DNA from: Lachnospiraceae bacterium
Lineage (GTDB): Bacteria > Bacillota > Clostridia > Lachnospirales > Lachnospiraceae
Direction: 5' to 3'
Assembly: GCA_017620255.1 (NCBI GenBank)
Contig: JAFZQU010000010.1
Location: 1-64,000, forward strand
DNA length: 64,000 bases
This document shows positions 1 through 64,000 of this stretch, piece by piece. Position numbers and translations under genes: made by a program. Below the pieces are notes generated by a model. It was not told the DNA's origin. It worked only from the letters and a program-made list of their open reading frames with translations, and did not search any database. Each line of letters opens with the position of its first letter. Position 1 is the first letter of the stretch.

Positions 1-117
1 AAGGTCGGGCTGACTTATGCATGTCTGAATCTAAAGAAGCTAGCGAAGATGCTTCAAAGAAAGGGGATAATAGGGCCTCTATTTGACCGATCATCCGGTT
101 GTCTAATGGCAGCATAA
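1..117 (+). pseudogene. C-terminal tail of an IS1182-like transposase (cut by window edge)
   Basis: Frame 1 is open from the first base to the TAA at 115-117 and encodes 38 residues. The stretch GLTYACLNLKKLAKML resembles the C-terminal 'L..AC.NLKKLA' ending of DDE transposases of the IS1182 type. Only this end is visible, so I cannot tell whether the gene upstream is intact or a remnant; the feature is typed as pseudogene only because it is partial here. The neighbour downstream is malQ, with a terminator in between. No terminal inverted repeat could be assigned with confidence. Confidence 0.6.
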
Positions 118-187
118 TGAAAAACCTTTCAAAACGGAAAAACGGGAGCGGAACTCGAAGTTCCACTCCCGCTTTGTCTACAGTCTG

Positions 188-213
188 AAGACTCCCTGAA
201 AAGGGAGTCTTTT
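188..213 (+). terminator. Rho-independent terminator after the transposase tail
   Basis: A perfect 10-bp stem (188-197 pairs with 202-211) closed by a GAAA tetraloop and running into TTTT. A second, weaker inverted repeat lies just upstream at about 145-173. It separates the transposase tail from malQ. Confidence 0.8.
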
Positions 214-226
214 CTGTTATCTGTCG

Positions 227-255
227 TTGCCAAATCCGGCAGACTGCGATATAGT
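227..255 (+). promoter_or_regulatory. Promoter of malQ
   Basis: TTGCCA at 227-232 and TATAGT at 250-255 with a 17-bp spacer. The expected start of transcription near 262 leaves a leader of about 40 nt before the malQ ATG at 302. Confidence 0.6.
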
Positions 256-266
256 AAAATCAGACA

Positions 267-282
267 CCGGAAACGATACCGG
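267..282 (+). promoter_or_regulatory. Possible LacI-family operator
   Basis: A 16-bp dyad CCGG-N8-CCGG whose inner part is partly symmetric and whose centre (274-275) is CG, as is usual for LacI-family operators. It lies a few bases downstream of the predicted malQ start of transcription, where a bound repressor would block elongation. The LacI-family gene at 1785 is the obvious candidate ligand-responsive partner. This is inference. Confidence 0.4.
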
Positions 283-301
283 AACGAAGGGAGCAAAGCA
301 A

Positions 302-1783
302 ATGAGAAAAAGCGGAATTCTGTTACCGATCGCCGGATTGCCGGCAAAGTACGGCATCGGCACATTTGGAAAAGAAGCTTACCGGTTTGTGGATCAGCTG
401 AAAGAAGCCGGCCAGACCTATTGGCAGATCCTGCCGCTTGGCGCAACGGGATACGGGGATTCACCCTATCAGTCCTTCTCGACATTTGCAGGCAATCCGT
501 ACTACATCGATCTGGAGATGCTGGTCGAGGAGGGACTGCTGAAGGAGGAAGACATTGAACCCTTCGATTTTGGGGACAATGAGCATTACATCGACTATGA
601 AAAGATCTACAAGAGCCGTTTTAAAGTGCTCAGGATGGCTTATGAGAACTGCAATCTCGAATACAACGGATCTTTCTGGGAATTTGTGGGAGACAACAAG
701 TTTTGGCTGGAAGACTATGCACTGTTCATGGCTGTCAAGAACGCGTTTGACGGCAAGAGTTTTGCGGAGTGGGATGATGATATCAGGCTTCGTAAACCGG
801 AAGCCATGCAGCACTATAAAAACCTGTATGCGGATGAGATCAATTTCTACAGGTTCCAGCAGTTCTTCTTTATGAAACAGTGGAAGAAACTGAAGCAGTA
901 TGCCAATGAAAACGGCATAGAGATCATCGGGGACATCCCGATCTATGTGGCTTTCGATTCGGCTGACACCTGGTCCGATCCGAAACTCTTCCAGGTGGAT
1001 GAGAACTGTATGCCGGTCGCGGTCGCAGGCTGTCCGCCCGATGCCTTTTCAGATCTCGGTCAGCTTTGGGGGAACCCGCTGTACGATTGGGAATATCACG
1101 CCAAAACCGGATATGAGTGGTGGACCAAGCGGATGTTCCACTGCAGGAAACTCTATGACGTGGTTCGCGTCGATCATTTCCGCGGCTTTGATTCCTACTA
1201 TGCGATCCCGTTCGGAAAAGAGGACGCAAAAGAAGGCGTTTGGGAGAAAGGACCGGGCATGGATCTTTTCGATACGCTGCGCAGAGTGCTTGGCGAGACG
1301 AAGATCATTGCAGAAGATCTTGGTTTCCTGACCCCGTCTGTTCTGGAACTGGTAAGACAGAGCGGCTTCCCGGGCATGAAAGTCCTGCAGTTTGCGTTTG
1401 ATCCGAGAGAACCGAATGACTATCTGCCGCACAATTATCAGAATAACTGTGTGGTCTATACGGGAACCCACGACAATGATACGCTGCTTGGCTGGCTAAA
1501 GGAACTGCCGGAAGAAGACAGGGAATATGCCAAAGAATACATGGGTATTTCTTCCGACCGGGATGAAGAGATCGCGGAAGGCGTGATCCGCCTTGCAATG
1601 GGCTCCGTTGCAAAGGTCTGCATTGTGCCGATACAGGATTATCTTGGCAAAGACGGAAGCGCAAGGACCAATAAACCGGCGACACTGGGAGATAACTGGA
1701 AGTGGAGGATGTCAGCCGATGATCTGACGGACGAGGTCGTTAAGAAGATCCACAGGATGACATGGATGTACAGCAGGTTATAA
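302..1783 (+). CDS. malQ: 4-alpha-glucanotransferase (amylomaltase, GH77)
   Basis: Transfers alpha-1,4-glucan segments between maltodextrins and releases glucose; cytosolic maltodextrin/glycogen use. The 493-residue product has the GH77 catalytic set: nucleophile Asp291 in RVDHFRGF, acid/base Glu338 in IAEDLG and Asp391 in GTHDND, with spacings like those of E. coli MalQ. Start chosen at 302, where the conserved KSGILLPI..LP..YGIGTFG begins and a GAAGGGA ribosome site lies upstream. An upstream in-frame ATG-like extension (from 227) overlaps the predicted promoter and is rejected. It is followed after 1 nt by a LacI-family gene, probably its regulator in the same transcript. Confidence 0.95.
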   Translation: MRKSGILLPIAGLPAKYGIGTFGKEAYRFVDQLKEAGQTYWQILPLGATGYGDSPYQSFSTFAGNPYYIDLEMLVEEGLLKEEDIEPFDFGDNEHYIDYEKIYKSRFKVLRMAYENCNLEYNGSFWEFVGDNKFWLEDYALFMAVKNAFDGKSFAEWDDDIRLRKPEAMQHYKNLYADEINFYRFQQFFFMKQWKKLKQYANENGIEIIGDIPIYVAFDSADTWSDPKLFQVDENCMPVAVAGCPPDAFSDLGQLWGNPLYDWEYHAKTGYEWWTKRMFHCRKLYDVVRVDHFRGFDSYYAIPFGKEDAKEGVWEKGPGMDLFDTLRRVLGETKIIAEDLGFLTPSVLELVRQSGFPGMKVLQFAFDPREPNDYLPHNYQNNCVVYTGTHDNDTLLGWLKELPEEDREYAKEYMGISSDRDEEIAEGVIRLAMGSVAKVCIVPIQDYLGKDGSARTNKPATLGDNWKWRMSADDLTDEVVKKIHRMTWMYSRL

Positions 1784-1784
1784 G

Positions 1785-2813
1785 ATGCAGACCATCACGA
1801 TCAAGGACATTGCAAAAATATGCGGCGTCGGCGTCTCGACTGTTTCGCGCGCCTTAAATGACCATCCGGACATCAATGCAGCGACCAAAGAGAAGATCCT
1901 GCAGACGGTTGCCGAATACCATTTTGTGCCGAACAATTCCGCAAGAAATATCCGGATCACAGACTCGAAGACGATCGCGGTCCTGGTGAAAGGGATCTCC
2001 AATCCTTTCTTTATGAAGATGATCAGGATCATGGAAAACGAGATCTGCATGAAGGGATATTCCATGACCCTGCATCACGTGGACAACGATACGGACGAGA
2101 CTGCGGTCGCCATGGAACTGATCACGGAGAAACGCTTAAGGGGGATCATTTTCCTCGGAGGACACTTTAACCATACGGTCGAAAGGCTGGATGCGATCCC
2201 TGTACCGTTTGTACTCTCGACGATCGCGGTGCCGGAAGAACTTCCCAAACGGTATTCGTTTGTTTCCGTCAATGATGTGGAAGAGAGCTATAAACTGGTA
2301 GAATACCTGCTCCGTCTCGGGCATACGAGGATCGCCATGATCACAGCGGGGGAAACGGACGAGAGTATCGGCAAGCTCCGCAAGACGGGATATCTGAAAG
2401 CGCTACGGGACCACGGGATCGACCCGGATCCGGCCCTGATCTATGAAATGGATCCTGCATACGATCCGTATACGATGGAAAACGGATATGCGGTCATGCA
2501 GAAGATCCTTGCCGCCGGGCATGATTTTACAGCCGTATATGCCATTTCAGACACGCTGGCCGTGGGTGCTGCCAAAGCGCTTTCGGAAGCCGGATACAGG
2601 ATCCCTGCAGATGTGTCTCTGGCAGGTTTTGACGGGATCGATCTGGCACAGTATTACATACCGAGCATCACAACGGTCAGACAGCCTTTTGAAGAGATGG
2701 CGCAGATGACGGTTTCGGCCCTGTTTCAAGAAATGGAACAGACGGGAAAGTTTACACGGAAACTGTTCGCGGGAACCCTGATCGAAGGCGGTTCGTGCGC
2801 ACCTCTTTCCTAG
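1785..2813 (+). CDS. LacI/GalR-family transcriptional regulator
   Basis: A 342-residue protein with an N-terminal LacI helix-turn-helix (residues about 3-50, TIKDIAKICGVGVSTVSRAL) and a periplasmic-binding-like sensor core, ending with the typical T..RQPF..M hinge. It starts one base after the malQ stop, so it is almost certainly cotranscribed. By context it senses a maltodextrin-type or related sugar signal and may bind the CG-centred dyad at 267-282. The effector cannot be read from the sequence. Confidence 0.9.
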   Translation: MQTITIKDIAKICGVGVSTVSRALNDHPDINAATKEKILQTVAEYHFVPNNSARNIRITDSKTIAVLVKGISNPFFMKMIRIMENEICMKGYSMTLHHVDNDTDETAVAMELITEKRLRGIIFLGGHFNHTVERLDAIPVPFVLSTIAVPEELPKRYSFVSVNDVEESYKLVEYLLRLGHTRIAMITAGETDESIGKLRKTGYLKALRDHGIDPDPALIYEMDPAYDPYTMENGYAVMQKILAAGHDFTAVYAISDTLAVGAAKALSEAGYRIPADVSLAGFDGIDLAQYYIPSITTVRQPFEEMAQMTVSALFQEMEQTGKFTRKLFAGTLIEGGSCAPLS

Positions 2814-2819
2814 CCCTGA

Positions 2820-2845
2820 CAAACGGTTTGGGACTGTACCGTTTG
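2820..2845. repeat. 8-bp perfect dyad upstream of the 2954 gene
   Basis: CAAACGGT at 2820-2827 and ACCGTTTG at 2838-2845, 10-nt loop. There is no T-run behind it, so it is a poor terminator. It covers the region where a -35 element of the promoter at 2855-2863 would lie, so an operator is possible. Confidence 0.45.
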
Positions 2846-2854
2846 ATGCGGTTG

Positions 2855-2863
2855 TGCTATAAT
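2855..2863 (+). promoter_or_regulatory. Extended -10 promoter for the FliD-C-like gene
   Basis: TGC followed by TATAAT (2858-2863) with no good -35 box. The leader of about 85 nt contains a small hairpin (TGCCGAT/ATCGGCA, about 2880-2908) before the AAAGGAG ribosome site. Confidence 0.6.
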
Positions 2864-2953
2864 ATTCTCACATGATCCTGCCGATATATATAATGACGAA
2901 TCGGCATACGATATTTGCAGAAGGAACTGCGCATATAAGAAAGGAGTCTGTTT

Positions 2954-3613
2954 ATGTCTTCGATCAATAATGATTACACGTCCATGTTTGACAGTCTGTA
3001 TGGTACGTCTTCTTCCCAGAATACTTCGAACATGAATTTTCTCGGTGACTGGGCCAGCTTAAAGAACGGCAGTATGGCGAAGCTGACCAAGGCTTATTAT
3101 GCCAAGAATTCCGATGCGGCTGAGGGCGCATCCAAAGATGCATCTGCCATCAAGGAATCCATCAAAGCCAACAACCGGATGAAGAGCGATGCGGAAGACC
3201 TGAAGAAAAGCCTTTCAGGCGTAAAGAACGTGGATGACTTAAAGAAATTTGTTGAGAAATACAATGCGATGATCTCATCCGGTGCGGAATCGGATAACAG
3301 AGGCGTTCTGCGTAACACCCTGTCGATGACGCAGATGGTTGAAAAGCACAGCAATTCGCTTGCGGATCTGGGGATCACGATCGGTGAGGACAACAAGCTC
3401 TCTCTCAATGAAAGTATTGCGGAGAAAGCGGATAAGAGCGTATACAAGGCATTGTTTGACGGCGTCGGCTCTCTCGGTGACATGATCGCCGGCAAGGCGT
3501 CCGGGATCGTTAACAGCGTGAACGCGGAAAATAACAAGCTGAGCAACTATACACAGGGCGGAACATTTGCGAATGCCGGTGCTGTCGGAAACATCTACGA
3601 CGGGTCCTACTGA
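2954..3613 (+). CDS. Uncharacterised protein resembling the FliD C-terminal region
   Basis: A 219-residue protein without signal peptide or membrane segment. A Ser/Asn-rich N-terminus is followed by a helical, probably coiled-coil core (about 60-120). Residues about 100-180 resemble the C-terminal part of flagellar cap proteins: a 'VEKYNAMI' segment, then 'LADLGITIGEDNKLSLNE' and an 'ALFDGVGSLGDMI' segment. The N-terminal FliD domain is missing and there are no flagellar neighbours. It has its own promoter, strong ribosome site (AAAGGAG) and is monocistronic. It may be an accessory flagellar or surface-filament protein; function unknown. Confidence 0.7.
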   Translation: MSSINNDYTSMFDSLYGTSSSQNTSNMNFLGDWASLKNGSMAKLTKAYYAKNSDAAEGASKDASAIKESIKANNRMKSDAEDLKKSLSGVKNVDDLKKFVEKYNAMISSGAESDNRGVLRNTLSMTQMVEKHSNSLADLGITIGEDNKLSLNESIAEKADKSVYKALFDGVGSLGDMIAGKASGIVNSVNAENNKLSNYTQGGTFANAGAVGNIYDGSY

Positions 3614-3618
3614 CCCTG

Positions 3619-3647
3619 TTGACAAATCTGCCAAAACCGTGTAGAAT
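3619..3647 (+). promoter_or_regulatory. Consensus promoter of tRNA-Leu
   Basis: TTGACA at 3619-3624, 17-bp spacer, TAGAAT at 3642-3647. The tRNA begins about 45 nt after the expected start of transcription. Confidence 0.8.
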
Positions 3648-3698
3648 GTCCGTGTTGTGCATTCATCGTAGATCGTATGGTGATTTGCGATAGAACAT

Positions 3699-3782
3699 GC
3701 AGGAATGGCGGAATTGGCAGACGCGCACGGTTCAGGTCCGTGTGGTAGCAATACCATGAGAGTTCAAGTCTCTTTTCCTGCA
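3699..3782 (+). tRNA. tRNA-Leu (anticodon CAG)
   Basis: The acceptor stem GCAGGAA pairs with TTCCTGC (3775-3781). The anticodon arm is CACGG / loop TTCAGGT / CCGTG, giving anticodon CAG, and a long class-II variable arm (TGGTAGCAATACCA) precedes the T arm. The discriminator base is A and the 3' CCA is not encoded, so it must be added by the CCA enzyme. It reads CTG codons. Confidence 0.95.
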
Positions 3783-3793
3783 TAACGACAGAA

Positions 3794-3827
3794 ACAGAGG
3801 AAGCGTGTCTGCGTCCTCTGTTTTTTT
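3794..3827 (+). terminator. Rho-independent terminator of tRNA-Leu
   Basis: ACAGAGGA (3794-3801) pairs with TCCTCTGT (3814-3821), followed by seven T residues. Confidence 0.85.
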
Positions 3828-3840
3828 ATGAAATGAAGGA

Positions 3841-6057
3841 ATGATGAAGATCAAACGTTTTTTTCAAAATATATTCCATAAGATAAAAGACAGCGTGAAG
3901 ACTGTGGCGGATATGCTTGCAGAAGGCAGGAGGGGGGCGGAGATCATCCTGTTGCTGTTTGGCCTGCTGCTATCCTGTGGCGTATTGCAGAGCATGTATG
4001 CGTTTCTGCCGGTATATGTGTTTGTTCCGCTTGCCATCTTGCTTGCAGGCACTGTACCGTTTGTCTTTTTTGCGGTTTTCTGGCTTGTGTTTGGGACAAG
4101 GCAACTCGTCCGCGCTTATTTCCTGACGGATCTGATCTTTATGACCGCTTTCGGTGTGATCGGCTGTCAGGGAAACTACATCCTGTTTGTGATCCTGTTT
4201 ACAGCCGCGACCGTCCTGGCGCTGGATCTTCTCGGCAGATGTATCTGCCTGCTTTTTAAAAAGAACAGATCAAAGACAATGATCGTTGCAGGCGCCGTTT
4301 CGTTCCTTGTTCTGACCGCTGCGGCTGTGTTCCTGTCTGCCGACGGGTTTGCAAGAGGAAACACGGCAAAATACGCCGATATGCAGAAAACGGAAGCGTC
4401 TGCCCCGGCCGGGTTTGCACAGTCTGTGGAAAAGGGCGGACTTTCCTTTCAGACACTGACATACGGTATCGGGGACACGTTTATGCAGCAGTCTGACGTA
4501 TTTGATCTTTCGGACTTTGCCAAACGCAGATTTCCGGAATCCCTGTTGTACAAACTGCGGTTTGATTATGAAATGGATGCAGTGCCCCTGTCCGGGACGA
4601 TCTGGTATCCGGAAGATAAAAAGAACTGCCCCGTACTGTTCATGATCCACGGGAATCATGATGTGGAAGAGGATTCCTATCTCGGTTATGCGTATCTTGG
4701 GGAATATCTTGCCGGGCACGGCTATGTTGTCGTTTCCGTGGATGAGAACGCCTGCAACGGGCTTACGGATGAAAACGACGCAAGAGCGGTCCTGCTGCTT
4801 GAGAACATCCGGCAGGTACTTGCATGGAACGCGGAGAAAACGAACCCGCTTTACGGCAGGATCGATGCAGGCAAAATCGCACTCGGAGGTCATTCGAGAG
4901 GCGGAGAAGCCATCTGCCATGCGGCTCTGTTTAACCGGTACAGGCATTATCCGGACAACGCGAATATCCCGTTTGATTATGATTTTCCGATCACGTCCCT
5001 GATCGCTGTGGCGCCGGTCTGCGACCAGTATCTGCCGGCTGATAAGACGGTGGAACTGCAGGATGTGAATTATCTGCTCATTCACGGCCTGAACGACCAG
5101 GATGTCAGTCAGGTCATGGGAGAGAAGCAGTATAACAACGTGCGCTTTTCGGGAACAGGCACTTTCCTGAAAGCAGCCGTCTGCATAAACGGCGCCAATC
5201 ACGGCCAGTTCAATTCACTCTGGGGACGCTACGACTGTCCGGAACCGACCTGCAGGATGCTGGATGTACATGAACTGATCCCGGAACGGGAACAGCAGAG
5301 ACTGCTCTGCATCCTGATGAAGACATTCATGGATGTGACACTGCTGCAGGATGATACATACCTTTCCCTGTTTTCCGGAATAGAAGATTACAGAGCGGAA
5401 TTGCCGCAGACGGCATACCAGCAAATGTATCAGGACAATACATTTGAAACCTGGGCGGATTTTGACACACAGGAAGATATCGGATACCCGGCCGGGAGCG
5501 ATTGCACGATCGAGGTCACAGGCAGCAGCGCCTGGGCGGAGAAACGCCGCAAGGTAAGCAGCGATGGCGACGGAGCAAATTATGCGCTGGCTTTTCGCTG
5601 GGGTGACGATCAGGATAAGGATAATGATAAGGACGGAGAGGATGATAAGGCAGAACAGGCGCAGCCCATATCCGTGCTCATTCGCACCGGGGACATGGAT
5701 CTTCGCGACTCCGCATTTTCGGCGGACATTACCGATATGCGCACAAAAGATACAGAAGATGCCAACCCGATTTCATATACCGTGATCTTTACGGATCGAA
5801 ACGGCGCAGTGGTGAAGGCGGAAGAACCGCGGGAAGTGTTGCCTTCGATCGGCGTGCAGCTGTATAAGCAGGAAGCGCTCCTTCGTAAGTATACATATAA
5901 GCATCAGTTTACTACGGTCAGGGTGTCGCCTGAAGAGATCGCAGGGGATCAGACTTTTGATGCAGGACATATCACGCAGATAGAACTGCGTTTTTCAGAC
6001 CCTGCGGGGGATATGGAGATCGATAACATCGGAAAATGCCGTTATGAAAGGAGATAA
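3841..6057 (+). CDS. Membrane-anchored alpha/beta-hydrolase
   Basis: A 738-residue protein with about five hydrophobic segments in residues 30-175, then an extracytoplasmic region. Residues about 240-460 form an alpha/beta-hydrolase fold: 'LFMIHGNHD' oxyanion strand, nucleophile Ser352 in GHSRGGE, a likely acid in 'HGLNDQDV', and His454 in NGANHGQF. The remaining 270 residues look like beta-rich accessory domains with an acidic loop (DNDKDGEDDK). A lipase, acyl- or cutinase-like esterase is plausible, substrate unknown. Start ATG at 3841 (an ATG at 3844 is equivalent) follows AAGGA. Its stop is 4 nt before the beta-helix lipoprotein, so the two are probably made together and act at the cell surface. 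Confidence 0.8.
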   Translation: MMKIKRFFQNIFHKIKDSVKTVADMLAEGRRGAEIILLLFGLLLSCGVLQSMYAFLPVYVFVPLAILLAGTVPFVFFAVFWLVFGTRQLVRAYFLTDLIFMTAFGVIGCQGNYILFVILFTAATVLALDLLGRCICLLFKKNRSKTMIVAGAVSFLVLTAAAVFLSADGFARGNTAKYADMQKTEASAPAGFAQSVEKGGLSFQTLTYGIGDTFMQQSDVFDLSDFAKRRFPESLLYKLRFDYEMDAVPLSGTIWYPEDKKNCPVLFMIHGNHDVEEDSYLGYAYLGEYLAGHGYVVVSVDENACNGLTDENDARAVLLLENIRQVLAWNAEKTNPLYGRIDAGKIALGGHSRGGEAICHAALFNRYRHYPDNANIPFDYDFPITSLIAVAPVCDQYLPADKTVELQDVNYLLIHGLNDQDVSQVMGEKQYNNVRFSGTGTFLKAAVCINGANHGQFNSLWGRYDCPEPTCRMLDVHELIPEREQQRLLCILMKTFMDVTLLQDDTYLSLFSGIEDYRAELPQTAYQQMYQDNTFETWADFDTQEDIGYPAGSDCTIEVTGSSAWAEKRRKVSSDGDGANYALAFRWGDDQDKDNDKDGEDDKAEQAQPISVLIRTGDMDLRDSAFSADITDMRTKDTEDANPISYTVIFTDRNGAVVKAEEPREVLPSIGVQLYKQEALLRKYTYKHQFTTVRVSPEEIAGDQTFDAGHITQIELRFSDPAGDMEIDNIGKCRYERR

Positions 6058-6061
6058 GAAA

Positions 6062-7525
6062 ATGAAGAAACAGATGGTAACAGCCATGGCACTGCTGCTC
6101 TGCGTTACGTTGACGGGATGCGGCATCATTCCCGGTTTTCTGCGGAAACACAAAGACGACGAACCGGATAAACCGCAGACGACGGAACAGCCGGCACAGG
6201 ATACGGACGAAGAGGATATAGAGGAACCGGAGGCACCTGCCGCAACGGATGAAGCAGCACAGGCGGGTGACCGGATCGGGCATAAAGAACTGATCGGCAA
6301 CTGGCAGCTCGTCTGCGAAACGGATTATTCCGCAGTACCCGGTATTCCGCTTGAACGGATGGATTCTTATTTCTATATGGCCGAAGAGATAGGGCATATG
6401 GAACTGTATATTTATGAAGATAATGGGGCTCTGTTTGCAGATTATGATCTTGGCAAGTATGAGATGGTCGGCACCGGTTATCATCTCCCGGTTGAGATCG
6501 TAAACGAGGCGCTTTATGAAGGATCCGCCAATCAGGAATGGGTGGCAAAGATCGTCAATCCGCGCACGAAGGAAGATGTTTGCCGTCTGACTCTGGAAGA
6601 GGACAATAAGCTGGTCGAGTTTGAAAGTTATGAATACGGCGAGGGAGAAGACGCATGGCACAGCGTCACGATCAGCACATTCCTGCGGGAAGGCTCTAAG
6701 GAAATGGAGCATAAGGATGATCTGCGCTACAACGAGACGATCACGGTCAGCAACGTGATGGAACTGCTGCAGGCGATCGGCGACGGGAAAAAGATCATTC
6801 TCAAAGAAGGCGTATATGACATCAGCCGTACAGACAAGAGTCTGAGAAATTCTAAAGTGGTCATAAACAACGGCTGGGACAGTGAGAGCGACACCGTGGT
6901 AAGCGTAAGCATCAAAGACGTTGAAAACCTCTGCCTGAAGGCGGAAGAAGGTGCCAAGGTGGAGATCTGCGTAACGGATCCGTATGTGCCGGTCATGACA
7001 TTTAACGGTTGCAGAAATGTCATTCTTGACGGGATCACGGCCGGACATCATGTGGAACCGGGTACCTGTGGCGGCAGTGTCATACAGCTGCAGGACGGCT
7101 ACAATTATCATATCAGCAACTGCCATCTGTACGGGTGCGGGACCTACGGGATCGAAGCCATGAACACTTCGGATATCCATGTGGATCAGACCGAGATCTA
7201 TGAATGCACCTACGGGATCGTGGACCTGGCAAATGTTTACAACGCTTCCTTTACGAACTGTACGATGCATGACAACAAAGACATGAGCATGATCAGTCTT
7301 TCCCAGTGCAGTGATGTTGTGTTCACGGATTGTGCCTTCCGCGATAACTTTGTGGATTCACAGAATTACTTCTCGGTCAGATTTGTACAGGCAAATGAAA
7401 GCTACGGAACCGCGCTGCATCATTGCACGTTTACGGGCAATACATACGGGCGCTTCCATGAAGGGGATGTCGAGATCGACAACTGTTCCTTCAAGGACAC
7501 GATCACCGGAGACAAAGCCGGCTGA
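6062..7525 (+). CDS. Lipoprotein with right-handed parallel beta-helix
   Basis: A 487-residue lipoprotein: signal peptide with lipobox LTGC (Cys20), an acidic Pro-rich linker (about residues 25-75), a first beta domain, and from about 225 a right-handed beta-helix with repeated 'NGCRNVILDGI', 'SNCHLYGCG', 'TNCTMHDN' rungs as in NosD/pectate-lyase-like folds. Such helices often bind or cleave polysaccharide. The start at 6062 follows GAAAGGAGATAAGAAA; an in-frame ATG at 6044 lies before this site and is rejected. It pairs with the membrane hydrolase upstream. The catalytic residues, if any, cannot be assigned. Confidence 0.8.
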   Translation: MKKQMVTAMALLLCVTLTGCGIIPGFLRKHKDDEPDKPQTTEQPAQDTDEEDIEEPEAPAATDEAAQAGDRIGHKELIGNWQLVCETDYSAVPGIPLERMDSYFYMAEEIGHMELYIYEDNGALFADYDLGKYEMVGTGYHLPVEIVNEALYEGSANQEWVAKIVNPRTKEDVCRLTLEEDNKLVEFESYEYGEGEDAWHSVTISTFLREGSKEMEHKDDLRYNETITVSNVMELLQAIGDGKKIILKEGVYDISRTDKSLRNSKVVINNGWDSESDTVVSVSIKDVENLCLKAEEGAKVEICVTDPYVPVMTFNGCRNVILDGITAGHHVEPGTCGGSVIQLQDGYNYHISNCHLYGCGTYGIEAMNTSDIHVDQTEIYECTYGIVDLANVYNASFTNCTMHDNKDMSMISLSQCSDVVFTDCAFRDNFVDSQNYFSVRFVQANESYGTALHHCTFTGNTYGRFHEGDVEIDNCSFKDTITGDKAG

Positions 7526-7567
7526 ACGTATAAACAATTAAATACATATTTCTTCTCTCCGCGACCG

Positions 7568-7644
7568 GACAAATGTCAAGATACAACTTGCCATAACTTG
7601 ACAAAAGCAGACAAAATATCACAACATATAACTTGACAAATGTC
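7568..7644. repeat. Direct repeats upstream of the glmM fusion gene
   Basis: GACAAATGTC occurs at 7568-7577 and 7635-7644 (each a GACA/TGTC dyad), and ATAACTTGACAAA occurs at 7593-7605 and 7628-7640. AACTTG is present three times. The right-hand copies contain the -35 box of the promoter at 7633. The arrangement suggests multiple binding sites for a regulator, or decayed duplicated promoters. Confidence 0.6.
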
Positions 7645-7660
7645 ATGATACAGGTAAAAT
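7633..7660 (+). promoter_or_regulatory. Promoter of the amino-sugar cluster
   Basis: TTGACA at 7633-7638, 16-bp spacer, TAAAAT at 7655-7660. The -10 box lies in the left arm of the inverted repeat 7654-7697 and the -35 box lies in one of the direct repeats. Confidence 0.7.
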
Positions 7661-7697
7661 CATAAGTGTAGGCCGTGGCGTAGGCTTATGATTTTAC
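7654..7697. repeat. 13-bp perfect inverted repeat over the glmM promoter
   Basis: GTAAAATCATAAG (7654-7666) and CTTATGATTTTAC (7685-7697), 18-bp loop. The left arm contains the -10 box and the right arm ends 4 bp before the ribosome site. Because transcription should start near 7667, the left arm would not be in the main mRNA, which favours a DNA-level operator over an RNA hairpin. Confidence 0.7.
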
Positions 7698-7713
7698 GGA
7701 AAAGGAGATCATC

Positions 7714-9276
7714 ATGAAATACATGGACGTCCATGAGGCGGCGCAGAAATGGGATATGAACGAGCGGCGCATCACCATGCTGTGCAGGGACGGCAAGATC
7801 AGGGATGCCAAAAAAGAAGGCAAGCTCTGGCTGATCCCGCAGAATGCCGCAAGGCCTTTTGACGGCAGGACCAAAGAAGCAAGAGAGATGGCATCCGAAT
7901 CTGCAAAAAAGGAGAGAAGAAAAATGGGTAAATATTTCGGAACTGACGGATTCCGCGGAAAAGCGGGAGAGGTACTGACGGCGGAGCACGCCTTCAAGAT
8001 CGGGAGATTCCTTGGCTGGTATTACGGTAAAGAACGGCCGGCCAAGATCGTGATCGGGAAGGATACCCGCCGTTCTTCTTATATGTATGAAAATGCACTG
8101 TCCGCAGGCATCACATCCTCAGGCGGCGATTCTTATCTGCTGCATGTTACAACAACCCCGTGTGTGAGCTATATCACGAGAACGGAAGGCTTTGACTGCG
8201 GTATCATGATCTCGGCCAGCCATAATCCGTTTTTTGATAACGGCATCAAACTGATGAACAACGAAGGCGAGAAGATGGAAGACGAGGTGCAGGACCTTGT
8301 GGAGCAGTACATCGACGGCGAGATCGATGATGTGAAATGGGCTACGGATGATAAGGTGGGCCGCACGATCGATTTTTACTCGGGAAGAAACCGCTACATC
8401 GGATACCTGACCAGTATCGCACCGGTATCCTTTGAAAACTGCAAGGTGGCGCTTGACTGTGCGAACGGCAGCTCCTGGATGATCGGACGGGCCGTGTTTG
8501 ATGCGCTCGGTGCCAAGAACTATGTGATGAACAATACGCCGGACGGCGTCAACATCAACCTGAATGCAGGCTCCACGCATATCGAAGGTCTGCAGAAGTA
8601 TGTGCGTGAGAACAAGGTCGATGTCGGTTTTGCTTTTGACGGTGATGCGGACCGCTGCCTGGCCGTGGACGAATACGGCGATGTGGTCAACGGCGACATG
8701 ATCATGTACATCTGTGCAAAGCATCTGAAAGCAAAGGGAATGCTGCCGACCAATACCGTTGTAACGACCATCATGTCCAATTTCGGTCTGTACAAGGCAT
8801 TTGACAACATCGGTATCAGCTATGAAAAGACCAAGGTCGGTGACCGTTACGTTTATGAAAACATGAAGGAGAACAATCATATGCTCGGCGGCGAGCAGTC
8901 CGGCCATGTGATCTTCCGGAAATATGCGCACACCGGAGACGGTCTTGTGACGGCGATCATGCTGATGACCGTTCTCGTGGAAACACAGCTGCCGTTGTCC
9001 GTGCTTGCTTCCGAAGTGAAGATGTATCCGCAGGTACTCAAAAACGTGGAAGTGGATGACAAGGAGAAGACGCTTGCCGATCCCGCGGTCAAAAAGGCTG
9101 TGGACGATACGACCGCATTACTTGGAAACGACGGACGTGTGCTTTTGCGTGCATCCGGCACGGAACCCGTGCTGCGCGTGATGTCGGAGGCGATAACCTA
9201 TAAGGATTGTGAGAAGTGTGTGGATATGATCATCGACGCGATGAAGACATCTGGACACCTTCAGAAGATCCGCTAG
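7714..9276 (+). CDS. glmM: Phosphoglucosamine mutase with N-terminal HTH domain (fusion)
   Basis: Converts glucosamine-6-phosphate to glucosamine-1-phosphate for UDP-GlcNAc and wall synthesis. Residues 71-520 are a complete GlmM (450 aa): phosphoserine in ISASHNP (Ser169 of the fusion, 99 in GlmM numbering), metal loop DGDADR, GEQSGH sugar loop and RASGTEP phosphate loop. Residues 1-70 are an excisionase/MerR-like helix-turn-helix (MDVHEAAQKW...RRITMLCRDGKI...LIP) plus a basic linker, in the same frame with no stop. There are two strong ribosome sites: AAAGGAG before 7714 and AAGGAGAG (7909-7916) before an ATG at 7924, exactly the normal GlmM start. Either a fused enzyme, or two products (520 and 450 aa), may be made. 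LbH protein and nagB follow. Confidence 0.9.
   Translation: MKYMDVHEAAQKWDMNERRITMLCRDGKIRDAKKEGKLWLIPQNAARPFDGRTKEAREMASESAKKERRKMGKYFGTDGFRGKAGEVLTAEHAFKIGRFLGWYYGKERPAKIVIGKDTRRSSYMYENALSAGITSSGGDSYLLHVTTTPCVSYITRTEGFDCGIMISASHNPFFDNGIKLMNNEGEKMEDEVQDLVEQYIDGEIDDVKWATDDKVGRTIDFYSGRNRYIGYLTSIAPVSFENCKVALDCANGSSWMIGRAVFDALGAKNYVMNNTPDGVNINLNAGSTHIEGLQKYVRENKVDVGFAFDGDADRCLAVDEYGDVVNGDMIMYICAKHLKAKGMLPTNTVVTTIMSNFGLYKAFDNIGISYEKTKVGDRYVYENMKENNHMLGGEQSGHVIFRKYAHTGDGLVTAIMLMTVLVETQLPLSVLASEVKMYPQVLKNVEVDDKEKTLADPAVKKAVDDTTALLGNDGRVLLRASGTEPVLRVMSEAITYKDCEKCVDMIIDAMKTSGHLQKIR
7911..7926 (+). promoter_or_regulatory. Internal ribosome binding site at the canonical GlmM start
   Basis: GGAGAG (7911-7916), 7-nt spacing, ATG at 7924-7926, in frame with the upstream start at 7714 (exactly 70 codons). 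The encoded linker here is KKERRK. This site decides whether a normal-length GlmM is made alongside the fusion. Confidence 0.65.
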
Positions 9277-9318
9277 TATAGATATGAAATGAAACCAATG
9301 TAAAAGGAGAGATGGAGT

Positions 9319-9990
9319 ATGAACTGCAAGATAACGGATCTGTATGACCTGTCGCATACAAGGGCGGCGGAATACCTGAGCGGATTTACCTATCCGTGGG
9401 AAGCACTGGAAGGGATCAAGGAACTGATCCTGAAGATCGGGGCAACGCTCCCGGCCGATGAGTTTGATCATCCGGAAGAGGATGTCTGGATCGCAAAGGA
9501 TGCGAAGCGCTATCCGAACAACTATATCGGCGGCCCCTGCATCATCGGGCATGAGACGGAAGTGCGCCCGGGCGCATTCATCAGAGGCTCGGCCCTTGTG
9601 GGAGATCACTGCGTGGTCGGAAATTCGACGGAATTAAAAAACGTGATATTGTTTGATAATGTTCAGGTCCCGCATTATAATTATGTAGGCGACTCCATTC
9701 TGGGTTACAAGGCACACATGGGTGCCGGATCGATCACCAGTAACGTAAAGGCTGACAAAAAGCATGTTGTGATCAAAAACGAGGGCGAACTGCTCGAGAC
9801 ACACCGTAAAAAAGTCGGCGCGATGCTGGGAGACGGCACGGACATCGGATGCAATACGGTCTTAAATCCGGGGACGGTCGTTGGCAGGAACAGCAATGTT
9901 TATCCGGTTTCCTGTGTCCGCGGCGTGATCCCGCCGAATTCGATCTATAAAGAAGCAAAGAAGATCGTGATCAAAGAGGATCGTGACTAA
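9319..9990 (+). CDS. Left-handed beta-helix protein, GlmU C-terminal-like
   Basis: A 223-residue protein with hexapeptide repeats from about residue 65 (ARRANGED as 'IIGHETEVRPGAFIRGSALVGDHCVVGNSTELKN', split here in prose: GHETEV, GAFIRG, ALVGDH, VVGNST), typical of left-handed beta-helix acyl- or nucleotidyltransferases. The sequence 'HYNYVGDSILGYKAHMGAGS' region matches the acetyltransferase half of GlmU; the N-terminal uridylyltransferase domain is absent. Located between glmM and nagB, it probably acts on an amino-sugar phosphate, perhaps as N-acetyltransferase. Clear AAAAGGAGAG ribosome site. Exact reaction not established. Confidence 0.8.
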   Translation: MNCKITDLYDLSHTRAAEYLSGFTYPWEALEGIKELILKIGATLPADEFDHPEEDVWIAKDAKRYPNNYIGGPCIIGHETEVRPGAFIRGSALVGDHCVVGNSTELKNVILFDNVQVPHYNYVGDSILGYKAHMGAGSITSNVKADKKHVVIKNEGELLETHRKKVGAMLGDGTDIGCNTVLNPGTVVGRNSNVYPVSCVRGVIPPNSIYKEAKKIVIKEDRD

Positions 9991-10011
9991 TAAAAGAACA
10001 GGAGAAAGAAC

Positions 10012-10743
10012 ATGAAAGTCATCATTGCAGAAAACTATGAAGACGGCGCAAAAAAAGCCGCTGACGTGATCGAAAAACTGGTACGGGAAAAACCCGGCTG
10101 CACGCTGGGACTGGCAACCGGATCGAGCCCGGTTGGGATGTACAAAGAACTTGCAAGAAGATGCAGGGAAGAGGGCCTTGATTTTTCCAAGGTTCATTCC
10201 GTCAATCTGGACGAATATGTCGGACTCGAGCCCACGCATCCGCAGAGCTACAGATTTTTCATGGATGACAATCTGTTTAACCACATCAATATCGACAAGG
10301 CCAATACCTATGTTGCCAAGGGCACAGGGGATGTGGAAGCAAACATAAAGGAGTTCAACGAGATCCTCGACAAAACGGATATCGACCTGCAGGTTTTGGG
10401 TGTCGGACCGGACGGACATCTCGGATTCAATGAACCCGGCAAATTCCTGTATGAGAAAGCACATAAGGAAACACTGGAAGACAGTACGATCGACGCCAAT
10501 ACACGTTTCTTCGCAAACCGTGATGAGGTACCCAGATATGCCGTGACCATGGGAATGGGCAGTATCATGAAAGCAAAGACACTGCTGATGATCATCAACG
10601 GCAACAAGCAGGAAGCTGCAAAGAAACTGCTTATGGAAGATACGATCGACCCGCAGTGCCCGGCGACTTTCATGCGCCTGCACAGGGACGCGATCGTTGT
10701 GATCGAGAAAAAACTGGCTGACGAGATCGGCTACCGCGGCTGA
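10012..10743 (+). CDS. nagB: Glucosamine-6-phosphate deaminase
   Basis: Converts glucosamine-6-phosphate to fructose-6-phosphate and ammonia (reversible). The 243-residue length is normal; conserved features are ATGSSPVGMY (phosphate loop), NLDEYVGL (catalytic Asp) and GVGPDGHLGFNEPG (catalytic His/Glu region). It ends the three-gene amino-sugar group, so GlmM (towards wall synthesis) and NagB (towards glycolysis) compete for the same substrate within one transcript. Confidence 0.95.
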   Translation: MKVIIAENYEDGAKKAADVIEKLVREKPGCTLGLATGSSPVGMYKELARRCREEGLDFSKVHSVNLDEYVGLEPTHPQSYRFFMDDNLFNHINIDKANTYVAKGTGDVEANIKEFNEILDKTDIDLQVLGVGPDGHLGFNEPGKFLYEKAHKETLEDSTIDANTRFFANRDEVPRYAVTMGMGSIMKAKTLLMIINGNKQEAAKKLLMEDTIDPQCPATFMRLHRDAIVVIEKKLADEIGYRG

Positions 10744-10758
10744 TCCGGTCAGAAGACA

Positions 10759-10851
10759 GGAACCTAAAAAAACCGGTTCCGAAAAAAAGGAATTTCCGAA
10801 GCGATACCGAATACATATATTGGAGGGGTATCCGCTTTGGGGATTCTTTTT
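10759..10851 (+). terminator. Probable terminator region after nagB
   Basis: Two structures: GGAACC/GGTTCC (10759-10780), and a longer imperfect stem of about 13 bp (10796-10808 with 10827-10840) followed by a T-rich run at 10845-10852. The second is the better terminator candidate. It separates the amino-sugar genes from dgt. Confidence 0.5.
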
Positions 10852-10914
10852 TTGTGTCGGCAAAAGGGAGCCGGCAGGCAGGCCCCAAACCGGAGGTGGA
10901 AAAAGAGGTTACAC

Positions 10915-11925
10915 ATGACGATCCGCGAGAGAATTGAGCAGGAAGAACAGAAAACACTGAGTCCGTATGCCACGCTCAGCATCAATTCCAAGGGAAGGGA
11001 TGTTGAGGAGGATGAGTGCGATATCCGTCCGGTATTTCAAAGAGACAGGGACCGGATCTTGCACAGTGAATCCTTCCGGCGGCTGAAAGACAAGACGCAG
11101 GTATTCCTTTTACCGGAAGGAGATCATTACCGGACCAGACTGACGCATACCCTGGAGGTGTCGCAGAACGCCAGAACGGTTGCAAAGGCGCTCAGGCTCA
11201 ACGAAGACCTGGTGGAAGCCATCGCACTCGGGCATGACCTCGGACACACACCTTTCGGTCATGCGGGTGAGCGGGCGCTGAACCGCGTCTGTCCGCTCGG
11301 CTTTAAGCACAACGAGCAGAGCGTGCGTGTGGTGGAGGTGCTGGAGAAGAACGGCAGGGGCCTGAACCTGACGGCAGAAGTCAGGGACGGGATCTTAAAC
11401 CATCAGACAGCCGGCATGCCCTATACTCTCGAAGGCAAAGTCGTCAGGATCTGCGATAAGATCGCTTATATCCATCACGACATGGACGATGCGATCCGGG
11501 CGGGGGTGCTCCGTGAAAGCGATGTGCCAAAACACTTAAGCGATACACTCGGCAATACGACCACGAAACGGCTTGACTGTTTTATCCACGATATCATAAC
11601 GAACAGTCTGGACCGCGATGATATATGCATGTCAGATGAGATCGGACAGGCCATGAAGGAACTTCGGGAGTTCATGTTTGAGAATGTTTACCAGAACCCG
11701 AAAGCCAAAGGGGAAGAGGGCAAATCAGAGCGCCTGGTCGAAAATCTCTATCTGTATTATCTGGACCACTTTGAATCACTTCCGCAGCCGCTGCTTGCCA
11801 TGATGGAAGAGCGCGGTGAGAGCAGGGAGCGCATCGTGTGTGACTATGTATCCTCCATGTCGGATAAGTTTGCCAATCACACGTTTGCGGATCTGTATCT
11901 GCCTGATTCATGGAAGGAGTTATAA
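10915..11925 (+). CDS. dgt: dGTP triphosphohydrolase-like HD protein
   Basis: Hydrolyses dGTP or other dNTPs to nucleoside and triphosphate, controlling the dNTP pool. The 336-residue product has the dGTPase N-terminus (DIRPVFQRDRDRILHSESFRRLKDKTQVF) and the HD metal site (THTLEVSQ, LGHDLGHTPFGHAGE). Start at 10915, where similarity begins and GGAGGTGG/AAGAGG lie upstream; an upstream in-frame extension to 10837 crosses the terminator and is rejected. It lies directly before dnaG (1 nt apart), the usual arrangement in Clostridia. Confidence 0.9.
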   Translation: MTIRERIEQEEQKTLSPYATLSINSKGRDVEEDECDIRPVFQRDRDRILHSESFRRLKDKTQVFLLPEGDHYRTRLTHTLEVSQNARTVAKALRLNEDLVEAIALGHDLGHTPFGHAGERALNRVCPLGFKHNEQSVRVVEVLEKNGRGLNLTAEVRDGILNHQTAGMPYTLEGKVVRICDKIAYIHHDMDDAIRAGVLRESDVPKHLSDTLGNTTTKRLDCFIHDIITNSLDRDDICMSDEIGQAMKELREFMFENVYQNPKAKGEEGKSERLVENLYLYYLDHFESLPQPLLAMMEERGESRERIVCDYVSSMSDKFANHTFADLYLPDSWKEL

Positions 11926-11926
11926 C

Positions 11927-13714
11927 ATGCCCTATCGTTACCCCGATGAGGTGATCGAAGAGGTACGCCTGCGCAATGACATCGTGGATGTGATCTCTTC
12001 CTATGTGCATCTGAAAAAACAGGGCAGCAACTACTTCGGGTTGTGTCCTTTCCATAATGAAAAATCACCCTCGTTTTCAGTCAGTCCCAGCAAGCAGATC
12101 TTTTACTGCTTCGGATGCGGGGCCGGCGGGAACGTGTTCAAGTTTGTACAGGATTACGAAAACTATACGTTCACCGAGGCTTTGAAGATGCTTGCCGAAC
12201 GCGCGAACATCGTACTTCCGGAGGTAACTTATTCGGAAGAGGCCAAAAAGAAACAGGATCTGAAATCGGAGATCCTGCGGGTGAACAAGGAAGCGGGAAA
12301 GTTTTACTACTATCAGCTCCGGAACGAATCCGGTACCGCCGCCATGCAGTATCTGAAGAACAGGGGACTGACGGACGAGACCATGCAGCGTTTCGGGCTG
12401 GGGTTCGCAAGGACCGGACAGGATCTTCTGTACAGATATCTGAAGAAGCAGGGCTTCACGGATGACGTGCTGAAAAACTGCGGGATCTTCACCTATGATG
12501 AGAAGAGAGGCGTAACGGACAAATTCTGGAGCCGCGTGATCTTCCCGATCATGGATGTGAACCACAGGATCATCGGTTTTGGCGGCAGGACCATGGGAGA
12601 CGCCAAACCGAAGTATCTGAATTCACCCGAGACACCGGTGTTTGACAAGGGAAGAAACCTGTACGGTTTAAATCACGCAAGGACCTCGCGTAAGAAAAAC
12701 ATCATTCTCTGCGAGGGATACATGGATGTCATAGCGATGCATCAGGCGGGATTCAACCAGGCAGTGGCCTCACTCGGAACGGCACTTACCTCGGGGCAGG
12801 CCAATTTGCTGAAACGCTATACCGAAGACGTGCTGCTATGCTATGACAGTGACGATGCGGGGACCAAGGCGGCACTCCGTGCCATACCGATCCTAAGGGA
12901 AGCCGGGATCTCGGCGCATGTGATCAGTTTATCGCCATACAAGGATCCGGATGAGTTCATTAAAAATCTGGGCGCGGAAGAATTCGAAAAGCGTCTTGAA
13001 GAAGCGGAGAACCCGTTCTATTTTGAAGTCCGGATCGCGGAACGTTCTTTCAACCTGAACGATCCGCAGGGCAAGACCCGGTTTGCGGAAGAGATCGCAA
13101 GGATGATCCTCCGGTTTGAGGAAGCGATCGAGCGCGACAACTATATCGAAGGCGTCGCGGGCAAATACGGAATGAATCCGGACAGCTTAAGGAAACTGGT
13201 CGCAAAATACGCGATGAAGGGTGACGGGATCCGGATCCGGGAACCGGTGAAGTCAGGGATCCATGACAGGGCCAAGGAAGACGACGGCATAAAGATCGCA
13301 CAGCGGATGTTATTGACCTGGTTCGTCGAGCAGCCGAAGATCTATCCGCTCGTGAAACCCTACCTGCATGCGGATGATTTTTCCCCGGGCGTATACAGGC
13401 GGATCGCACAGATGCTGTTTGAACAGCTCGATGCAGAAAAAACCGATCCGGCTGCGATCATCGGAAAATTCGAAGAGGATGCGGAAATACAGGAAGCCGC
13501 GAAGGTGCTGCAGACCCCCTTGCCGGAGGGCGAAAAGACCGCCGATAAGGAGCGGATGCTGAAGGAACTGCTGATCAATGTCAGGACGGGCGGCCTGCAG
13601 GAAAGACTGCAAAGCGGTGACGCCGACATGGATGAAGTGGGCACCATGATCCTGCTGAAGCAGGAAACGGAACGGTTAAATAATCTGACATTCCATCTTG
13701 ATCAAATAGATTGA
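11927..13714 (+). CDS. dnaG: DNA primase
   Basis: Makes RNA primers at the replication fork. The 595-residue product has the zinc-binding domain (Cys40, His43, Cys61, Cys64 in CPFH...CFGC), an RNA polymerase domain with a TOPRIM core ([22 protein letters not shown]) and a C-terminal helicase-binding region. Start ATG at 11927 follows AAGGAG inside the end of dgt; the longer reading from 11816 is rejected. It is part of the dgt-dnaG-rpoD macromolecular synthesis block. Confidence 0.97.
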
Positions 13715-13740
13715 AAATCAAAAAAGGGAGAACATGTATT

Positions 13741-14859
13741 ATGGACGAGAATATGATGGCACGTTTTGAGGAGCGTTTGAGAGAGCTGGTCGATCACGCG
13801 AAAAAACGTAAAAATTTCCTGGAGGACCAGGAGATCACCGAGTGGTTTCAGGAACTGGGGATCGAAGAAGAACAGATCGAAAAGGTTTATGAAACACTGG
13901 AGCAGAACGGGATCGATGTGCTGAGGATCCCCGCCATCGAAGAAGAAGTGGATGACGAAGAAGATATCATCCTGACGGAAGAGGATGAGGTCGATGTGGA
14001 AAATATCGATCTTTCCGTGCCGGACGGCGTCAGTATCGAGGACCCTGTCAGGATGTATTTAAAAGAGATCGGAAAAGTGCCGCTTCTGTCTGCAGAGGAA
14101 GAGATCGAACTCGCAAAGCGGATGGAACAGGGCGATGAGGAAGCAAAGAAGCGCCTTTCCGAAGCCAATCTGCGTCTGGTCGTCAGTATCGCAAAGCGTT
14201 ATGTGGGACGCGGCATGCTGTTCCTTGACCTGATCCAGGAAGGGAACCTCGGCCTGATCAAAGCGGTCGAGAAATTCGACTATACAAAAGGATATAAGTT
14301 CTCCACCTATGCAACCTGGTGGATCCGTCAGGCCATTACCCGTGCCATTGCCGACCAGGCAAGAACGATCCGTATCCCGGTACACATGGTGGAAACGATC
14401 AATAAACTGATCCGTGTCAGCAGACAGTTGTTGCAGGAACTCGGCAGGGAGCCGTCTCCGGAGGAGATCGCAAAAGAGATGAACCTGCCGGTGGACCGTG
14501 TCCGTGATATCCTGAAGATCTCGCAGGAACCGGTTTCCTTAGAGACACCGATCGGTGAAGAGGAAGATTCGCATCTGGGTGATTTTATCCAGGATGACAA
14601 TGTTCCGGTGCCGGCCGATGCGGCTGCCTTCACACTGCTGAAGGAACAGCTCGTGGAAGTGCTGAGCACGCTGACGGAAAGAGAGCAGAAGGTGCTGCGC
14701 TTACGGTTCGGTCTGGACGACGGAAGAGCCAGGACGCTCGAAGAAGTCGGTAAGGAATTCAACGTTACGAGAGAACGTATCCGTCAGATCGAAGCCAAGG
14801 CACTCAGAAAACTGAGACATCCGTCCCGCAGCCGCAAGCTGAAAGACTATCTGGACTGA
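13741..14859 (+). CDS. rpoD: RNA polymerase primary sigma factor
   Basis: The housekeeping sigma-70 (SigA). The 372-residue product has region 1.1 (residues about 5-70), an acidic linker, region 1.2-2.4 ([11 protein letters not shown] through [13 protein letters not shown]), region 3 (ETINKL...REPSPEEIA) and region 4.2 with the [18 protein letters not shown] helix. Start at ATG 13741 behind GGGAG; a TTG-initiated reading from 13711 overlaps the dnaG stop and is less likely. It recognises TTGACA/TATAAT promoters such as those marked in this window. Confidence 0.97.
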
Positions 14860-15554
14860 TGATCACATTATCAAAACGTTTACAGGCGATCGCCGATCTG
14901 GTCGAGCCCTGCAGGGTAGTTGCAGATATCGGCTGTGACCACGGTTTCCTTTCGATCCGGCTGGTAGAGGACGGGAAGGCAGAGCACGTCATTGCCTCGG
15001 ATGTGAACGAAGGCCCCATCAAAAGAGCCAGGGAACACATTCATACGGAAGGTTTGGACGATCGTATCGAGACAATACAATGCGACGGCCTGTCCGGTAT
15101 CATGGCAGATACGGTCATCATCGCCGGCATGGGCGGCAATCTGATGCTGAAGATCCTGCGGGACAGCCCGGAAAGTGTGGGGAATGCCACGGCTTTTGTC
15201 CTGCAGCCGCAATCGGAACTAAAGGCCTTTCGTGAATCCCTGCAGGAGCTGGGACTTGCGATTACGGCAGAGGATCTTGTCATCGAAGACGGAAAGTATT
15301 ATCCGATGATGCAGGTCAGACACGGCAGGATGGACCTGAACGAACTGCAGGCCCTGTACGGACCCGTCCTGCTTGCAAAAAAGCATCCGGGATTAAGGGA
15401 ATACCTGCTATATCAAAATCAATACCTGAAGGAACTTCTGAATACCCTGCGGGCGCAGACGGGAGAGCGGAGCAGGGAGCGTTTGCAGGAAGTGGAAAAA
15501 GAGCTTGTGATGAATGAAGCGGCTCTTCACGAATGGATGGAGAATACGGCATGA
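14859..15554 (+). CDS. trmK: tRNA (adenine-22-N1)-methyltransferase
   Basis: SAM-dependent methylation of A22 in tRNA. The 231-residue protein has the class I methyltransferase motif VADIGCDHGFLSIRL (residues about 21-35), an 'IAGMGGNLM' motif and a C-terminal coiled coil, as in B. subtilis TrmK. It overlaps the rpoD stop by one base (TGATG) and the next gene by ATGA, so translation is coupled. Confidence 0.92.
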   Translation: MITLSKRLQAIADLVEPCRVVADIGCDHGFLSIRLVEDGKAEHVIASDVNEGPIKRAREHIHTEGLDDRIETIQCDGLSGIMADTVIIAGMGGNLMLKILRDSPESVGNATAFVLQPQSELKAFRESLQELGLAITAEDLVIEDGKYYPMMQVRHGRMDLNELQALYGPVLLAKKHPGLREYLLYQNQYLKELLNTLRAQTGERSRERLQEVEKELVMNEAALHEWMENTA

Positions 15555-16333
15555 AATGTCAGGACGTGATCACAAAACTGGAAGAACTTTCGCCGGTAAG
15601 ATTTGCGGCCGAGTGGGATAATGTCGGTCTGCTTGTCGGTGCACGCGCGCAGGAGGTTTCGCATATCTATGTCGCGCTGGATGCAACGGAATCCGTGGTC
15701 GACCGTGCCATATCCTGCGGTGCAAACATGATCCTAACACATCATCCGATGATCTTTTCGCCCATCAAACAGGTGAACGCGGATGATTTTGTCGCAAGAA
15801 AGATCATGAAACTGATCCGGCACGAGGTCTGCCTGTATGCCATGCACACGAATTTCGATGTGATCGGCATGGCGGATGCCGCAGCGGATGAACTGGGGCT
15901 TAAGGACCGCAGTGTGCTTGAGAAAACATATGAAGACGATATTTCCGTGGAAGGGTTCGGCAGGGTCGGAAAACTGCCGCAGATCATGACGCTGGAAGAA
16001 TGTGCACGGTATGTCAAGGAGCGTTTTCATCTGGATCATGTCACTCTCTACGGAGATACGGACCGGATGGTGGAGCGGGCAGCCATTTGTCCCGGCTCCG
16101 GAAAAAGCATGGCAAAGTCCGCGATCGATTCCGGTGCGGATGTGTACATCACCGGTGATATCGGACACCATGACGGGATCGATATGGCGGAGAACGGTCT
16201 CGCTGTGATCGATGCAGGACATTTCGGGATCGAGAAACTTTTTGTCCCGTATATGATCGAGTTTTTACGCCGGGAATGCAAGGCACTCACGGTGACCGGA
16301 GATCCGCTGATCCCGCCCTCGATCGTTTTATAA
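15551..16333 (+). CDS. Nif3-like dinuclear metal-centre protein
   Basis: A 260-residue member of the YqfO/Nif3 family (annotated in some genomes as GTP cyclohydrolase 1 type 2 homolog); biochemical role uncertain. Metal ligands are visible in ILTHHPMIF and in the C-terminal GDIGHHDG...AGHFGIE. The protein lacks the insert domain found in the longer B. subtilis YqfO. Start 15551 overlaps the trmK stop (ATGA); a reading from 15533 has no better ribosome site. The pair trmK-nif3 downstream of rpoD is conserved in Firmicutes. Confidence 0.9.
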   Translation: MKCQDVITKLEELSPVRFAAEWDNVGLLVGARAQEVSHIYVALDATESVVDRAISCGANMILTHHPMIFSPIKQVNADDFVARKIMKLIRHEVCLYAMHTNFDVIGMADAAADELGLKDRSVLEKTYEDDISVEGFGRVGKLPQIMTLEECARYVKERFHLDHVTLYGDTDRMVERAAICPGSGKSMAKSAIDSGADVYITGDIGHHDGIDMAENGLAVIDAGHFGIEKLFVPYMIEFLRRECKALTVTGDPLIPPSIVL

Positions 16334-16376
16334 AAAGAAATCATTTACGAATCAAATAAAAAAAGGAGACAGAAAC

Positions 16377-18041
16377 ATGGATGACTTATTGACGATCCTG
16401 GTAAACGGGAAGGAAGAGCAGTATGAGGCAGGCACCTCTTATGAGGAGATCGCCAGGGCACATCAGGACGAATACGATGCGCCGATCATTCTTGCGAATG
16501 TGAACGGCAAACTTTGTGAACTGCATAAGAGCGTTACAAAGGAATGCTCCATCACGTTTGACACGATCAAGGAGAGGACCGGGTTCGCCACATACAGAAG
16601 AAGCGCGTTGTTCATGATGATCAAGGCCATCAGGGATGTGATCGGCAAAGACAATTTCCGTCACGTGAAGGTGGAATACTCCCTTTCCCATGCTCTGTAC
16701 TGCAGGCTGGAAGGCAACGTTCAGCTGGATGAGGAATTTATCCGCAAAGTCAAAGCCCGCATGGAAGAGATGGTGGTCGAGGATCTTCCTTTCTGGAAAC
16801 AGTCCTATTCTGTCGATGAAGCGATCCGCATGTTCAGGGATCAGGGCATGCGCGACAAGGAGCGCCTGTTCAGATACCGCCGCGCATCCAAGGTCAACAT
16901 CTATGCGCTGGGTGATTTTAAAGACTATTTCTACGGTTATATGGCACCGTCTACCGGATATATCAAGGTCTATGACCTGTTCCTGTATGATGAAGGCTTC
17001 ATGCTGCAGCTTCCGAAGCGCATGAAACCCGATGAACTGAGACCTTTCGTCGACCAGCGGAAACTGTTCAACACGCTGAAGGAAAACGCAAAGTGGTGCG
17101 AGAGCCTCGGGCTCGACTGTGTCGGCGCACTGAATGACAACATCTGTAAGGGTGACTTTACACAGACGATCCTGATGCAGGAGGCCTTGCATGAAGCGCA
17201 GATCGCGCGGATCGCATCGCAGATCGTGGATAAAGGGAACGTAAAGTTCGTCATGATCGCAGGACCTTCATCGTCCGGTAAGACTTCCTTCTCGCACAGG
17301 TTATCCGTTCAGCTGCGGGCGCTCGGAAAGATCCCGCACCCCATCGCACTGGACAATTACTTTGTGGACAGGGAAAAGACACCCAAGGATGAGAACGGGA
17401 ATTACAATTTCGAATGCCTGGAAGCGATCGATGTGGAAGGCTTTAACAGAGACATGACGGCGCTGCTCGCAGGCGAGACCGTGGAACTGCCGGAGTTCAA
17501 TTTCGTAACGGGAAAGCGGGAATACAAAGGACATTATATGCGGCTCAATGCCAACGATCTGCTCGTGATCGAGGGTATTCACGGACTGAACGAAAAGATG
17601 TCGTATGCCCTGCCTGCGGAATCCAAATTCAAGATCTATATCAGTGCCCTGACATCCCTGAACGTGGATGAGCACAACCGGATCGCAACAACGGACTGCA
17701 GACTGCTGAGACGTCTTGTGAGAGACTTCCGTACCCGTGGCGCCAGCGCACAGAGAACGCTCGGCATGTGGGATTCCGTCAGAAAAGGAGAGGAGGAGAA
17801 TATCTTCCCCTTCCAGGAAGAGGCGGATGCCATGTTCAATTCGGCGCTTGTCTATGAGCTGGCCGTGTTAAAACCTTATGCGGAATCACTGCTGTTCTCG
17901 ATCGAAAAAGACGAGCCGCAGTACCAGGAAGCAAAGCGGCTTTTGAAATTCCTGGAGTATTTCCTTGCAGTAACAACGGAACATATTCCCAACAATTCGC
18001 TGGTACGCGAATTCGTAGGGGGAAGTATCTTTCCGGTCTAA
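16377..18041 (+). CDS. Uridine kinase-like protein with TGS domain
   Basis: A 554-residue nucleoside kinase fusion. Residues 1-70 form a TGS domain (LTILVNGKEEQYEAG), about 75-250 resemble the second additional domain of threonyl-tRNA synthetase, and about 285-500 form a phosphoribulokinase/uridine-kinase P-loop domain with Walker A GPSSSGKT (296-303), followed by LDNYF and VIEGIHGLN. It phosphorylates a nucleoside, most likely uridine; the role of the ThrRS-like part is not known. Good ribosome site AAAAGGAG. The last gene of this block; rnpB and the repeats follow. Confidence 0.9.
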   Translation: MDDLLTILVNGKEEQYEAGTSYEEIARAHQDEYDAPIILANVNGKLCELHKSVTKECSITFDTIKERTGFATYRRSALFMMIKAIRDVIGKDNFRHVKVEYSLSHALYCRLEGNVQLDEEFIRKVKARMEEMVVEDLPFWKQSYSVDEAIRMFRDQGMRDKERLFRYRRASKVNIYALGDFKDYFYGYMAPSTGYIKVYDLFLYDEGFMLQLPKRMKPDELRPFVDQRKLFNTLKENAKWCESLGLDCVGALNDNICKGDFTQTILMQEALHEAQIARIASQIVDKGNVKFVMIAGPSSSGKTSFSHRLSVQLRALGKIPHPIALDNYFVDREKTPKDENGNYNFECLEAIDVEGFNRDMTALLAGETVELPEFNFVTGKREYKGHYMRLNANDLLVIEGIHGLNEKMSYALPAESKFKIYISALTSLNVDEHNRIATTDCRLLRRLVRDFRTRGASAQRTLGMWDSVRKGEEENIFPFQEEADAMFNSALVYELAVLKPYAESLLFSIEKDEPQYQEAKRLLKFLEYFLAVTTEHIPNNSLVREFVGGSIFPV

Positions 18042-18122
18042 TTTATCAGGTATTGCGTAGCAATGCATGATGGTAACGAAGCGCCATTCGCGGCGTGCCG
18101 CGAATTCTTATGCGCTGAGTCC
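18042..18122 (+). repeat. Palindromic repeat, copy A
   Basis: An 81-bp unit made of a first hairpin (ATTGC-GTA-GCAAT), the linker GATGGTAACGAAGCG, a second 9-bp hairpin (ATTCGCGGC-GT-GCCGCGAAT) and the tail ATGCGCTGAGTCC. The last 54 bp (18069-18122) match copy B with three substitutions. It begins directly after the stop of the uridine kinase gene. Confidence 0.85.
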
Positions 18123-18138
18123 TTATGACCGGTGTTAG

Positions 18139-18168
18139 ATCGTACATCGCTTCGCGATATACGATAAA
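18139..18168 (-). repeat. Palindromic repeat, partial copy D (inverted)
   Basis: On the minus strand this reads TTTATCGTATATCGC..GCGATGTACGAT, matching the first hairpin of copies B and C without the GGTAACGAAGCG part. It abuts the 5' end of RNase P RNA. Confidence 0.7.
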
Positions 18169-18511
18169 TGCAGACCTGGGTGGACAATCGCGGCCATGGC
18201 CGAGGAAAGTCCGGGCTTCGCAGGGCAGGATGCCGGATAACGTCCGGTGGAGGCGACTCCAAGGATAGTGCAACAGAAATAAACTACCCCATCGGGGAAA
18301 AGGTGGAAAGGCAGTGTAAGAGACTACCGCCCCGCCGGTAACGGCGGGGGCACATGTAAACCCCATCCGAAGCAAGACCAAACAGAGAGCGATACGGCGG
18401 CCCGTCGTGCCCTCAGGTAGGTCGCTAGAGGTCATCGGCGACGATGATCCCAGATAGATGATTGTCGGGACTTATGTCCAACAGAACCCGGCTTACAGCC
18501 CAGATCTGCAT
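18169..18511 (+). ncRNA. rnpB: RNase P RNA, bacterial type A
   Basis: The catalytic RNA that matures tRNA 5' ends. The P4 strands are present: GAGGAAAGTCCGGGC near 18198 and ACAGAACCCGGCTTA near 18481-18496. P1 is formed by AAATGCAGA at the 5' end and TCTGCATTT at the 3' end. Other conserved pieces are AACCCCATCCGAAGCAAGACC and CCCAGATAGATGATTG. Ends are approximate. Pairing continues beyond P1 into the flanking repeats, giving about 20 bp (18155-18174 with 18505-18524, one G-T wobble). Confidence 0.93.
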
Positions 18512-18590
18512 TTATCGTGTATCGTGGACGATACACGATGGTAACGAAGCGCTATTCGCGGCGAGCCGCGAATTCTCATGCGCTGAGTCC
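18511..18590 (+). repeat. Palindromic repeat, copy B
   Basis: An 80-bp unit: TTTATCGT, hairpin GTATCGT-GG-ACGATAC, linker GATGGTAACGAAGCG, second hairpin ATTCGCGGC-GA-GCCGCGAAT and tail ATGCGCTGAGTCC. It starts at the 3' end of RNase P RNA. Core 18537-18590 is the counterpart of 18069-18122. Confidence 0.85.
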
Positions 18591-18598
18591 ACTTTTTA

Positions 18599-18639
18599 TT
18601 TATCGTGCATCGCTTGCGATGGACGATGGTAACGAAGCG
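18599..18639 (+). repeat. Palindromic repeat, truncated copy C
   Basis: TTTATCGTG, hairpin CATCGC-TT-GCGATG, then GATGGTAACGAAGCG; the second hairpin is absent. It ends 10 bp before the ribosome site of the histidine kinase gene, so it lies in that gene's leader. Confidence 0.8.
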
Positions 18640-18662
18640 AACATTTTTAAAGGAGTTGAAGC

Positions 18663-20837
18663 GTGTTTCATTTCCTTGTCGGCATACAAATTGCAGCCAT
18701 CTTATTGTGCGTGGTCTGTTTCTTCCTGATGTACCGTCAGAAAGAAACAAAACTCGTAAAACACATGCTGCTGATCACGATCTGTGCCATCATTCAGAAC
18801 GCAGGCTTCCTGCTGGAGCTGAACGCGACCAATGCAACGGAAGCCCTGAATGCGATCCGGATCGAATACATCGGCGGTGCGTTTGTTGCGCATTTTAATC
18901 TGCTTTTTGCGCTTGAATACAATAAGATCAAGATATCGAACCGTCTGCTTGCAATTCCTTTTCTTTTCAGCCTGTTAGTCATCGGCTGCATCTACACTTA
19001 TCCGCTGAATCATCTGTTTTATACCTCTGTTGATTTTGTTTCAACAGGCATTTATCCGCATGTTGTGCTCGGTAAAGGATCTCTTTATCTGGCCTATGCG
19101 GTTTTGGTCTATTCCGAAGCCATCGGCTGTATGGTCCTGATGATCAGACGCCTGACCATGACCAGACAGAAGGACCTTCGCAGAAATGCAAAGATACTCT
19201 TTGTGGCATCCTTTATACCGGTCGCCGGACATCTGCTCGGTGTGTGCGATGCGTTTTCCGGATACGATCCGGCCCCGATCAGTATCGCATTTTCTGCCGG
19301 TGTACTTGGGATCACCGTACTGAAAAATCATTTGTTTGACATGGTGGAGAGTGCGCATGAAGCGTTGTTTGAGAGCATGGATGACGCGATCGTGATCGTC
19401 GATGCGGACCTAAGGTTTGAAGAGGCCAACGCGAGCGCAAGAGACAACCTGCCTTTCCTGAGAAATGTCGTGAACGGCACGCTCGTCAATGATGCTGATT
19501 TCTGCTCGATCGTAAGACAGGGCGGGAGAAAAGATGCCGCCATCGGAGACCGTATCTACGATGTCCATGTGAACCCGATCGAAGGAGGAAAAGTCAGGAC
19601 CGGATATGCGGTGGTATTCTTTGACGTGACAGAGCGGAAAGCGCGTATGGACCGCATGGAAGAACTGTCCAGACAGGCGGAGAGCGCAAACGATACAAAG
19701 TCCGCATTTCTTGCAAATGTTTCGCATGAGATCCGCACACCGATCCATGCGATCCTCGGATTGAACGAAGTCATTCTGCGCGATTATAAAGAACCGGTGC
19801 TCACGGGCTATGCCAAATCGATCCAGAGCAGTGCATCAACGCTGCTTGATCTGATCAACCAGCTGCTTGATTTTGCCAAGATCGAATCCGGAAACATGGA
19901 TCTGGTCAATACGGTGTATGATGTGCCGTTAATGCTGCAGGAGATCACATCCGTCAACCGGTACCGTGCCGAACACAAAGGTCTGACGTTCCAGTCCCAC
20001 ATCGGCAGGGAGATCCCTGGGCACCTGTACGGGGATGAGGCAAGGATCCGTCAGATCATTGCCAACCTGCTGTCGAATGCGATCAAGTTCACGGAACGCG
20101 GCCTGATCGATTTTACCGCTGATTTTGAAAAGATCAGCAACGTGGAAGGCAACTTACGGATCACGGTTTCCGATACCGGCGCCGGGATCAAAAAGACGGA
20201 TCTTCCGAAACTGTTTGACGGCTTTGTCAAGATGGATGAACAGAAACGCCATTTTGTCGCCGGGACCGGTCTCGGGCTCAATATCACGAAAAGCCTTCTG
20301 GATATGATGGAAGGGGAGATCAGCGTTACCAGCGAATACGGGATGGGTTCCCTGTTCCGCGTGGTGATCCCGCAGCAGCGCGTGGATGAGCAGATCATAG
20401 CGGATGAAAGCAGAGCCGGGGAAAAGTGGGAGCGTGATTTTACCGCCCCGCACGCACATATCCTGCTCGTCGACGATTCCAGGATCAGCCTGAAAGTCAC
20501 GGAAGCCCTGCTGAAACCGACCCTGGCAGATCTCGATCTGGCTACGAGCGGATCGGAATGCCTGGATAAGATCTGTCAGAAGAAATACGACCTGATCTTT
20601 CTCGATCACAGAATGCCTTACATGGACGGTGTGGAAACGCTTGAGCGGATGCGCAACATGTCGCACAAATCCGGCCGCGCGCCTGTGATCGCACTGACAG
20701 CGAATGTAATGGGAGAAGCGGCCCAGTACTATATGGATATCGGATTTGACGGATTCTTAGCCAAGCCTGCAACCGAGGAGCAGATCGATAAGGTCTTAAA
20801 GCAGTTCCTGCCGGCCTATCTGATCGAAGGTGTCTGA
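18663..20837 (+). CDS. Hybrid sensor histidine kinase / response regulator
   Basis: A 724-residue protein: about seven membrane segments in residues 1-220 (resembling the 7TM histidine kinase N-terminal region), a PAS-like domain (about 230-325), a HisKA domain with phosphoacceptor about His355 in NVSHEIRTP, an ATPase domain (GTGLGLNITKSLLDMM) and a C-terminal receiver with Asp648 in IFLDHRMP and a Lys in LAKP. All signalling residues are present. Start is GTG at 18663 with AAAGGAG 8 nt upstream. No separate regulator or output domain is next to it; pyrB follows after 61 bp. The signal is unknown. Confidence 0.92.
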   Translation: MFHFLVGIQIAAILLCVVCFFLMYRQKETKLVKHMLLITICAIIQNAGFLLELNATNATEALNAIRIEYIGGAFVAHFNLLFALEYNKIKISNRLLAIPFLFSLLVIGCIYTYPLNHLFYTSVDFVSTGIYPHVVLGKGSLYLAYAVLVYSEAIGCMVLMIRRLTMTRQKDLRRNAKILFVASFIPVAGHLLGVCDAFSGYDPAPISIAFSAGVLGITVLKNHLFDMVESAHEALFESMDDAIVIVDADLRFEEANASARDNLPFLRNVVNGTLVNDADFCSIVRQGGRKDAAIGDRIYDVHVNPIEGGKVRTGYAVVFFDVTERKARMDRMEELSRQAESANDTKSAFLANVSHEIRTPIHAILGLNEVILRDYKEPVLTGYAKSIQSSASTLLDLINQLLDFAKIESGNMDLVNTVYDVPLMLQEITSVNRYRAEHKGLTFQSHIGREIPGHLYGDEARIRQIIANLLSNAIKFTERGLIDFTADFEKISNVEGNLRITVSDTGAGIKKTDLPKLFDGFVKMDEQKRHFVAGTGLGLNITKSLLDMMEGEISVTSEYGMGSLFRVVIPQQRVDEQIIADESRAGEKWERDFTAPHAHILLVDDSRISLKVTEALLKPTLADLDLATSGSECLDKICQKKYDLIFLDHRMPYMDGVETLERMRNMSHKSGRAPVIALTANVMGEAAQYYMDIGFDGFLAKPATEEQIDKVLKQFLPAYLIEGV

Positions 20838-20841
20838 TCTG

Positions 20842-20867
20842 TCGTACATTGCAAAACATGCACGATA
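20842..20867. repeat. Possible degenerate copy of the palindromic repeat
   Basis: TCGTACATTGC...GCACGATA between the kinase gene and pyrB resembles inverted copy D (TCGTACATCGC...ATACGATA). It is diverged, so the assignment is tentative. Confidence 0.3.
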
Positions 20868-20898
20868 GTCCATAAATACATTTAACGAGGTAAAAATC

Positions 20899-21819
20899 AT
20901 GAGACATTTGATGAGTCCTCTCGATCTTTCCGTGGAAGAACTTGACAAGCTGCTGGATCTTGCCGGAGATATCGAGAGAAACCCGGAAAAGTACGCGCAC
21001 GCCTGTGACGGAAAGATCCTGGCGACCTGCTTTTACGAACCGAGCACCAGGACAAGGCTCAGTTTTGAATCTGCCATGATGCATCTTGGCGGCAAGGTCT
21101 TAGGCTTCGCCACAGCGGATTCTTCGTCTGCAGCCAAAGGAGAGAGCGTTTCCGACACGATCCGCATGATCTCCTGTTATGCGGACATCTGCGCAATGCG
21201 GCATCCAAAGGAAGGTGCTCCCATGGTCGCATCCACAAAAGCACGGATCCCCGTGATCAATGCAGGCGACGGCGGCCATCAGCATCCGACACAGACGCTG
21301 ACCGATCTTCTGACGATCCGCTCTCTCAAAGGACGGCTGGATCATTTGACGATCGGACTTTGCGGCGACCTGAAATTCGGCCGTACGGTGCATTCCCTGA
21401 TCAACGCGCTGATCCGCTATCCGGGTGTTTCATTTATCTTCATTTCGCCGGAAGAACTGCGTATCCCGGATTATATCCGCGAGGATGTACTGGATGCGAA
21501 CGGGATCCCCTACAAGGAAGTTATCCGTCTGGAAGAAGTCATGCCGCGCCTCGACCTTCTGTACATGACAAGAGTGCAGCGGGAACGCTTCTTCAACGAA
21601 GAGGACTATGTAAGACTGAAAGATTTCTACATTCTGAATAAAGAGAAGATGGCCTATGCAAGGGAGGATATGCTGGTACTGCATCCCCTGCCGCGTGTCA
21701 ACGAGATCTCCGTTGAAGTGGACGAGGATCCGCGTGCGGTATATTTCCAGCAGGTACAGTACGGCGTATATGTCAGAATGGCTCTGATCCTGACGCTGCT
21801 CGGCCTTGACGGACAATAA
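20899..21819 (+). CDS. pyrB: Aspartate carbamoyltransferase catalytic subunit
   Basis: Condenses carbamoyl phosphate and aspartate, the committed step of pyrimidine synthesis. The 306-residue chain has the carbamoyl-phosphate loop [14 protein letters not shown], the 80s loop with [17 protein letters not shown] and HPLPRVNEI. Ribosome site AACGAGG. The regulatory subunit gene follows after 27 bp, so a catalytic/regulatory holoenzyme of the E. coli type is expected. Confidence 0.97.
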
Positions 21820-21846
21820 ACAGGAAGATAACAGGGGGAAATACGA

Positions 21847-22281
21847 ATGTTAAATGTAGGCAAAATCGAAGAGGGCTTCGTGCTCGATCACATCCACGCA
21901 GGAAAGAGCCTGTCGATCTATCATGACCTGAAACTGGACCAGCTCGATTGCACCGTGGCGATCATCAAAAACGCACGGAGCAACAAAATGGGTAAAAAGG
22001 ACATCCTGAAGGTGGAGTGCGATATCAACATGCTCGATCTCGACATCCTCGGTTTCATTGACCACAACATCACGGTCAACGTGATCAAGGACGGAGAGAT
22101 CGTGGAGAAAAAAGAACTGCATCTGCCGACGGAGATCCGCAACATCATCAAGTGCAAGAACCCGCGCTGCATCACATCCATTGAGCAGGAACTGACGCAC
22201 ATTTTTGTACTGACGGATCCGGAAAAAGAGATCTACCGCTGCAAGTATTGTGAGGAGCAGTACACATCACATCATCTGTGA
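21847..22281 (+). CDS. pyrI: Aspartate carbamoyltransferase regulatory subunit
   Basis: Binds CTP/ATP and modulates PyrB. The 144-residue protein has the N-terminal nucleotide-binding domain and a C-terminal zinc site with four cysteines (CKNPRC...CKYC). Directly downstream of pyrB and made from the same transcript. Confidence 0.96.
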   Translation: MLNVGKIEEGFVLDHIHAGKSLSIYHDLKLDQLDCTVAIIKNARSNKMGKKDILKVECDINMLDLDILGFIDHNITVNVIKDGEIVEKKELHLPTEIRNIIKCKNPRCITSIEQELTHIFVLTDPEKEIYRCKYCEEQYTSHHL

Positions 22282-22311
22282 TCTGCTACACGTCTAAAAG
22301 GAGGAAGAAAG

Positions 22312-22686
22312 ATGGCATTTACGGAAAGAAAGAGATGGGGCTTTTTCGCGTTGCCCTTTACCTTTACAAAGTATACGATCGAGGAAGAAAAGATGATCAT
22401 CACCCGCGGCTTTTTCAAGACGACGGAGGATGACTGCTACATGTATAAGATCCTGGATGTTAAACTGGAGAGAACGCTCTTTGAAAAGATGTTCGGGACC
22501 GGCACGGTGCTCTGCTACACGGGCGATGTGACGGACAAGGTCATCAAACTGATCCATGTAAAACATTCCGTGGAGATCAAGGATTTTATCTTTGAAAAAT
22601 CCGAGGAGATGCGCAGAAAGAGAAGGACACTGAATACGCTCAGCCTTACGCAGGGACTGGATGATATCGATGAGGCTGACCTGTAG
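22312..22686 (+). CDS. Small PH-like (bPH_2-type) domain protein
   Basis: A 124-residue soluble protein. '[30 protein letters not shown]' followed by '[15 protein letters not shown]' (segments given separately: start of core about residue 20, second about 50) fits the bacterial PH domain of YdbT/DUF304-like proteins, which normally sit near membranes; here no membrane segment is present. A charged helix ends the protein. AGGAGG ribosome site. It follows pyrI by 30 bp and ends 36 bp from the oppositely oriented DUF5050 gene. Function unknown. Confidence 0.75.
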
Positions 22687-22722
22687 GATGGTCATCTTAA
22701 CTGTATGAGGTTTCTTCCAGCT

Positions 22723-23739
22723 TTAATCGGATACCGTTTCATCAAAACGGCTGACATTTGCACTGCCGTTTGTGGGAACGCGATAGAAATGATCTTCTTC
22801 GTTGTAATCACAGTAATAGGTATAATCATTTGTCATGGAAATGCATGTATGGTTTCCGGGGGCGATCACTTCGTTCCCGGAACCATCTGCGTTCATACGC
22901 ATCAGCGCGGCATCGTCCGCGCCGTTTTTCTGATAAAAGATCACATTATTCAGCACATTGAACGTGTCGACCCTGCAGTCTGTCAGTTTCGTCACATGAT
23001 CCTCATTGACTTTGTAACGGTACAGTTTGTAGTCATCCCCGACATTCATGTAATAGATATACCCGTTATCATATACCAGGTTATAGACTTTCATATCCGC
23101 GATCACGATATCCGAATGACCGGTATTCGGATGAAAACAGCTTAAGTAAAAATTCGCATCCAGATTGGGGTAGAAGATATTCCCGTCGATCACGCAGGCC
23201 GGATTGATGTCCGATTCGCTGACCTCATGACGGTCGCCGCCCTTGATCGAAACAGCATAAAGGCGGATCCCTTCTTTGGTCTCATAGTGTTCGTAGTAAA
23301 GGTCGGAACCGCAGAGTGCCACGATCTTGGCAGGCGTACGGTCCAGACAGTCGGGTGACTGTCTCGAATTCTTCTTCAGACGGTATACACCCATGGTGCG
23401 TACGAGAGAGCCGAAGGCGCCGTTCTCTTTGTTGGCTTCCTGATAGAAATAGAGATAATCTCCGGCAGAATTGATATAGGAAACAGGTGCTTTCAGCAGG
23501 CATTTGAGGTCGGACCCGTCCGTATTCATGGAATACAGATAACGGTTATCATTCACATTGCTGAAATAAATGATCCCGCCGTCCTCACAGAACATGCCGC
23601 CATTCTGCAGATTGCCGGAAGTATTCCCGATGGCATAGGGATCGTTTTCCGGAACGGCCGACAGAATATGCTGCAGGATGACCAGTGAGACAAGCACGAT
23701 CAGTACACTTATAAAAATGACGGCGATACGTTTCTGCAT
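22723..23739 (-). CDS. Membrane-anchored DUF5050-like beta-propeller protein
   Basis: A 338-residue protein with one N-terminal membrane segment (about residues 5-28), then repeated blades such as 'IYFSNVNDNRYLYSMNTDGSDL', 'DYLYFYQE', 'YIYYMNVGDDYKLYRY', 'MRMNADGSGNEVI' (each under 25 residues apart), typical of DUF5050 propellers exposed outside the cell. The start at 23739 (MQKRIAV) is preceded by AGGAGG on the minus strand; the longer reading from 23781 is rejected. It is an isolated minus-strand gene divergent from aroQ. Function not known. Confidence 0.8.
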   Translation of the reverse strand: MQKRIAVIFISVLIVLVSLVILQHILSAVPENDPYAIGNTSGNLQNGGMFCEDGGIIYFSNVNDNRYLYSMNTDGSDLKCLLKAPVSYINSAGDYLYFYQEANKENGAFGSLVRTMGVYRLKKNSRQSPDCLDRTPAKIVALCGSDLYYEHYETKEGIRLYAVSIKGGDRHEVSESDINPACVIDGNIFYPNLDANFYLSCFHPNTGHSDIVIADMKVYNLVYDNGYIYYMNVGDDYKLYRYKVNEDHVTKLTDCRVDTFNVLNNVIFYQKNGADDAALMRMNADGSGNEVIAPGNHTCISMTNDYTYYCDYNEEDHFYRVPTNGSANVSRFDETVSD

Positions 23740-23796
23740 GGCAATCCTCCTGTTGTTCTGAACACTTACGGTCATTGTCAAAACTTCTTCACCATA

Positions 23797-23829
23797 ATTA
23801 TATCAGATTCATCGTAAAAGTGATATAAT
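23797..23829. promoter_or_regulatory. Back-to-back divergent promoters (DUF5050 gene / aroQ)
   Basis: The extended -10 sequence TGATATAAT occurs on the minus strand (23797-23805) and, identically, on the plus strand (23821-23829), 15 bp apart and pointing away from each other. The -35 region of each promoter overlaps the -10 box of the other, so both cannot easily be occupied at once. Confidence 0.65.
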
Positions 23830-23852
23830 GAGCAAAAAACAGGAGCAGGAAA

Positions 23853-24116
23853 ATGGACCTTACCGAATGCAGGAAAAAACTGGATGAGATCGATGAAAAA
23901 CTGGTGAGACTCTTTGAGGAACGCATGTGTATCAGCGAGCAGGTTGCTGCCTACAAAGCAGAGCATGACCTGCCTGTACTGGATGCAAAGCGGGAAGAAG
24001 AAAAGCTTGAAGCGCTGCGTCAATGTACAAAAGATGCACGCAACGAAGAAGCAGTCACACAGTTGTTTGAAAAGATCATGGAACTCAGCCGCCAAAGACA
24101 GGAGCAGATGCTATGA
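23853..24116 (+). CDS. aroQ: Chorismate mutase, AroQ type
   Basis: Converts chorismate to prephenate for Phe/Tyr. The 87-residue all-helical protein has the AroQ pattern: Arg in TECRKKLDEIDEKLVRLFEERM, Lys in VAAYKAEHDLPVLDAKREEE and Gln/Arg in the third helix. It is a stand-alone domain, not fused to prephenate dehydratase. ATGA overlap with the next gene means coupled translation with an AAA ATPase, an unexpected partner. Confidence 0.9.
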   Translation: MDLTECRKKLDEIDEKLVRLFEERMCISEQVAAYKAEHDLPVLDAKREEEKLEALRQCTKDARNEEAVTQLFEKIMELSRQRQEQML

Positions 24117-25435
24117 GAACGGAAGAACTGATCTTATACCGTCATTTTAAACACGGGGAGATCCTGCGAAAGATGACGGAACTTGCACTGGACCCCAAGA
24201 GCGAGAGAGACAGGGGGCTGTATTTTGAAGTACTGCACGATCTGATCGAACTGGCCGGCAGTCACGGATACAGCGGGAATCTCTGGCACACTTACCTGAC
24301 TTACCTTCTGGCCAATAACGAGAATGCCTATTCCATGGCCTGTGAGATCAGGGGAAAGATCGAAGGCAGCATCAACAGGGTTGCCCTGCATGATTTTGCC
24401 ATATTCAAGGAACTCTTTGATTACGACATAGTCTCGCTGGATGCACCGTTTGCCGAAAACGGCATGGCACTGATAAAAGATTATGTAAACGACAAAGCCG
24501 AGAGTAAACTCTTTAACAAACGGATCAGGGACCGTATCTGCGATCTGAGTGTACAACTGAAAAATACAGCATCCGTAGAGGAATTCGCCGACCGCGTGAC
24601 AGAGTTCTACAAGGAATACGGCGTTGGGAAATTTGGTTTACATAAAGCATTCCGTGTCGAGCATATGAGCAGGGAAGAAGTGCTTATAGAAGACGGCAAT
24701 AACGCGCTTGCAGGCAGTGAGGTGTATATCAAACCGATCACCAATATCGCCCATGTCACGTTAGACGATCTGGTCGGTTACGAATCGGCCAAGCAGCAGC
24801 TGAGAGAAAATACGGAGGCGTTTCTTGCCGGCAGAAAGGCCAATAACTGCCTGCTGTTCGGCGATGCGGGAACCGGTAAATCCAGTTCCATCAAAGGCAT
24901 CCTGAACGCTTACTATGACAGGGGCCTTCGCATCATCGAGATGTACAAGCACCAGTTCCGCGACCTGAATGAAGTCATCGCGCAGATCAAGAACCGGAAT
25001 TACAAATTCATCATCTACATGGATGATCTTTCCTTTGAGGATTTCGAGATCGAATATAAGTACCTGAAGGCTGTCATCGAGGGCGGTCTGGAACGCAAGC
25101 CCGAGAATGTGCTGATCTACGCGACCAGTAACAGACGGCATCTGATCCGGGAGAAATATTCGGACAAAGCCGACAGGGATGAAGAACTGCATACAAACGA
25201 TACGGTACAGGAAAAACTGTCGCTTGCCTCACGCTTTGGCGTTACGATCTTTTTCCGCTCGCCCGATAAAAAAGAATTCGAGCATATCGTTACGGAACTG
25301 GCGAAGCGCGAAGGCCTTACCATGAGCGAAGAGGAACTGCTCTATAAAGCCAACCAGTGGGAACTCTATCACGGCGGTCTGTCCGGCAGGACGGCTGCGC
25401 AGTTTATCGATTATCTGAGCGGGACGGGAGTCTGA
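24113..25435 (+). CDS. AAA ATPase of the DUF815 family
   Basis: A 440-residue protein. Residues 1-215 are a helical family-specific region; about 225-430 form an AAA module with Walker A GDAGTGKSS (250-258, Lys256), Walker B FIIYMDDLSFED and a sensor-1-like YATSNRRHL. DUF815 proteins are widespread in bacteria but have no agreed function. It overlaps aroQ (ATGA) and is followed after 19 bp by ppx and ppk1, which hints at a link with polyphosphate, unproven. Confidence 0.85.
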   Translation: MRTEELILYRHFKHGEILRKMTELALDPKSERDRGLYFEVLHDLIELAGSHGYSGNLWHTYLTYLLANNENAYSMACEIRGKIEGSINRVALHDFAIFKELFDYDIVSLDAPFAENGMALIKDYVNDKAESKLFNKRIRDRICDLSVQLKNTASVEEFADRVTEFYKEYGVGKFGLHKAFRVEHMSREEVLIEDGNNALAGSEVYIKPITNIAHVTLDDLVGYESAKQQLRENTEAFLAGRKANNCLLFGDAGTGKSSSIKGILNAYYDRGLRIIEMYKHQFRDLNEVIAQIKNRNYKFIIYMDDLSFEDFEIEYKYLKAVIEGGLERKPENVLIYATSNRRHLIREKYSDKADRDEELHTNDTVQEKLSLASRFGVTIFFRSPDKKEFEHIVTELAKREGLTMSEEELLYKANQWELYHGGLSGRTAAQFIDYLSGTGV

Positions 25436-25454
25436 AGAGGGAAAGGATAAGAGC

Positions 25455-26978
25455 ATGGCAGTAAAGATATTTGCGGCGATCGATGTGGGATCCTATGAAC
25501 TGGCGATGAAGATCTTTGAGTTTTCCGCCAAGGGCGGCATGAAAGAGATTGACCATGTGCGTCATAGGATCGAACTGGGTACGGATACGTATAACACGGG
25601 CAAGATCAGCCATGAGCGCGTGGAGGAACTCTGCGAGGTGCTGCAGGAATTTTCGCAGATCATGCAGACCTATCATGTGGATGCTTACCGCGCCTATGCG
25701 ACAAGCGCCGTGCGGGAGACCGTGAACGCGCCGGTCCTTTTGGAGCAGATCAAACTCCGTACCGGCCTCAAGGTGGAGGTATTAAGCAATTCCGAACAGC
25801 GCTTCATGCATTATAAGGCCGTTGCTTCCAGGGGAGAGCAGTTCTCCCGTTTTATCGGAGAGGGCGCGGCCGTTGTGGATATCGGCGGCGGCAGTATCCA
25901 GATCTCCTTATTTGACAACGACTCGCTTGTGACCACACAGAATATACGTCTCGGCATCCTGCGCATGCGTGAAATGCTCATGGATTTAAAACCCAAGACA
26001 AACCATTACGAACAACTGCTCGAGGAACTGGCGGACAACCAGCTGAGTGTGTTCAAACGGCTGTATCTGAAGGATAAAAAGATCCAGAGCATCATCATCG
26101 TGGATGATTATATTTCCTATATCATGCAGAAACTCGGCAAGGGGCAGCAGATCATCACGGCCGAACAGTTCCATGGCTTTGTGGATGAAATGCAGAAGAT
26201 GGGACCGGAGAAATGCGCGGCAAGTCTCGGTGTGGCACAGGAGAGTGCTTCCCTTCTGCTTCCTTCCGCCGTTTTGGTCAGACGGATCTTAAAAGCGACA
26301 AAGGCCGTCAATATCTGGGCGCCCGGTGTCTCTCTTGCAGACGGGATCGCCTATGAATACGGGGAAAAGGAAAAATACATCCGTAACCGTCATGATTTTG
26401 AAAACGATATCATCGCCTGCGCCATCAATATGAGCAAGCGCTATCAGGGGGACAGGGAACGGAACCGGTTGCTGGAAGAAGTGGCCATGCAGCTTTTTGA
26501 CCATACGAAGAAGATCCACGGTATGGGAAAGAGGGAGCGGCTGCTGCTTCGGATCGCGGCACTCTTAAACGACTGCGGGCGGTATGTATCTCTGGAAGCT
26601 GCGGCAGAATGCGGCTATTCCATCATCATGGCAACCGAGATGATCGGACTTTCCCATGCGGAGAGGGAGATCGTGGCCAATCTGGTAAGGTTCAACAAGG
26701 CCGGATTTGACTATACGGCAAAGCCCGATCCCGAAACAAGCTTAAAGATCGCAAAACTGACCGCGATCTTCAGGGTGGCTGACGGGATCTGCAGGAGTTA
26801 CCGCACGAAAGTGAAAGAAGTGAAACTGCAGGTGCGTGATGAGGAACTGCTGATCACGGTGGATGCCGACGAAAAGATCACACTGGAAAAAGGGTTTTTC
26901 GGCAGGAAAGCATCCATGTTTGAGGAAGTGTTCGGCATCAGACCGGTACTGAAACAAAAAAAGAATCTGCAGGTTTAG
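25455..26978 (+). CDS. ppx: Ppx/GppA-family phosphatase (exopolyphosphatase)
   Basis: Expected to remove terminal phosphate from polyphosphate or pppGpp. The 507-residue protein has the sugar-kinase-like N-terminal fold (FAAIDVGSYE, AVVDIGGGSIQ) and a C-terminal HD-like domain. In that domain the usual HD doublet reads Asn372-Asp373 (ALLNDCGRY), so the phosphohydrolase site may be altered. It precedes ppk1 by 24 bp, so polyphosphate breakdown and synthesis are cotranscribed. Confidence 0.88.
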   Translation: MAVKIFAAIDVGSYELAMKIFEFSAKGGMKEIDHVRHRIELGTDTYNTGKISHERVEELCEVLQEFSQIMQTYHVDAYRAYATSAVRETVNAPVLLEQIKLRTGLKVEVLSNSEQRFMHYKAVASRGEQFSRFIGEGAAVVDIGGGSIQISLFDNDSLVTTQNIRLGILRMREMLMDLKPKTNHYEQLLEELADNQLSVFKRLYLKDKKIQSIIIVDDYISYIMQKLGKGQQIITAEQFHGFVDEMQKMGPEKCAASLGVAQESASLLLPSAVLVRRILKATKAVNIWAPGVSLADGIAYEYGEKEKYIRNRHDFENDIIACAINMSKRYQGDRERNRLLEEVAMQLFDHTKKIHGMGKRERLLLRIAALLNDCGRYVSLEAAAECGYSIIMATEMIGLSHAEREIVANLVRFNKAGFDYTAKPDPETSLKIAKLTAIFRVADGICRSYRTKVKEVKLQVRDEELLITVDADEKITLEKGFFGRKASMFEEVFGIRPVLKQKKNLQV

Positions 26979-27002
26979 GCGCAGAGCAAATGGGAGAGGC
27001 AG

Positions 27003-29117
27003 ATGGATAAAAAAGAACTTACCCGTCACGAATATTATTCAAACCGCGAACTCAGCTGGCTCGCGTTTAACGAGCGCGTTCTGGGCGAAGCGAGGGACAA
27101 GACGAACCCGCTTTTCGAGCGGCTGAAATTCCTGGCGATCACGGCTTCGAATCTCGACGAATTCTTTATGATCCGTGTTGCATCCTTAAAGGACATGGTC
27201 AATGCGGGATATAAGAAGAAAGATATCGCAGGCATGACGCCGCAGGAGCAGCTGGATGCGATCCATGAGGCAACGCATGCACAGGTCGCCCTGCAGTATT
27301 CGACCTTTAACCGGTCGCTCCTGCCGCTTTTATCGTCAAACGGCATCTGTTTCCTGACGGAACACGAACAGTTAAATGCGAAGCAGCAGGAATATGTTGA
27401 CCGCTATTTTATGGAAAATGTCTATCCGGTACTGACGCCGATGGCTGTGGATTCCTCACGGCCGTTCCCGCTCCTTAGAAACCGGTCCTTAAACATCGGC
27501 GCCCTGCTCAAGAATAAAAAGAAGAGCGGCGCGGAATTTGCCGCAGTTCAGGTACCGACGGGACTATCGCGTATCGTGCAGATCCCGGATGAGGAACAGA
27601 CGGTCCTGATCCTGCTTGAGGAGATCATAGAACGGAACATGCATAAACTGTTCCTGAATTATGACGTGATCTGTGCCCATCCGTTCCGCATCATGCGTAA
27701 CGCCGATCTGACGATCGAGGAAGATGAAGCCGCCGACCTCCTGAAGGAGATCGAAAAACAGATCAAAAAACGGCAATGGGGAGAAGTCATCCGGCTGGAA
27801 GTGGAAGAGAATGCGGACAAGCGACTGCTTAAGATCCTGAAAAAGGAACTGGATATCAAGGATGAGGGGATCTACCGCATCAACGGACCGCTCGACCTGT
27901 CGTTCCTGATGAAGATGTACGGATTAAAGGGCTTTGACCATCTGAAAAAGAAACCTTACGAACCGGTGCTTCCCAAGGTGTTCCGTGAGGAAGGGGATAT
28001 CTTTTCCAAGATCCGGCAGCAGGACATTCTGCTGCACCATCCGTATGAGGATTTTTCACCGGTCATTTCGTTTATAAGGGAGGCGTCCCGCGATCCCGAT
28101 GTACTTGCGATCAAGCAGACACTCTACCGTGTCAGCGGTAATTCACCGATCATCGCCGCACTTGCGGAAGCCGCGGAAAACGGCAAGCAGGTCTGTGTGC
28201 TGGTGGAACTCAAAGCCCGCTTTGATGAGGAGCACAATATCGTCTGGGCAAGAATGCTGGAAAAAGCAGGCTGCCACGTGATCTACGGCCTGGTCGGACT
28301 GAAAACGCACTGTAAGATCACACTGGTCGTAAGACGCGAAGAAGACGGGATCAAACGCTATGTACATCTTGGCACCGGTAACTACAACGATGCCACGGCA
28401 AAACTGTATACCGATATCGGACTGCTCACCTGCGCGGAACCGGTAGGTGAAGATGCAACAGCTGTATTCAACATGCTTTCCGGTTATTCGGAACCCCTGC
28501 AGTGGAACCGTCTGTCCCTGGCACCGCTCTGGCTCAAAGACCGGTTCCTCGAACTGATCGGGAGAGAAGAAAAGAATGCCCTTGCCGGCAAGAGCGCGGG
28601 GATCATTGCCAAGATCAATTCCCTGTGTGATAAAGATATCATCGAGGCACTCTACCGGGCGTCCATGGCAGGCGTACAGATCAGACTGATCGTTCGCGGG
28701 ATCTGCTGTCTGAAGGTCGGCATGCAAGGCATCAGCGAGAATATATCGGTCCGCTCGATCGTCGGCGATTTCCTGGAGCACAGCCGGATCTTCTATTTTG
28801 AGAATGCGGGTGCAAGCGAAGTATACTGTGCTTCCGCAGACTGGATGCCAAGGAACCTGGAGCGCCGGGTCGAGATCCTGTTCCCGGTCGAAGAAGAAGC
28901 GCTGAAAGAAAGAATGCTCCACATTCTGGACACGCTGCTTGCCGATACGGTGAAGGCGCGGATCTTAACAGAGGACGGAACTTATATCAGGGTGGATAAA
29001 CGCGGGAAGATCCCTCTTTGCGCACAGGAAGTATTCTGCGAAGAGGCGGCCGCATTCCATCAGCAGGATAAAGAGATAAAAAGCAGGGTGTTTATACCGG
29101 AGGAGCGCATAGAATGA
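27003..29117 (+). CDS. ppk1: Polyphosphate kinase 1
   Basis: Polymerises the gamma-phosphate of ATP into polyphosphate, reversibly. The 704-residue enzyme shows the N domain (NRELSWLAFNERVL), the phospholipase-D-like C domains, the autophosphorylated His436 in LKTHCKI and RYVHLGTGNYND. Full length. It overlaps maf by ATGA and lies with ppx. Confidence 0.96.
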   Translation: MDKKELTRHEYYSNRELSWLAFNERVLGEARDKTNPLFERLKFLAITASNLDEFFMIRVASLKDMVNAGYKKKDIAGMTPQEQLDAIHEATHAQVALQYSTFNRSLLPLLSSNGICFLTEHEQLNAKQQEYVDRYFMENVYPVLTPMAVDSSRPFPLLRNRSLNIGALLKNKKKSGAEFAAVQVPTGLSRIVQIPDEEQTVLILLEEIIERNMHKLFLNYDVICAHPFRIMRNADLTIEEDEAADLLKEIEKQIKKRQWGEVIRLEVEENADKRLLKILKKELDIKDEGIYRINGPLDLSFLMKMYGLKGFDHLKKKPYEPVLPKVFREEGDIFSKIRQQDILLHHPYEDFSPVISFIREASRDPDVLAIKQTLYRVSGNSPIIAALAEAAENGKQVCVLVELKARFDEEHNIVWARMLEKAGCHVIYGLVGLKTHCKITLVVRREEDGIKRYVHLGTGNYNDATAKLYTDIGLLTCAEPVGEDATAVFNMLSGYSEPLQWNRLSLAPLWLKDRFLELIGREEKNALAGKSAGIIAKINSLCDKDIIEALYRASMAGVQIRLIVRGICCLKVGMQGISENISVRSIVGDFLEHSRIFYFENAGASEVYCASADWMPRNLERRVEILFPVEEEALKERMLHILDTLLADTVKARILTEDGTYIRVDKRGKIPLCAQEVFCEEAAAFHQQDKEIKSRVFIPEERIE

Positions 29118-29680
29118 AGATCGTGCTTGCATCCGCGTCGCCAAGACGCAGTATGATCCTTGAACAGGCGGGGATAGAATTTGAAGTCTGTGTGTCGGAT
29201 ATTGAAGAGAAGATCACGCAGAGCGCACCTGAACTGGTTGTGGAAGAACTCTCCGCACAGAAAGCGGAAGATGTTGCAGGAAAGATCGCGGGCGACGCGC
29301 TCGTTCTCGGCGCGGATACCGTGGTCGCCGTGCAGGGAAAGATCCTCGGCAAACCGAAAGATGAGGCAGATGCCGTTTCTATGCTGAAGGAACTATCCGG
29401 CAGAGTCCATCAGGTCTATACAGGTGTTACCCTGATCCGTGGAGATCAAAAGATCACCTTCCATGCGGTAACGGATGTGACCGTGTGCGAACTGACAGAA
29501 GACGAGATACAGAATTATGTAAACTCAGGAGAACCGATGGACAAGGCAGGCGCCTATGCGATCCAGGGGCTGTTTGGCAAATATATCACGGGGATCAACG
29601 GGGAATACAACAATGTGGTCGGCCTGCCGATCGCCGCGATCTACGCCAAATGCCGCGAACTCGGCTACGAGATTATGTAA
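29114..29680 (+). CDS. maf: Maf-family nucleotide pyrophosphatase
   Basis: Hydrolyses non-canonical or modified NTPs (dTTP/UTP class by family) to monophosphates. The 188-residue protein has ASASPRRSMIL, GADTVVAVQGKILGKP and the Tyr/Gln-rich C-terminal motif AYAIQGLFGKYITGINGEY (split across a loop). It overlaps the ppk1 stop by ATGA and is the last gene of the aroQ-AAA-ppx-ppk1-maf unit. Confidence 0.93.
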   Translation: MKIVLASASPRRSMILEQAGIEFEVCVSDIEEKITQSAPELVVEELSAQKAEDVAGKIAGDALVLGADTVVAVQGKILGKPKDEADAVSMLKELSGRVHQVYTGVTLIRGDQKITFHAVTDVTVCELTEDEIQNYVNSGEPMDKAGAYAIQGLFGKYITGINGEYNNVVGLPIAAIYAKCRELGYEIM

Positions 29681-29688
29681 ACCGCGCG

Positions 29689-29704
29689 TCCGCGAACCCG
29701 CGGA
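29689..29704. terminator. Weak hairpin between maf and the HAD gene
   Basis: TCCGCG-AACC-CGCGGA, a 6-bp GC stem between convergent genes, with no clear T-run on either side. It may act as a weak bidirectional terminator. Confidence 0.35.
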
Positions 29705-29721
29705 TCATTTCACAACCGTAT

Positions 29722-30531
29722 TTAATTCAAAATGAATTTCCGTATCACTTCCGTGATCGCATCGTGATCGTTGTCGGCAGCTGTCACATAATCAGCATGC
29801 GCTTTTACGGCTTCACTTGCATTCTGCATCGCAACCCCGACACCGGCCGCTTCGATCATGGAGATGTCGTTTTCCTCATCGCCGACGGCGACCGCATCGG
29901 ATACAGGAATGGAAAACAGCTCGCATAAAGACAGAACAGAGGCGCCTTTTGAGGCGTCTTTTGCTGTGTATTCGAGCATGTGGTCGCAGGAGTAGGTGTG
30001 GGAGAGGCGCGGCAGTTCCCATGCCTCGTTTTCCTTCTGGAACGCCTGCAGACGCGCCCTGGATTCAAAGGACATGACGATCAGCTTGCAGGGTTCATGC
30101 GTCATATGTTTGGCAAAATCAGGATCCACGATGCCAGGCATATGGATATGGTCCAGATAGTACCGGAATTCTTCGGTGTCATGATCGGCGATCACATGCG
30201 TGTCCGAATAGGTGTGCACATGAAGACCTTCTTTTCGTGCCTTGTCGAATATGTAAGCCGCATCTTCGTAGGAGACGGTGATCTCGCGGATCATTTCCTG
30301 CCTGTAGCAGTCATAGATCAGGCTGCCGTTAAAGCACGACACATAGAAGTTCGGTGCGATGAGATCATACTCCTTCACGAGTTTCAGAACAGAGGGCAGC
30401 GGCCTGCCGCTTGCGATCACAAACCGGTGTCCTTTCTTTGTCATTTCGCGGATCGATGCAAGGTCTGTATCGGATATTCGTTTGTCATCTGTCAGCAGTG
30501 TGCCGTCCAGATCCGTGAACAGGATTTTCAT
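29722..30531 (-). CDS. Cof-type HAD-superfamily phosphatase
   Basis: A 269-residue haloacid-dehalogenase hydrolase, subfamily IIB. Motif I is FTDLDGTLLTDDKR at the N-terminus, motif II is near VIASGRPL, and motif III/IV is SKGASVL...AVGDEENDISMIEAAG. Likely a sugar- or cofactor-phosphate phosphatase. It is convergent with maf and divergent from the lipoprotein gene at 30624. Confidence 0.9.
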   Translation of the reverse strand: MKILFTDLDGTLLTDDKRISDTDLASIREMTKKGHRFVIASGRPLPSVLKLVKEYDLIAPNFYVSCFNGSLIYDCYRQEMIREITVSYEDAAYIFDKARKEGLHVHTYSDTHVIADHDTEEFRYYLDHIHMPGIVDPDFAKHMTHEPCKLIVMSFESRARLQAFQKENEAWELPRLSHTYSCDHMLEYTAKDASKGASVLSLCELFSIPVSDAVAVGDEENDISMIEAAGVGVAMQNASEAVKAHADYVTAADNDHDAITEVIRKFILN

Positions 30532-30561
30532 GCACCTATCCTACCACATTCAGGCTCCGTA

Positions 30562-30570
30562 TGCTATACT
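30562..30570 (+). promoter_or_regulatory. Extended -10 promoter for the SPOR-like lipoprotein
   Basis: TGC followed by TATACT (30565-30570), no strong -35. It lies in the short region between divergent genes; start of transcription would be near 30577, 47 nt before the ATG. Confidence 0.45.
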
Positions 30571-30623
30571 TGAAGCAATACGGATATAAGCATTACGAAT
30601 AAAATGAGATCAGGGAGAAAACT

Positions 30624-32270
30624 ATGAGAATGCTGAAAAAAGGAACCTTATGCCTGCTTGGCCTCATGTTGCTGCTTGCGATCGCGGGCTGCGGCGCTGC
30701 CACGGAAAAGGAAACGGATAACGGGGTGGAAGAGAGTACGGAAGATCCGGCAGTCAAGAAGAAGACGGAACTGAAGAAACCGGATCAGAAAAAGCCCGAT
30801 GAAGAGACGGAAGAGAAAGCCGGAGAGCAGACACTTGCAAAGAGACTCTGCGGCAAATACAGCGCCCGTGACAATGAGGAATGGATGGGCATGGAGATCG
30901 TATCTTTCGGTGATAATCTGTATGCCTATGTCGGACTGGACATGGAAGAGGAAGGTGAAGAGGAGCCGGAAAACTTTGATTACTATTCCTACTGGGCCTA
31001 TGAATTCTTTCCCGTGGATGCATCCGAGCTGCAGAGCACGACCGGAAACAGCGTTGAAATGTACAGACTGAGCTTTTCCGTCATGTCCTATGCCGGACAG
31101 TACCAGGGAGCGCCGGTCATGGGCACGATCACACTGACGGAGAACGGTATCGTGCTGGACGGCTTTGATGAAGGAAGAATGGAACTTACGCGCGATGAGC
31201 GCGCCGAAGATATGTTCACTTATGCCGTAAAAGCAGGGGATAGCGGCGCAGATGCGGATCTGCAGGGCTTCTGGAAAAGCACGGGAACAGAAAAAGAGAC
31301 ATATCTTGATTTTGACGGAAACGCACTTTACATCCTGAGCAAGACACCGGGGGAAGTGGTCGATTTCACAGGCGGTGGCATCACAACCGAAAACAATCAG
31401 CTGCAGGGACAATTCTCCACGCTCGGTTCCGGGAGCATGCCGTCGGAGGTTTACGGATTCTATCAGTTCATCGACGGCAGGCTGCATATCAGCGCGGAGG
31501 AATACAGTGATCTCACCCTGTTCAACGACGGAGCGGAGTTTGAGCGGATCGGCGAAGAGGAACTGCCTCTTTATACGGCAGACAATACACTTGCGTATGT
31601 GCCCGGTAAGACCGATAAGAGTGCATTGCTTACGGATGATCCGCTGCAGGAGCCTTTCTACGGGATCTTTGTGAGCGCGCTGACGGAGTCGGAACAGGCC
31701 ATTGAACTTGCCGGAAAAGTGCAGGCCAAGGGATTTGAATCGATGGTCGTTTATTCACCGGAATGGGAGAATTTAAGTCCCAAGAAATTCTTCTGCGTGA
31801 CGGCAGGCAGATATGCCACGCAGCAGGAAGCAGAAGATGACCTGGATGCGGTAAAAGCCGTATATCCTGATGCATATGTGAAATACAGCGGCGCCTGCAG
31901 GGGCACGCATGTCATGTATACAAACACAGGAATGGGGATCATCGAGGTTGAGGATGATTACGCCGTGATCACACATGTGGACAATGAGACCGTCTATCAG
32001 TGGAGTGGGGATACTGACGCAGAAGAAAGCCTGAACAGGGTCTTTATCGTCGATGAGAACACGGTTTTCGATCCCTCCTGTGAAACGGAGTTTTTCAGCA
32101 ATTATGAGGATGGCGACACCCCTCTTACATGGTTTAAAAGGAACGATGAACTGCTCCATAACGATCCCGATGCCTATGCGATGAACGGACCCGCATTTTC
32201 GGGTGTATTTGAAATCGTCGTAACCGGCAATCATATCGATGCATTTCTCGGATCATATTGGTGGGACTAA
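30624..32270 (+). CDS. Lipoprotein with SPOR-like C-terminal region
   Basis: A 548-residue lipoprotein with signal peptide and lipobox AIAGC (Cys about 24), then a highly charged Lys/Glu/Pro linker (about 30-75). The middle contains beta-rich repeats. Residues about 345-430 ('YGIFVSALTESEQAIELAGKV', 'KFFCVTAGRYATQQEAEDDL') look like a SPOR fold, which in other proteins binds denuded peptidoglycan; the similarity is weak. AGGGAGA ribosome site. Monocistronic with its own promoter. Envelope role likely, exact function unknown. Confidence 0.7.
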   Translation: MRMLKKGTLCLLGLMLLLAIAGCGAATEKETDNGVEESTEDPAVKKKTELKKPDQKKPDEETEEKAGEQTLAKRLCGKYSARDNEEWMGMEIVSFGDNLYAYVGLDMEEEGEEEPENFDYYSYWAYEFFPVDASELQSTTGNSVEMYRLSFSVMSYAGQYQGAPVMGTITLTENGIVLDGFDEGRMELTRDERAEDMFTYAVKAGDSGADADLQGFWKSTGTEKETYLDFDGNALYILSKTPGEVVDFTGGGITTENNQLQGQFSTLGSGSMPSEVYGFYQFIDGRLHISAEEYSDLTLFNDGAEFERIGEEELPLYTADNTLAYVPGKTDKSALLTDDPLQEPFYGIFVSALTESEQAIELAGKVQAKGFESMVVYSPEWENLSPKKFFCVTAGRYATQQEAEDDLDAVKAVYPDAYVKYSGACRGTHVMYTNTGMGIIEVEDDYAVITHVDNETVYQWSGDTDAEESLNRVFIVDENTVFDPSCETEFFSNYEDGDTPLTWFKRNDELLHNDPDAYAMNGPAFSGVFEIVVTGNHIDAFLGSYWWD

Positions 32271-32273
32271 CAC

Positions 32274-32301
32274 TTGATTTTCCGCAGGATTACGGTATAA
32301 T
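32274..32301 (+). promoter_or_regulatory. Promoter of the ABC-F gene
   Basis: TTGATT at 32274-32279, 16-bp spacer, TATAAT at 32296-32301. The leader contains GGGTTT/AAACCC (32331-32346) with a T6 run inside the loop, a possible but weak attenuator. Confidence 0.65.
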
Positions 32302-32364
32302 AAAATATTATGTAAATAGTGGGTTTCTGTGTGCTTTTTTAAACCCTGAAAGGAAGATATACAA

Positions 32365-34002
32365 ATGATCGCAGCGAACAACGTTACGTTAAGATTGGGC
32401 AAGAAAGCGCTGTTTGAAGACGTAAACATCAAATTCACGGAAGGTAACTGCTACGGGCTGATCGGGGCCAACGGTGCGGGAAAATCAACCTTCTTAAAGA
32501 TCCTGGCGGGAGACCTTGAGACAACGACCGGTGACATCACGATCACACCCGGACAGCGTCTCTCGGTGCTTGAGCAGGATCACTTCAAGTACGATGCCTA
32601 CCCGGTCATGGATACTGTGATCCTTGGCAATAAGCGCCTGTATGAGATCATGAAGGAAAAGGATGCCATCTATGCGAAAGAGGATTTCTCCGATGAGGAC
32701 GGGATCCGGGCCAGTGAACTGGAAGCGGAGTTTGCGGAACTGGACGGCTGGGAAGCGGAGAGCAACGCGGCAACGCTGTTGAACGGACTCGGTATCGACA
32801 CGGATCTGCATTACGCAATGATGGCAGACCTGAAAGGCTCCGAGAAAGTCAAGGTCCTTTTGGCAAAGGCACTGTTCGGGAATCCGGATATCCTGCTCCT
32901 TGACGAGCCGACAAACCATCTGGATCTCGATGCCATCGCATGGCTTGAAGAATTCCTGATCGATTTTGAGAACACGGTGATCGTGGTCAGCCACGACCGC
33001 TATTTCCTGAATAAAGTCTGCACCTACACGGCGGACATCGATTACGGCAAGATCCAGCTCTATGCCGGCAATTACGATTTCTGGTATGAGTCTTCACAGC
33101 TCCTCATCCGTCAGATGAAGGAAGCCAACAAGAAGAAGGAAGAGAAGATCAAGGAACTGCAGGAATTCATTTCCAGATTCTCCGCCAATGCTTCCAAGTC
33201 AAAGCAGGCGACAAGCCGTAAGAGGGCCCTGGAAAAGATCGAACTGGAGGAGATCAAACCTTCGAGCAGGAAGTATCCGTATGTGGATTTCAGACCGGAC
33301 CGTGAGATCGGAAACGAGGTCCTGACGGTTGAAGGGATCAGCAAGACGATCGACGGCGTCAAGATCCTTGACAATATCTCTTTCATCCTGGGACATGACG
33401 ACAAGGTCGCATTTGTCGGCGGAAACGAATTGGCAAAGACCACGCTGTTCAAGATCCTGATGGGAGAACTGGAGCCGGATGAGGGCACCTTTAAATGGGG
33501 TGTCACAACTTCGCAGGCTTATTTCCCGAAGGATTCGACCAAGGAGTTTGACAACGACTACACGATCACGGACTGGCTGATGGGATATTCGCCCGTCAAA
33601 GACGTGACATATGTGCGCGGGTTCCTTGGCAGGATGCTGTTCCCGGGCGAGGACGGCGTCAAGAAGGTCCGGATCTTATCGGGTGGTGAGAAGGTCAGAT
33701 GTCTGCTCAGCAAGATGATGATCAGCGGTGCGAATGTGCTGATCCTTGACGAGCCGACCAACCATCTGGACATGGAGAGCATTACGGCATTAAACAACGG
33801 GCTGATCAAATTCCCGGGCGTGATCCTGTTTGCTTCGCACGATCACCAGTTCGTGGAAACGACTGCCAACCGGATCATGGAGATCCTGCCGGACGGCAGC
33901 CTGATCGACAAGATCACGACTTATGACGAATATCTGGCTAGTGATGAAATGGCCAGAAAGCGTTTCGTATATACGGCAAATATAGAGGAAGACGAGAACT
34001 GA
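32365..34002 (+). CDS. ABC-F family ATPase (YkpA/YbiT type)
   Basis: A 545-residue ribosome-associated type ABC-F protein with two ATPase domains joined by a charged linker (KKKEEKIKELQEFISRF). Walker A 1 is GANGAGKST; the first signature reads LKGSEKVK and the second Walker A reads GGNELAKTT, both hallmarks of the YbiT/YkpA subgroup rather than damage. Both EPTNHLD Walker B motifs are present. Expected to act on ribosomes in the cytosol; a resistance role is not implied. It is 2 bp upstream of sufC. Confidence 0.92.
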   Translation: MIAANNVTLRLGKKALFEDVNIKFTEGNCYGLIGANGAGKSTFLKILAGDLETTTGDITITPGQRLSVLEQDHFKYDAYPVMDTVILGNKRLYEIMKEKDAIYAKEDFSDEDGIRASELEAEFAELDGWEAESNAATLLNGLGIDTDLHYAMMADLKGSEKVKVLLAKALFGNPDILLLDEPTNHLDLDAIAWLEEFLIDFENTVIVVSHDRYFLNKVCTYTADIDYGKIQLYAGNYDFWYESSQLLIRQMKEANKKKEEKIKELQEFISRFSANASKSKQATSRKRALEKIELEEIKPSSRKYPYVDFRPDREIGNEVLTVEGISKTIDGVKILDNISFILGHDDKVAFVGGNELAKTTLFKILMGELEPDEGTFKWGVTTSQAYFPKDSTKEFDNDYTITDWLMGYSPVKDVTYVRGFLGRMLFPGEDGVKKVRILSGGEKVRCLLSKMMISGANVLILDEPTNHLDMESITALNNGLIKFPGVILFASHDHQFVETTANRIMEILPDGSLIDKITTYDEYLASDEMARKRFVYTANIEEDEN

Positions 34003-34004
34003 CA

Positions 34005-34733
34005 ATGCTTACATTACAAAACATTCACTGGGACCTGCCGGACGGCGGGGAACTGATCAAAGGCGTGGACCTTGAGATCTTACCCGGCAAACTCACAGTC
34101 ATCACGGGACCGAACGGTGGCGGAAAGACTTCGCTCGCCAAACTGATCGCGGGGCTCTACACGCCGACAGAGGGAAAGATCTTTTTAAACGGTGAAGATA
34201 TCACGGACAAGAGTATCACGGAGCGGGCAAAGGCCGGGATCGCGTATGCGTTCCAGCAGCCCGTACGGTTTAAGGGCTTAAGCGTCAAACAACTGCTCCA
34301 GATCGCATCCGGCACGGAAATGAAGGAATTCGAGATGTGCCATGTGCTGGAGAAAGTCGGACTATGTGCGGCGGAATACATGCACAGGCCGCTCGATACG
34401 CATCTGTCCGGCGGTGAGAGCAAGCGGATCGAGATCGCGACGGTGCTTGCAAGGAATGCGCAGGTCATGATCTTTGACGAACCGGAAGCAGGCATCGATC
34501 TGTGGAGCTTCAGTTCGCTGATCGATACATTTGAAAAACTGAAGACGGAAAAATCAGGAGCGCTTCTGATCATTTCCCACCAGGAGCGGATCTTAAACAT
34601 TGCGGATGAGATCGTTCTGATCGCGGACGGACAGATCCGTGCGCAGGGCAGCAGGGACGATGTGATGCCGCAGCTGAATATCAACGGCAGGGGATGCGGC
34701 TGTCCTCTCGGAAGGGAGGTTGTAAATGGCTAA
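34005..34733 (+). CDS. sufC: SufC-like Fe-S assembly ATPase
   Basis: The ATPase of the SUF scaffold complex. The 242-residue protein has Walker A GPNGGGKTS, the Q-loop region AFQQPVRFKG, signature LSGGESKRIEIA and Walker B MIFDEPEAGIDLWSF, all typical of SufC. It overlaps the next gene by 8 nt. Only sufB-like and sufC-like genes are present here, with no sufS, sufU or sufD next to them. Confidence 0.9.
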   Translation: MLTLQNIHWDLPDGGELIKGVDLEILPGKLTVITGPNGGGKTSLAKLIAGLYTPTEGKIFLNGEDITDKSITERAKAGIAYAFQQPVRFKGLSVKQLLQIASGTEMKEFEMCHVLEKVGLCAAEYMHRPLDTHLSGGESKRIEIATVLARNAQVMIFDEPEAGIDLWSFSSLIDTFEKLKTEKSGALLIISHQERILNIADEIVLIADGQIRAQGSRDDVMPQLNINGRGCGCPLGREVVNG

Positions 34734-35667
34734 GAATGACATCAATGAAACTTCCCTGGACATGCTGAAGGAGATCACGGATTGGGAGGGGCTGTTTGAC
34801 GGCGCCTATTCCATCAGACAGGACGGAACCTGTGCAGACATGCGTTCCACCGAAACGATCCGGATCGTACCAAAGACCGACAACCCGGGGATCGACATCT
34901 ATATATCTGCGGGGAAAAAGAAAGATACGGTCTACATTCCGGCCTGCGTAACAAAGAGCGGTGTGGATGACGTGGTCTATAATGATTTTCACGTACAGAA
35001 AGATGCGGATGTGATCATTGTGGCAGGCTGCGGCGTGCACACTACGGATGACGAGGGCGCAAGGCACAACGGGATCCACAGGTTCTTCTTAGAGCCCGGC
35101 TCGCATGTGCTCTATAAAGAAAAACACATCGGGAAGGGTGTCGGGAACGGCATCCGCACGATCGATCCCGTTACGGACATCGTGCTTGGCGAGAACGCCG
35201 TGCTGGAAATGGATACACAGCAGCTCTCCGGTGTGGACAAGACCATCAGAAAGACCAAGGCAAAACTGGACCGCGGCGCGAAACTCGTGATCCACGAGAG
35301 TATCTTAACGGATGCGGATAACGTGGCGGAAACGGATTTTGAAGTGGTGATGGAAGGCGAGGATTCCGCAGTCGATCTGATCTCGCGTTCTGTCGCAAAA
35401 GGCGAAAGCCGGCAGGCTTATCATTCCCATATCATCGGGAACTGCAGGTGCACCGGCCACTCGGAATGCGATGCGATCTTAGTCGGCAACGGCAAGGTGG
35501 ACGCTTCCCCGGCCCTGTACGCAGGCGATCTGGATGCTGCCCTGATCCATGAGGCGGCGATCGGAAAGATCGCGGGTGAACAGATCATCAAACTGCAGAC
35601 GCTCGGACTGACGGAAGAAGAAGCGGAAGAAAAGATCATAGAAGGATTTTTAACGGGGGTAGAATGA
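34726..35667 (+). CDS. Short SufB/SufD-like scaffold protein
   Basis: A 313-residue SufB/SufD-family beta-helix protein, shorter than SufB (about 465) and missing its N-terminal region. The core shows [20 protein letters not shown], a '[16 protein letters not shown]' rung and a C-terminal [16 protein letters not shown]. Together with SufC it forms a two-gene minimal SUF system of the type described for anaerobes and archaea. Cys in VAGCGVH and in [10 protein letters not shown] are candidate cluster ligands. Translationally coupled to sufC. Confidence 0.88.
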
Positions 35668-35668
35668 C

Positions 35669-36697
35669 ATGGCTATTTTGGTAACAGGCGGCGCAGGTTA
35701 TATCGGCAGTCACACTTGTGTGGAACTGATCGAAGCGGGATATGAGCCCATCATTGTGGACAATCTCTATAATTCCAGCAGGGAAGCCATCAAACGGGTA
35801 GAGGAGATCACGGGCAAGACACTGACCTTCTACGAGGCAGACCTGCTCGATCAGGATGCGATCGATGCGATCTTTGCAAAGCATGAGATCGAGAGCGTCA
35901 TCCACTTCGCAGGCTACAAGGCGGTCGGCGAATCGGTGGCAAAACCGATCGAATACTATCACAACAATATCACGGGCACTCTGATGCTCTGTGATGTCAT
36001 GAGAAAGCACAACGTGAAGAACCTTGTGTTCTCTTCCTCTGCAACCGTATACGGTGATCCCGAGAAACTGCCGATCACCGAAGACTTAAAGACCGGCGGC
36101 GTGACCAATCCGTACGGGCAGACGAAGTTCATGATCGAACAGATCCTGCAGGATATCTATGTATCGGATCCTGCCTGGAACATCATCCTGCTGCGTTACT
36201 TCAATCCGATCGGCGCCCATGCTTCCGGAAAGATCGGAGAGGATCCAAACGGGATTCCCAATAACCTGGTACCGTATGTGGCACAGGTTGCGGTTGGCAA
36301 GCTCGAGAAGATCCATGTATTCGGCGATGACTACGATACCGTCGACGGAACGGGTGTGAGAGACTACATACACGTGGTCGACCTTGCGAAGGGACATGTC
36401 AAGGCACTCGAGAAGATAGAGAGCATGCGTAAAGACGGACAGAGCGGCGTGAATGTATACAACCTCGGCACAGGAAACGGCAGCAGTGTGCTGCAGGTCA
36501 TTCATGCGTTTGAGAAAGCCTGCGGCAAGGAACTGGCTTATGTGGTGGATGCACGTCGGCCCGGCGACATTGCCGCCTGCTACGCAGACGCCACCAAGGC
36601 ATATAACGAACTGCACTGGAAAGCAGAGAAGACGATCGCCGACATGTGCGCGGATTCCTGGCGCTGGCAGTCAAACAACCCCAACGGATATAAATAA
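35669..36697 (+). CDS. galE: UDP-glucose 4-epimerase
   Basis: Interconverts UDP-glucose and UDP-galactose (NAD-dependent), for galactose use and surface polysaccharide. The 342-residue extended short-chain dehydrogenase has [10 protein letters not shown] for [11 protein letters not shown] and the YGQTK catalytic Tyr-Lys pair. It starts 1 nt after the sufB-like stop, with an in-gene ribosome site GGGG. The neighbour genes are unrelated in pathway. Confidence 0.96.
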
Positions 36698-36733
36698 GAC
36701 ACGGACCTGCAATATCAGACTGGTGATTGAAAC

Positions 36734-39028
36734 ATGGATGGAATGCACGAACATGAAATGCCGATGACCGAACTCATCCTGGATGATGGGCGGATCGAGG
36801 CCATGGATGAGCACTTAAGTCCCGAGGAATTGTATCGGGACCTGATCATCCGCGTGCAAAAATACCATCCGTCAGACGATATCTCCCTGATCGAAAAAGC
36901 CTACAGGATCGCATATGAAGCGCATAAGGACCAGGTCAGAAAGTCCGGCGAACCCTATATCATCCATCCGCTCTGCGTGGCGATCATTTTAGCCGACCTG
37001 CAGCTGGATAAGGAATCGATCGTGGCAGGTCTTCTGCATGATGTGGTGGAAGATACCATCATGACGGAGGAAGAGATCGAGAAAGAGTTCGGCGCGGACG
37101 TTGCACTGATCGTGGACGGCGTGACCAAACTGGAAAAGATCAAATACAACGAGGATAAGATCGAGTTCCAGGCGGACAATCTGCGCAAGATGCTGCTTGC
37201 CATGGCAAAGGATATCCGCGTGATCATGGTAAAGCTTGCCGACAGACTGCACAATATGCGGACCCTGCAGTACATGGATCATGAAAAGCAGCTCGATATC
37301 GCAAGGGAAACGCTGGATATCTACGCACCGCTCGCACAGCGGCTCGGTATCTCGAAACTGAAGGTGGAACTGGATGATCTGTCATTAAAATATCTCGAGC
37401 CGGAAGTGTACTACGATCTTGTGGACCGCATTGCGATCCGCAAAGTCGAGCGTGAACAGTATGTGCAGGAGATCGTGGATGATGTATCAAAGCACATCAG
37501 GAACGCCGGGATCGAAGCGCATATCGACGGCCGTGTGAAACATTTCTTCAGTATCTATAAAAAGATGGTGAACCAGAGCAAGACGCTGGACCAGATCTAT
37601 GACCTGTTCGCGGTCAGGATCATCGTTGATTCCGTAAAAGACTGTTATGCGGCGCTCGGCGTGATCCATGAAATGTATAAACCGATCCCCGGACGTTTTA
37701 AGGATTATATCGCGATGCCAAAGCCCAATATGTACCAGAGTCTGCATACGACACTGATCGGGCCGACGGGCCAGCCTTTCGAGATCCAGATCCGGACGAT
37801 GGAGATGCACAGAACGGCGGAATTCGGTATCGCCGCGCATTGGAAATACAAAGAAGTATCCGACGGGAAAAAAGTCGAGGAGCAGGAAGCGGAGAAACTG
37901 ACCTGGCTCAGACAGATCCTGGAATGGCAGAAGGACATGGCGGACAACCATGAATTCCTGAATGTCTTAAAATCCGACCTGGATCTGTATACGGACACGG
38001 TCTACTGCTTTACGCCGACAGGCGATGTGAAAACGCTGCCGGCAGGCTCCAATACGATCGATTTTGCCTACAGTATCCACTCTGCAGTGGGAAATAAGAT
38101 GATCGGCGCCAGAGTCAACGGCAAACTGGTCACGATCGACTATGTTATCAATAACGGGGACAGGATCGAGATCATCACCTCGCAGAATTCCAAGGGGCCG
38201 AGCCTTGACTGGCTCAATATGGTCAAGAGCACGCAGGCAAAATCAAAGATCAACCAGTGGTTCAAGAACGAACTGAAGGAAAGCAATATCACCAAAGGCA
38301 AGGAAATGCTGCTTGCCTATTGTAAATCAAAAGGGATCGATACCCAGCAGATCCTGAAGCCCGAATACATGAAACTGATCATGGAGAAATACGGGTTCAA
38401 GGAATGGGATGCGGTCTGTGCGGCACTGGGACACGGCGGCTTAAAAGAAGGCCAGATCGTGAACAAGATGCTGGACTATTATGAGAAGGATCATCCGAGG
38501 ATCCTGACGAACGATGAAGTCCTGAAGAACGTCGAGGATGCGCAGAAGCCGGAAAAACTGAAAGTGCATACCGGCGGCGGGATCGCGGTCAAGGGAAGAG
38601 AGGATGTCGCAGTCCGCTTCTCGAAATGCTGTTCGCCGATCCCGGGAGACGAGATCGTCGGCTTTGTCACCAGAGGCCGCGGCGTATCCATTCACCGGAC
38701 GGACTGTATCAATGTGCTGAATCTGCCGGATGAGGAGCGGGGAAGGCTGATCGATGCGGAATGGGCGAAACAGCCGGAAGACGCCGGCCGCTATGTTGCG
38801 GAGATCAATCTCTATTCCAACAACCGCGACGGACTGCTGGCTGAGATCACACGTGCACTGACGGAAAAAGGTGTTTCCATCCTGTCCATGAACGTGCGCA
38901 CGAACAAGCAGGGGACAGCGACCACCTGCGTGGCGTTTGAGATCGCAAATACGGAAGAGTTAAACCGCCTGATCGAGAAACTGCGCGCCATTGATGACAT
39001 CATTGATATCGAGAGGACAAGAGGCTGA
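36734..39028 (+). CDS. rel: Bifunctional (p)ppGpp synthetase/hydrolase
   Basis: The long RelA/SpoT homolog that makes and degrades (p)ppGpp. The 764-residue chain has the hydrolase HD domain (His102-Asp103 in LLHDVVEDT, further HxxxH in the N-terminal helices), the synthetase domain (VKHFFSIYKKM, IYDLFAVRII, YQSLHTT), TGS (about 400-465) and a C-terminal ACT domain (about 690-764). The first ATG lacks a good ribosome site, so the start could be a few codons later. MBL hydrolase follows with a 1-nt overlap. Confidence 0.95.
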   Translation: MDGMHEHEMPMTELILDDGRIEAMDEHLSPEELYRDLIIRVQKYHPSDDISLIEKAYRIAYEAHKDQVRKSGEPYIIHPLCVAIILADLQLDKESIVAGLLHDVVEDTIMTEEEIEKEFGADVALIVDGVTKLEKIKYNEDKIEFQADNLRKMLLAMAKDIRVIMVKLADRLHNMRTLQYMDHEKQLDIARETLDIYAPLAQRLGISKLKVELDDLSLKYLEPEVYYDLVDRIAIRKVEREQYVQEIVDDVSKHIRNAGIEAHIDGRVKHFFSIYKKMVNQSKTLDQIYDLFAVRIIVDSVKDCYAALGVIHEMYKPIPGRFKDYIAMPKPNMYQSLHTTLIGPTGQPFEIQIRTMEMHRTAEFGIAAHWKYKEVSDGKKVEEQEAEKLTWLRQILEWQKDMADNHEFLNVLKSDLDLYTDTVYCFTPTGDVKTLPAGSNTIDFAYSIHSAVGNKMIGARVNGKLVTIDYVINNGDRIEIITSQNSKGPSLDWLNMVKSTQAKSKINQWFKNELKESNITKGKEMLLAYCKSKGIDTQQILKPEYMKLIMEKYGFKEWDAVCAALGHGGLKEGQIVNKMLDYYEKDHPRILTNDEVLKNVEDAQKPEKLKVHTGGGIAVKGREDVAVRFSKCCSPIPGDEIVGFVTRGRGVSIHRTDCINVLNLPDEERGRLIDAEWAKQPEDAGRYVAEINLYSNNRDGLLAEITRALTEKGVSILSMNVRTNKQGTATTCVAFEIANTEELNRLIEKLRAIDDIIDIERTRG

Positions 39029-39645
39029 TGGGCATCCGGATCCGCAGCATGGTCATGGGACCTGTTGCCACCAATGTTTATTACATATATGACGAAGATA
39101 CAAACGAAGCAGTCGTTTTTGATCCCGCCGTCAAAGGACAGTGGATCTGTGAGCACCTTACCGGAAAAGGAATGCATGTGAATGCGATCCTCATTACCCA
39201 CGGTCATTTTGACCATATCTCCGGTGCCAATGAATTAAGGGCTGCAAGCGGAGCGAAGATCTATGCGCCGCTCCCGGAAAAAGAGATGCTTAACGATCCT
39301 TCGCTTAACTTATCCGACACGGGCTATACGGTCACTGCGGATGTCTATGTGGAGAACGGGCAGGAACTTATGCTTGGCGGTATGAGCTTTCGCGTGATCG
39401 AAACGCCGGGACATACGAGCGGGGGTTGCTGTTACTATCTCGAGAGTGAAAAGATCCTGATCAGCGGGGATACACTGTTTGCCGGATCCATCGGACGCAC
39501 GGACCTTCCTACTGGTTCCGCAGGCACGCTGATCTCCTCCGTAAGAGAACAATTGATGCAGCTGCCGGATGACGTGACCGTTTATCCGGGACACGGAGGG
39601 AGCACAACGATCGGGGAAGAGAGGAAGTATAATCCGTTTCTATGA
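39028..39645 (+). CDS. Metallo-beta-lactamase fold hydrolase (glyoxalase II-like)
   Basis: A 205-residue zinc hydrolase with THGHFDHISG, the later His in TPGHTSG, Asp in ISGDTLF and C-terminal PGHGGST. It is commonly found directly after rel in Clostridia. It could act as hydroxyacylglutathione hydrolase-like or as another thioesterase. Overlaps rel by 1 nt (TGATG) and hemZ by 4 (ATGA). Confidence 0.92.
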   Translation: MGIRIRSMVMGPVATNVYYIYDEDTNEAVVFDPAVKGQWICEHLTGKGMHVNAILITHGHFDHISGANELRAASGAKIYAPLPEKEMLNDPSLNLSDTGYTVTADVYVENGQELMLGGMSFRVIETPGHTSGGCCYYLESEKILISGDTLFAGSIGRTDLPTGSAGTLISSVREQLMQLPDDVTVYPGHGGSTTIGEERKYNPFL

Positions 39646-41135
39646 TCACTGTAATGCTTGACGAACCGTCCTTCCAATATGATGTGCATTCGCTGATCAA
39701 AGCGTTTTATCCGCAGGAAGATATCACGTTTCCGGCAACGGAAGATCAGACGGAAACGTCCGGATTTCTGATAGAGACGGGAGCAGACGGCGGAAGGCCG
39801 GAGAATGAACCTTGCCGGATCGTTTGCAGGTATGTGGAAGATAAAAAAACCGTTTCCGAAAGAGAGAGCTGCTTAAACCCTTCTGACAGTGATGAGGCTG
39901 CAGAAGAGAGGCTGCGGATCAAGAACGAACTGAAGAGGACCCTGTACCGGCTTTTGGAAGAGATCACGGGCAGATCACTCCCCTGGGGAACGCTGACCGG
40001 GATCAGACCCGTCAAGATCCCGATGAAGATGCTGCAGGAGGGACATGACGAGAGAGAGATCCGCACCTGTATGCAGGAAAACTACTTCACGAGCGATGAA
40101 AAGATCCGTCTGGCAACGGACATTGCCAAACGGGAGCGCAATATCCTGCAGGGCCTGCATACGACTGACGGCTTCAGTCTCTATATCGGGATACCGTTTT
40201 GCCCGACAACCTGCATGTACTGCTCGTTCACCTCGTATCCCATCGGGAAATACAGGGAACTGACGGATGCATACCTTGCGGCGCTTGATGCGGAATTAGG
40301 GCTTATATCGGAAACGTTTGCCGGTAAAGTACTGGACAGTATATACATAGGCGGCGGAACGCCGACGACACTTGAGAGTTCTCAGATGGAAACACTCCGC
40401 AGGATGCTGGAGACATATTTTGACCTGCGGACAGTGCGTGAGTTCACGATGGAAGCCGGCAGGCCGGACAGTATCACCGTAGAGAAGCTTGCGACCATGC
40501 GTGCGATCGGGATCGACAGAATGTCCGTCAATCCGCAGACCATGCACGATGAAACACTGAAAGTGATCGGCAGGCGGCACAGTGTGCAGCAGACCGTGGA
40601 AGCGTTTCACATGGCAAGGGAAGCCGGCTTTACGAACATCAACATGGATATCATCCTGGGGCTTCCGGGAGAAGACGAAGCCATGCTTCAGGGCACGCTC
40701 GATCAGATCGAATCGCTGTCCCCGGATGCACTGACCGTTCATTCCATGGCGATCAAACGGGCGGCTGCCATGCAGGATTTCCTGAAGGAACACAAAGAGC
40801 TGGAAAGCAAAAACACACCGGAAATGATGGACCTTTGCGGGACATATGCAGAACGGATGGGAATGCATCCGTATTATCTGTACCGGCAGAAGAACATGAC
40901 GGGCAATTTTGAAAATGTCGGATACGCGGCGGACGGAAAATACGGGCTCTACAATATCCTCATCATGGAGGAAGTACAGCATATCGCTGCGGCAGGCGCA
41001 GGCACGATCTCCAAGATCCTTTTTCAGGACGGGCGGATCGAGCGGTGCGACACGATCAAGGATGTGGACCTCTACCTTCGTTCCCTTGATTCCGTGATCG
41101 AAAAGAAACGGGCATTTTTCAGCAGGCTGCCGTAG
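39642..41135 (+). CDS. hemZ: HemZ-like radical SAM coproporphyrinogen dehydrogenase
   Basis: A 497-residue radical SAM enzyme of the oxygen-independent coproporphyrinogen oxidase family. The Fe-S ligands are Cys187, Cys191 and Cys194 (FCPTTCMYC), followed by GGGTPTTL. The N-terminal extension of about 165 residues is typical of HemZ. The true reaction is uncertain in organisms that may lack full haem synthesis. It overlaps the MBL gene by ATGA. Confidence 0.88.
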   Translation: MITVMLDEPSFQYDVHSLIKAFYPQEDITFPATEDQTETSGFLIETGADGGRPENEPCRIVCRYVEDKKTVSERESCLNPSDSDEAAEERLRIKNELKRTLYRLLEEITGRSLPWGTLTGIRPVKIPMKMLQEGHDEREIRTCMQENYFTSDEKIRLATDIAKRERNILQGLHTTDGFSLYIGIPFCPTTCMYCSFTSYPIGKYRELTDAYLAALDAELGLISETFAGKVLDSIYIGGGTPTTLESSQMETLRRMLETYFDLRTVREFTMEAGRPDSITVEKLATMRAIGIDRMSVNPQTMHDETLKVIGRRHSVQQTVEAFHMAREAGFTNINMDIILGLPGEDEAMLQGTLDQIESLSPDALTVHSMAIKRAAAMQDFLKEHKELESKNTPEMMDLCGTYAERMGMHPYYLYRQKNMTGNFENVGYAADGKYGLYNILIMEEVQHIAAAGAGTISKILFQDGRIERCDTIKDVDLYLRSLDSVIEKKRAFFSRLP

Positions 41136-41172
41136 AGCAGTCATAAAACACAGCAGAAAAGGAGCAGACAAC

Positions 41173-42432
41173 ATGTCTTTGATCAAAAAACCTGTCAACG
41201 GGATGAAGGATATCCTCCCGAGAGAAATGCAGATCCGCGATTATGTGGCGGGGATCATCCGGGAGACCTACGCGGGATTCGGATTTCAGTCCATTGAGAC
41301 CCCGTGTGTGGAGCATATCGAAAACCTTTGTTCCAAGCAGGGCGGTGACAACGAAAAACTGATCTTTAAGATCTTAAAGCGCGGGGAAAAACTCAATCTT
41401 GCCGAAGCATCCGGTGAAGAGGACCTTACGGATGCGGGGTTGCGTTACGATCTGACACTTCCCCTGTCGCGTTATTATGCCAATCATGCGAACGATCTGC
41501 CCATGCCGTTCAAAGCATTGCAGATCGGCAGCGTATGGAGGGCAGAGAGACCGCAGAAAGGACGATTCAGGCAGTTCGTGCAGTGTGATATCGATATCCT
41601 GGGCGATCCGACAAACCTGGCAGAGATCGAACTGATCGCAGCCACGACGACGGCCCTCTCCAAGATCGGGTTCCACGGATTCACGGTACGCATCAACGAC
41701 CGCAGGATCTTAAAAGCAATGGCGGATCATGCGGGATTTGCACCGGAAGATTATGAGAAGGTGTTCATCATTCTGGATAAGATGGATAAGATCGGCAGGG
41801 ACGGCGTTGCGGAAGAACTTGCACAAGCCGGCTTTGCAAAGGATGTGATCGGCCGTTATATCGATCTGTTTCAAGAGGGAGACGGTGACATCGCGCAGAT
41901 CCGTTCCCTGATGGAAACGCTGCAGGCGGACGGTGCTGAGGATCTCATCACGATCATGGAAACGGTACGTTCCATCAGCACGGCTGATTTTGCCATCCGG
42001 TTTGATCCCACGCTGGTCAGGGGCATGTCCTATTATACCGGAACGATCTTTGAGGTCTCGATGGACGAACTGGGTTCCTCAGTCGCAGGCGGCGGCCGGT
42101 ATGACGACATGATCGGCAGGTTCACCGGGCAGAAGACCTGTGCCTGCGGATTCTCGATCGGATTCGAGAGGATCATCACGATCCTGCTCGAACAGGACTT
42201 CAAAGTACCCGGCAGTACGGAGAAATATGCATTCCTGATCGAAAAGGGCGCATCACAGGAAAAGATCGCGCAGGTCATGGAGGAAAGCAAACGCTACAGG
42301 GCCGAAGGAAAACAGGTTCTGGTCGCGTGGATGAACAAGAACAAGAAATTCCAGAAGGAACAGTTACAGAAAGAAGGCTATTTAGCGGAACATATACGTG
42401 ATTTCTACAATACGGAACTGATGAGAGGCTGA
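41173..42432 (+). CDS. hisS: Histidyl-tRNA synthetase
   Basis: Charges tRNA-His. The 419-residue class II synthetase has PVNGMKDILPREMQIRDYV (motif preceding 1), motif 2 with SVWRAERPQKGRFRQFVQCD, the histidine-A loop region LVRGMSYYTGTIFE and motif 3 in GFSIGFERI. AAAAGGAG ribosome site, 37 bp after hemZ. No T-box leader seen. Confidence 0.96.
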   Translation: MSLIKKPVNGMKDILPREMQIRDYVAGIIRETYAGFGFQSIETPCVEHIENLCSKQGGDNEKLIFKILKRGEKLNLAEASGEEDLTDAGLRYDLTLPLSRYYANHANDLPMPFKALQIGSVWRAERPQKGRFRQFVQCDIDILGDPTNLAEIELIAATTTALSKIGFHGFTVRINDRRILKAMADHAGFAPEDYEKVFIILDKMDKIGRDGVAEELAQAGFAKDVIGRYIDLFQEGDGDIAQIRSLMETLQADGAEDLITIMETVRSISTADFAIRFDPTLVRGMSYYTGTIFEVSMDELGSSVAGGGRYDDMIGRFTGQKTCACGFSIGFERIITILLEQDFKVPGSTEKYAFLIEKGASQEKIAQVMEESKRYRAEGKQVLVAWMNKNKKFQKEQLQKEGYLAEHIRDFYNTELMRG

Positions 42433-42436
42433 GCGA

Positions 42437-44011
42437 ATGAAATACTGTAAGAAATGCGGGATGCTTTTGGAGGATACGATCGATATCTGTATCGGATGCG
42501 GTACGGATGTTACGGATCCGGACAACGTGTCCAAGTATCCGCCGAACATGGTAAAAGAGATCGAAGCAGAGAAAAAGCAGAACAAAATGCGGACAACGAC
42601 GATCATTGCGATCATCGTGGTCTTTGTGCTGCTGATCGGACTTGTCATTCTGATCATATTCATGGCGCCGCAGATCGCCGGAGACGTGGATATGGAACCT
42701 GCGGATCCGTACTATGAAGAAGAATATCCGCCGGAAGAGGAGTTCTTTGAAGAACAACCGGAAGAAGTCGCGGAAGAGATCCCCGAAGACAGGGATGTAA
42801 AGGACGACGAAGGTGAGTATTTTGCAAGGGCGGAACTGACGGACGAAGGCGGAAACAAGATCTTCTCGGCGTTGTATCCGGAAGACTTTTCCGTAACCGA
42901 GATGAGCGTCAATTACGGATTCTGTTCCAACAGGCTTCCGGGATATGTGACGTTTATTGCGGACGACAGTGAAAACTCCGTCCGCTTCATCTATTTTTCC
43001 CCGCAGCATTTCTGGAACAAGCAGTCGGATAACCGTGCGGCCCTAAAGGACGGCGAAGACCCGCTGTTCCAGATGACGTTTGAAACCTATGACGAAGGAA
43101 AGACCTATCTGGAAAAACTGATCAAAGCCAGCTACCCCGGTGCCAAGAAGATCGATATCGTAGACACCTGGGAAGCAAGTGATGAGATCAAGGGACAGCT
43201 TTCCGAGATCGCCAAGGCTTTCAAAAAACAGATCAACACCCGTACGGATTATGCCCATCTGGGAGAGGATACGGAATATGCGCCGATGAATTCGGAATCC
43301 AAAGCGCTGTTCTACCGCTATGAAGTACAGACGAAAGATAAGAGCACGCTCTATATGCAGTTCTTTGTACCGATGGTCGCGAACAATATCATTTATTCTT
43401 CCGCGTCCAGAAACGATCACGGCACCATGGTGGAGTGGATCAGTCTCGGCATCTACGGAATGGTCGCCGGACATGAGGATCTCTACGATGATTATGAGCC
43501 GGCGTTTAAAGTGTTCAAGGATAACTGCACCGTGAACCAGACGTTTTTCCATATTCTGGAAAAACGCAGTCAGGACCTGAATACATCCATCCAGGCAGAA
43601 CAGGAAGCGGAACCTGTCACGCCCGAGCAGCTGACGAGTTACGGAAACAGCGGCGTGGAACTGGGTGATTTTACCAAGATGATCTATACGTTCACGACGA
43701 TCCGCGGCGGCGATAAGATCTTTGTGCTGGATGACGTGATCGTGGACGGTTCGGAGGAGATGTCAGTCGCGTTTTTCAACCGGGAAAAGGAGAAGGTGTT
43801 TATATCTCCCGCGGCGGACGAATATCCGGGAGCAGGCTATGAAGACATGATCCTGTCGGAAGAAACAGGCAGGCTCTCTGCGGACGATGTGGATTCCGTG
43901 GAAGGAGATGCGCCGCCTGCATCAGATCCGGCAGAAATACCGGAAGGTGCACAGCAGGATGACGGTCCTGTTCAGCCGGATGCGGAAGAATTGTCGGAAG
44001 ACCAGTTGTAA
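42437..44011 (+). CDS. Zinc-ribbon membrane protein of unknown function
   Basis: A 524-residue protein: N-terminal zinc ribbon (CKKCG ... CIGCG, residues about 4-22), one membrane helix (about 52-75), a strongly acidic stalk (EEEYPPEEEFFEEQPEE), an extracytoplasmic domain of about 330 residues, and a second acidic tail. This build is common in Lachnospiraceae proteins of unknown function. Follows hisS by 4 bp. I do not recognise the outer domain. Confidence 0.8.
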   Translation: MKYCKKCGMLLEDTIDICIGCGTDVTDPDNVSKYPPNMVKEIEAEKKQNKMRTTTIIAIIVVFVLLIGLVILIIFMAPQIAGDVDMEPADPYYEEEYPPEEEFFEEQPEEVAEEIPEDRDVKDDEGEYFARAELTDEGGNKIFSALYPEDFSVTEMSVNYGFCSNRLPGYVTFIADDSENSVRFIYFSPQHFWNKQSDNRAALKDGEDPLFQMTFETYDEGKTYLEKLIKASYPGAKKIDIVDTWEASDEIKGQLSEIAKAFKKQINTRTDYAHLGEDTEYAPMNSESKALFYRYEVQTKDKSTLYMQFFVPMVANNIIYSSASRNDHGTMVEWISLGIYGMVAGHEDLYDDYEPAFKVFKDNCTVNQTFFHILEKRSQDLNTSIQAEQEAEPVTPEQLTSYGNSGVELGDFTKMIYTFTTIRGGDKIFVLDDVIVDGSEEMSVAFFNREKEKVFISPAADEYPGAGYEDMILSEETGRLSADDVDSVEGDAPPASDPAEIPEGAQQDDGPVQPDAEELSEDQL

Positions 44012-44022
44012 GGAGCGGCCGG

Positions 44023-44625
44023 ATGAACATACTCGGACATTTGCGGACGGTCAATGAGCACAGGAGACTGGTACGGCAGGGATGCTTTGCGGTCGGACTG
44101 TATGCGCAGGGACTGCTGCACGACTTAAGCAAATATTCACCCGCCGAATTCCTAATCGGCGCAAAATACTATCAGGGATACCGGAGTCCCAACAATGCGG
44201 AGCGGGAGATCAAAGGCTATTCTTCCGCGTGGCTGCATCATCAGGGAAGAAGCAAGCATCATTACGAATACTGGGTCGACTATGCGGCTTCGGAAGGGAT
44301 CGGCATGCGTCCGATCAAAATGCCGGAACGCTATCTGGTGGAAATGGTCATGGACCGGATCGCCGCTTCCAAGACATATAACAAAGGACATTATACGGAC
44401 GACCTGCCGCTTGCGTATTTTCTGAAGGGCAAGCCGGTCATCAAAATGCATGAGGATACGAAGCGGGAACTCGAATTTCTGTTGCAGAAACTTGCAGACG
44501 AAGGGGAAGAGGCGACGTATTCGTATATCAGAAAAAACATCCTGCATAACGACCGGTGGGCAGGATGCATCGATCAGATCATAAAAAAGACCCGGGAGGT
44601 TATCCATGCAAAAAGAACAACTTGA
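44023..44625 (+). CDS. DUF5662-like HD-type protein
   Basis: A 200-residue cytosolic protein with 'LLHDLSKYSPAEF' and later His residues in 'WLHHQGRSKHHYEYW', a pattern seen in the DUF5662 family that suggests an HD-type metal site. No catalytic activity is known to me. Its 3' end overlaps the GH3 gene by 20 nt, so the two are coupled. Confidence 0.8.
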   Translation: MNILGHLRTVNEHRRLVRQGCFAVGLYAQGLLHDLSKYSPAEFLIGAKYYQGYRSPNNAEREIKGYSSAWLHHQGRSKHHYEYWVDYAASEGIGMRPIKMPERYLVEMVMDRIAASKTYNKGHYTDDLPLAYFLKGKPVIKMHEDTKRELEFLLQKLADEGEEATYSYIRKNILHNDRWAGCIDQIIKKTREVIHAKRTT

Positions 44626-46813
44626 AATACTCTTAAAAGATATGTCGCTGCGCGAAAAGATAGGGCAGCTGGTCCAGATCCCGGGCTTCATGATCGGAAG
44701 CGGGAGTGTGATCACGGGACCCGCACTGGAAATGGGATTTTCCGAAGAGGATTTCTATAATGCGGGAGCGACCCTTTCGGTCTTTGACTTTGACCAGATC
44801 AAAGAGATCCAGGATAAGTTTATGGAACACCAGCCGCATCATATCCCGCTCTTATTTATGGGAGACATCATCAACGGATACAGATCGGTCTTTCCGATCC
44901 CGCTGGCACAGGGATGCAGTTTTGATCCGGAATTATCCGGCCGTCTTGCGGCCATGTCGGCAAAGGAATCCGCTGCTGCGGGACTGCATGTGACTTTTTC
45001 TCCCATGGTGGATGTCGTAAGGGATGCCAGATGGGGCAGAGTCATGGAATCCACGGGCGAGGATACATACTTAAACGAGTGTTTTGCGAAGGAGACCGTG
45101 AAAGGCTATCAGGGCAGCAACCTCGCGGATGCAGGTTCTGTTGCCGCATGTGTGAAACATTATGCGGCGTACGGCGCACCGGAGGGCGGCAGGGACTACA
45201 ATGTGGTCGAACTCTCCGACAGAACGCTGACCGATGATTACCTTCCGCCTTATCAGGCAGCGGTGGATGCAGGCGTAGAGATGGTCATGACCAGTTTCAA
45301 TACGCTGAACAGACTGCCGGCTACCGGAAGCAAGTGGCTGATGCGGGATCTTCTGCGGGATACATGGGGCTTTTCCGGCATGCTGATCTCTGACTGGGGC
45401 GCGATCAACGAACTGGAACTGCACGGTGTCACAAAGGACGGTGCGGAGTCCGCGTACCTGGCGATGAAAGCCGGCGTTGATATGGATATGTGCACACCCG
45501 TCTATGCGCTGAATCTGCAGAAACTGGTGGAAGAAGGCAAGATCGCGGAAGAACTGATCGATGAAGCCTGCATGCGTGTACTGACACTGAAAAACAAACT
45601 GGGTCTTTTTGAAGATCCTTATCATCATGCGGATCAGGTTAAGGCAGAGGATGTGATCTTAAGCCGCGAACACAGGGAACTGTGCCTTGAGGCGGCGGAA
45701 GAATCCTGTGTGCTCTTAAAGAATAAGAGAGACATCCTGCCGCTTGCAAAAGAAGGCCTGAAGATCGCCTTTATCGGACCGTATACGGAGGCACACAGGC
45801 TTTACGGCGTGTGGTCCATGCTCGGCAGGGAAGAAGACACGGTGTCCGTAAAGGAAGGCGTGGAGGCGATCGCGCAGAATAACGAATGCACGTTTTCCAA
45901 AGGTTGCCGTATGCTGGATCCGAAATATCCGCTTTACGAGTTCCACGGCAGGGTTGAGGAAGAAGAGACGGATGACGAGGAACTGTTGCTGGATGCGATG
46001 ACCAAAGCCAAAAGGGCAGATGTCTGCGTCATGCTTTTAGGGGAACATCCGGCACATTCGGGAGAGGGCGGCAGCAGAGGCGATATCCGTATCCCGAAGC
46101 CGCAGCGGAAACTGTTAAAAGAGATCGCAAAAGTCAATCCGAACATAGTCACGGTCCTGTTTCACGGAAGACCGTTGGATATCCGCGGCGTTGACAGACG
46201 TTCCAAAGCCGTACTGGCAGCGTGGTTCCCGGGGATCGAAGGCGGCAATGCCGTTGCAAGACTGCTGTTTGGCGAGAGTGCACCGAGCGGAAAACTGGCA
46301 ATGAGTTTCCCGTACAATGTGGCGCAGGTGCCCGTACACTATGACCATTTCACAACGGCAAGGGCTTTCAACGGGGATATCACGAACCGTTTCCAGTCAA
46401 GATATCTGGACATTCCCAATGATCCGCTGTATCCGTTCGGGCACGGACTGACCTATACGACCTTTGACTATATGTCCATCGAACAGTCCGGAGACGTGGT
46501 AACATGCGACAGTCCGGTCACGGTCAGCGTACGGATCAAAAACATCGGGAACAGAGCGGGAACCGAAGTTGTACAGCTCTACATCCGGGATCTGAAAGGT
46601 TCCGTTGTACGGCCCGTGAAAAAACTGAAGGGCTTTGAACGCGTTACGCTTGAAGCGGGGGAAGAGAAGACGGTGACTTTCACGATCGATCATGAGATGC
46701 TGAAATTCACAACGGCGGACATGCGTTTTGAAGCGGAACCGGGAGAATTTTACGCATATGCCGGCGGCAGCAGCAGGACCGAGCGGCATGTGACTTTTAC
46801 ATTTGCAGGGTAA
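44606..46813 (+). CDS. Glycoside hydrolase family 3 beta-glucosidase
   Basis: A 735-residue retaining beta-glycosidase without signal peptide, so cytosolic and acting on imported oligosaccharides. The nucleophile is Asp263 in LISDWGA; the KHYAAYG and SPMVDVVRDARWGR motifs, the C-terminal (alpha/beta)6 sandwich and the fibronectin-III-like end domain (GTEVVQLYIRDL) match BglX/Bgl3. The ribosome site CGGGAGGTT lies in the end of the upstream gene. The next gene is a sugar-sensor cyclase. Confidence 0.93.
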   Translation: MQKEQLEILLKDMSLREKIGQLVQIPGFMIGSGSVITGPALEMGFSEEDFYNAGATLSVFDFDQIKEIQDKFMEHQPHHIPLLFMGDIINGYRSVFPIPLAQGCSFDPELSGRLAAMSAKESAAAGLHVTFSPMVDVVRDARWGRVMESTGEDTYLNECFAKETVKGYQGSNLADAGSVAACVKHYAAYGAPEGGRDYNVVELSDRTLTDDYLPPYQAAVDAGVEMVMTSFNTLNRLPATGSKWLMRDLLRDTWGFSGMLISDWGAINELELHGVTKDGAESAYLAMKAGVDMDMCTPVYALNLQKLVEEGKIAEELIDEACMRVLTLKNKLGLFEDPYHHADQVKAEDVILSREHRELCLEAAEESCVLLKNKRDILPLAKEGLKIAFIGPYTEAHRLYGVWSMLGREEDTVSVKEGVEAIAQNNECTFSKGCRMLDPKYPLYEFHGRVEEEETDDEELLLDAMTKAKRADVCVMLLGEHPAHSGEGGSRGDIRIPKPQRKLLKEIAKVNPNIVTVLFHGRPLDIRGVDRRSKAVLAAWFPGIEGGNAVARLLFGESAPSGKLAMSFPYNVAQVPVHYDHFTTARAFNGDITNRFQSRYLDIPNDPLYPFGHGLTYTTFDYMSIEQSGDVVTCDSPVTVSVRIKNIGNRAGTEVVQLYIRDLKGSVVRPVKKLKGFERVTLEAGEEKTVTFTIDHEMLKFTTADMRFEAEPGEFYAYAGGSSRTERHVTFTFAG

Positions 46814-46849
46814 AGGATCAAGGTTTTTTTCATTCGAAAAGGAGAAGGT

Positions 46850-48733
46850 ATGAAAAACATAGCTGTGATCTGTACAAGCCTTTCTGCGATGGTATTCCAT
46901 GACTGTTTTCAGGGAATCCGGGAATGTGCCATTGCCAATAACAGTAATGTATTCTTTTTCAGCTGTGACAGGATGATCCAGGATGACGGAAGGTATGAGC
47001 GGGGCGAATACAATATCTTCAATGCGACCGATTATCGTGATTTTGACGGTGTGATCCTGTTGAGCAACACTTTTGTGGAAGAGAAAAAAGCCGCCGAGAT
47101 CGCTGCGACACTGAACCTTGCGGAGATCCCGATGGTCTCGATCGAAGGCGATTATAAGAATATGTATAATTTCCGGATCGATAACCGGCACGCCATGTAT
47201 GAAATGGTGCACCACTTCATTCAGGATCACGGGTTCAAACGGATCAATTTCGTGACCGGCCCGCTTGCCAGCTTGGAGGCCAAGGAACGCTATGCGGGAT
47301 ATATCGATGCAATGAAGGATGCGGGGCTCGAATTCAGTGATTCGCAGATCTATCAGGGAGACTACATGCCGCAGAGCGGAAGAGACGCGGCTGCTTTCTT
47401 TCTGGCACAGGACAGCCAATTACCCGAAGCGATCGTCTGCTCCAATGATTTTATGGCGATGGGCGTGAACGAGTATCTGTTGAATCGCGGGATCAGGGTG
47501 CCTGAACAGGTCGCTCTGTCCGGTTTCGATGATTCCCCGCAGGTCAAATTCATGGAGCCGCGTCTGACCACGGTATCGCGGGAAAACTACAAGGCGGGTT
47601 ATGCGGCCTGCGCCAAACTGCTTTCCGATATCATGCCGGAAGAGATCGGCACGGTCAAGGCCCTGCAGACCAATGTGATCAAACGCGAGAGCTGCGGCTG
47701 TGAGAGCAGGGAAGAATTCGACCAGGAGAAATTCCGCAGGAACTACTTCAAGGGAAGAGATACACAGCAGTTCTTCCTGCTGGAAACAAGACGTCTGTTT
47801 GCGGACATGAGCGAAGTAAAGACCATGGAAGCATTCCAGCATGCCCTGACACCGTATGTAAAGCATATGCAGTGCGATGATTTTTATCTCTGCTTAAGTC
47901 ATGAATGGGAAGGCTTCCGTGCGGATATGATGCGGGAAGAAATGTCAGCCAGATGGGAAGAGTACATCAGTGAAGGCTACGGAAGCGGCACATATCTGGC
48001 CTACAGCCACTCCTCACATTCCCATATGGAATTTGCGGATTTCGGGATCCGGGAACTTCTGGAAGGGATCAGGGAGAAAAATCTCGGCAGGAACTGCTTC
48101 GTGGTCGCGCCGGTACATTTTGCGGACCGTATGTTCGGATACTGTGTTGTTTCAAACAGCGAATACGCGTTTGAAAATCCCCTGTTCCAGTCCTGGGTGC
48201 AGAACATAGGGTATGCGCTTGAAACGGTAAGGAAAGAGAATCTGATCGCACAGCTTGACAGGAAACTGGACAGTTTATGGATCTATGATAACCTGACAGG
48301 TCTCTACAACCGTGACGGATTCGGTAAATTTGCCCTGCCCGTCTGGAGAGAGTGCGCTGAGCAGGGAAGAGGCGTTGCACTCTTTTCCGTCGATATGCAT
48401 GAACTGAAGGAAGTGAACGCAAAATACGGACATGATATAGGCGACCGGTATATCAAGGCGGTGGCCCTGATCTTAAAGAAACAGAAGCGGCACGGGGAAG
48501 TGATCATGCGTTTCGGCGGGGATGAATTCCTGATCCTGGCCTCGGATCTTGATGAGGAGCAGGCAGTGCAATACTGCAGACAGATCCACGCGGAAGTGGA
48601 AGACTATAACAGGATGCATAACCTGCCCGTCAATCTGTCTCTTCTGATCGGCTATGATATGAAGATGCCCGATAAAGCAGATCAACTCGATCAGGTGATC
48701 GATAAACTGGAGAAGAAGCCGGTTGAGAAATAA
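46850..48733 (+). CDS. LacI-type sensor fused to a diguanylate cyclase
   Basis: A 627-residue cytosolic protein. Residues 1-290 resemble the sugar-binding core of LacI/GalR regulators (AIVCSNDFMAMGV, VALSGFDDSP) but without the N-terminal helix-turn-helix. About 310-460 is a sensor or GAF-like middle, and about 465-620 is a GGDEF domain with intact FGGDEF (556-560). The inhibitory I-site reads RxxE instead of RxxD. It likely makes c-di-GMP in response to a sugar; the partner GH3 glucosidase upstream suggests a glucoside or glucose signal. Confidence 0.88.
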   Translation: MKNIAVICTSLSAMVFHDCFQGIRECAIANNSNVFFFSCDRMIQDDGRYERGEYNIFNATDYRDFDGVILLSNTFVEEKKAAEIAATLNLAEIPMVSIEGDYKNMYNFRIDNRHAMYEMVHHFIQDHGFKRINFVTGPLASLEAKERYAGYIDAMKDAGLEFSDSQIYQGDYMPQSGRDAAAFFLAQDSQLPEAIVCSNDFMAMGVNEYLLNRGIRVPEQVALSGFDDSPQVKFMEPRLTTVSRENYKAGYAACAKLLSDIMPEEIGTVKALQTNVIKRESCGCESREEFDQEKFRRNYFKGRDTQQFFLLETRRLFADMSEVKTMEAFQHALTPYVKHMQCDDFYLCLSHEWEGFRADMMREEMSARWEEYISEGYGSGTYLAYSHSSHSHMEFADFGIRELLEGIREKNLGRNCFVVAPVHFADRMFGYCVVSNSEYAFENPLFQSWVQNIGYALETVRKENLIAQLDRKLDSLWIYDNLTGLYNRDGFGKFALPVWRECAEQGRGVALFSVDMHELKEVNAKYGHDIGDRYIKAVALILKKQKRHGEVIMRFGGDEFLILASDLDEEQAVQYCRQIHAEVEDYNRMHNLPVNLSLLIGYDMKMPDKADQLDQVIDKLEKKPVEK

Positions 48734-48747
48734 GGACCGGACAAACG

Positions 48748-48780
48748 AAAAAATCCCGGTGATCCGGGATTTTTTGTTTT
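48748..48780 (+). terminator. Rho-independent terminator after the sensor cyclase
   Basis: AAATCCCGG (48751-48759), TGAT, CCGGGATTT (48764-48772) with A's upstream and a T-run downstream. The mirror arrangement means it can also end the minus-strand gene at 48806. Confidence 0.88.
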
Positions 48781-48805
48781 TAAAATAAACCTGTATGTCC
48801 GCTAT

Positions 48806-49111
48806 TCATGAAACGCTGCCGGTATCGGAAGCGCTGTCAGTATCCGCAGCCTTGTCCGGCGCATCCGCAGCTTCAGGGGCAGTTCCCTGTGCAGGTGGAG
48901 CCTGCAGACCGGACTGCGGCGAAAAAAAGCGCCGTAAAACATTCCGTACAAGCATGATCGCGAAGATCAGGACGGGAATGAGGATCGTCAGCGCAACGCT
49001 GGCCTTGAACAGGCTGTTACTGAACGGTGAATTGATGATGGCGCAGACCAGTGTCGCTATATACAGGGAAACAAGCAGCACCACTGCGGTTAAAGCAAGG
49101 ATTCGTTTCAT
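48806..49111 (-). CDS. Small two-helix membrane protein, predicted leaderless
   Basis: A 101-residue protein with two hydrophobic segments (about residues 3-26 and 37-58) and a Pro/Ala/Asp-rich cytosolic or exported tail. The start at 49111 (MKRILALT) has no ribosome site and lies 6 nt after a consensus -10 box, so transcription should start at the ATG itself. A TTG reading six codons longer would overlap the promoter and is rejected. Function unknown; divergent from the TPR gene. Confidence 0.7.
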   Translation of the reverse strand: MKRILALTAVVLLVSLYIATLVCAIINSPFSNSLFKASVALTILIPVLIFAIMLVRNVLRRFFSPQSGLQAPPAQGTAPEAADAPDKAADTDSASDTGSVS

Positions 49112-49117
49112 GCGCTT

Positions 49118-49160
49118 ATTATATCGCAATATTGATTTATTGACAACGAAGCATTAGAAT
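49118..49160. promoter_or_regulatory. Interlocked divergent promoters (48806 gene / 49180 gene)
   Basis: Minus strand: TTGTCA (49141-49146), 17 bp, TATAAT (49118-49123). Plus strand: TTGATT (49132-49137), 17 bp, TAGAAT (49155-49160). The minus -35 box lies inside the spacer of the plus promoter, so occupancy is likely exclusive. Confidence 0.75.
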
Positions 49161-49179
49161 AGAGGGGAAAGGACTTGAC

Positions 49180-50787
49180 ATGATCTTATTTGAGCTGAGC
49201 AGACAACTGGATATCCGCCTCTACCGTACCATGAATGCGCTCGACAAGAGTTACGGAGCCATCGGCAAGTATATCCTGATGGATGATATGTTCATTCTGC
49301 TCGGTTACGATCATTCCGTGAGACTCAACATGATGACACGGGAACTCTCGGCAGACGCGCCGATGCGTTCCTTTGAGATCGAATCGGAACCGATCATGTG
49401 GTTCTCGGAAGGCTCTGCAGAGAGTCACGTCATATCCATGATAAGCAATGCCATGCGTCAATGGCTGAACGTTGACAGTTTACGGCAGGCTGAATTCTAT
49501 GAAGCGCTTGAATCCGTCAATCGCGTATTATCACGATACAATTTAAAGATACTGTTTGATATGGACAGCATGTGCATCTTCTATGACGGCGAATCCATGA
49601 CGTTTGAGCAGGCACTGTTCCATATCATGGAAATGGACGCCGAGAAGGAGACGGAAGCGTTCCTACCCGAGTGGTTCAATGAGGCCGAGTATCTGCGGAC
49701 TGCCAACCGTCTGGAAGAGGCGGCCGAGCGTTATGAGAAGGTGCTGAAGTTTACGAACCGTTCGCAGCCGATCTATACGACCAGTGCGTTCCATCTGGCG
49801 GAATGTTATTACTTCCTGGGCAACTACGAGCGTTCCGTCAAGTTATATTACCGCTGTAACCTGGAATTCATCACGAATGCCGACGATTTTTACATCCATC
49901 TCGGGCACGCCCTGCTGGATGAGAAGATGAAGAAGTATGAGCGTCAGATCAAGATCTTTTACCATTGCAGGATCGATCCCGAGTACGCCCTGAACCATCA
50001 GCAGGCAATGGAGGCGGCCGGTCATGAAGTGGCGGACGTCTTTGACGAGTATGAGAATACCTGCCTGAGCATGGGCATGAAGAAATACGCGGAACACAGG
50101 AACCATATGCCCAAGGATGCGGACGATATCGATGAGATCCTGGCTCTCGACCTGATCGACACGGCTGAAAAATCAGGACCGCCGAGACGCTATGAGAATA
50201 TCAAGCTGATCGAACAGCCGGTGCAGGATGATATCGGCACCCGTACATGGAATGAACTTCTGGCAGATGCATTGGATGATTATATCTCCGGTGAATACCA
50301 GAAGGCATTTGAGATCTATCTGCGTATGAAAGAGGAAGTCGGAGAGGACAGCGACTACAGCACCTGGATCCATTTTATGCTGGCCAAGTTGTATATTGTA
50401 TCGGAGGAATACGAAAAAGCGCAGGAAGCGCTTGATCACTGCGATCCGAACCGTTTCGGCCTGGTATACAGACTGGATGACTATCTTGTACTATATGCGC
50501 ACACCCGGATCATCAATGATGATTTTGAAAGCAACCCGAATTACCGGAGGTTGGTAAGAGGGCGCATTGATTTTTACTTTGCAAAATACGACCAGGCTTA
50601 TCTGCAGATGACAAGGGAACTGCTGTTGATGAATTCCTACAACAAATATGAGCAGGAATGCATGGAAAGCGCAAAAGCGGCCCTGGCGGAAAAGATGCCA
50701 AAGGAAACCGAGGAAACGGTCAACAGGACCAAAGTCGAGAGTTCACTCGCCAAGGGACTCCTGAAGTTTTTTAGAGAAAAGAAGTGA
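49180..50787 (+). CDS. TPR-repeat protein of unknown function
   Basis: A 535-residue soluble protein. The first 150 residues form an unrecognised alpha/beta domain; TPR-like helices follow (about 165-195, 200-225, 370-440, e.g. LEEAAERYEKVL, YFLGNYERSVKLYYRC, EYQKAFEIYLRM). Probably a scaffold for protein contacts. Start at 49180 after GGGGAAAGGA; the start site of transcription is within this leader, so the untranslated region is very short. Divergent from the small membrane gene. Function unknown. Confidence 0.78.
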   Translation: MILFELSRQLDIRLYRTMNALDKSYGAIGKYILMDDMFILLGYDHSVRLNMMTRELSADAPMRSFEIESEPIMWFSEGSAESHVISMISNAMRQWLNVDSLRQAEFYEALESVNRVLSRYNLKILFDMDSMCIFYDGESMTFEQALFHIMEMDAEKETEAFLPEWFNEAEYLRTANRLEEAAERYEKVLKFTNRSQPIYTTSAFHLAECYYFLGNYERSVKLYYRCNLEFITNADDFYIHLGHALLDEKMKKYERQIKIFYHCRIDPEYALNHQQAMEAAGHEVADVFDEYENTCLSMGMKKYAEHRNHMPKDADDIDEILALDLIDTAEKSGPPRRYENIKLIEQPVQDDIGTRTWNELLADALDDYISGEYQKAFEIYLRMKEEVGEDSDYSTWIHFMLAKLYIVSEEYEKAQEALDHCDPNRFGLVYRLDDYLVLYAHTRIINDDFESNPNYRRLVRGRIDFYFAKYDQAYLQMTRELLLMNSYNKYEQECMESAKAALAEKMPKETEETVNRTKVESSLAKGLLKFFREKK

Positions 50788-50803
50788 TTTATCACATCTT
50801 TTA

Positions 50804-50812
50804 TGATATAAT
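50804..50812 (+). promoter_or_regulatory. Extended -10 promoter of the SPFH gene
   Basis: TGATATAAT, no strong -35; GTGAT-TT-ATCAC dyad (50784-50795) sits in the -35 region. The leader has a GC-rich imperfect hairpin (50817-50827 with 50834-50843) before the AGGAAGGTG ribosome site. Confidence 0.65.
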
Positions 50813-50872
50813 TTTTGTTGCGCAACCGATTCCGGTGCGTAACGCAAATCTTAATGTAGGAAGGTGACAAGT

Positions 50873-52216
50873 ATGGGATTAATATCAGCTATTACTGCAG
50901 CAGCCGGATCCGCATTGGCTGACTCATGGCGCGAGTATTTCTACTGCGAATCCATGAATGCCGACGTAATGATCGTAAAGGGCAGCAAACGCACAGGGGG
51001 AAAGAGCTCCAACACAAAAGGCAGCGATAACATCATCAGCAACGGTTCCATCATTGCAGTCAATGAAGGACAGTGCATGATCATCGTGGAACAGGGTAAA
51101 GTCGCAGAAGTCTGCGCGGAACCCGGTGAATTTGTATGGGATAATTCCACAGAACCCAGTATCTTCTATGGAAAACTGGGTGAGAACATCAAGAAATCCT
51201 TCATGCAGATCGGAAGACGTTTCACGTTCGGCGGCGATACGGGCAAAGATCAGAGAGTTTACTATGTGAACACCAAGGAACTGGTCGGCAACAAGTACGG
51301 CACGGCCAATCCGGTGCCTTTCCGCGTAGTAGACAGGAACATCGGCCTGGATGTGGACATCGCGATCCGCTGCCACGGCGAGTATTCTTACAAGATCGCC
51401 GATCCCGTCCTGTTCTATACACATGTTGCAGGTAATGTAACGAACGAATATACAAGAGACAAGATCGATTCTCAGCTGAAATCCGAACTGATGACGGCTC
51501 TGCAGCCGGCATTTGCAAAGATTTCCGAGATGGGTATCCGTTATTCCGCACTGCCGGGCCACACAACGGAGATCGCAGATGCGCTCAACGAAGTTCTTTC
51601 CCAGAAGTGGGGCGAACTGCGCGGCCTGCAGGTTGTTTCCTTCGGTGTTAACAGCGTGACCGCTTCCGAAGAAGACGAGAAGATGATCAAAGAGCTGCAG
51701 AAGAATGCGGTTCTTACCAATCCTGCAATGGCAGCTGCAACGCTGACGGCTGCACAGGCTTCCGCAATGCAGGCAGCTGCATCCAACGAGTCTACCGGCC
51801 CGATGATGGCATTTGCAGGCATGAACATGGCCAATATGGCAGGCGGCATGAACGCCAACAACCTCTATGGCATGGCAGCGGCACAGGGCGCAGCAGCACC
51901 CCAGCAGGCAGCACCCGCACCCGCAGCTCCTGCAGCAGCAGCGGCAGGCTGGACCTGCGCATGCGGCAAGACCGGCAACACAGGCAAGTTCTGTGCAGAG
52001 TGCGGCGCACCCCAGCCTTCGGCTGACGGATGGACCTGCACCTGCGGTACCGTAAACAAAGGCAAATTCTGCCAGAACTGCGGTGCCAAGAAACCGGCCG
52101 GCGCACCTGTTTACAAGTGTGACAAGTGCGGCTGGGAGCCCGAAGACAAGACGAATCCGCCGAAGTTCTGTCCGGAATGCGGCGATCCGTTCGATGACGA
52201 TGATGTACAGGGCTGA
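50873..52216 (+). CDS. SPFH-domain protein with C-terminal zinc ribbons
   Basis: A 447-residue member of the YdjI-like SPFH (band 7) family: N-terminal hydrophobic stretch, SPFH domain (about 20-290), an Ala/Met/Gln-rich linker (about 300-360), and three zinc-ribbon units (TCACGKTGNTGKFCAEC, TCTCGTVNKGKFCQNC, CDKCG...FCPEC). Likely an oligomeric membrane-associated scaffold. Start at ATG 50873 (MGLISAI) with AGGAAGG; a reading from 50864 is less likely. Monocistronic with its own promoter. Confidence 0.9.
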   Translation: MGLISAITAAAGSALADSWREYFYCESMNADVMIVKGSKRTGGKSSNTKGSDNIISNGSIIAVNEGQCMIIVEQGKVAEVCAEPGEFVWDNSTEPSIFYGKLGENIKKSFMQIGRRFTFGGDTGKDQRVYYVNTKELVGNKYGTANPVPFRVVDRNIGLDVDIAIRCHGEYSYKIADPVLFYTHVAGNVTNEYTRDKIDSQLKSELMTALQPAFAKISEMGIRYSALPGHTTEIADALNEVLSQKWGELRGLQVVSFGVNSVTASEEDEKMIKELQKNAVLTNPAMAAATLTAAQASAMQAAASNESTGPMMAFAGMNMANMAGGMNANNLYGMAAAQGAAAPQQAAPAPAAPAAAAAGWTCACGKTGNTGKFCAECGAPQPSADGWTCTCGTVNKGKFCQNCGAKKPAGAPVYKCDKCGWEPEDKTNPPKFCPECGDPFDDDDVQG

Positions 52217-52285
52217 TCCGGTCCGGTAACAGATTGTTTTTTTGGACAAATTATTATTTTTTAGATAGCAACAGCATAGTGTGTT

Positions 52286-52294
52286 TGATATAAT
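52286..52294 (+). promoter_or_regulatory. Extended -10 promoter of cysK
   Basis: TGATATAAT (TATAAT 52289-52294), no good -35. The -10 box overlaps the left arm of the inverted repeat 52290-52326. Confidence 0.6.
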
Positions 52295-52333
52295 ACCATA
52301 GGGTCTAAACGGCCCTGTGGTATTATTCTTTTT
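52290..52333 (+). terminator. 14-bp hairpin with T-run: terminator of the SPFH gene or cysK leader element
   Basis: Left arm 52290-52303 pairs with right arm 52313-52326 (one T-G wobble, 9-nt loop), followed by TTCTTTTTC. Transcripts from the SPFH gene would form the full stem, a fair terminator. Transcripts started at the cysK promoter (near 52301) would only contain the right arm and a GGG/CCC mini-stem. Confidence 0.6.
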
Positions 52334-52344
52334 CGGAGAAAATA

Positions 52345-53289
52345 ATGGTATACAACAACATTCTCGAGGCGATCGGACATACACCGATCGTCCGTTTGCA
52401 AAAACTGACAGATGAGACCATGGCGGAAGTCCTTGTGAAGTACGAAGGACTGAACATCGGCGGTTCCATCAAAACGCGTACGGCATATAACATGCTCAAG
52501 AAAGCGGAGCAGGAAGGCCTGATCAATGAGGATACCGTCATTGTGGAACCGACCAGCGGCAATCAGGGGATCGGTCTGGCGCTTGTTGGCGCCGTCAAAG
52601 GTTATCATGTCGTGATCATCATGCCTGACTCCGTTTCGGAAGAGAGACGGAAACTGGTACGGGCCTATGGCGCGGAAGTGATCCTTGTTCATGATGACGG
52701 AGATATCGGGGCCTGCATGGAAGAGTGCCTGCAGACGGCCCTGCGTATGGCCGAAGCGGATCCGCATGTCTATATCCCGCAGCAGTTCACAAATATCAAC
52801 AACCCGCGCGTGCATAAATACCACACGGCGCTTGAAATACTGGAACAGGTGGAAGGCCCGATCGACGGGTTCTGTTCCGGTGTCGGTACCGGCGGCACGA
52901 TCTCCGGTGTCGGGGAGACGTTAAAATCACAGAATCCCGATATCCTGATCTGGGCCGTGGAACCGGAAAACGCAGCGATCCTCTCAGGCGGCAGTATCGG
53001 CACCCATCTGCAGATGGGCATCGGGGACGGACTCATTCCGGACAATCTCAATACGCAGATCTATTCCGGCATTTGTGTGATCTCGGATACAGAGGCCCTG
53101 AATACGTCCAGGAGACTCATGCGTGAGGAAGGTATCATGTGCGGGATCTCGTCCGGATCCAACGTGGCTGCTGCCCTGAAAATGGCTAAGATCTTAGGCC
53201 CCGGCAAAACGGTCGTCACGATCCTGCCGGATACAGGGGAACGTTATTTTTCCACTGTGTTATTTGAAGAAGAACAGGCCGGCGAGTAA
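52345..53289 (+). CDS. Cysteine synthase-family PLP enzyme
   Basis: Makes cysteine from O-acetylserine (or O-phosphoserine) and sulfide by family. The 314-residue protein has Lys43 in GGSIKTRTA (PLP Schiff base), the TSGNQG loop, GVGTGGTISG phosphate loop and SSGSNV. The usual NPxGSVKDR and TSGNTG motifs are here NIGGSIKTR and TSGNQG, so donor or acceptor choice may differ. No cysE or met genes lie nearby. carB follows 16 bp later, perhaps cotranscribed. Confidence 0.88.
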   Translation: MVYNNILEAIGHTPIVRLQKLTDETMAEVLVKYEGLNIGGSIKTRTAYNMLKKAEQEGLINEDTVIVEPTSGNQGIGLALVGAVKGYHVVIIMPDSVSEERRKLVRAYGAEVILVHDDGDIGACMEECLQTALRMAEADPHVYIPQQFTNINNPRVHKYHTALEILEQVEGPIDGFCSGVGTGGTISGVGETLKSQNPDILIWAVEPENAAILSGGSIGTHLQMGIGDGLIPDNLNTQIYSGICVISDTEALNTSRRLMREEGIMCGISSGSNVAAALKMAKILGPGKTVVTILPDTGERYFSTVLFEEEQAGE

Positions 53290-53305
53290 GAAAAGGGAGG
53301 CATAA

Positions 53306-56300
53306 ATGAAAAAAAGAGATGACATCAACAAAATCCTGATCATCGGGTCGGGCCCGATCATCATCGGGCAGGCGTGTGAATTTGACTATTCGGGCACGCA
53401 GGCCTGCAAGGCATTAAAGAAACTCGGTTATGAGATCGTGCTGGTCAATTCCAATCCCGCAACGATCATGACAGATCCGGAGACGGCGGATGTCACCTAT
53501 ATTGAACCCCTGAATGCGGAGAGGCTGACGCAGATCATCGAGAAAGAGAGACCGGACGGACTTCTGCCGAACCTCGGCGGCCAGACCGGACTGAACCTCT
53601 GCTCGGAACTGTATGAAAAGGGTGTTCTGGACAAATACAACGTCAAAGTCATCGGCGTACAGGTGGATGCGATCGAGCGTGGCGAAGACAGGATCGCATT
53701 TAAAAAGACCATGAAAGAACTCGGGATCGAAATGGCAAGATCCGAGGTGGCTTATTCCGTGGATGACGCCCTGCACATTGCCGACCAGCTGGGATATCCC
53801 GTGGTACTGCGCCCCGCATATACGATGGGCGGTGCCGGCGGCGGTCTTGTCTACAACGTGGACGAACTGAAGACGGTCTGCGCGAGAGGCCTGCAGGCCA
53901 GCATGGTCGGACAGGTACTCGTGGAGGAATCGATCCTCGGCTGGGAAGAACTGGAACTGGAAGTGGTCAGGGATGCAACGGGGAAGATGATCACGGTCTG
54001 CTTTATCGAAAACATCGATCCGCTCGGCGTGCACACGGGTGATTCGTTCTGCAGTGCACCGATGCTGACGATCCCGGAAGATGTACAGCAGGAACTGCAG
54101 CGCCAGGCTTACAGGATCGTGGATGCGATCGAAGTCATCGGCGGTACGAACGTGCAGTTTGCGAGAAATACGGAAGACGGCCGTATCATCGTCATAGAGA
54201 TCAATCCGAGAACCTCCCGTTCTTCGGCACTGGCATCCAAGGCGACCGGTTTCCCGATCGCACTGGTATCCTCGATGCTGGCGGCGGGTCTGGACCTTTG
54301 CGACATTCCCTGCGGCAAGTACGGGACGTTGGATAAATACGTACCGGACGGCGATTATGTGGTAATTAAATTCGCCAGATGGGCCTTTGAAAAATTCAAA
54401 GGCGCGGAAGACAAGCTCGGCACCCAGATGCGCGCGGTAGGTGAAGTCATGAGCATCGGCAAGACCTACAAGGAAGCGTTCCAGAAAGCGATCCGCTCCC
54501 TGGAGATCGGCTGCTACGGGCTCGGACATGCAAAGGATTACGACAGTCTTTCGAAAAAGGAACTGCTGGACCGTCTGCATGTACCCACTTCGCAGAGACA
54601 GTTCCTGATGTATGAGAGCATCCGCAAGGGCGCGACAACAGAAGAACTCTATGCGATCACAAAGATCAAACCGTATTTTATCGACCAGATGCGCGAACTT
54701 GTGGAAGAGGAAGAGGCGCTTCTGAAATATAAAGGCAGCGTTCCGCCTGCGGATGTTTTAAAGCAGGCAAAACAGGACGGCTTTTCGGACCGTTATCTCG
54801 GCATGCTGCTGGATGTCAGTGAAGATGAGATCCGTAGTGCAAGACTGGATGCCGGGATCGTTGAAAGATGGGAAGGCGTTCATGTCAGCGGGACGCAGGA
54901 CAGCGCCTACTATTATTCATCCTACAACCTGGATACCGATGCACCCGTATCCGGCAATCCGAAGAAGATCATGATCCTTGGCGGCGGCCCGAACAGGATC
55001 GGCCAGGGTATCGAATTTGACTACTGCTGCGTGCATGCGGCTAAGGCTCTTAAAAAACTCGGTTTTGAAACCATCATCGTCAACTGTAATCCTGAAACGG
55101 TATCGACGGATTATGATACTTCGGACAAACTGTATTTTGAGCCGCTGACACTGGAAGATGTGCTTTCGATCCATGACAAGGAAAAACCGCTTGGCGTGAT
55201 CGCACAGTTTGGCGGACAGACGCCCTTAAATCTGGCGGCTTCCCTGAAAAAGAACGGCGTCAATATCTTAGGAACCACGCCGGAGACGATCGATATGGCA
55301 GAAGACAGGGATCTGTTCCGTGCCATGATGGATAAACTCGGGATACCGATGCCGGAATCGGGCATGGCTGTCAATGTGGAAGAAGCCATTGAGATCGCAG
55401 GCAGGATCGGTTATCCGGTCATGGTGCGTCCTTCCTATGTGCTTGGCGGACGCGGGATGGAAGTGGTACATGACGATGAACACATGCGCGTTTATATGGC
55501 TGCGGCTGTCGGCGTCACACCGGACCGTCCGATCCTTATCGACCGTTTCCTGCAGAATGCGATGGAGTGTGAAGCGGATGCGATCTCTGACGGGGAACAG
55601 GTATTTGTACCGGCCGTCATGGAGCATATCGAACTGGCCGGCGTACATTCGGGTGACAGTGCCTGTGTGCTCCCGTCCAAGAACATTTCAGAGAAAAACG
55701 TGGAACTGATCCGTGAATATACGATGAAGATCGCAAGGGAAATGCATGTGCGCGGACTCATGAACATGCAGTATGCGATCGAGAATGACAAGATCTATGT
55801 GCTTGAAGCAAATCCCAGGGCAAGCCGTACGGTACCGCTTGTATCCAAAGTCTGCAATATCCGGATGGTGCCGCTTGCAACGGAAGTGATCACTTCCGAA
55901 CTGACCGGCAGACCTTCGCCGATCCCTTCGCTGAAGCGGCAGAAATTCAACCACTGCGGCGTCAAGGAAGCGGTCTTCCCGTTCAACATGTTCCAGGAAG
56001 TCGACCCGCTTCTCGGGCCCGAGATGCGTTCCACCGGCGAAGTACTCGGTATGGCGGCTGATTTTGGCGAAGCCTTCTATAAGGCACAGGAAGGGACACA
56101 GACAAAGCTTCCGCTGTCAGGCACGGTGCTGATCAGTGTCAACGACAATGACAAAAAGGATCTGGTGGAAGTTGCAAAAGGCTTTTATGACTGCGGTTTT
56201 GATCTGATCGCAACGGGCGGGACCTGCGATATGATCGTGGAAGCGGGGATCCCCTGCAAAAAGATCTTCAAACTGCAGCAGGGCAGACCGAATGTGCTCG

Positions 56301-56533
56301 ATGCCATTACGAACAACCAGGTTTCCCTCGTCATCAATACACCGGATGACAAGAAGGGGGCCATGGACGATTCCTATATCCGCAAGGGCGTGATCAAGGC
56401 ACGTATCCCGTATGTTTCCACCATGGCGGCTGCCAAGGCTTCGATCGCCGGTATCCGCGCCATGAAAGAGACGAGAGGAAACGTGAAATCCCTGCAGCAG
56501 TTTCATGCGGAGATCGAGGAACTGGAAGGATAA
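53306..56533 (+). CDS. carB: Carbamoyl-phosphate synthase large subunit
   Basis: Makes carbamoyl phosphate for pyrimidine and arginine synthesis. The 1075-residue protein has two homologous halves, each with ATP-grasp motifs (SGPIIIGQACEFDYSGTQ; GGGPNRIGQGIEFDYCC), and the C-terminal allosteric domain from about 935. The small subunit gene carA is not next to it, and pyrBI is 32 kb upstream. Ribosome site GGGAGG. Confidence 0.97.
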   Translation: MKKRDDINKILIIGSGPIIIGQACEFDYSGTQACKALKKLGYEIVLVNSNPATIMTDPETADVTYIEPLNAERLTQIIEKERPDGLLPNLGGQTGLNLCSELYEKGVLDKYNVKVIGVQVDAIERGEDRIAFKKTMKELGIEMARSEVAYSVDDALHIADQLGYPVVLRPAYTMGGAGGGLVYNVDELKTVCARGLQASMVGQVLVEESILGWEELELEVVRDATGKMITVCFIENIDPLGVHTGDSFCSAPMLTIPEDVQQELQRQAYRIVDAIEVIGGTNVQFARNTEDGRIIVIEINPRTSRSSALASKATGFPIALVSSMLAAGLDLCDIPCGKYGTLDKYVPDGDYVVIKFARWAFEKFKGAEDKLGTQMRAVGEVMSIGKTYKEAFQKAIRSLEIGCYGLGHAKDYDSLSKKELLDRLHVPTSQRQFLMYESIRKGATTEELYAITKIKPYFIDQMRELVEEEEALLKYKGSVPPADVLKQAKQDGFSDRYLGMLLDVSEDEIRSARLDAGIVERWEGVHVSGTQDSAYYYSSYNLDTDAPVSGNPKKIMILGGGPNRIGQGIEFDYCCVHAAKALKKLGFETIIVNCNPETVSTDYDTSDKLYFEPLTLEDVLSIHDKEKPLGVIAQFGGQTPLNLAASLKKNGVNILGTTPETIDMAEDRDLFRAMMDKLGIPMPESGMAVNVEEAIEIAGRIGYPVMVRPSYVLGGRGMEVVHDDEHMRVYMAAAVGVTPDRPILIDRFLQNAMECEADAISDGEQVFVPAVMEHIELAGVHSGDSACVLPSKNISEKNVELIREYTMKIAREMHVRGLMNMQYAIENDKIYVLEANPRASRTVPLVSKVCNIRMVPLATEVITSELTGRPSPIPSLKRQKFNHCGVKEAVFPFNMFQEVDPLLGPEMRSTGEVLGMAADFGEAFYKAQEGTQTKLPLSGTVLISVNDNDKKDLVEVAKGFYDCGFDLIATGGTCDMIVEAGIPCKKIFKLQQGRPNVLDAITNNQVSLVINTPDDKKGAMDDSYIRKGVIKARIPYVSTMAAAKASIAGIRAMKETRGNVKSLQQFHAEIEELEG

Positions 56534-56571
56534 ATTGTCAGAAATCAGAATACAGACACCCTATGTTGTAG

Positions 56572-56600
56572 TTGCAATTATGTGCCTCCCGTGGTAAAAT
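56572..56600 (+). promoter_or_regulatory. Promoter of the EAL gene
   Basis: TTGCAA at 56572-56577, 17-bp spacer, TAAAAT at 56595-56600. Leader of about 78 nt; GAGGT lies shortly before the ATG at 56684. Confidence 0.65.
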
Positions 56601-56683
56601 TTTAATATATGTTAACATCGGTTTGAGGTTTGTTTTAAGCCCGTGTCAACGTATGAAGGGGAGTATGAATCATGAGGTAGCTT

Positions 56684-58813
56684 ATGGCCAGACGGACCGG
56701 AATACCCGTGATCGAACAAACGCTCTACGACTGCATGGAAATGATTCCCGGCGGCTTTTGTGTTGTGCAAAAACGTGATCGGTATAAGATCGCATTTGCC
56801 AACAGAAAACTGGCCGGGATGTTTGGTTATGCGGCAAATGAAGCCATCAATGCCCTGAAGAAGAGCGTCTTTTCCTATGTGGTGGAATCTGACCGTGAGC
56901 GGCTACGGGACTGCTTTGACCGGGAAAAAGATGTCGTAACGACCATGCAGGTACTCAGGAAGGACGGCTCGGTCAGGAGCATGGTCCTCGATATCCGGAC
57001 GAGTGTGATCTCTTCCGGGATCAGACAGTATCTGGTCGCCGTATCGGATGCGGAAGAGATCAATGAAGAACTGCAGATGCGGCTTTCCAACTATGAACAC
57101 CGGTTCAAACTGGACCCGCTTTCGGGCCTTTACAATAAAGAATCCTTTTACAGTATCACTTCCGGATTATTACAGGAAAATCCCAAAGATAAATTTGTGA
57201 TCGCGCAGTGGAATTTCGACAGGTTCAAGGCCGTGAACGAGCTGTACGGCAGCGCTGTCGGTGATCAGATCATCCGTGATTTCGGCTCCTTCATGAAGGA
57301 GTTCTTCGCAGGGAACGGCACGCAGGGGCGGCTCGAAGCCGACCATTTTGTGACCTGCTGCAAGCAGGAATTCCTGGATGCGCATGAAAAAGAGATCGAT
57401 GACCTGCTCTTTGGCAGAACACCCTGGTATTCCGTGCAGTATCCGATCCAGATCCATGCCGGATTCTATGCGGTGGAAAATGCCTCGGAGGAAGTGAAAC
57501 TGATGTGTGACCGCGCCGGCATGGCGCTTCATCCGATCAAGGAAAGCTACATGACGCGGACGTCTTTCTTTACCGAGGGAATGCGGGAAGCCTATCTGAC
57601 GGAGCAGCAGATGATGCGCGATGTGGACGGGGCCCTTGCTGGGCATGAATTCTTTGTCATGTACCAGCCGATCATCAACGTGAGAAGCAGGCAGATCGTA
57701 TCCGCGGAAGCACTGGTGCGCTGGAAAAAAGCAGACGGCACGATCGTGCCGCCCGGCGAGTTTGTCCCGGTCTTTGAAAAGAACGGCTTTGTATCCAGCC
57801 TGGACCTGTATGTGTGCGAGGAAGTCTGCAAATATTTAAGCAGGCGGAAACAGGAAGGAAAGCCGGTCGTACCGGTTTCCGTGAACCTCTCGCGTGTGGA
57901 TTTCAGGAACAGGCATCTGAACGAGGATATCTGTGCGCTGCTTACCAAATACGATCTGACGCCGGAGTGCTTAAAGATCGAGATCACCGAAAGTGCCTAC
58001 ATGGACCGGCCGCAGGAACTGACAGAGATCATCGCGACCTTCCAGAATTCAGGATTTAAGGTGCTGATGGATGATTTCGGCAGCGGTTTTTCTTCGCTGA
58101 ACATGCTGAAGGATGTCAGTGCGGATATCCTGAAGATCGATATGCGTTTCATGGATCATTTGGAGACATCGGATAAGGCAGGCACGATCCTCTATTCCAT
58201 TATCCAGATGGCAAAATCGATCCATATGGAAGTCGTGGCGGAAGGCGTGGAAACGGAAAGCCAGTATGAACTGCTCTTCAGCATGGAATGTGATAACATT
58301 CAGGGATATTATTTCTACAGGCCGCTTCCGGAGAGTGAGTTTTCCGAAAAACTGGACAGGGGTACGGAGGATGTCGCACATGTGATCGAACAGAGGCAGC
58401 CGACGATCCTCTATTTTGCCAAGTCGGATATCGAATCCAAGGAATTCGTCAGATATATGCAGTCGATCTGCACCATCCGGACCGTATACGATGAGGAGAC
58501 GTTTCTTAAGATCCTGCGCAAAGACTGTACGAAGATCGATCTTTCGATCGTGGATATGAGTGGAAAGATGGATCATGGCGTGCAACTGATGAAGAAGATC
58601 AGAGACCGTTCCTACCTGTCCGGTCTGCCGTTTGTCTTTTTTGCCTGTGATTATGAGATGAAGGAAGTGCAGGAGGTATTTGATCTCGGGGCGCTTGATG
58701 TGGTGTTAAAACCTATCGACTGGGAGATGCTCTACCAGCGTATCAGAAAGCAGATCCGCGAGCTTTACAGACAGTCGCTCAAGGATGCATTCCTGCAGGA
58801 AAAAAGTCCCTAG
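56684..58813 (+). CDS. PAS-degenerate GGDEF-EAL-receiver-like c-di-GMP phosphodiesterase
   Basis: A 709-residue cytosolic regulator: PAS-like domain (about 10-125), GGDEF-like domain (about 140-285) in which the active motif reads LEADHF, thus inactive as a cyclase, then EAL domain (about 310-555) with Glu342 in EALVRW, NLSRVDF, EITESAYMD, DDFGSGFSSL, LKIDMRF, EGVETESQ and QGYYFYRPLP, all catalytic positions present. Residues about 575-700 resemble a receiver but with no clear phospho-Asp context (SIVDMSGKMD). Expected to degrade c-di-GMP. Confidence 0.9.
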   Translation: MARRTGIPVIEQTLYDCMEMIPGGFCVVQKRDRYKIAFANRKLAGMFGYAANEAINALKKSVFSYVVESDRERLRDCFDREKDVVTTMQVLRKDGSVRSMVLDIRTSVISSGIRQYLVAVSDAEEINEELQMRLSNYEHRFKLDPLSGLYNKESFYSITSGLLQENPKDKFVIAQWNFDRFKAVNELYGSAVGDQIIRDFGSFMKEFFAGNGTQGRLEADHFVTCCKQEFLDAHEKEIDDLLFGRTPWYSVQYPIQIHAGFYAVENASEEVKLMCDRAGMALHPIKESYMTRTSFFTEGMREAYLTEQQMMRDVDGALAGHEFFVMYQPIINVRSRQIVSAEALVRWKKADGTIVPPGEFVPVFEKNGFVSSLDLYVCEEVCKYLSRRKQEGKPVVPVSVNLSRVDFRNRHLNEDICALLTKYDLTPECLKIEITESAYMDRPQELTEIIATFQNSGFKVLMDDFGSGFSSLNMLKDVSADILKIDMRFMDHLETSDKAGTILYSIIQMAKSIHMEVVAEGVETESQYELLFSMECDNIQGYYFYRPLPESEFSEKLDRGTEDVAHVIEQRQPTILYFAKSDIESKEFVRYMQSICTIRTVYDEETFLKILRKDCTKIDLSIVDMSGKMDHGVQLMKKIRDRSYLSGLPFVFFACDYEMKEVQEVFDLGALDVVLKPIDWEMLYQRIRKQIRELYRQSLKDAFLQEKSP

Positions 58814-58849
58814 AGCACGCGTAGCGTTTTACTTGCGAATAACAGACAA

Positions 58850-58887
58850 AGAGTATATACTCATAAGAAGTGTATGCTCTTTTTTTG
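58850..58887 (+). terminator. Rho-independent terminator between the EAL gene and serS
   Basis: An 11-bp stem (58850-58860 with 58870-58880, two G-T wobbles) and a run of T at 58880-58887. Confidence 0.8.
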
Positions 58888-58941
58888 CGGCCCGTCAGGA
58901 CCTGCAAACAGAGCATGGAAAACAGTTTCGGGAGGAAAATC

Positions 58942-60228
58942 ATGTTAGACATGAGATTTGTCAGGGAGAACCCTGAGATCGTAAAACAGAATCTTCGCAA
59001 TAAATTCCAGGAGGAAAAACTGCCGCTCGTGGATGAAGTCATCGCGCTCGATGAAGAGAGCAGAAGAGCCAAGCAGGAAGCGGACGATCTTCGTGCAAAC
59101 CGCAACAAGATCAGTAAGCAGATCGGTGCGCTGATGGCGCAGGGTAAGAAAGCGGAAGCAGAAGAAGTAAAGAAACAGGTCACACAGAATTCGGAGCGTC
59201 TGGCGCGCCTTGAAGAAACGGAGGCGGAACTTGCGGAAAAAGTCACAAAGATCATGATGACGCTTCCCAACATCATCGACCCGTCCGTACCGATCGGAAA
59301 GGATGATTCCGAAAACGTGGAAGTAACGAAATACGGCGATCCCGTTGTACCTGATTTCGAGATCCCGTACCATACGGAGATCATGGAGCGCTTTGACGGG
59401 ATCGATCTGGATGCCGCAGGCCGTGTTGCCGGCAACGGTTTCTACTATCTGATGGGCGATATCGCAAGACTGCACTCGGCAGTGATCGCTTATGCCCGTG
59501 ATTTCATGATCAACAGAGGCTTCACCTACTGTGTGCCGCCTTTCATGATCCGCAGCAACGTTGTAACAGGCGTAATGAGCTTCGCGGAAATGGATGCCAT
59601 GATGTATAAGATCGAAGGAGAGGATCTCTATCTGATCGGTACCAGTGAACATTCCATGATCGGTAAATTCATCGATACGATCATTCAGGAAGAAGAACTG
59701 CCGAAGACCTTAACCAGTTATTCTCCCTGCTTCCGTAAGGAAAAGGGTGCGCACGGTATCGAGGAACGCGGCGTATACCGTATCCATCAGTTCGAGAAAC
59801 AGGAAATGATCGTTGTCTGCCATCCGGATGAGAGCCCGATGTGGTTTGACAAACTCTGGCAGAACACCGTGGATCTGTTCCGTTCCATGGACATCCCGGT
59901 CCGCACGCTCGAGTGCTGCTCCGGTGACCTCGCCGATCTGAAGGTAAAATCATTTGACGTCGAGGCTTGGAGCCCGAGACAGAAGAAATATTTCGAAGTC
60001 GGTTCCTGCTCGAACCTCGGTGATGCGCAGGCCAGAAGACTTAAGATCCGTGTAAACGGAAAGGACGGCAAATACTTCGCGCATACCCTGAACAATACGG
60101 TTGTGGCACCGCCCCGTATGCTGATCGCGTTCCTGGAGAACAACTTGAATGCAGACGGCAGCGTCAACATTCCGGAAGTCCTTCGTCCTTACATGGGCGG
60201 CACGGAGAAACTGATCCCGAAGCACTGA
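58942..60228 (+). CDS. serS: Seryl-tRNA synthetase
   Basis: Charges tRNA-Ser (and tRNA-Sec if present). The 428-residue class II enzyme has the N-terminal coiled-coil arm (about 30-110), motif 2 (SYSPCFRKEKGAHG) and motif 3 (NNTVVAPPRMLIAFLENN). Start at ATG 58942 (MLDMRFVRENPE) after GGGAGG; the upstream in-frame reading begins in the terminator. Leader is too short for a T-box. Confidence 0.97.
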   Translation: MLDMRFVRENPEIVKQNLRNKFQEEKLPLVDEVIALDEESRRAKQEADDLRANRNKISKQIGALMAQGKKAEAEEVKKQVTQNSERLARLEETEAELAEKVTKIMMTLPNIIDPSVPIGKDDSENVEVTKYGDPVVPDFEIPYHTEIMERFDGIDLDAAGRVAGNGFYYLMGDIARLHSAVIAYARDFMINRGFTYCVPPFMIRSNVVTGVMSFAEMDAMMYKIEGEDLYLIGTSEHSMIGKFIDTIIQEEELPKTLTSYSPCFRKEKGAHGIEERGVYRIHQFEKQEMIVVCHPDESPMWFDKLWQNTVDLFRSMDIPVRTLECCSGDLADLKVKSFDVEAWSPRQKKYFEVGSCSNLGDAQARRLKIRVNGKDGKYFAHTLNNTVVAPPRMLIAFLENNLNADGSVNIPEVLRPYMGGTEKLIPKH

Positions 60229-60274
60229 AGACGGTTTTGCTGCAATCAATCTATCGCAAACAATGAGGTAACTT

Positions 60275-61177
60275 ATGGAAAACGAACGCCGCATGGCAGT
60301 ATTGATCGATTCCGAGAATGTCTCCCCCAAATACGTGAAGTACATTTTCGATGAGATCTCCAACTACGGCATCGCAACATATAAACGTGCATACGGAGAC
60401 TGGGCGAGCAGGACGGGTTCCGGCTGGAAAGACATCATGCTGAAGAACGCGATCACGCCGGTCCAGCAGTACGGCTATACACAGGGCAAGAATTCCACGG
60501 ACTCCGCGATGATCATCGACGCGATGGATATCCTGTATTCCGGAAAAGTGGACGGCTTCTGTATCGTTTCATCCGATTCCGATTTCACAAGGCTTGCAAG
60601 CCGGCTCAGGGAATCCGGTATGCTCGTGATCGGCATGGGCGAGAAGAAAACGGTGGAAGCCTTCCGTACCAGCTGTTCCCTGTTCAAATATCTGGAAGTA
60701 CTGGCGGAAGAAGAAGACCAGAATCCGGAGATCAGCCGCGAGGAAGTGGAAGAGACGATCTTCAAGATCATTGCCGACAATGATGCAAATGATAAAGAAA
60801 CAACGGTCGGTGAACTCGGCAATAAACTGAGCAACCGGCATGCTGATTTTGACGTACGAAACTACGGATATTCCAAACTTTCCAAATTCCTGGACAGCAT
60901 GAAGGCGCTGCGTCTTGAGCAGCACGGGAACAACATCCTGGTGACGTTGGCCGAATCCGAAGTACCCAAGGAAGACGTGGAGAAGATCGCGATCGATATT
61001 GTCTCAAAGGCCAAAGACCACAAGATGGGACTGCCGGAACTGAAACAGAAACTGGAGCGCAGGATCCCGAATTTCAATATCCGTAATTACAAGTATTCCA
61101 AGTTTTCCCAGTTTATCAAAGACATGGAAGGCATGCGTGTGAAGAACAACACGGTGGAGAGAAAGGATAAGGGATGA
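60275..61177 (+). CDS. NYN-domain protein with two OST-HTH (LOTUS) domains
   Basis: A 300-residue cytosolic protein. Residues 1-145 form a NYN/DUF88 PIN-like fold with acidic residues at Asp12 (VLIDSENV), NSTDSAMIIDAMD and IVSSDSDFTRL, a possible metal-dependent RNase site. Two OST-HTH/LOTUS domains follow (about 155-225 and 230-295, each with the 'NYGYSKLSKFL'/'NYKYSKFSQFI' motif), which bind RNA in other proteins. No membrane segment. It overlaps the next gene by ATGA. Probably an RNA-binding nuclease; target unknown. Confidence 0.9.
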   Translation: MENERRMAVLIDSENVSPKYVKYIFDEISNYGIATYKRAYGDWASRTGSGWKDIMLKNAITPVQQYGYTQGKNSTDSAMIIDAMDILYSGKVDGFCIVSSDSDFTRLASRLRESGMLVIGMGEKKTVEAFRTSCSLFKYLEVLAEEEDQNPEISREEVEETIFKIIADNDANDKETTVGELGNKLSNRHADFDVRNYGYSKLSKFLDSMKALRLEQHGNNILVTLAESEVPKEDVEKIAIDIVSKAKDHKMGLPELKQKLERRIPNFNIRNYKYSKFSQFIKDMEGMRVKNNTVERKDKG

Positions 61178-62280
61178 ATGTTGCCATTCTCGGAGCGGGA
61201 GAGATCGCTGCCAAAATGGCGATGACCCTGCAGCCGCTCAAAGAAGCGAACTGTTATGCCGTGGCGGCAAGGGATCTTCCGCGTGCACAGGCTTTTGCGG
61301 ATAAGTACGGATTCAGGCGGGCCTACGGTTCCTATCTGGATATGCTGAATGATGAGTATGTGGAGCTTGTCTATATTGCAACCCCGCATTCCCATCATTA
61401 TGAACACATCAAGATGTGTCTCGAACACGGGAAACACGTGATCGTTGAAAAACCGTTCACGGCCAATGCCACGCAGGCAGAGGAAGTCCTTCGCATGGCG
61501 GAAGAGAGAGGTCTTTTTCTGACGGAAGCCATGTGGAGCAGATACATGCCGCTCGTGGATACGATCCGCGAAGTGATCGCTTCCAACCTGATCGGCAGGA
61601 TCACATCCTTACATGCAAATGTCGGTTATCCGCTTGAGAACAAGGACCGGTTAAGACGGCCGGAACTCGCGGGCGGTGCGCTGCTCGACCTTGGCTGCTA
61701 TGCACTGCATTTTGCATCGATGGTCTTTGGCGATGAACTGAAAAGCATCTCAGCCGCCTGCACCAAACTGGAGACGGGGGTGGATGCACAGGAAACGATC
61801 ATGCTGACCTACCGCGACGGACGGATGGCGGACCTGTTTGTGACGATGCTTGCGGAAACGGACCGCAGAGCCATGATCTACGGGACGAACGGCTTCATAG
61901 AGATCGAGAATATCGTGAATTTCGAAGCGATCCGGGTCTACAATCTGGAGCGCAAGATCATTGCCGAATATGCGGCGCCCTATCAGGTCACGGGCTATGA
62001 ATATGAGATCATCTCATCGATCCGGTCCATTCAGAACCGCATGCTGGAATGCCCGGAACTGCCGCACGATACGATCCTGCATATGATGCGGATGCTTGAC
62101 AACCTGCGGGCTGCGTTTGAGATCGTTTATCCGTTTGAGATGAATCCGGAGAAAGCACCGACGGAACTCGGTGAGGAGGCGGAGCTGGAGGAAGAGATGC
62201 AGCGCGAATCCACCGTCCGGGAGATTTCCAATACGGCCGCACAGGACAGTGCCGCCAAAGATACGGAAGAAGACGAATAA
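61174..62280 (+). CDS. Gfo/Idh/MocA-family oxidoreductase
   Basis: A 368-residue NAD(P)-dependent sugar or polyol dehydrogenase-type protein. The Rossmann motif is ILGAGEIAAKM, the conserved Lys is in VEKPFT and the C-terminal domain has SRYMPLV and DLGCYALHF. A charged acidic tail (about 40 residues) ends the chain. Substrate unknown. Overlaps the NYN gene by ATGA. Confidence 0.9.
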   Translation: MNVAILGAGEIAAKMAMTLQPLKEANCYAVAARDLPRAQAFADKYGFRRAYGSYLDMLNDEYVELVYIATPHSHHYEHIKMCLEHGKHVIVEKPFTANATQAEEVLRMAEERGLFLTEAMWSRYMPLVDTIREVIASNLIGRITSLHANVGYPLENKDRLRRPELAGGALLDLGCYALHFASMVFGDELKSISAACTKLETGVDAQETIMLTYRDGRMADLFVTMLAETDRRAMIYGTNGFIEIENIVNFEAIRVYNLERKIIAEYAAPYQVTGYEYEIISSIRSIQNRMLECPELPHDTILHMMRMLDNLRAAFEIVYPFEMNPEKAPTELGEEAELEEEMQRESTVREISNTAAQDSAAKDTEEDE

Positions 62281-62293
62281 TTAGAGCAAAAGA

Positions 62294-62334
62294 CAAAAAA
62301 AGAACCGGCTCACATGACGGTATGAGCCGGTTCT
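62294..62334 (-). terminator. Terminator of rpsT (bidirectional)
   Basis: A 12-bp perfect stem (62301-62312 with 62323-62334) with a run of A upstream, so the minus-strand transcript ends in U's. It also closes the Gfo/Idh gene on the plus strand, weakly. Confidence 0.85.
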
Positions 62335-62349
62335 GATTTATTTTCCTGT

Positions 62350-62613
62350 TTACTGAATCGCATTCACTGCTTTCGTCATACGGGAAATCTTTCTGGATGC
62401 TGTACTCTTATGGTAAACACCCTTGGATGCAGCTTTGCTGAGCTCGGAAATGGCTTCCGTAAGAGCAGCATTTGCAGCTTCTTTATTATTCTCGTCGATA
62501 GCAGCATATACGCGCTTGATATAAGTCTTAACTTTGGACCTGATCGCTTTGTTGCGTTCGGTCTTTTTATTGATCACAAGAATTCTCTTTTTCGCCGATT
62601 TAATGTTAGCCAC
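62350..62613 (-). CDS. rpsT: 30S ribosomal protein S20
   Basis: An 87-residue basic protein of the small subunit (MANIKSAKKRILVINKK; Lys/Arg-rich helices). Start codon is GTG at 62613 with GGGAGGTG on the minus strand. Divergent from lepA, the common arrangement in Firmicutes. The leader contains two hairpins (see separate entry). Confidence 0.96.
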   Translation of the reverse strand: MANIKSAKKRILVINKKTERNKAIRSKVKTYIKRVYAAIDENNKEAANAALTEAISELSKAASKGVYHKSTASRKISRMTKAVNAIQ

Positions 62614-62639
62614 GCTTTACACCTCCCATTCCTAGCGTA

Positions 62640-62695
62640 AGGACCATCCGGTCCTCCAGAGGGCCGTTTCGAGTCCGGACACGGACGTCTCGAAA
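62640..62695 (-). promoter_or_regulatory. Structured leader of rpsT
   Basis: The about 90-nt minus-strand leader has two hairpins: AGGACC/GGTCCT (62640-62655) and a longer TTTCGAG-TCCG / CGGA-CTCGAAA stem with a 3-nt bulge (62667-62695). S20 is autoregulated in other bacteria, so an S20-binding site is a reasonable guess but not shown. Confidence 0.5.
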
Positions 62696-62710
62696 TCGAC
62701 ACACTCATAT

Positions 62711-62739
62711 AGTCTAGTAGAACTTTGCGGCCTTGTCAA
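62711..62739 (-). promoter_or_regulatory. Promoter of rpsT
   Basis: On the minus strand TTGACA (62734-62739), 17-bp spacer, TAGACT (62711-62716). Confidence 0.75.
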
Positions 62740-62748
62740 TACTTTTTC

Positions 62749-62777
62749 TTGCAAAATGCGCGGATTTCCCATATACT
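62749..62777 (+). promoter_or_regulatory. Promoter of lepA
   Basis: TTGCAA at 62749-62754, 17-bp spacer, TATACT at 62772-62777. It sits back-to-back with the rpsT promoter. Confidence 0.7.
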
Positions 62778-62818
62778 TTGACGTGATATCAAATCAGTTC
62801 ATACAGGAGATGGCAGTT

Positions 62819-64000
62819 ATGGATCGCAGTAAAATCCGGAATTTCTGCATCATTGCACATATCGATCACGGAAAATCAACGCTGGCGGACCGGATCATCG
62901 AAAGTACCGGCCTTCTGACCAGCCGCGAAATGCAGGCGCAGGTCCTTGATAACATGGACCTGGAGCGGGAGAGAGGGATCACGATCAAATCCCAGGCCGT
63001 CCGTACGGTATATAAGGCAAAAGACGGTGAAGAATATATCTTCAACCTGATCGACACACCGGGCCATGTTGATTTTAACTACGAGGTCAGCAGATCGCTG
63101 GCGGCCTGTGACGGCGCGATCCTTGTCGTGGATGCGGCACAGGGGATCGAGGCACAGACGCTCGCCAATGTTTATTTGGCTCTGGACCATGATCTGGACG
63201 TATTTCCCGTTATCAACAAGATAGACCTGCCGAGTGCGGAACCGGACCGCGTGGCCAACGAGATCGAGGATGTGATCGGGATCGAGGCGCAGGATGCTCC
63301 GCGCATTTCCGCCAAGGTCGGGATCGGTATAGAGGAAGTGCTCGAAGCGATCGTTGAAAAGATCCCGGCACCAAAAGGCGATCCGGATGCGCCCCTGAAA
63401 GCGCTGATCTTTGATTCAATCTATGATTCCTATAAAGGCGTGATCGTGTTCTGCCGTCTGATGGACGGTCGCGTTTCGAGAGGAACACCCATTAAAATGA
63501 TGGCGACCGGCGCAGTCTGCGAGGTGGTCGAAGTCGGAACGTTCGGGGCAGGCCAGTTCATTCCCTGCGACGAGCTGAGTGCCGGCATGGTCGGCTACCT
63601 GACGGCCAGTATCAAAAACGTGCGCGACACGGCAGTCGGCGATACAGTCACAAATGCGGAGAATCCCTGCAAGGAGGCCCTGCCCGGTTATAAGAAGGTG
63701 CAGTCCATGGTCTTTTGCGGCGTTTATCCGGCTGACGGAGCCAAGTACCCGGATCTTCGGGATGCGCTGGAAAAACTGCAGTTAAATGATGCTTCGCTCA
63801 ATTATGAACCGGAGACAAGCGTGGCGCTCGGCTTCGGATTCCGTTGCGGCTTCCTGGGACTGCTGCATCTGGAAGTCGTGCAGGAAAGGCTTGAGAGAGA
63901 GTACAATCTGGACCTGGTCACAACGGCCCCGTCCGTTGTATATAAAGTACATAAGACAGACGGGACGGTGATCGACCTGACCAATCCGACCAACCTGCCG
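62819..64000 (+). CDS. lepA: Elongation factor 4 (partial, runs off the window)
   Basis: A translational GTPase that acts on stalled or mistranslocated ribosomes. 394 codons of about 600 are present. G1 is AHIDHGKST (residues 13-21), G3 [10 protein letters not shown]4 NKIDLP, then domains II and III up to [18 protein letters not shown]. Start ATG 62819 has AGGAG 9 nt upstream; an in-frame ATG at 62810 is too close to that site. The frame stays open to the last base. Confidence 0.96.

Follow-up and report, generated by a model that had tools for sequence, protein, structure and literature searches.

A winged-helix prefix on phosphoglucosamine mutase in Lachnospiraceae is accompanied by a conserved operator-like array at its own promoter

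Among certain Lachnospiraceae of gut and rumen, in which a helix-turn-helix (HTH) head on phosphoglucosamine mutase (GlmM) is frequent, the promoter of the fused gene carries two to four copies of a TAWCTTGACAWW-like site upstream, an array seen in 36/36 fused loci, the last copy of which usually overlaps the -35 box. This conserved array, which an earlier sequence-only reading of the DNA did not foresee, is our main result; because it accompanies the fusion and is missing in unfused relatives, we conclude from genome comparison that the probable target of the HTH is the promoter of its own gene. We consider it probable, on the same kind of evidence, that HTH-GlmM is a bifunctional, self-regulating enzyme bound to the array at its own promoter. 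An intact enzyme and a DNA-binding domain are found in one chain by sequence and prediction, and conserved operator-like sites are tied to that domain (36/36 fused and 0/7 unfused loci). GlmM supplies a precursor for the bacterial cell wall and is essential in Staphylococcus aureus (PMC6368335) and, if the reading is right, one chain both makes a wall precursor and sets the output of its own gene. The roughly 56-residue prefix would then be a module that may confer self-control on whatever partner it joins, and close relatives lacking both the HTH and the sites form a natural control set.

The window analysed here, a stretch of 64,000 nucleotides, comprises positions 1-64,000 (forward strand) of contig JAFZQU010000010.1 from assembly GCA_017620255.1 (Lachnospiraceae bacterium). 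Within it, the frame at 7714-9276 (plus strand) is open throughout and encodes a 520-aa HTH-linker-GlmM fusion (Table 1), for which the full-length predicted model has two domains with a low-confidence stretch between them (residues 53-86, pLDDT<50). The GlmM part passes the curated NCBIfam model TIGR01455 (score 527.8 bits, threshold 447.55), and its motifs SASHNP, DGDADR, GEQSGH and RASGTEP, which we take to be the catalytic serine, metal, sugar and phosphate loops, are all invariant in the 21 fusions compared, so that the catalytically intact GlmM proposed from the letters alone stands as far as its motifs go. By family model and motifs the fused protein is a member of the GlmM family, with mutase activity of the fused form predicted. 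In the window's genome it is the sole locus above the GlmM cut-off, two further phosphohexomutase-type genes scoring below it.

The same fusion is found in 22 of the 37 genomes of the genus (21 intact, and G027 cut at a contig edge), while 12 have GlmM without the HTH and three were set aside (G008 and G034, without a match above the GlmM cut-off, and G032, truncated). It is the only GlmM above the curated cut-off in 21 of the 22 fused genomes, the exception, G036, being a contaminated bin (8%) in which three GlmM copies occur. A pattern scan of named genomes (84,980 species), which detects only loci holding either of two HTH peptide patterns and whose loci partly overlap with the 37 genus genomes, gave 37 loci, 35 of them HTH-GlmM, all titled Lachnospiraceae, and the remaining two (L097, L099) bearing a near HTH on a galactokinase-like protein; ten of the 35 HTH-GlmM titles name the rumen, and AC3007 (L066) is a non-MAG record among them. 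These 35 and the window make up the 36 fused loci used below, a set that includes near-copies (L079/L084, L088/L089) and two loci, L064 and L069, that stem from one mixed bin; the frame is uninterrupted in 36/36. The sequence-only reading, which had described the fusion and called for a search for homologs, named a frameshift or assembly error between 7714 and 7924 as one thing that would undo it. The fusion recurs in frame in each relative carrying it and, given its recurrence in 22/37 genus genomes and 35/37 named loci, such an error is very unlikely.

The array was delineated by scanning 260 bp upstream of the 36 fused loci with the query ATCTTGACA, allowing up to one mismatch. At least two sites were present in 35/36 loci, and in the other, L066, the array lies about 245-290 bp upstream instead. 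The extended consensus of 120 sites is RTAWCTTGACAWWT. In the usual layout, site A on the minus strand is followed after about 20 bp by site B on the plus strand and, after about 23 bp, by site C, also on the plus strand; neighbouring sites are 19-25 bp apart in 67 of the 85 spacings of up to 50 bp, spacings of 44-45 bp are also seen, and B and C are separated by 34-35 bp in L065 and in the window. The direct repeats earlier pointed out in this promoter are conserved, as an operator-like array, in 36/36 fused loci. A TTGACA-like -35 box within the last site, with a plausible -10 box at 16-18 bp, is recognisable in 29/36 promoters.

Table 1. Features of the HTH-glmM locus in window coordinates
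Feature	Position	Strand	Basis
Operator-like site A, TATCTTGACATT	7572..7583	-	array scan
Operator-like site B, TAACTTGACAAA	7594..7605	+	array scan
Operator-like site C, TAACTTGACAAA, contains predicted -35 TTGACA (7633-7638)	7629..7640	+	array scan, promoter prediction
Weaker site, one mismatch against the 9-bp core	7641..7649	-	array scan
Dyad/hairpin, 5' arm covers -10; arms 7654-7666 and 7685-7697	7654..7697	+	dG -23.5, z -4.9
Predicted -10 TAAAAT, 16 bp from -35	7655..7660	+	promoter prediction
HTH domain, N-terminal, winged, lambda-Xis-like predicted fold, residues 1-56	7714..7881	+	sequence, model, dN/dS
Linker, sequence-variable, contains internal Shine-Dalgarno, residues about 57-70	7882..7923	+	pairwise identity, pLDDT
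Internal Shine-Dalgarno AAGGAG	7909..7914	+	SD-like site in 36/36 fusions, weaker in 2
Internal ATG, would give 450-aa form	7924-7926	+	ATG in 36/36 fusions
GlmM, phosphoglucosamine mutase, residues 71-520	7924..9276	+	TIGR01455 above cut-off
Acetyltransferase, left-handed beta-helix, GlmU C-terminal-like	9319..9990	+	family models, synteny
NagB-like glucosamine-6-phosphate deaminase	10012..10743	+	TIGR00502 235.7 bits, just below cut-off 236.9; synteny

Binding of the array would, we infer, repress the operon, the sign of the regulation being read solely from site C overlapping the -35 box. The opposite sign, with the HTH acting as an activator from sites A and B while C touches the -35 box, would suit the position of A and B, which precede the promoter and are spaced at close to helical intervals; the -35 and -10 boxes recognised in 29/36 promoters, however, imply that no activator is needed, and instability would be expected if an enzyme of this kind activated its own gene, which makes activation unlikely.

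That the HTH of the fusion is what binds the array is suggested by how closely the two travel together. Scored as two sites within 50 bp in the 320 bp upstream, the array is present in 34/34 fused loci, 0/7 unfused loci and 5/704 other pieces of the same loci in the set used for the GlmM tree, the seven unfused relatives without an array upstream of glmM including the four (L025-L028) that are nested among fused ones. At the level of genomes, the inverted A-B pattern lies at the fusion promoter in 16/22 fused genomes, a reversed-pattern control giving 0 matches in the 37 genomes, and the B-C pattern does so in 20/22, with 4 off-target matches across the genus against 5 for the reversed control; one or the other is found at the fusion promoter in 22/22 fused genomes and at glmM in 0/12 unfused genomes. 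An independent-pairs sign test of array against fusion has 2 supported pairs (p 0.5), too few for significance. A different regulator, for example a standalone relative of the HTH, might instead bind the array, the fused HTH tethering the nucleoid or doing nothing. Standalone HTH relatives do occur in several genus genomes, and the array includes the -35 box, so that part of its conservation is conservation of the promoter; yet the array tracks the fused HTH (34/34 against 0/7), and in G005, G013 and G025, which are unfused but do encode standalone HTHs, the A-B pattern is found nowhere. We regard this explanation as distinctly unlikely, and binding by the fused HTH itself as the better account of the array.

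No regulon beyond the fusion's own promoter is visible among exact sites in the window's genome or among A-B and B-C patterns across the genus. The window's genome holds eight exact 12-mers, three at the fusion promoter, three within genes and two on contig C43 that were taken as lone intergenic sites; contig C35, which carries glmS, holds no exact 12-mer site. Extra A-B matches occur singly in G004, G011 and G034; G032 has one where a contig ends, perhaps a cut fusion promoter. Four further genomes (G006, G008, G021 and G023) have extra matches that are perfect palindromes, mostly of the TGTCAAGTTTTCTATGAAAACTTGACA type with one-base variants, a palindrome present in one to four copies per genome that is perhaps the end of an insertion element.

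The GlmM tree (41 rows, built without the truncated L080 and L082) places unfused sequences at three points inside the fused clade, namely L025, L026 with L027, and L028. One gain of the HTH in the genus followed by three losses fits this nesting best and is the simplest history, with interspecies transfer as an alternative; the well-supported branches alone force only 2 changes. L028 has a core promoter (TTGACA-N17-TACTAAT) without sites A and B, which argues against a single deletion having removed the HTH and the array together. In L026 and L027 a TAGACA accompanies a TATAAT-like box, and in L025 glmM lies directly behind an upstream beta-helix gene.

By sequence, the 70-aa piece carrying the HTH falls below the Pfam cut-off of 27 for both HTH_59 (22.9 bits, E 8e-5) and HTH_17 (19.5 bits, E 1e-3), and an HTH profile found no match among PDB chains at E 1. 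The predicted structure (74 sequences, mean pLDDT 89.4) consists of two helices (residues 6-13 and 17-25) and two strands (33-35 and 38-42), the helix, helix and beta-hairpin wing of a winged helix. In Foldseek the model matches DNA-bound lambda Xis (2og0) with TM 0.65/0.76, rmsd 1.8, probability 0.98 and E 0.27; all E-values of that search were at least 0.001, with 2og0 at rank 10 by E-value and HlyU chains of poor TM in the top ranks. As modelled, the fold matches the Xis/AlpA-type winged HTH, and DNA binding is predicted.

Purifying selection maintains the HTH as a protein domain, as judged from its codons: the median dN/dS is 0.089 for the HTH versus 0.029 for the first 130 GlmM codons (usable dS in 135 and 145, respectively, of 250 sampled pairs). 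Mean pairwise identity across 34 genes is 78% for the HTH, 91% for the first 130 GlmM codons and 17% for the linker, the last taken over the 441/561 pairs of equal length and excluding the five codons preceding the internal start, for which it is 46%. A neutral read-through fusion, in which an HTH gene lost its stop, the internal start alone matters and the prefix is a relic, would account for the unconstrained linker (17% identity) and for the HTH-free relatives inside the fused clade that retain GlmM, but is very improbable given the HTH's dN/dS, the 36/36 uninterrupted frames and the retained array.

A second start at the normal position of GlmM, also part of the sequence-only reading, proved to be conserved: both the ATG and an SD-like site are present in 36/36 fusions, and the ribosome site, whose conservation the reading had proposed to check, is kept while the linker around it drifts. 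The duplex energy of this internal Shine-Dalgarno (SD) is -8.1 kcal/mol or lower in 34/36 fusions and -5.6 in the other 2, compared with a mean of -3.7 kcal/mol for 210 other internal Met codons (12 genes), 19% of which reach -6. Synonymous recoding at the site gives about -6.8 on average (36 genes), and 2/36 genes are at 0.05 or below in this test, which is weak for any one gene because K-K-E codons readily form SD-like sites. All 32/32 genes with K-E at this point use GAG for the E that falls within the SD, against a pooled GAG usage of 691/1147, and none of 11 other E columns reaches this purity (best 0.85); a lysine column of the HTH does reach it, with a single codon in 32/32 and no SD there. 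AGG comes next in 5/5 genes with AAA-GAG versus 1/27 with AAG-GAG, these genes being related and not independent, and GGA is retained where the E codon changed to G (2 genes) or D (2 genes). Since both the choice of GAG and the substitutions preserve the SD, selection for internal initiation is moderately supported, and a short HTH-free form of 450 aa is likely to be produced.

We propose that the 520-aa form, dimeric if like S. aureus GlmM, would bind the array by its HTHs and block RNA polymerase; S. aureus GlmM is a dimer (PMC6368335), and a dimer would present two HTHs to the array. The level of its first product would thereby limit expression of the glmM-acetyltransferase-nagB operon, and the internal ribosome site would yield the 450-aa HTH-free enzyme, making catalysis independent of DNA binding. 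Glucosamine-6-phosphate (GlcN-6-P) is common to GlmM and NagB. More speculatively, its occupancy of HTH-GlmM might alter DNA binding, in which case the ligand would control binding and the protein would be a trigger enzyme.

The acetyltransferase-like and nagB-like genes both lie downstream in 28 of the 35 named fused loci; L093 and L094 have nagB only, and in five the contig ends before nagB. Both downstream genes are also present in the unfused L025-L028, nagB being cut in L025. The product of 9319-9990 is a stand-alone GlmU-like acetyltransferase half without the nucleotidyltransferase domain, and its gene adjoins glmM in most genus loci showing it.

By analogy, the nearest known systems in their working are BirA and the methyltransferase M.SsoII. 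BirA proteins form groups with and without a DNA-binding domain, and the Bacillus subtilis ligase is unharmed by deletion of that domain (PMC4016012); group II BirA thus resembles HTH-GlmM in having domain-bearing and domain-free counterparts, as in the fused and unfused GlmM proteins. BirA is an unrelated enzyme that, in the account given there, acts at three genomic sites in B. subtilis, whereas for the fusion sites are seen only at its own operon. In M.SsoII the N-terminal 71 residues, attached by a flexible linker, recognise a regulatory site and compete at the protein's own gene with RNA polymerase, giving negative feedback (PMC3978073); M.SsoII so shares with the proposed HTH-GlmM a linker-borne N-terminal DNA-binding region acting on its own gene. 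It differs in being a DNA-modifying C5 methyltransferase, in an N-terminal region that the source describes as modelled on the phage 434 repressor rather than on an Xis-like protein, and in a site that is an inverted repeat, where the HTH-GlmM promoter has a spaced array (PMC3978073). BzdR, and a BzdR-shikimate kinase chimera, likewise join an HTH, a linker and a metabolic-enzyme domain (PMC3602430), and compared with BzdR the GlmM of the fusion retains its catalytic motifs. S. aureus GlmM, a dimer and essential, is the same enzyme as the GlmM part of the fusion without a DNA-binding domain, and its gene sits in a dacA-ybbR-glmM operon, whereas HTH-glmM precedes an acetyltransferase gene and nagB (PMC6368335). 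No report of an HTH-GlmM fusion was among the literature matches listed, which cover open-access papers only and are weak evidence of absence.

The sequence-only reading had linked self-regulation to direct repeats and a 13-bp dyad in the promoter. Comparison of genomes supports autoregulation, through the array tied to the HTH, and does not support the dyad as the regulatory site: the dyad is present (7654-7666 and 7685-7697) but is not the element that is conserved: counting folds with z of -4 or less, by our own reading, 13 of the 29 promoters in which a -10 was recognised show a similar hairpin around it. The dyad was rejected as an operator, the conserved element being the TAWCTTGACAWW-like repeats. 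The hairpin arms vary in sequence yet stay complementary and are often followed by a T-run, placing the promoter inside a terminator-like hairpin that would perhaps terminate read-through from upstream. An Rfam search of window positions 7400-8000 found no fitting family, the lone match being a fungal snoRNA (E 0.59) far below the gathering score.

A like HTH prefix, alone or on other bodies, is present in 110/295 genomes of a sample of the order (E 1e-8) and in 70/398 of a sample of the phylum (E 1e-10). A Pfam scan of ten prefix proteins identified two galactokinase-like bodies, the rest including Fic, D12 and C5 methyltransferases, AAA-ATPase/PDDEXK, LytTR, AraC and LuxR; the bodies of further prefix proteins were classed by eye. 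It is possible, though we doubt it, that HTH-GlmM senses flux where pathways branch at GlcN-6-P and is one case of a wider class of self-repressors, in which a dimer would repress the operon, turnover would release it, a second start would set the ratio of regulator-enzyme to plain enzyme, and Xis-like prefixes (on Fic, methyltransferases, galactokinase and ATPases) would have matching promoter arrays. The literature matches listed contain no description of such a class of Xis-like HTH-prefix self-repressors.

Promoter repeats were counted in a first sample of 71 prefix genes, 70 of them with enough upstream DNA, and found in 18/70 compared with 66/1157 control pieces (Fisher p 2e-7, genes counted as independent); in a hand-picked subset of 60/71, with near-copies and some others dropped, the counts were 15/60 and 57/996 control pieces. 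A second, separate sample gave 3/29 versus 26/520, with no significant enrichment (p 0.19). A looser count that includes inverted repeats has 22/60 at p 0.05 or below, some of which resemble ordinary terminator hairpins. The sequences suggest that promoter repeats accompany the HTH prefix in at least some lineages.

Among the other bodies, a near HTH sits on a galactokinase-like GHMP kinase at L097:4001-5407 and at L099:4001-5410, the two coming from a Clostridia MAG and a Bacilli MAG; no TAWCTTGACAWW-like array was seen upstream of these two fusions, and a search for relatives in the 398 phylum genomes gave 3 matches at E 1e-60, none fused. Upstream of five HTH-Fic-like genes (L139, L145, L150, L165 and L167, with the Fic body Pfam-supported only in L139) there are two to three direct TATTATTCCGATA-like repeats at 20-23 bp spacing, which share the architecture of the glmM array but differ in motif. 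The window's genome itself holds a second HTH-prefix gene (L159, from base 2 of contig C19), with a body that is Fic-like by eye.
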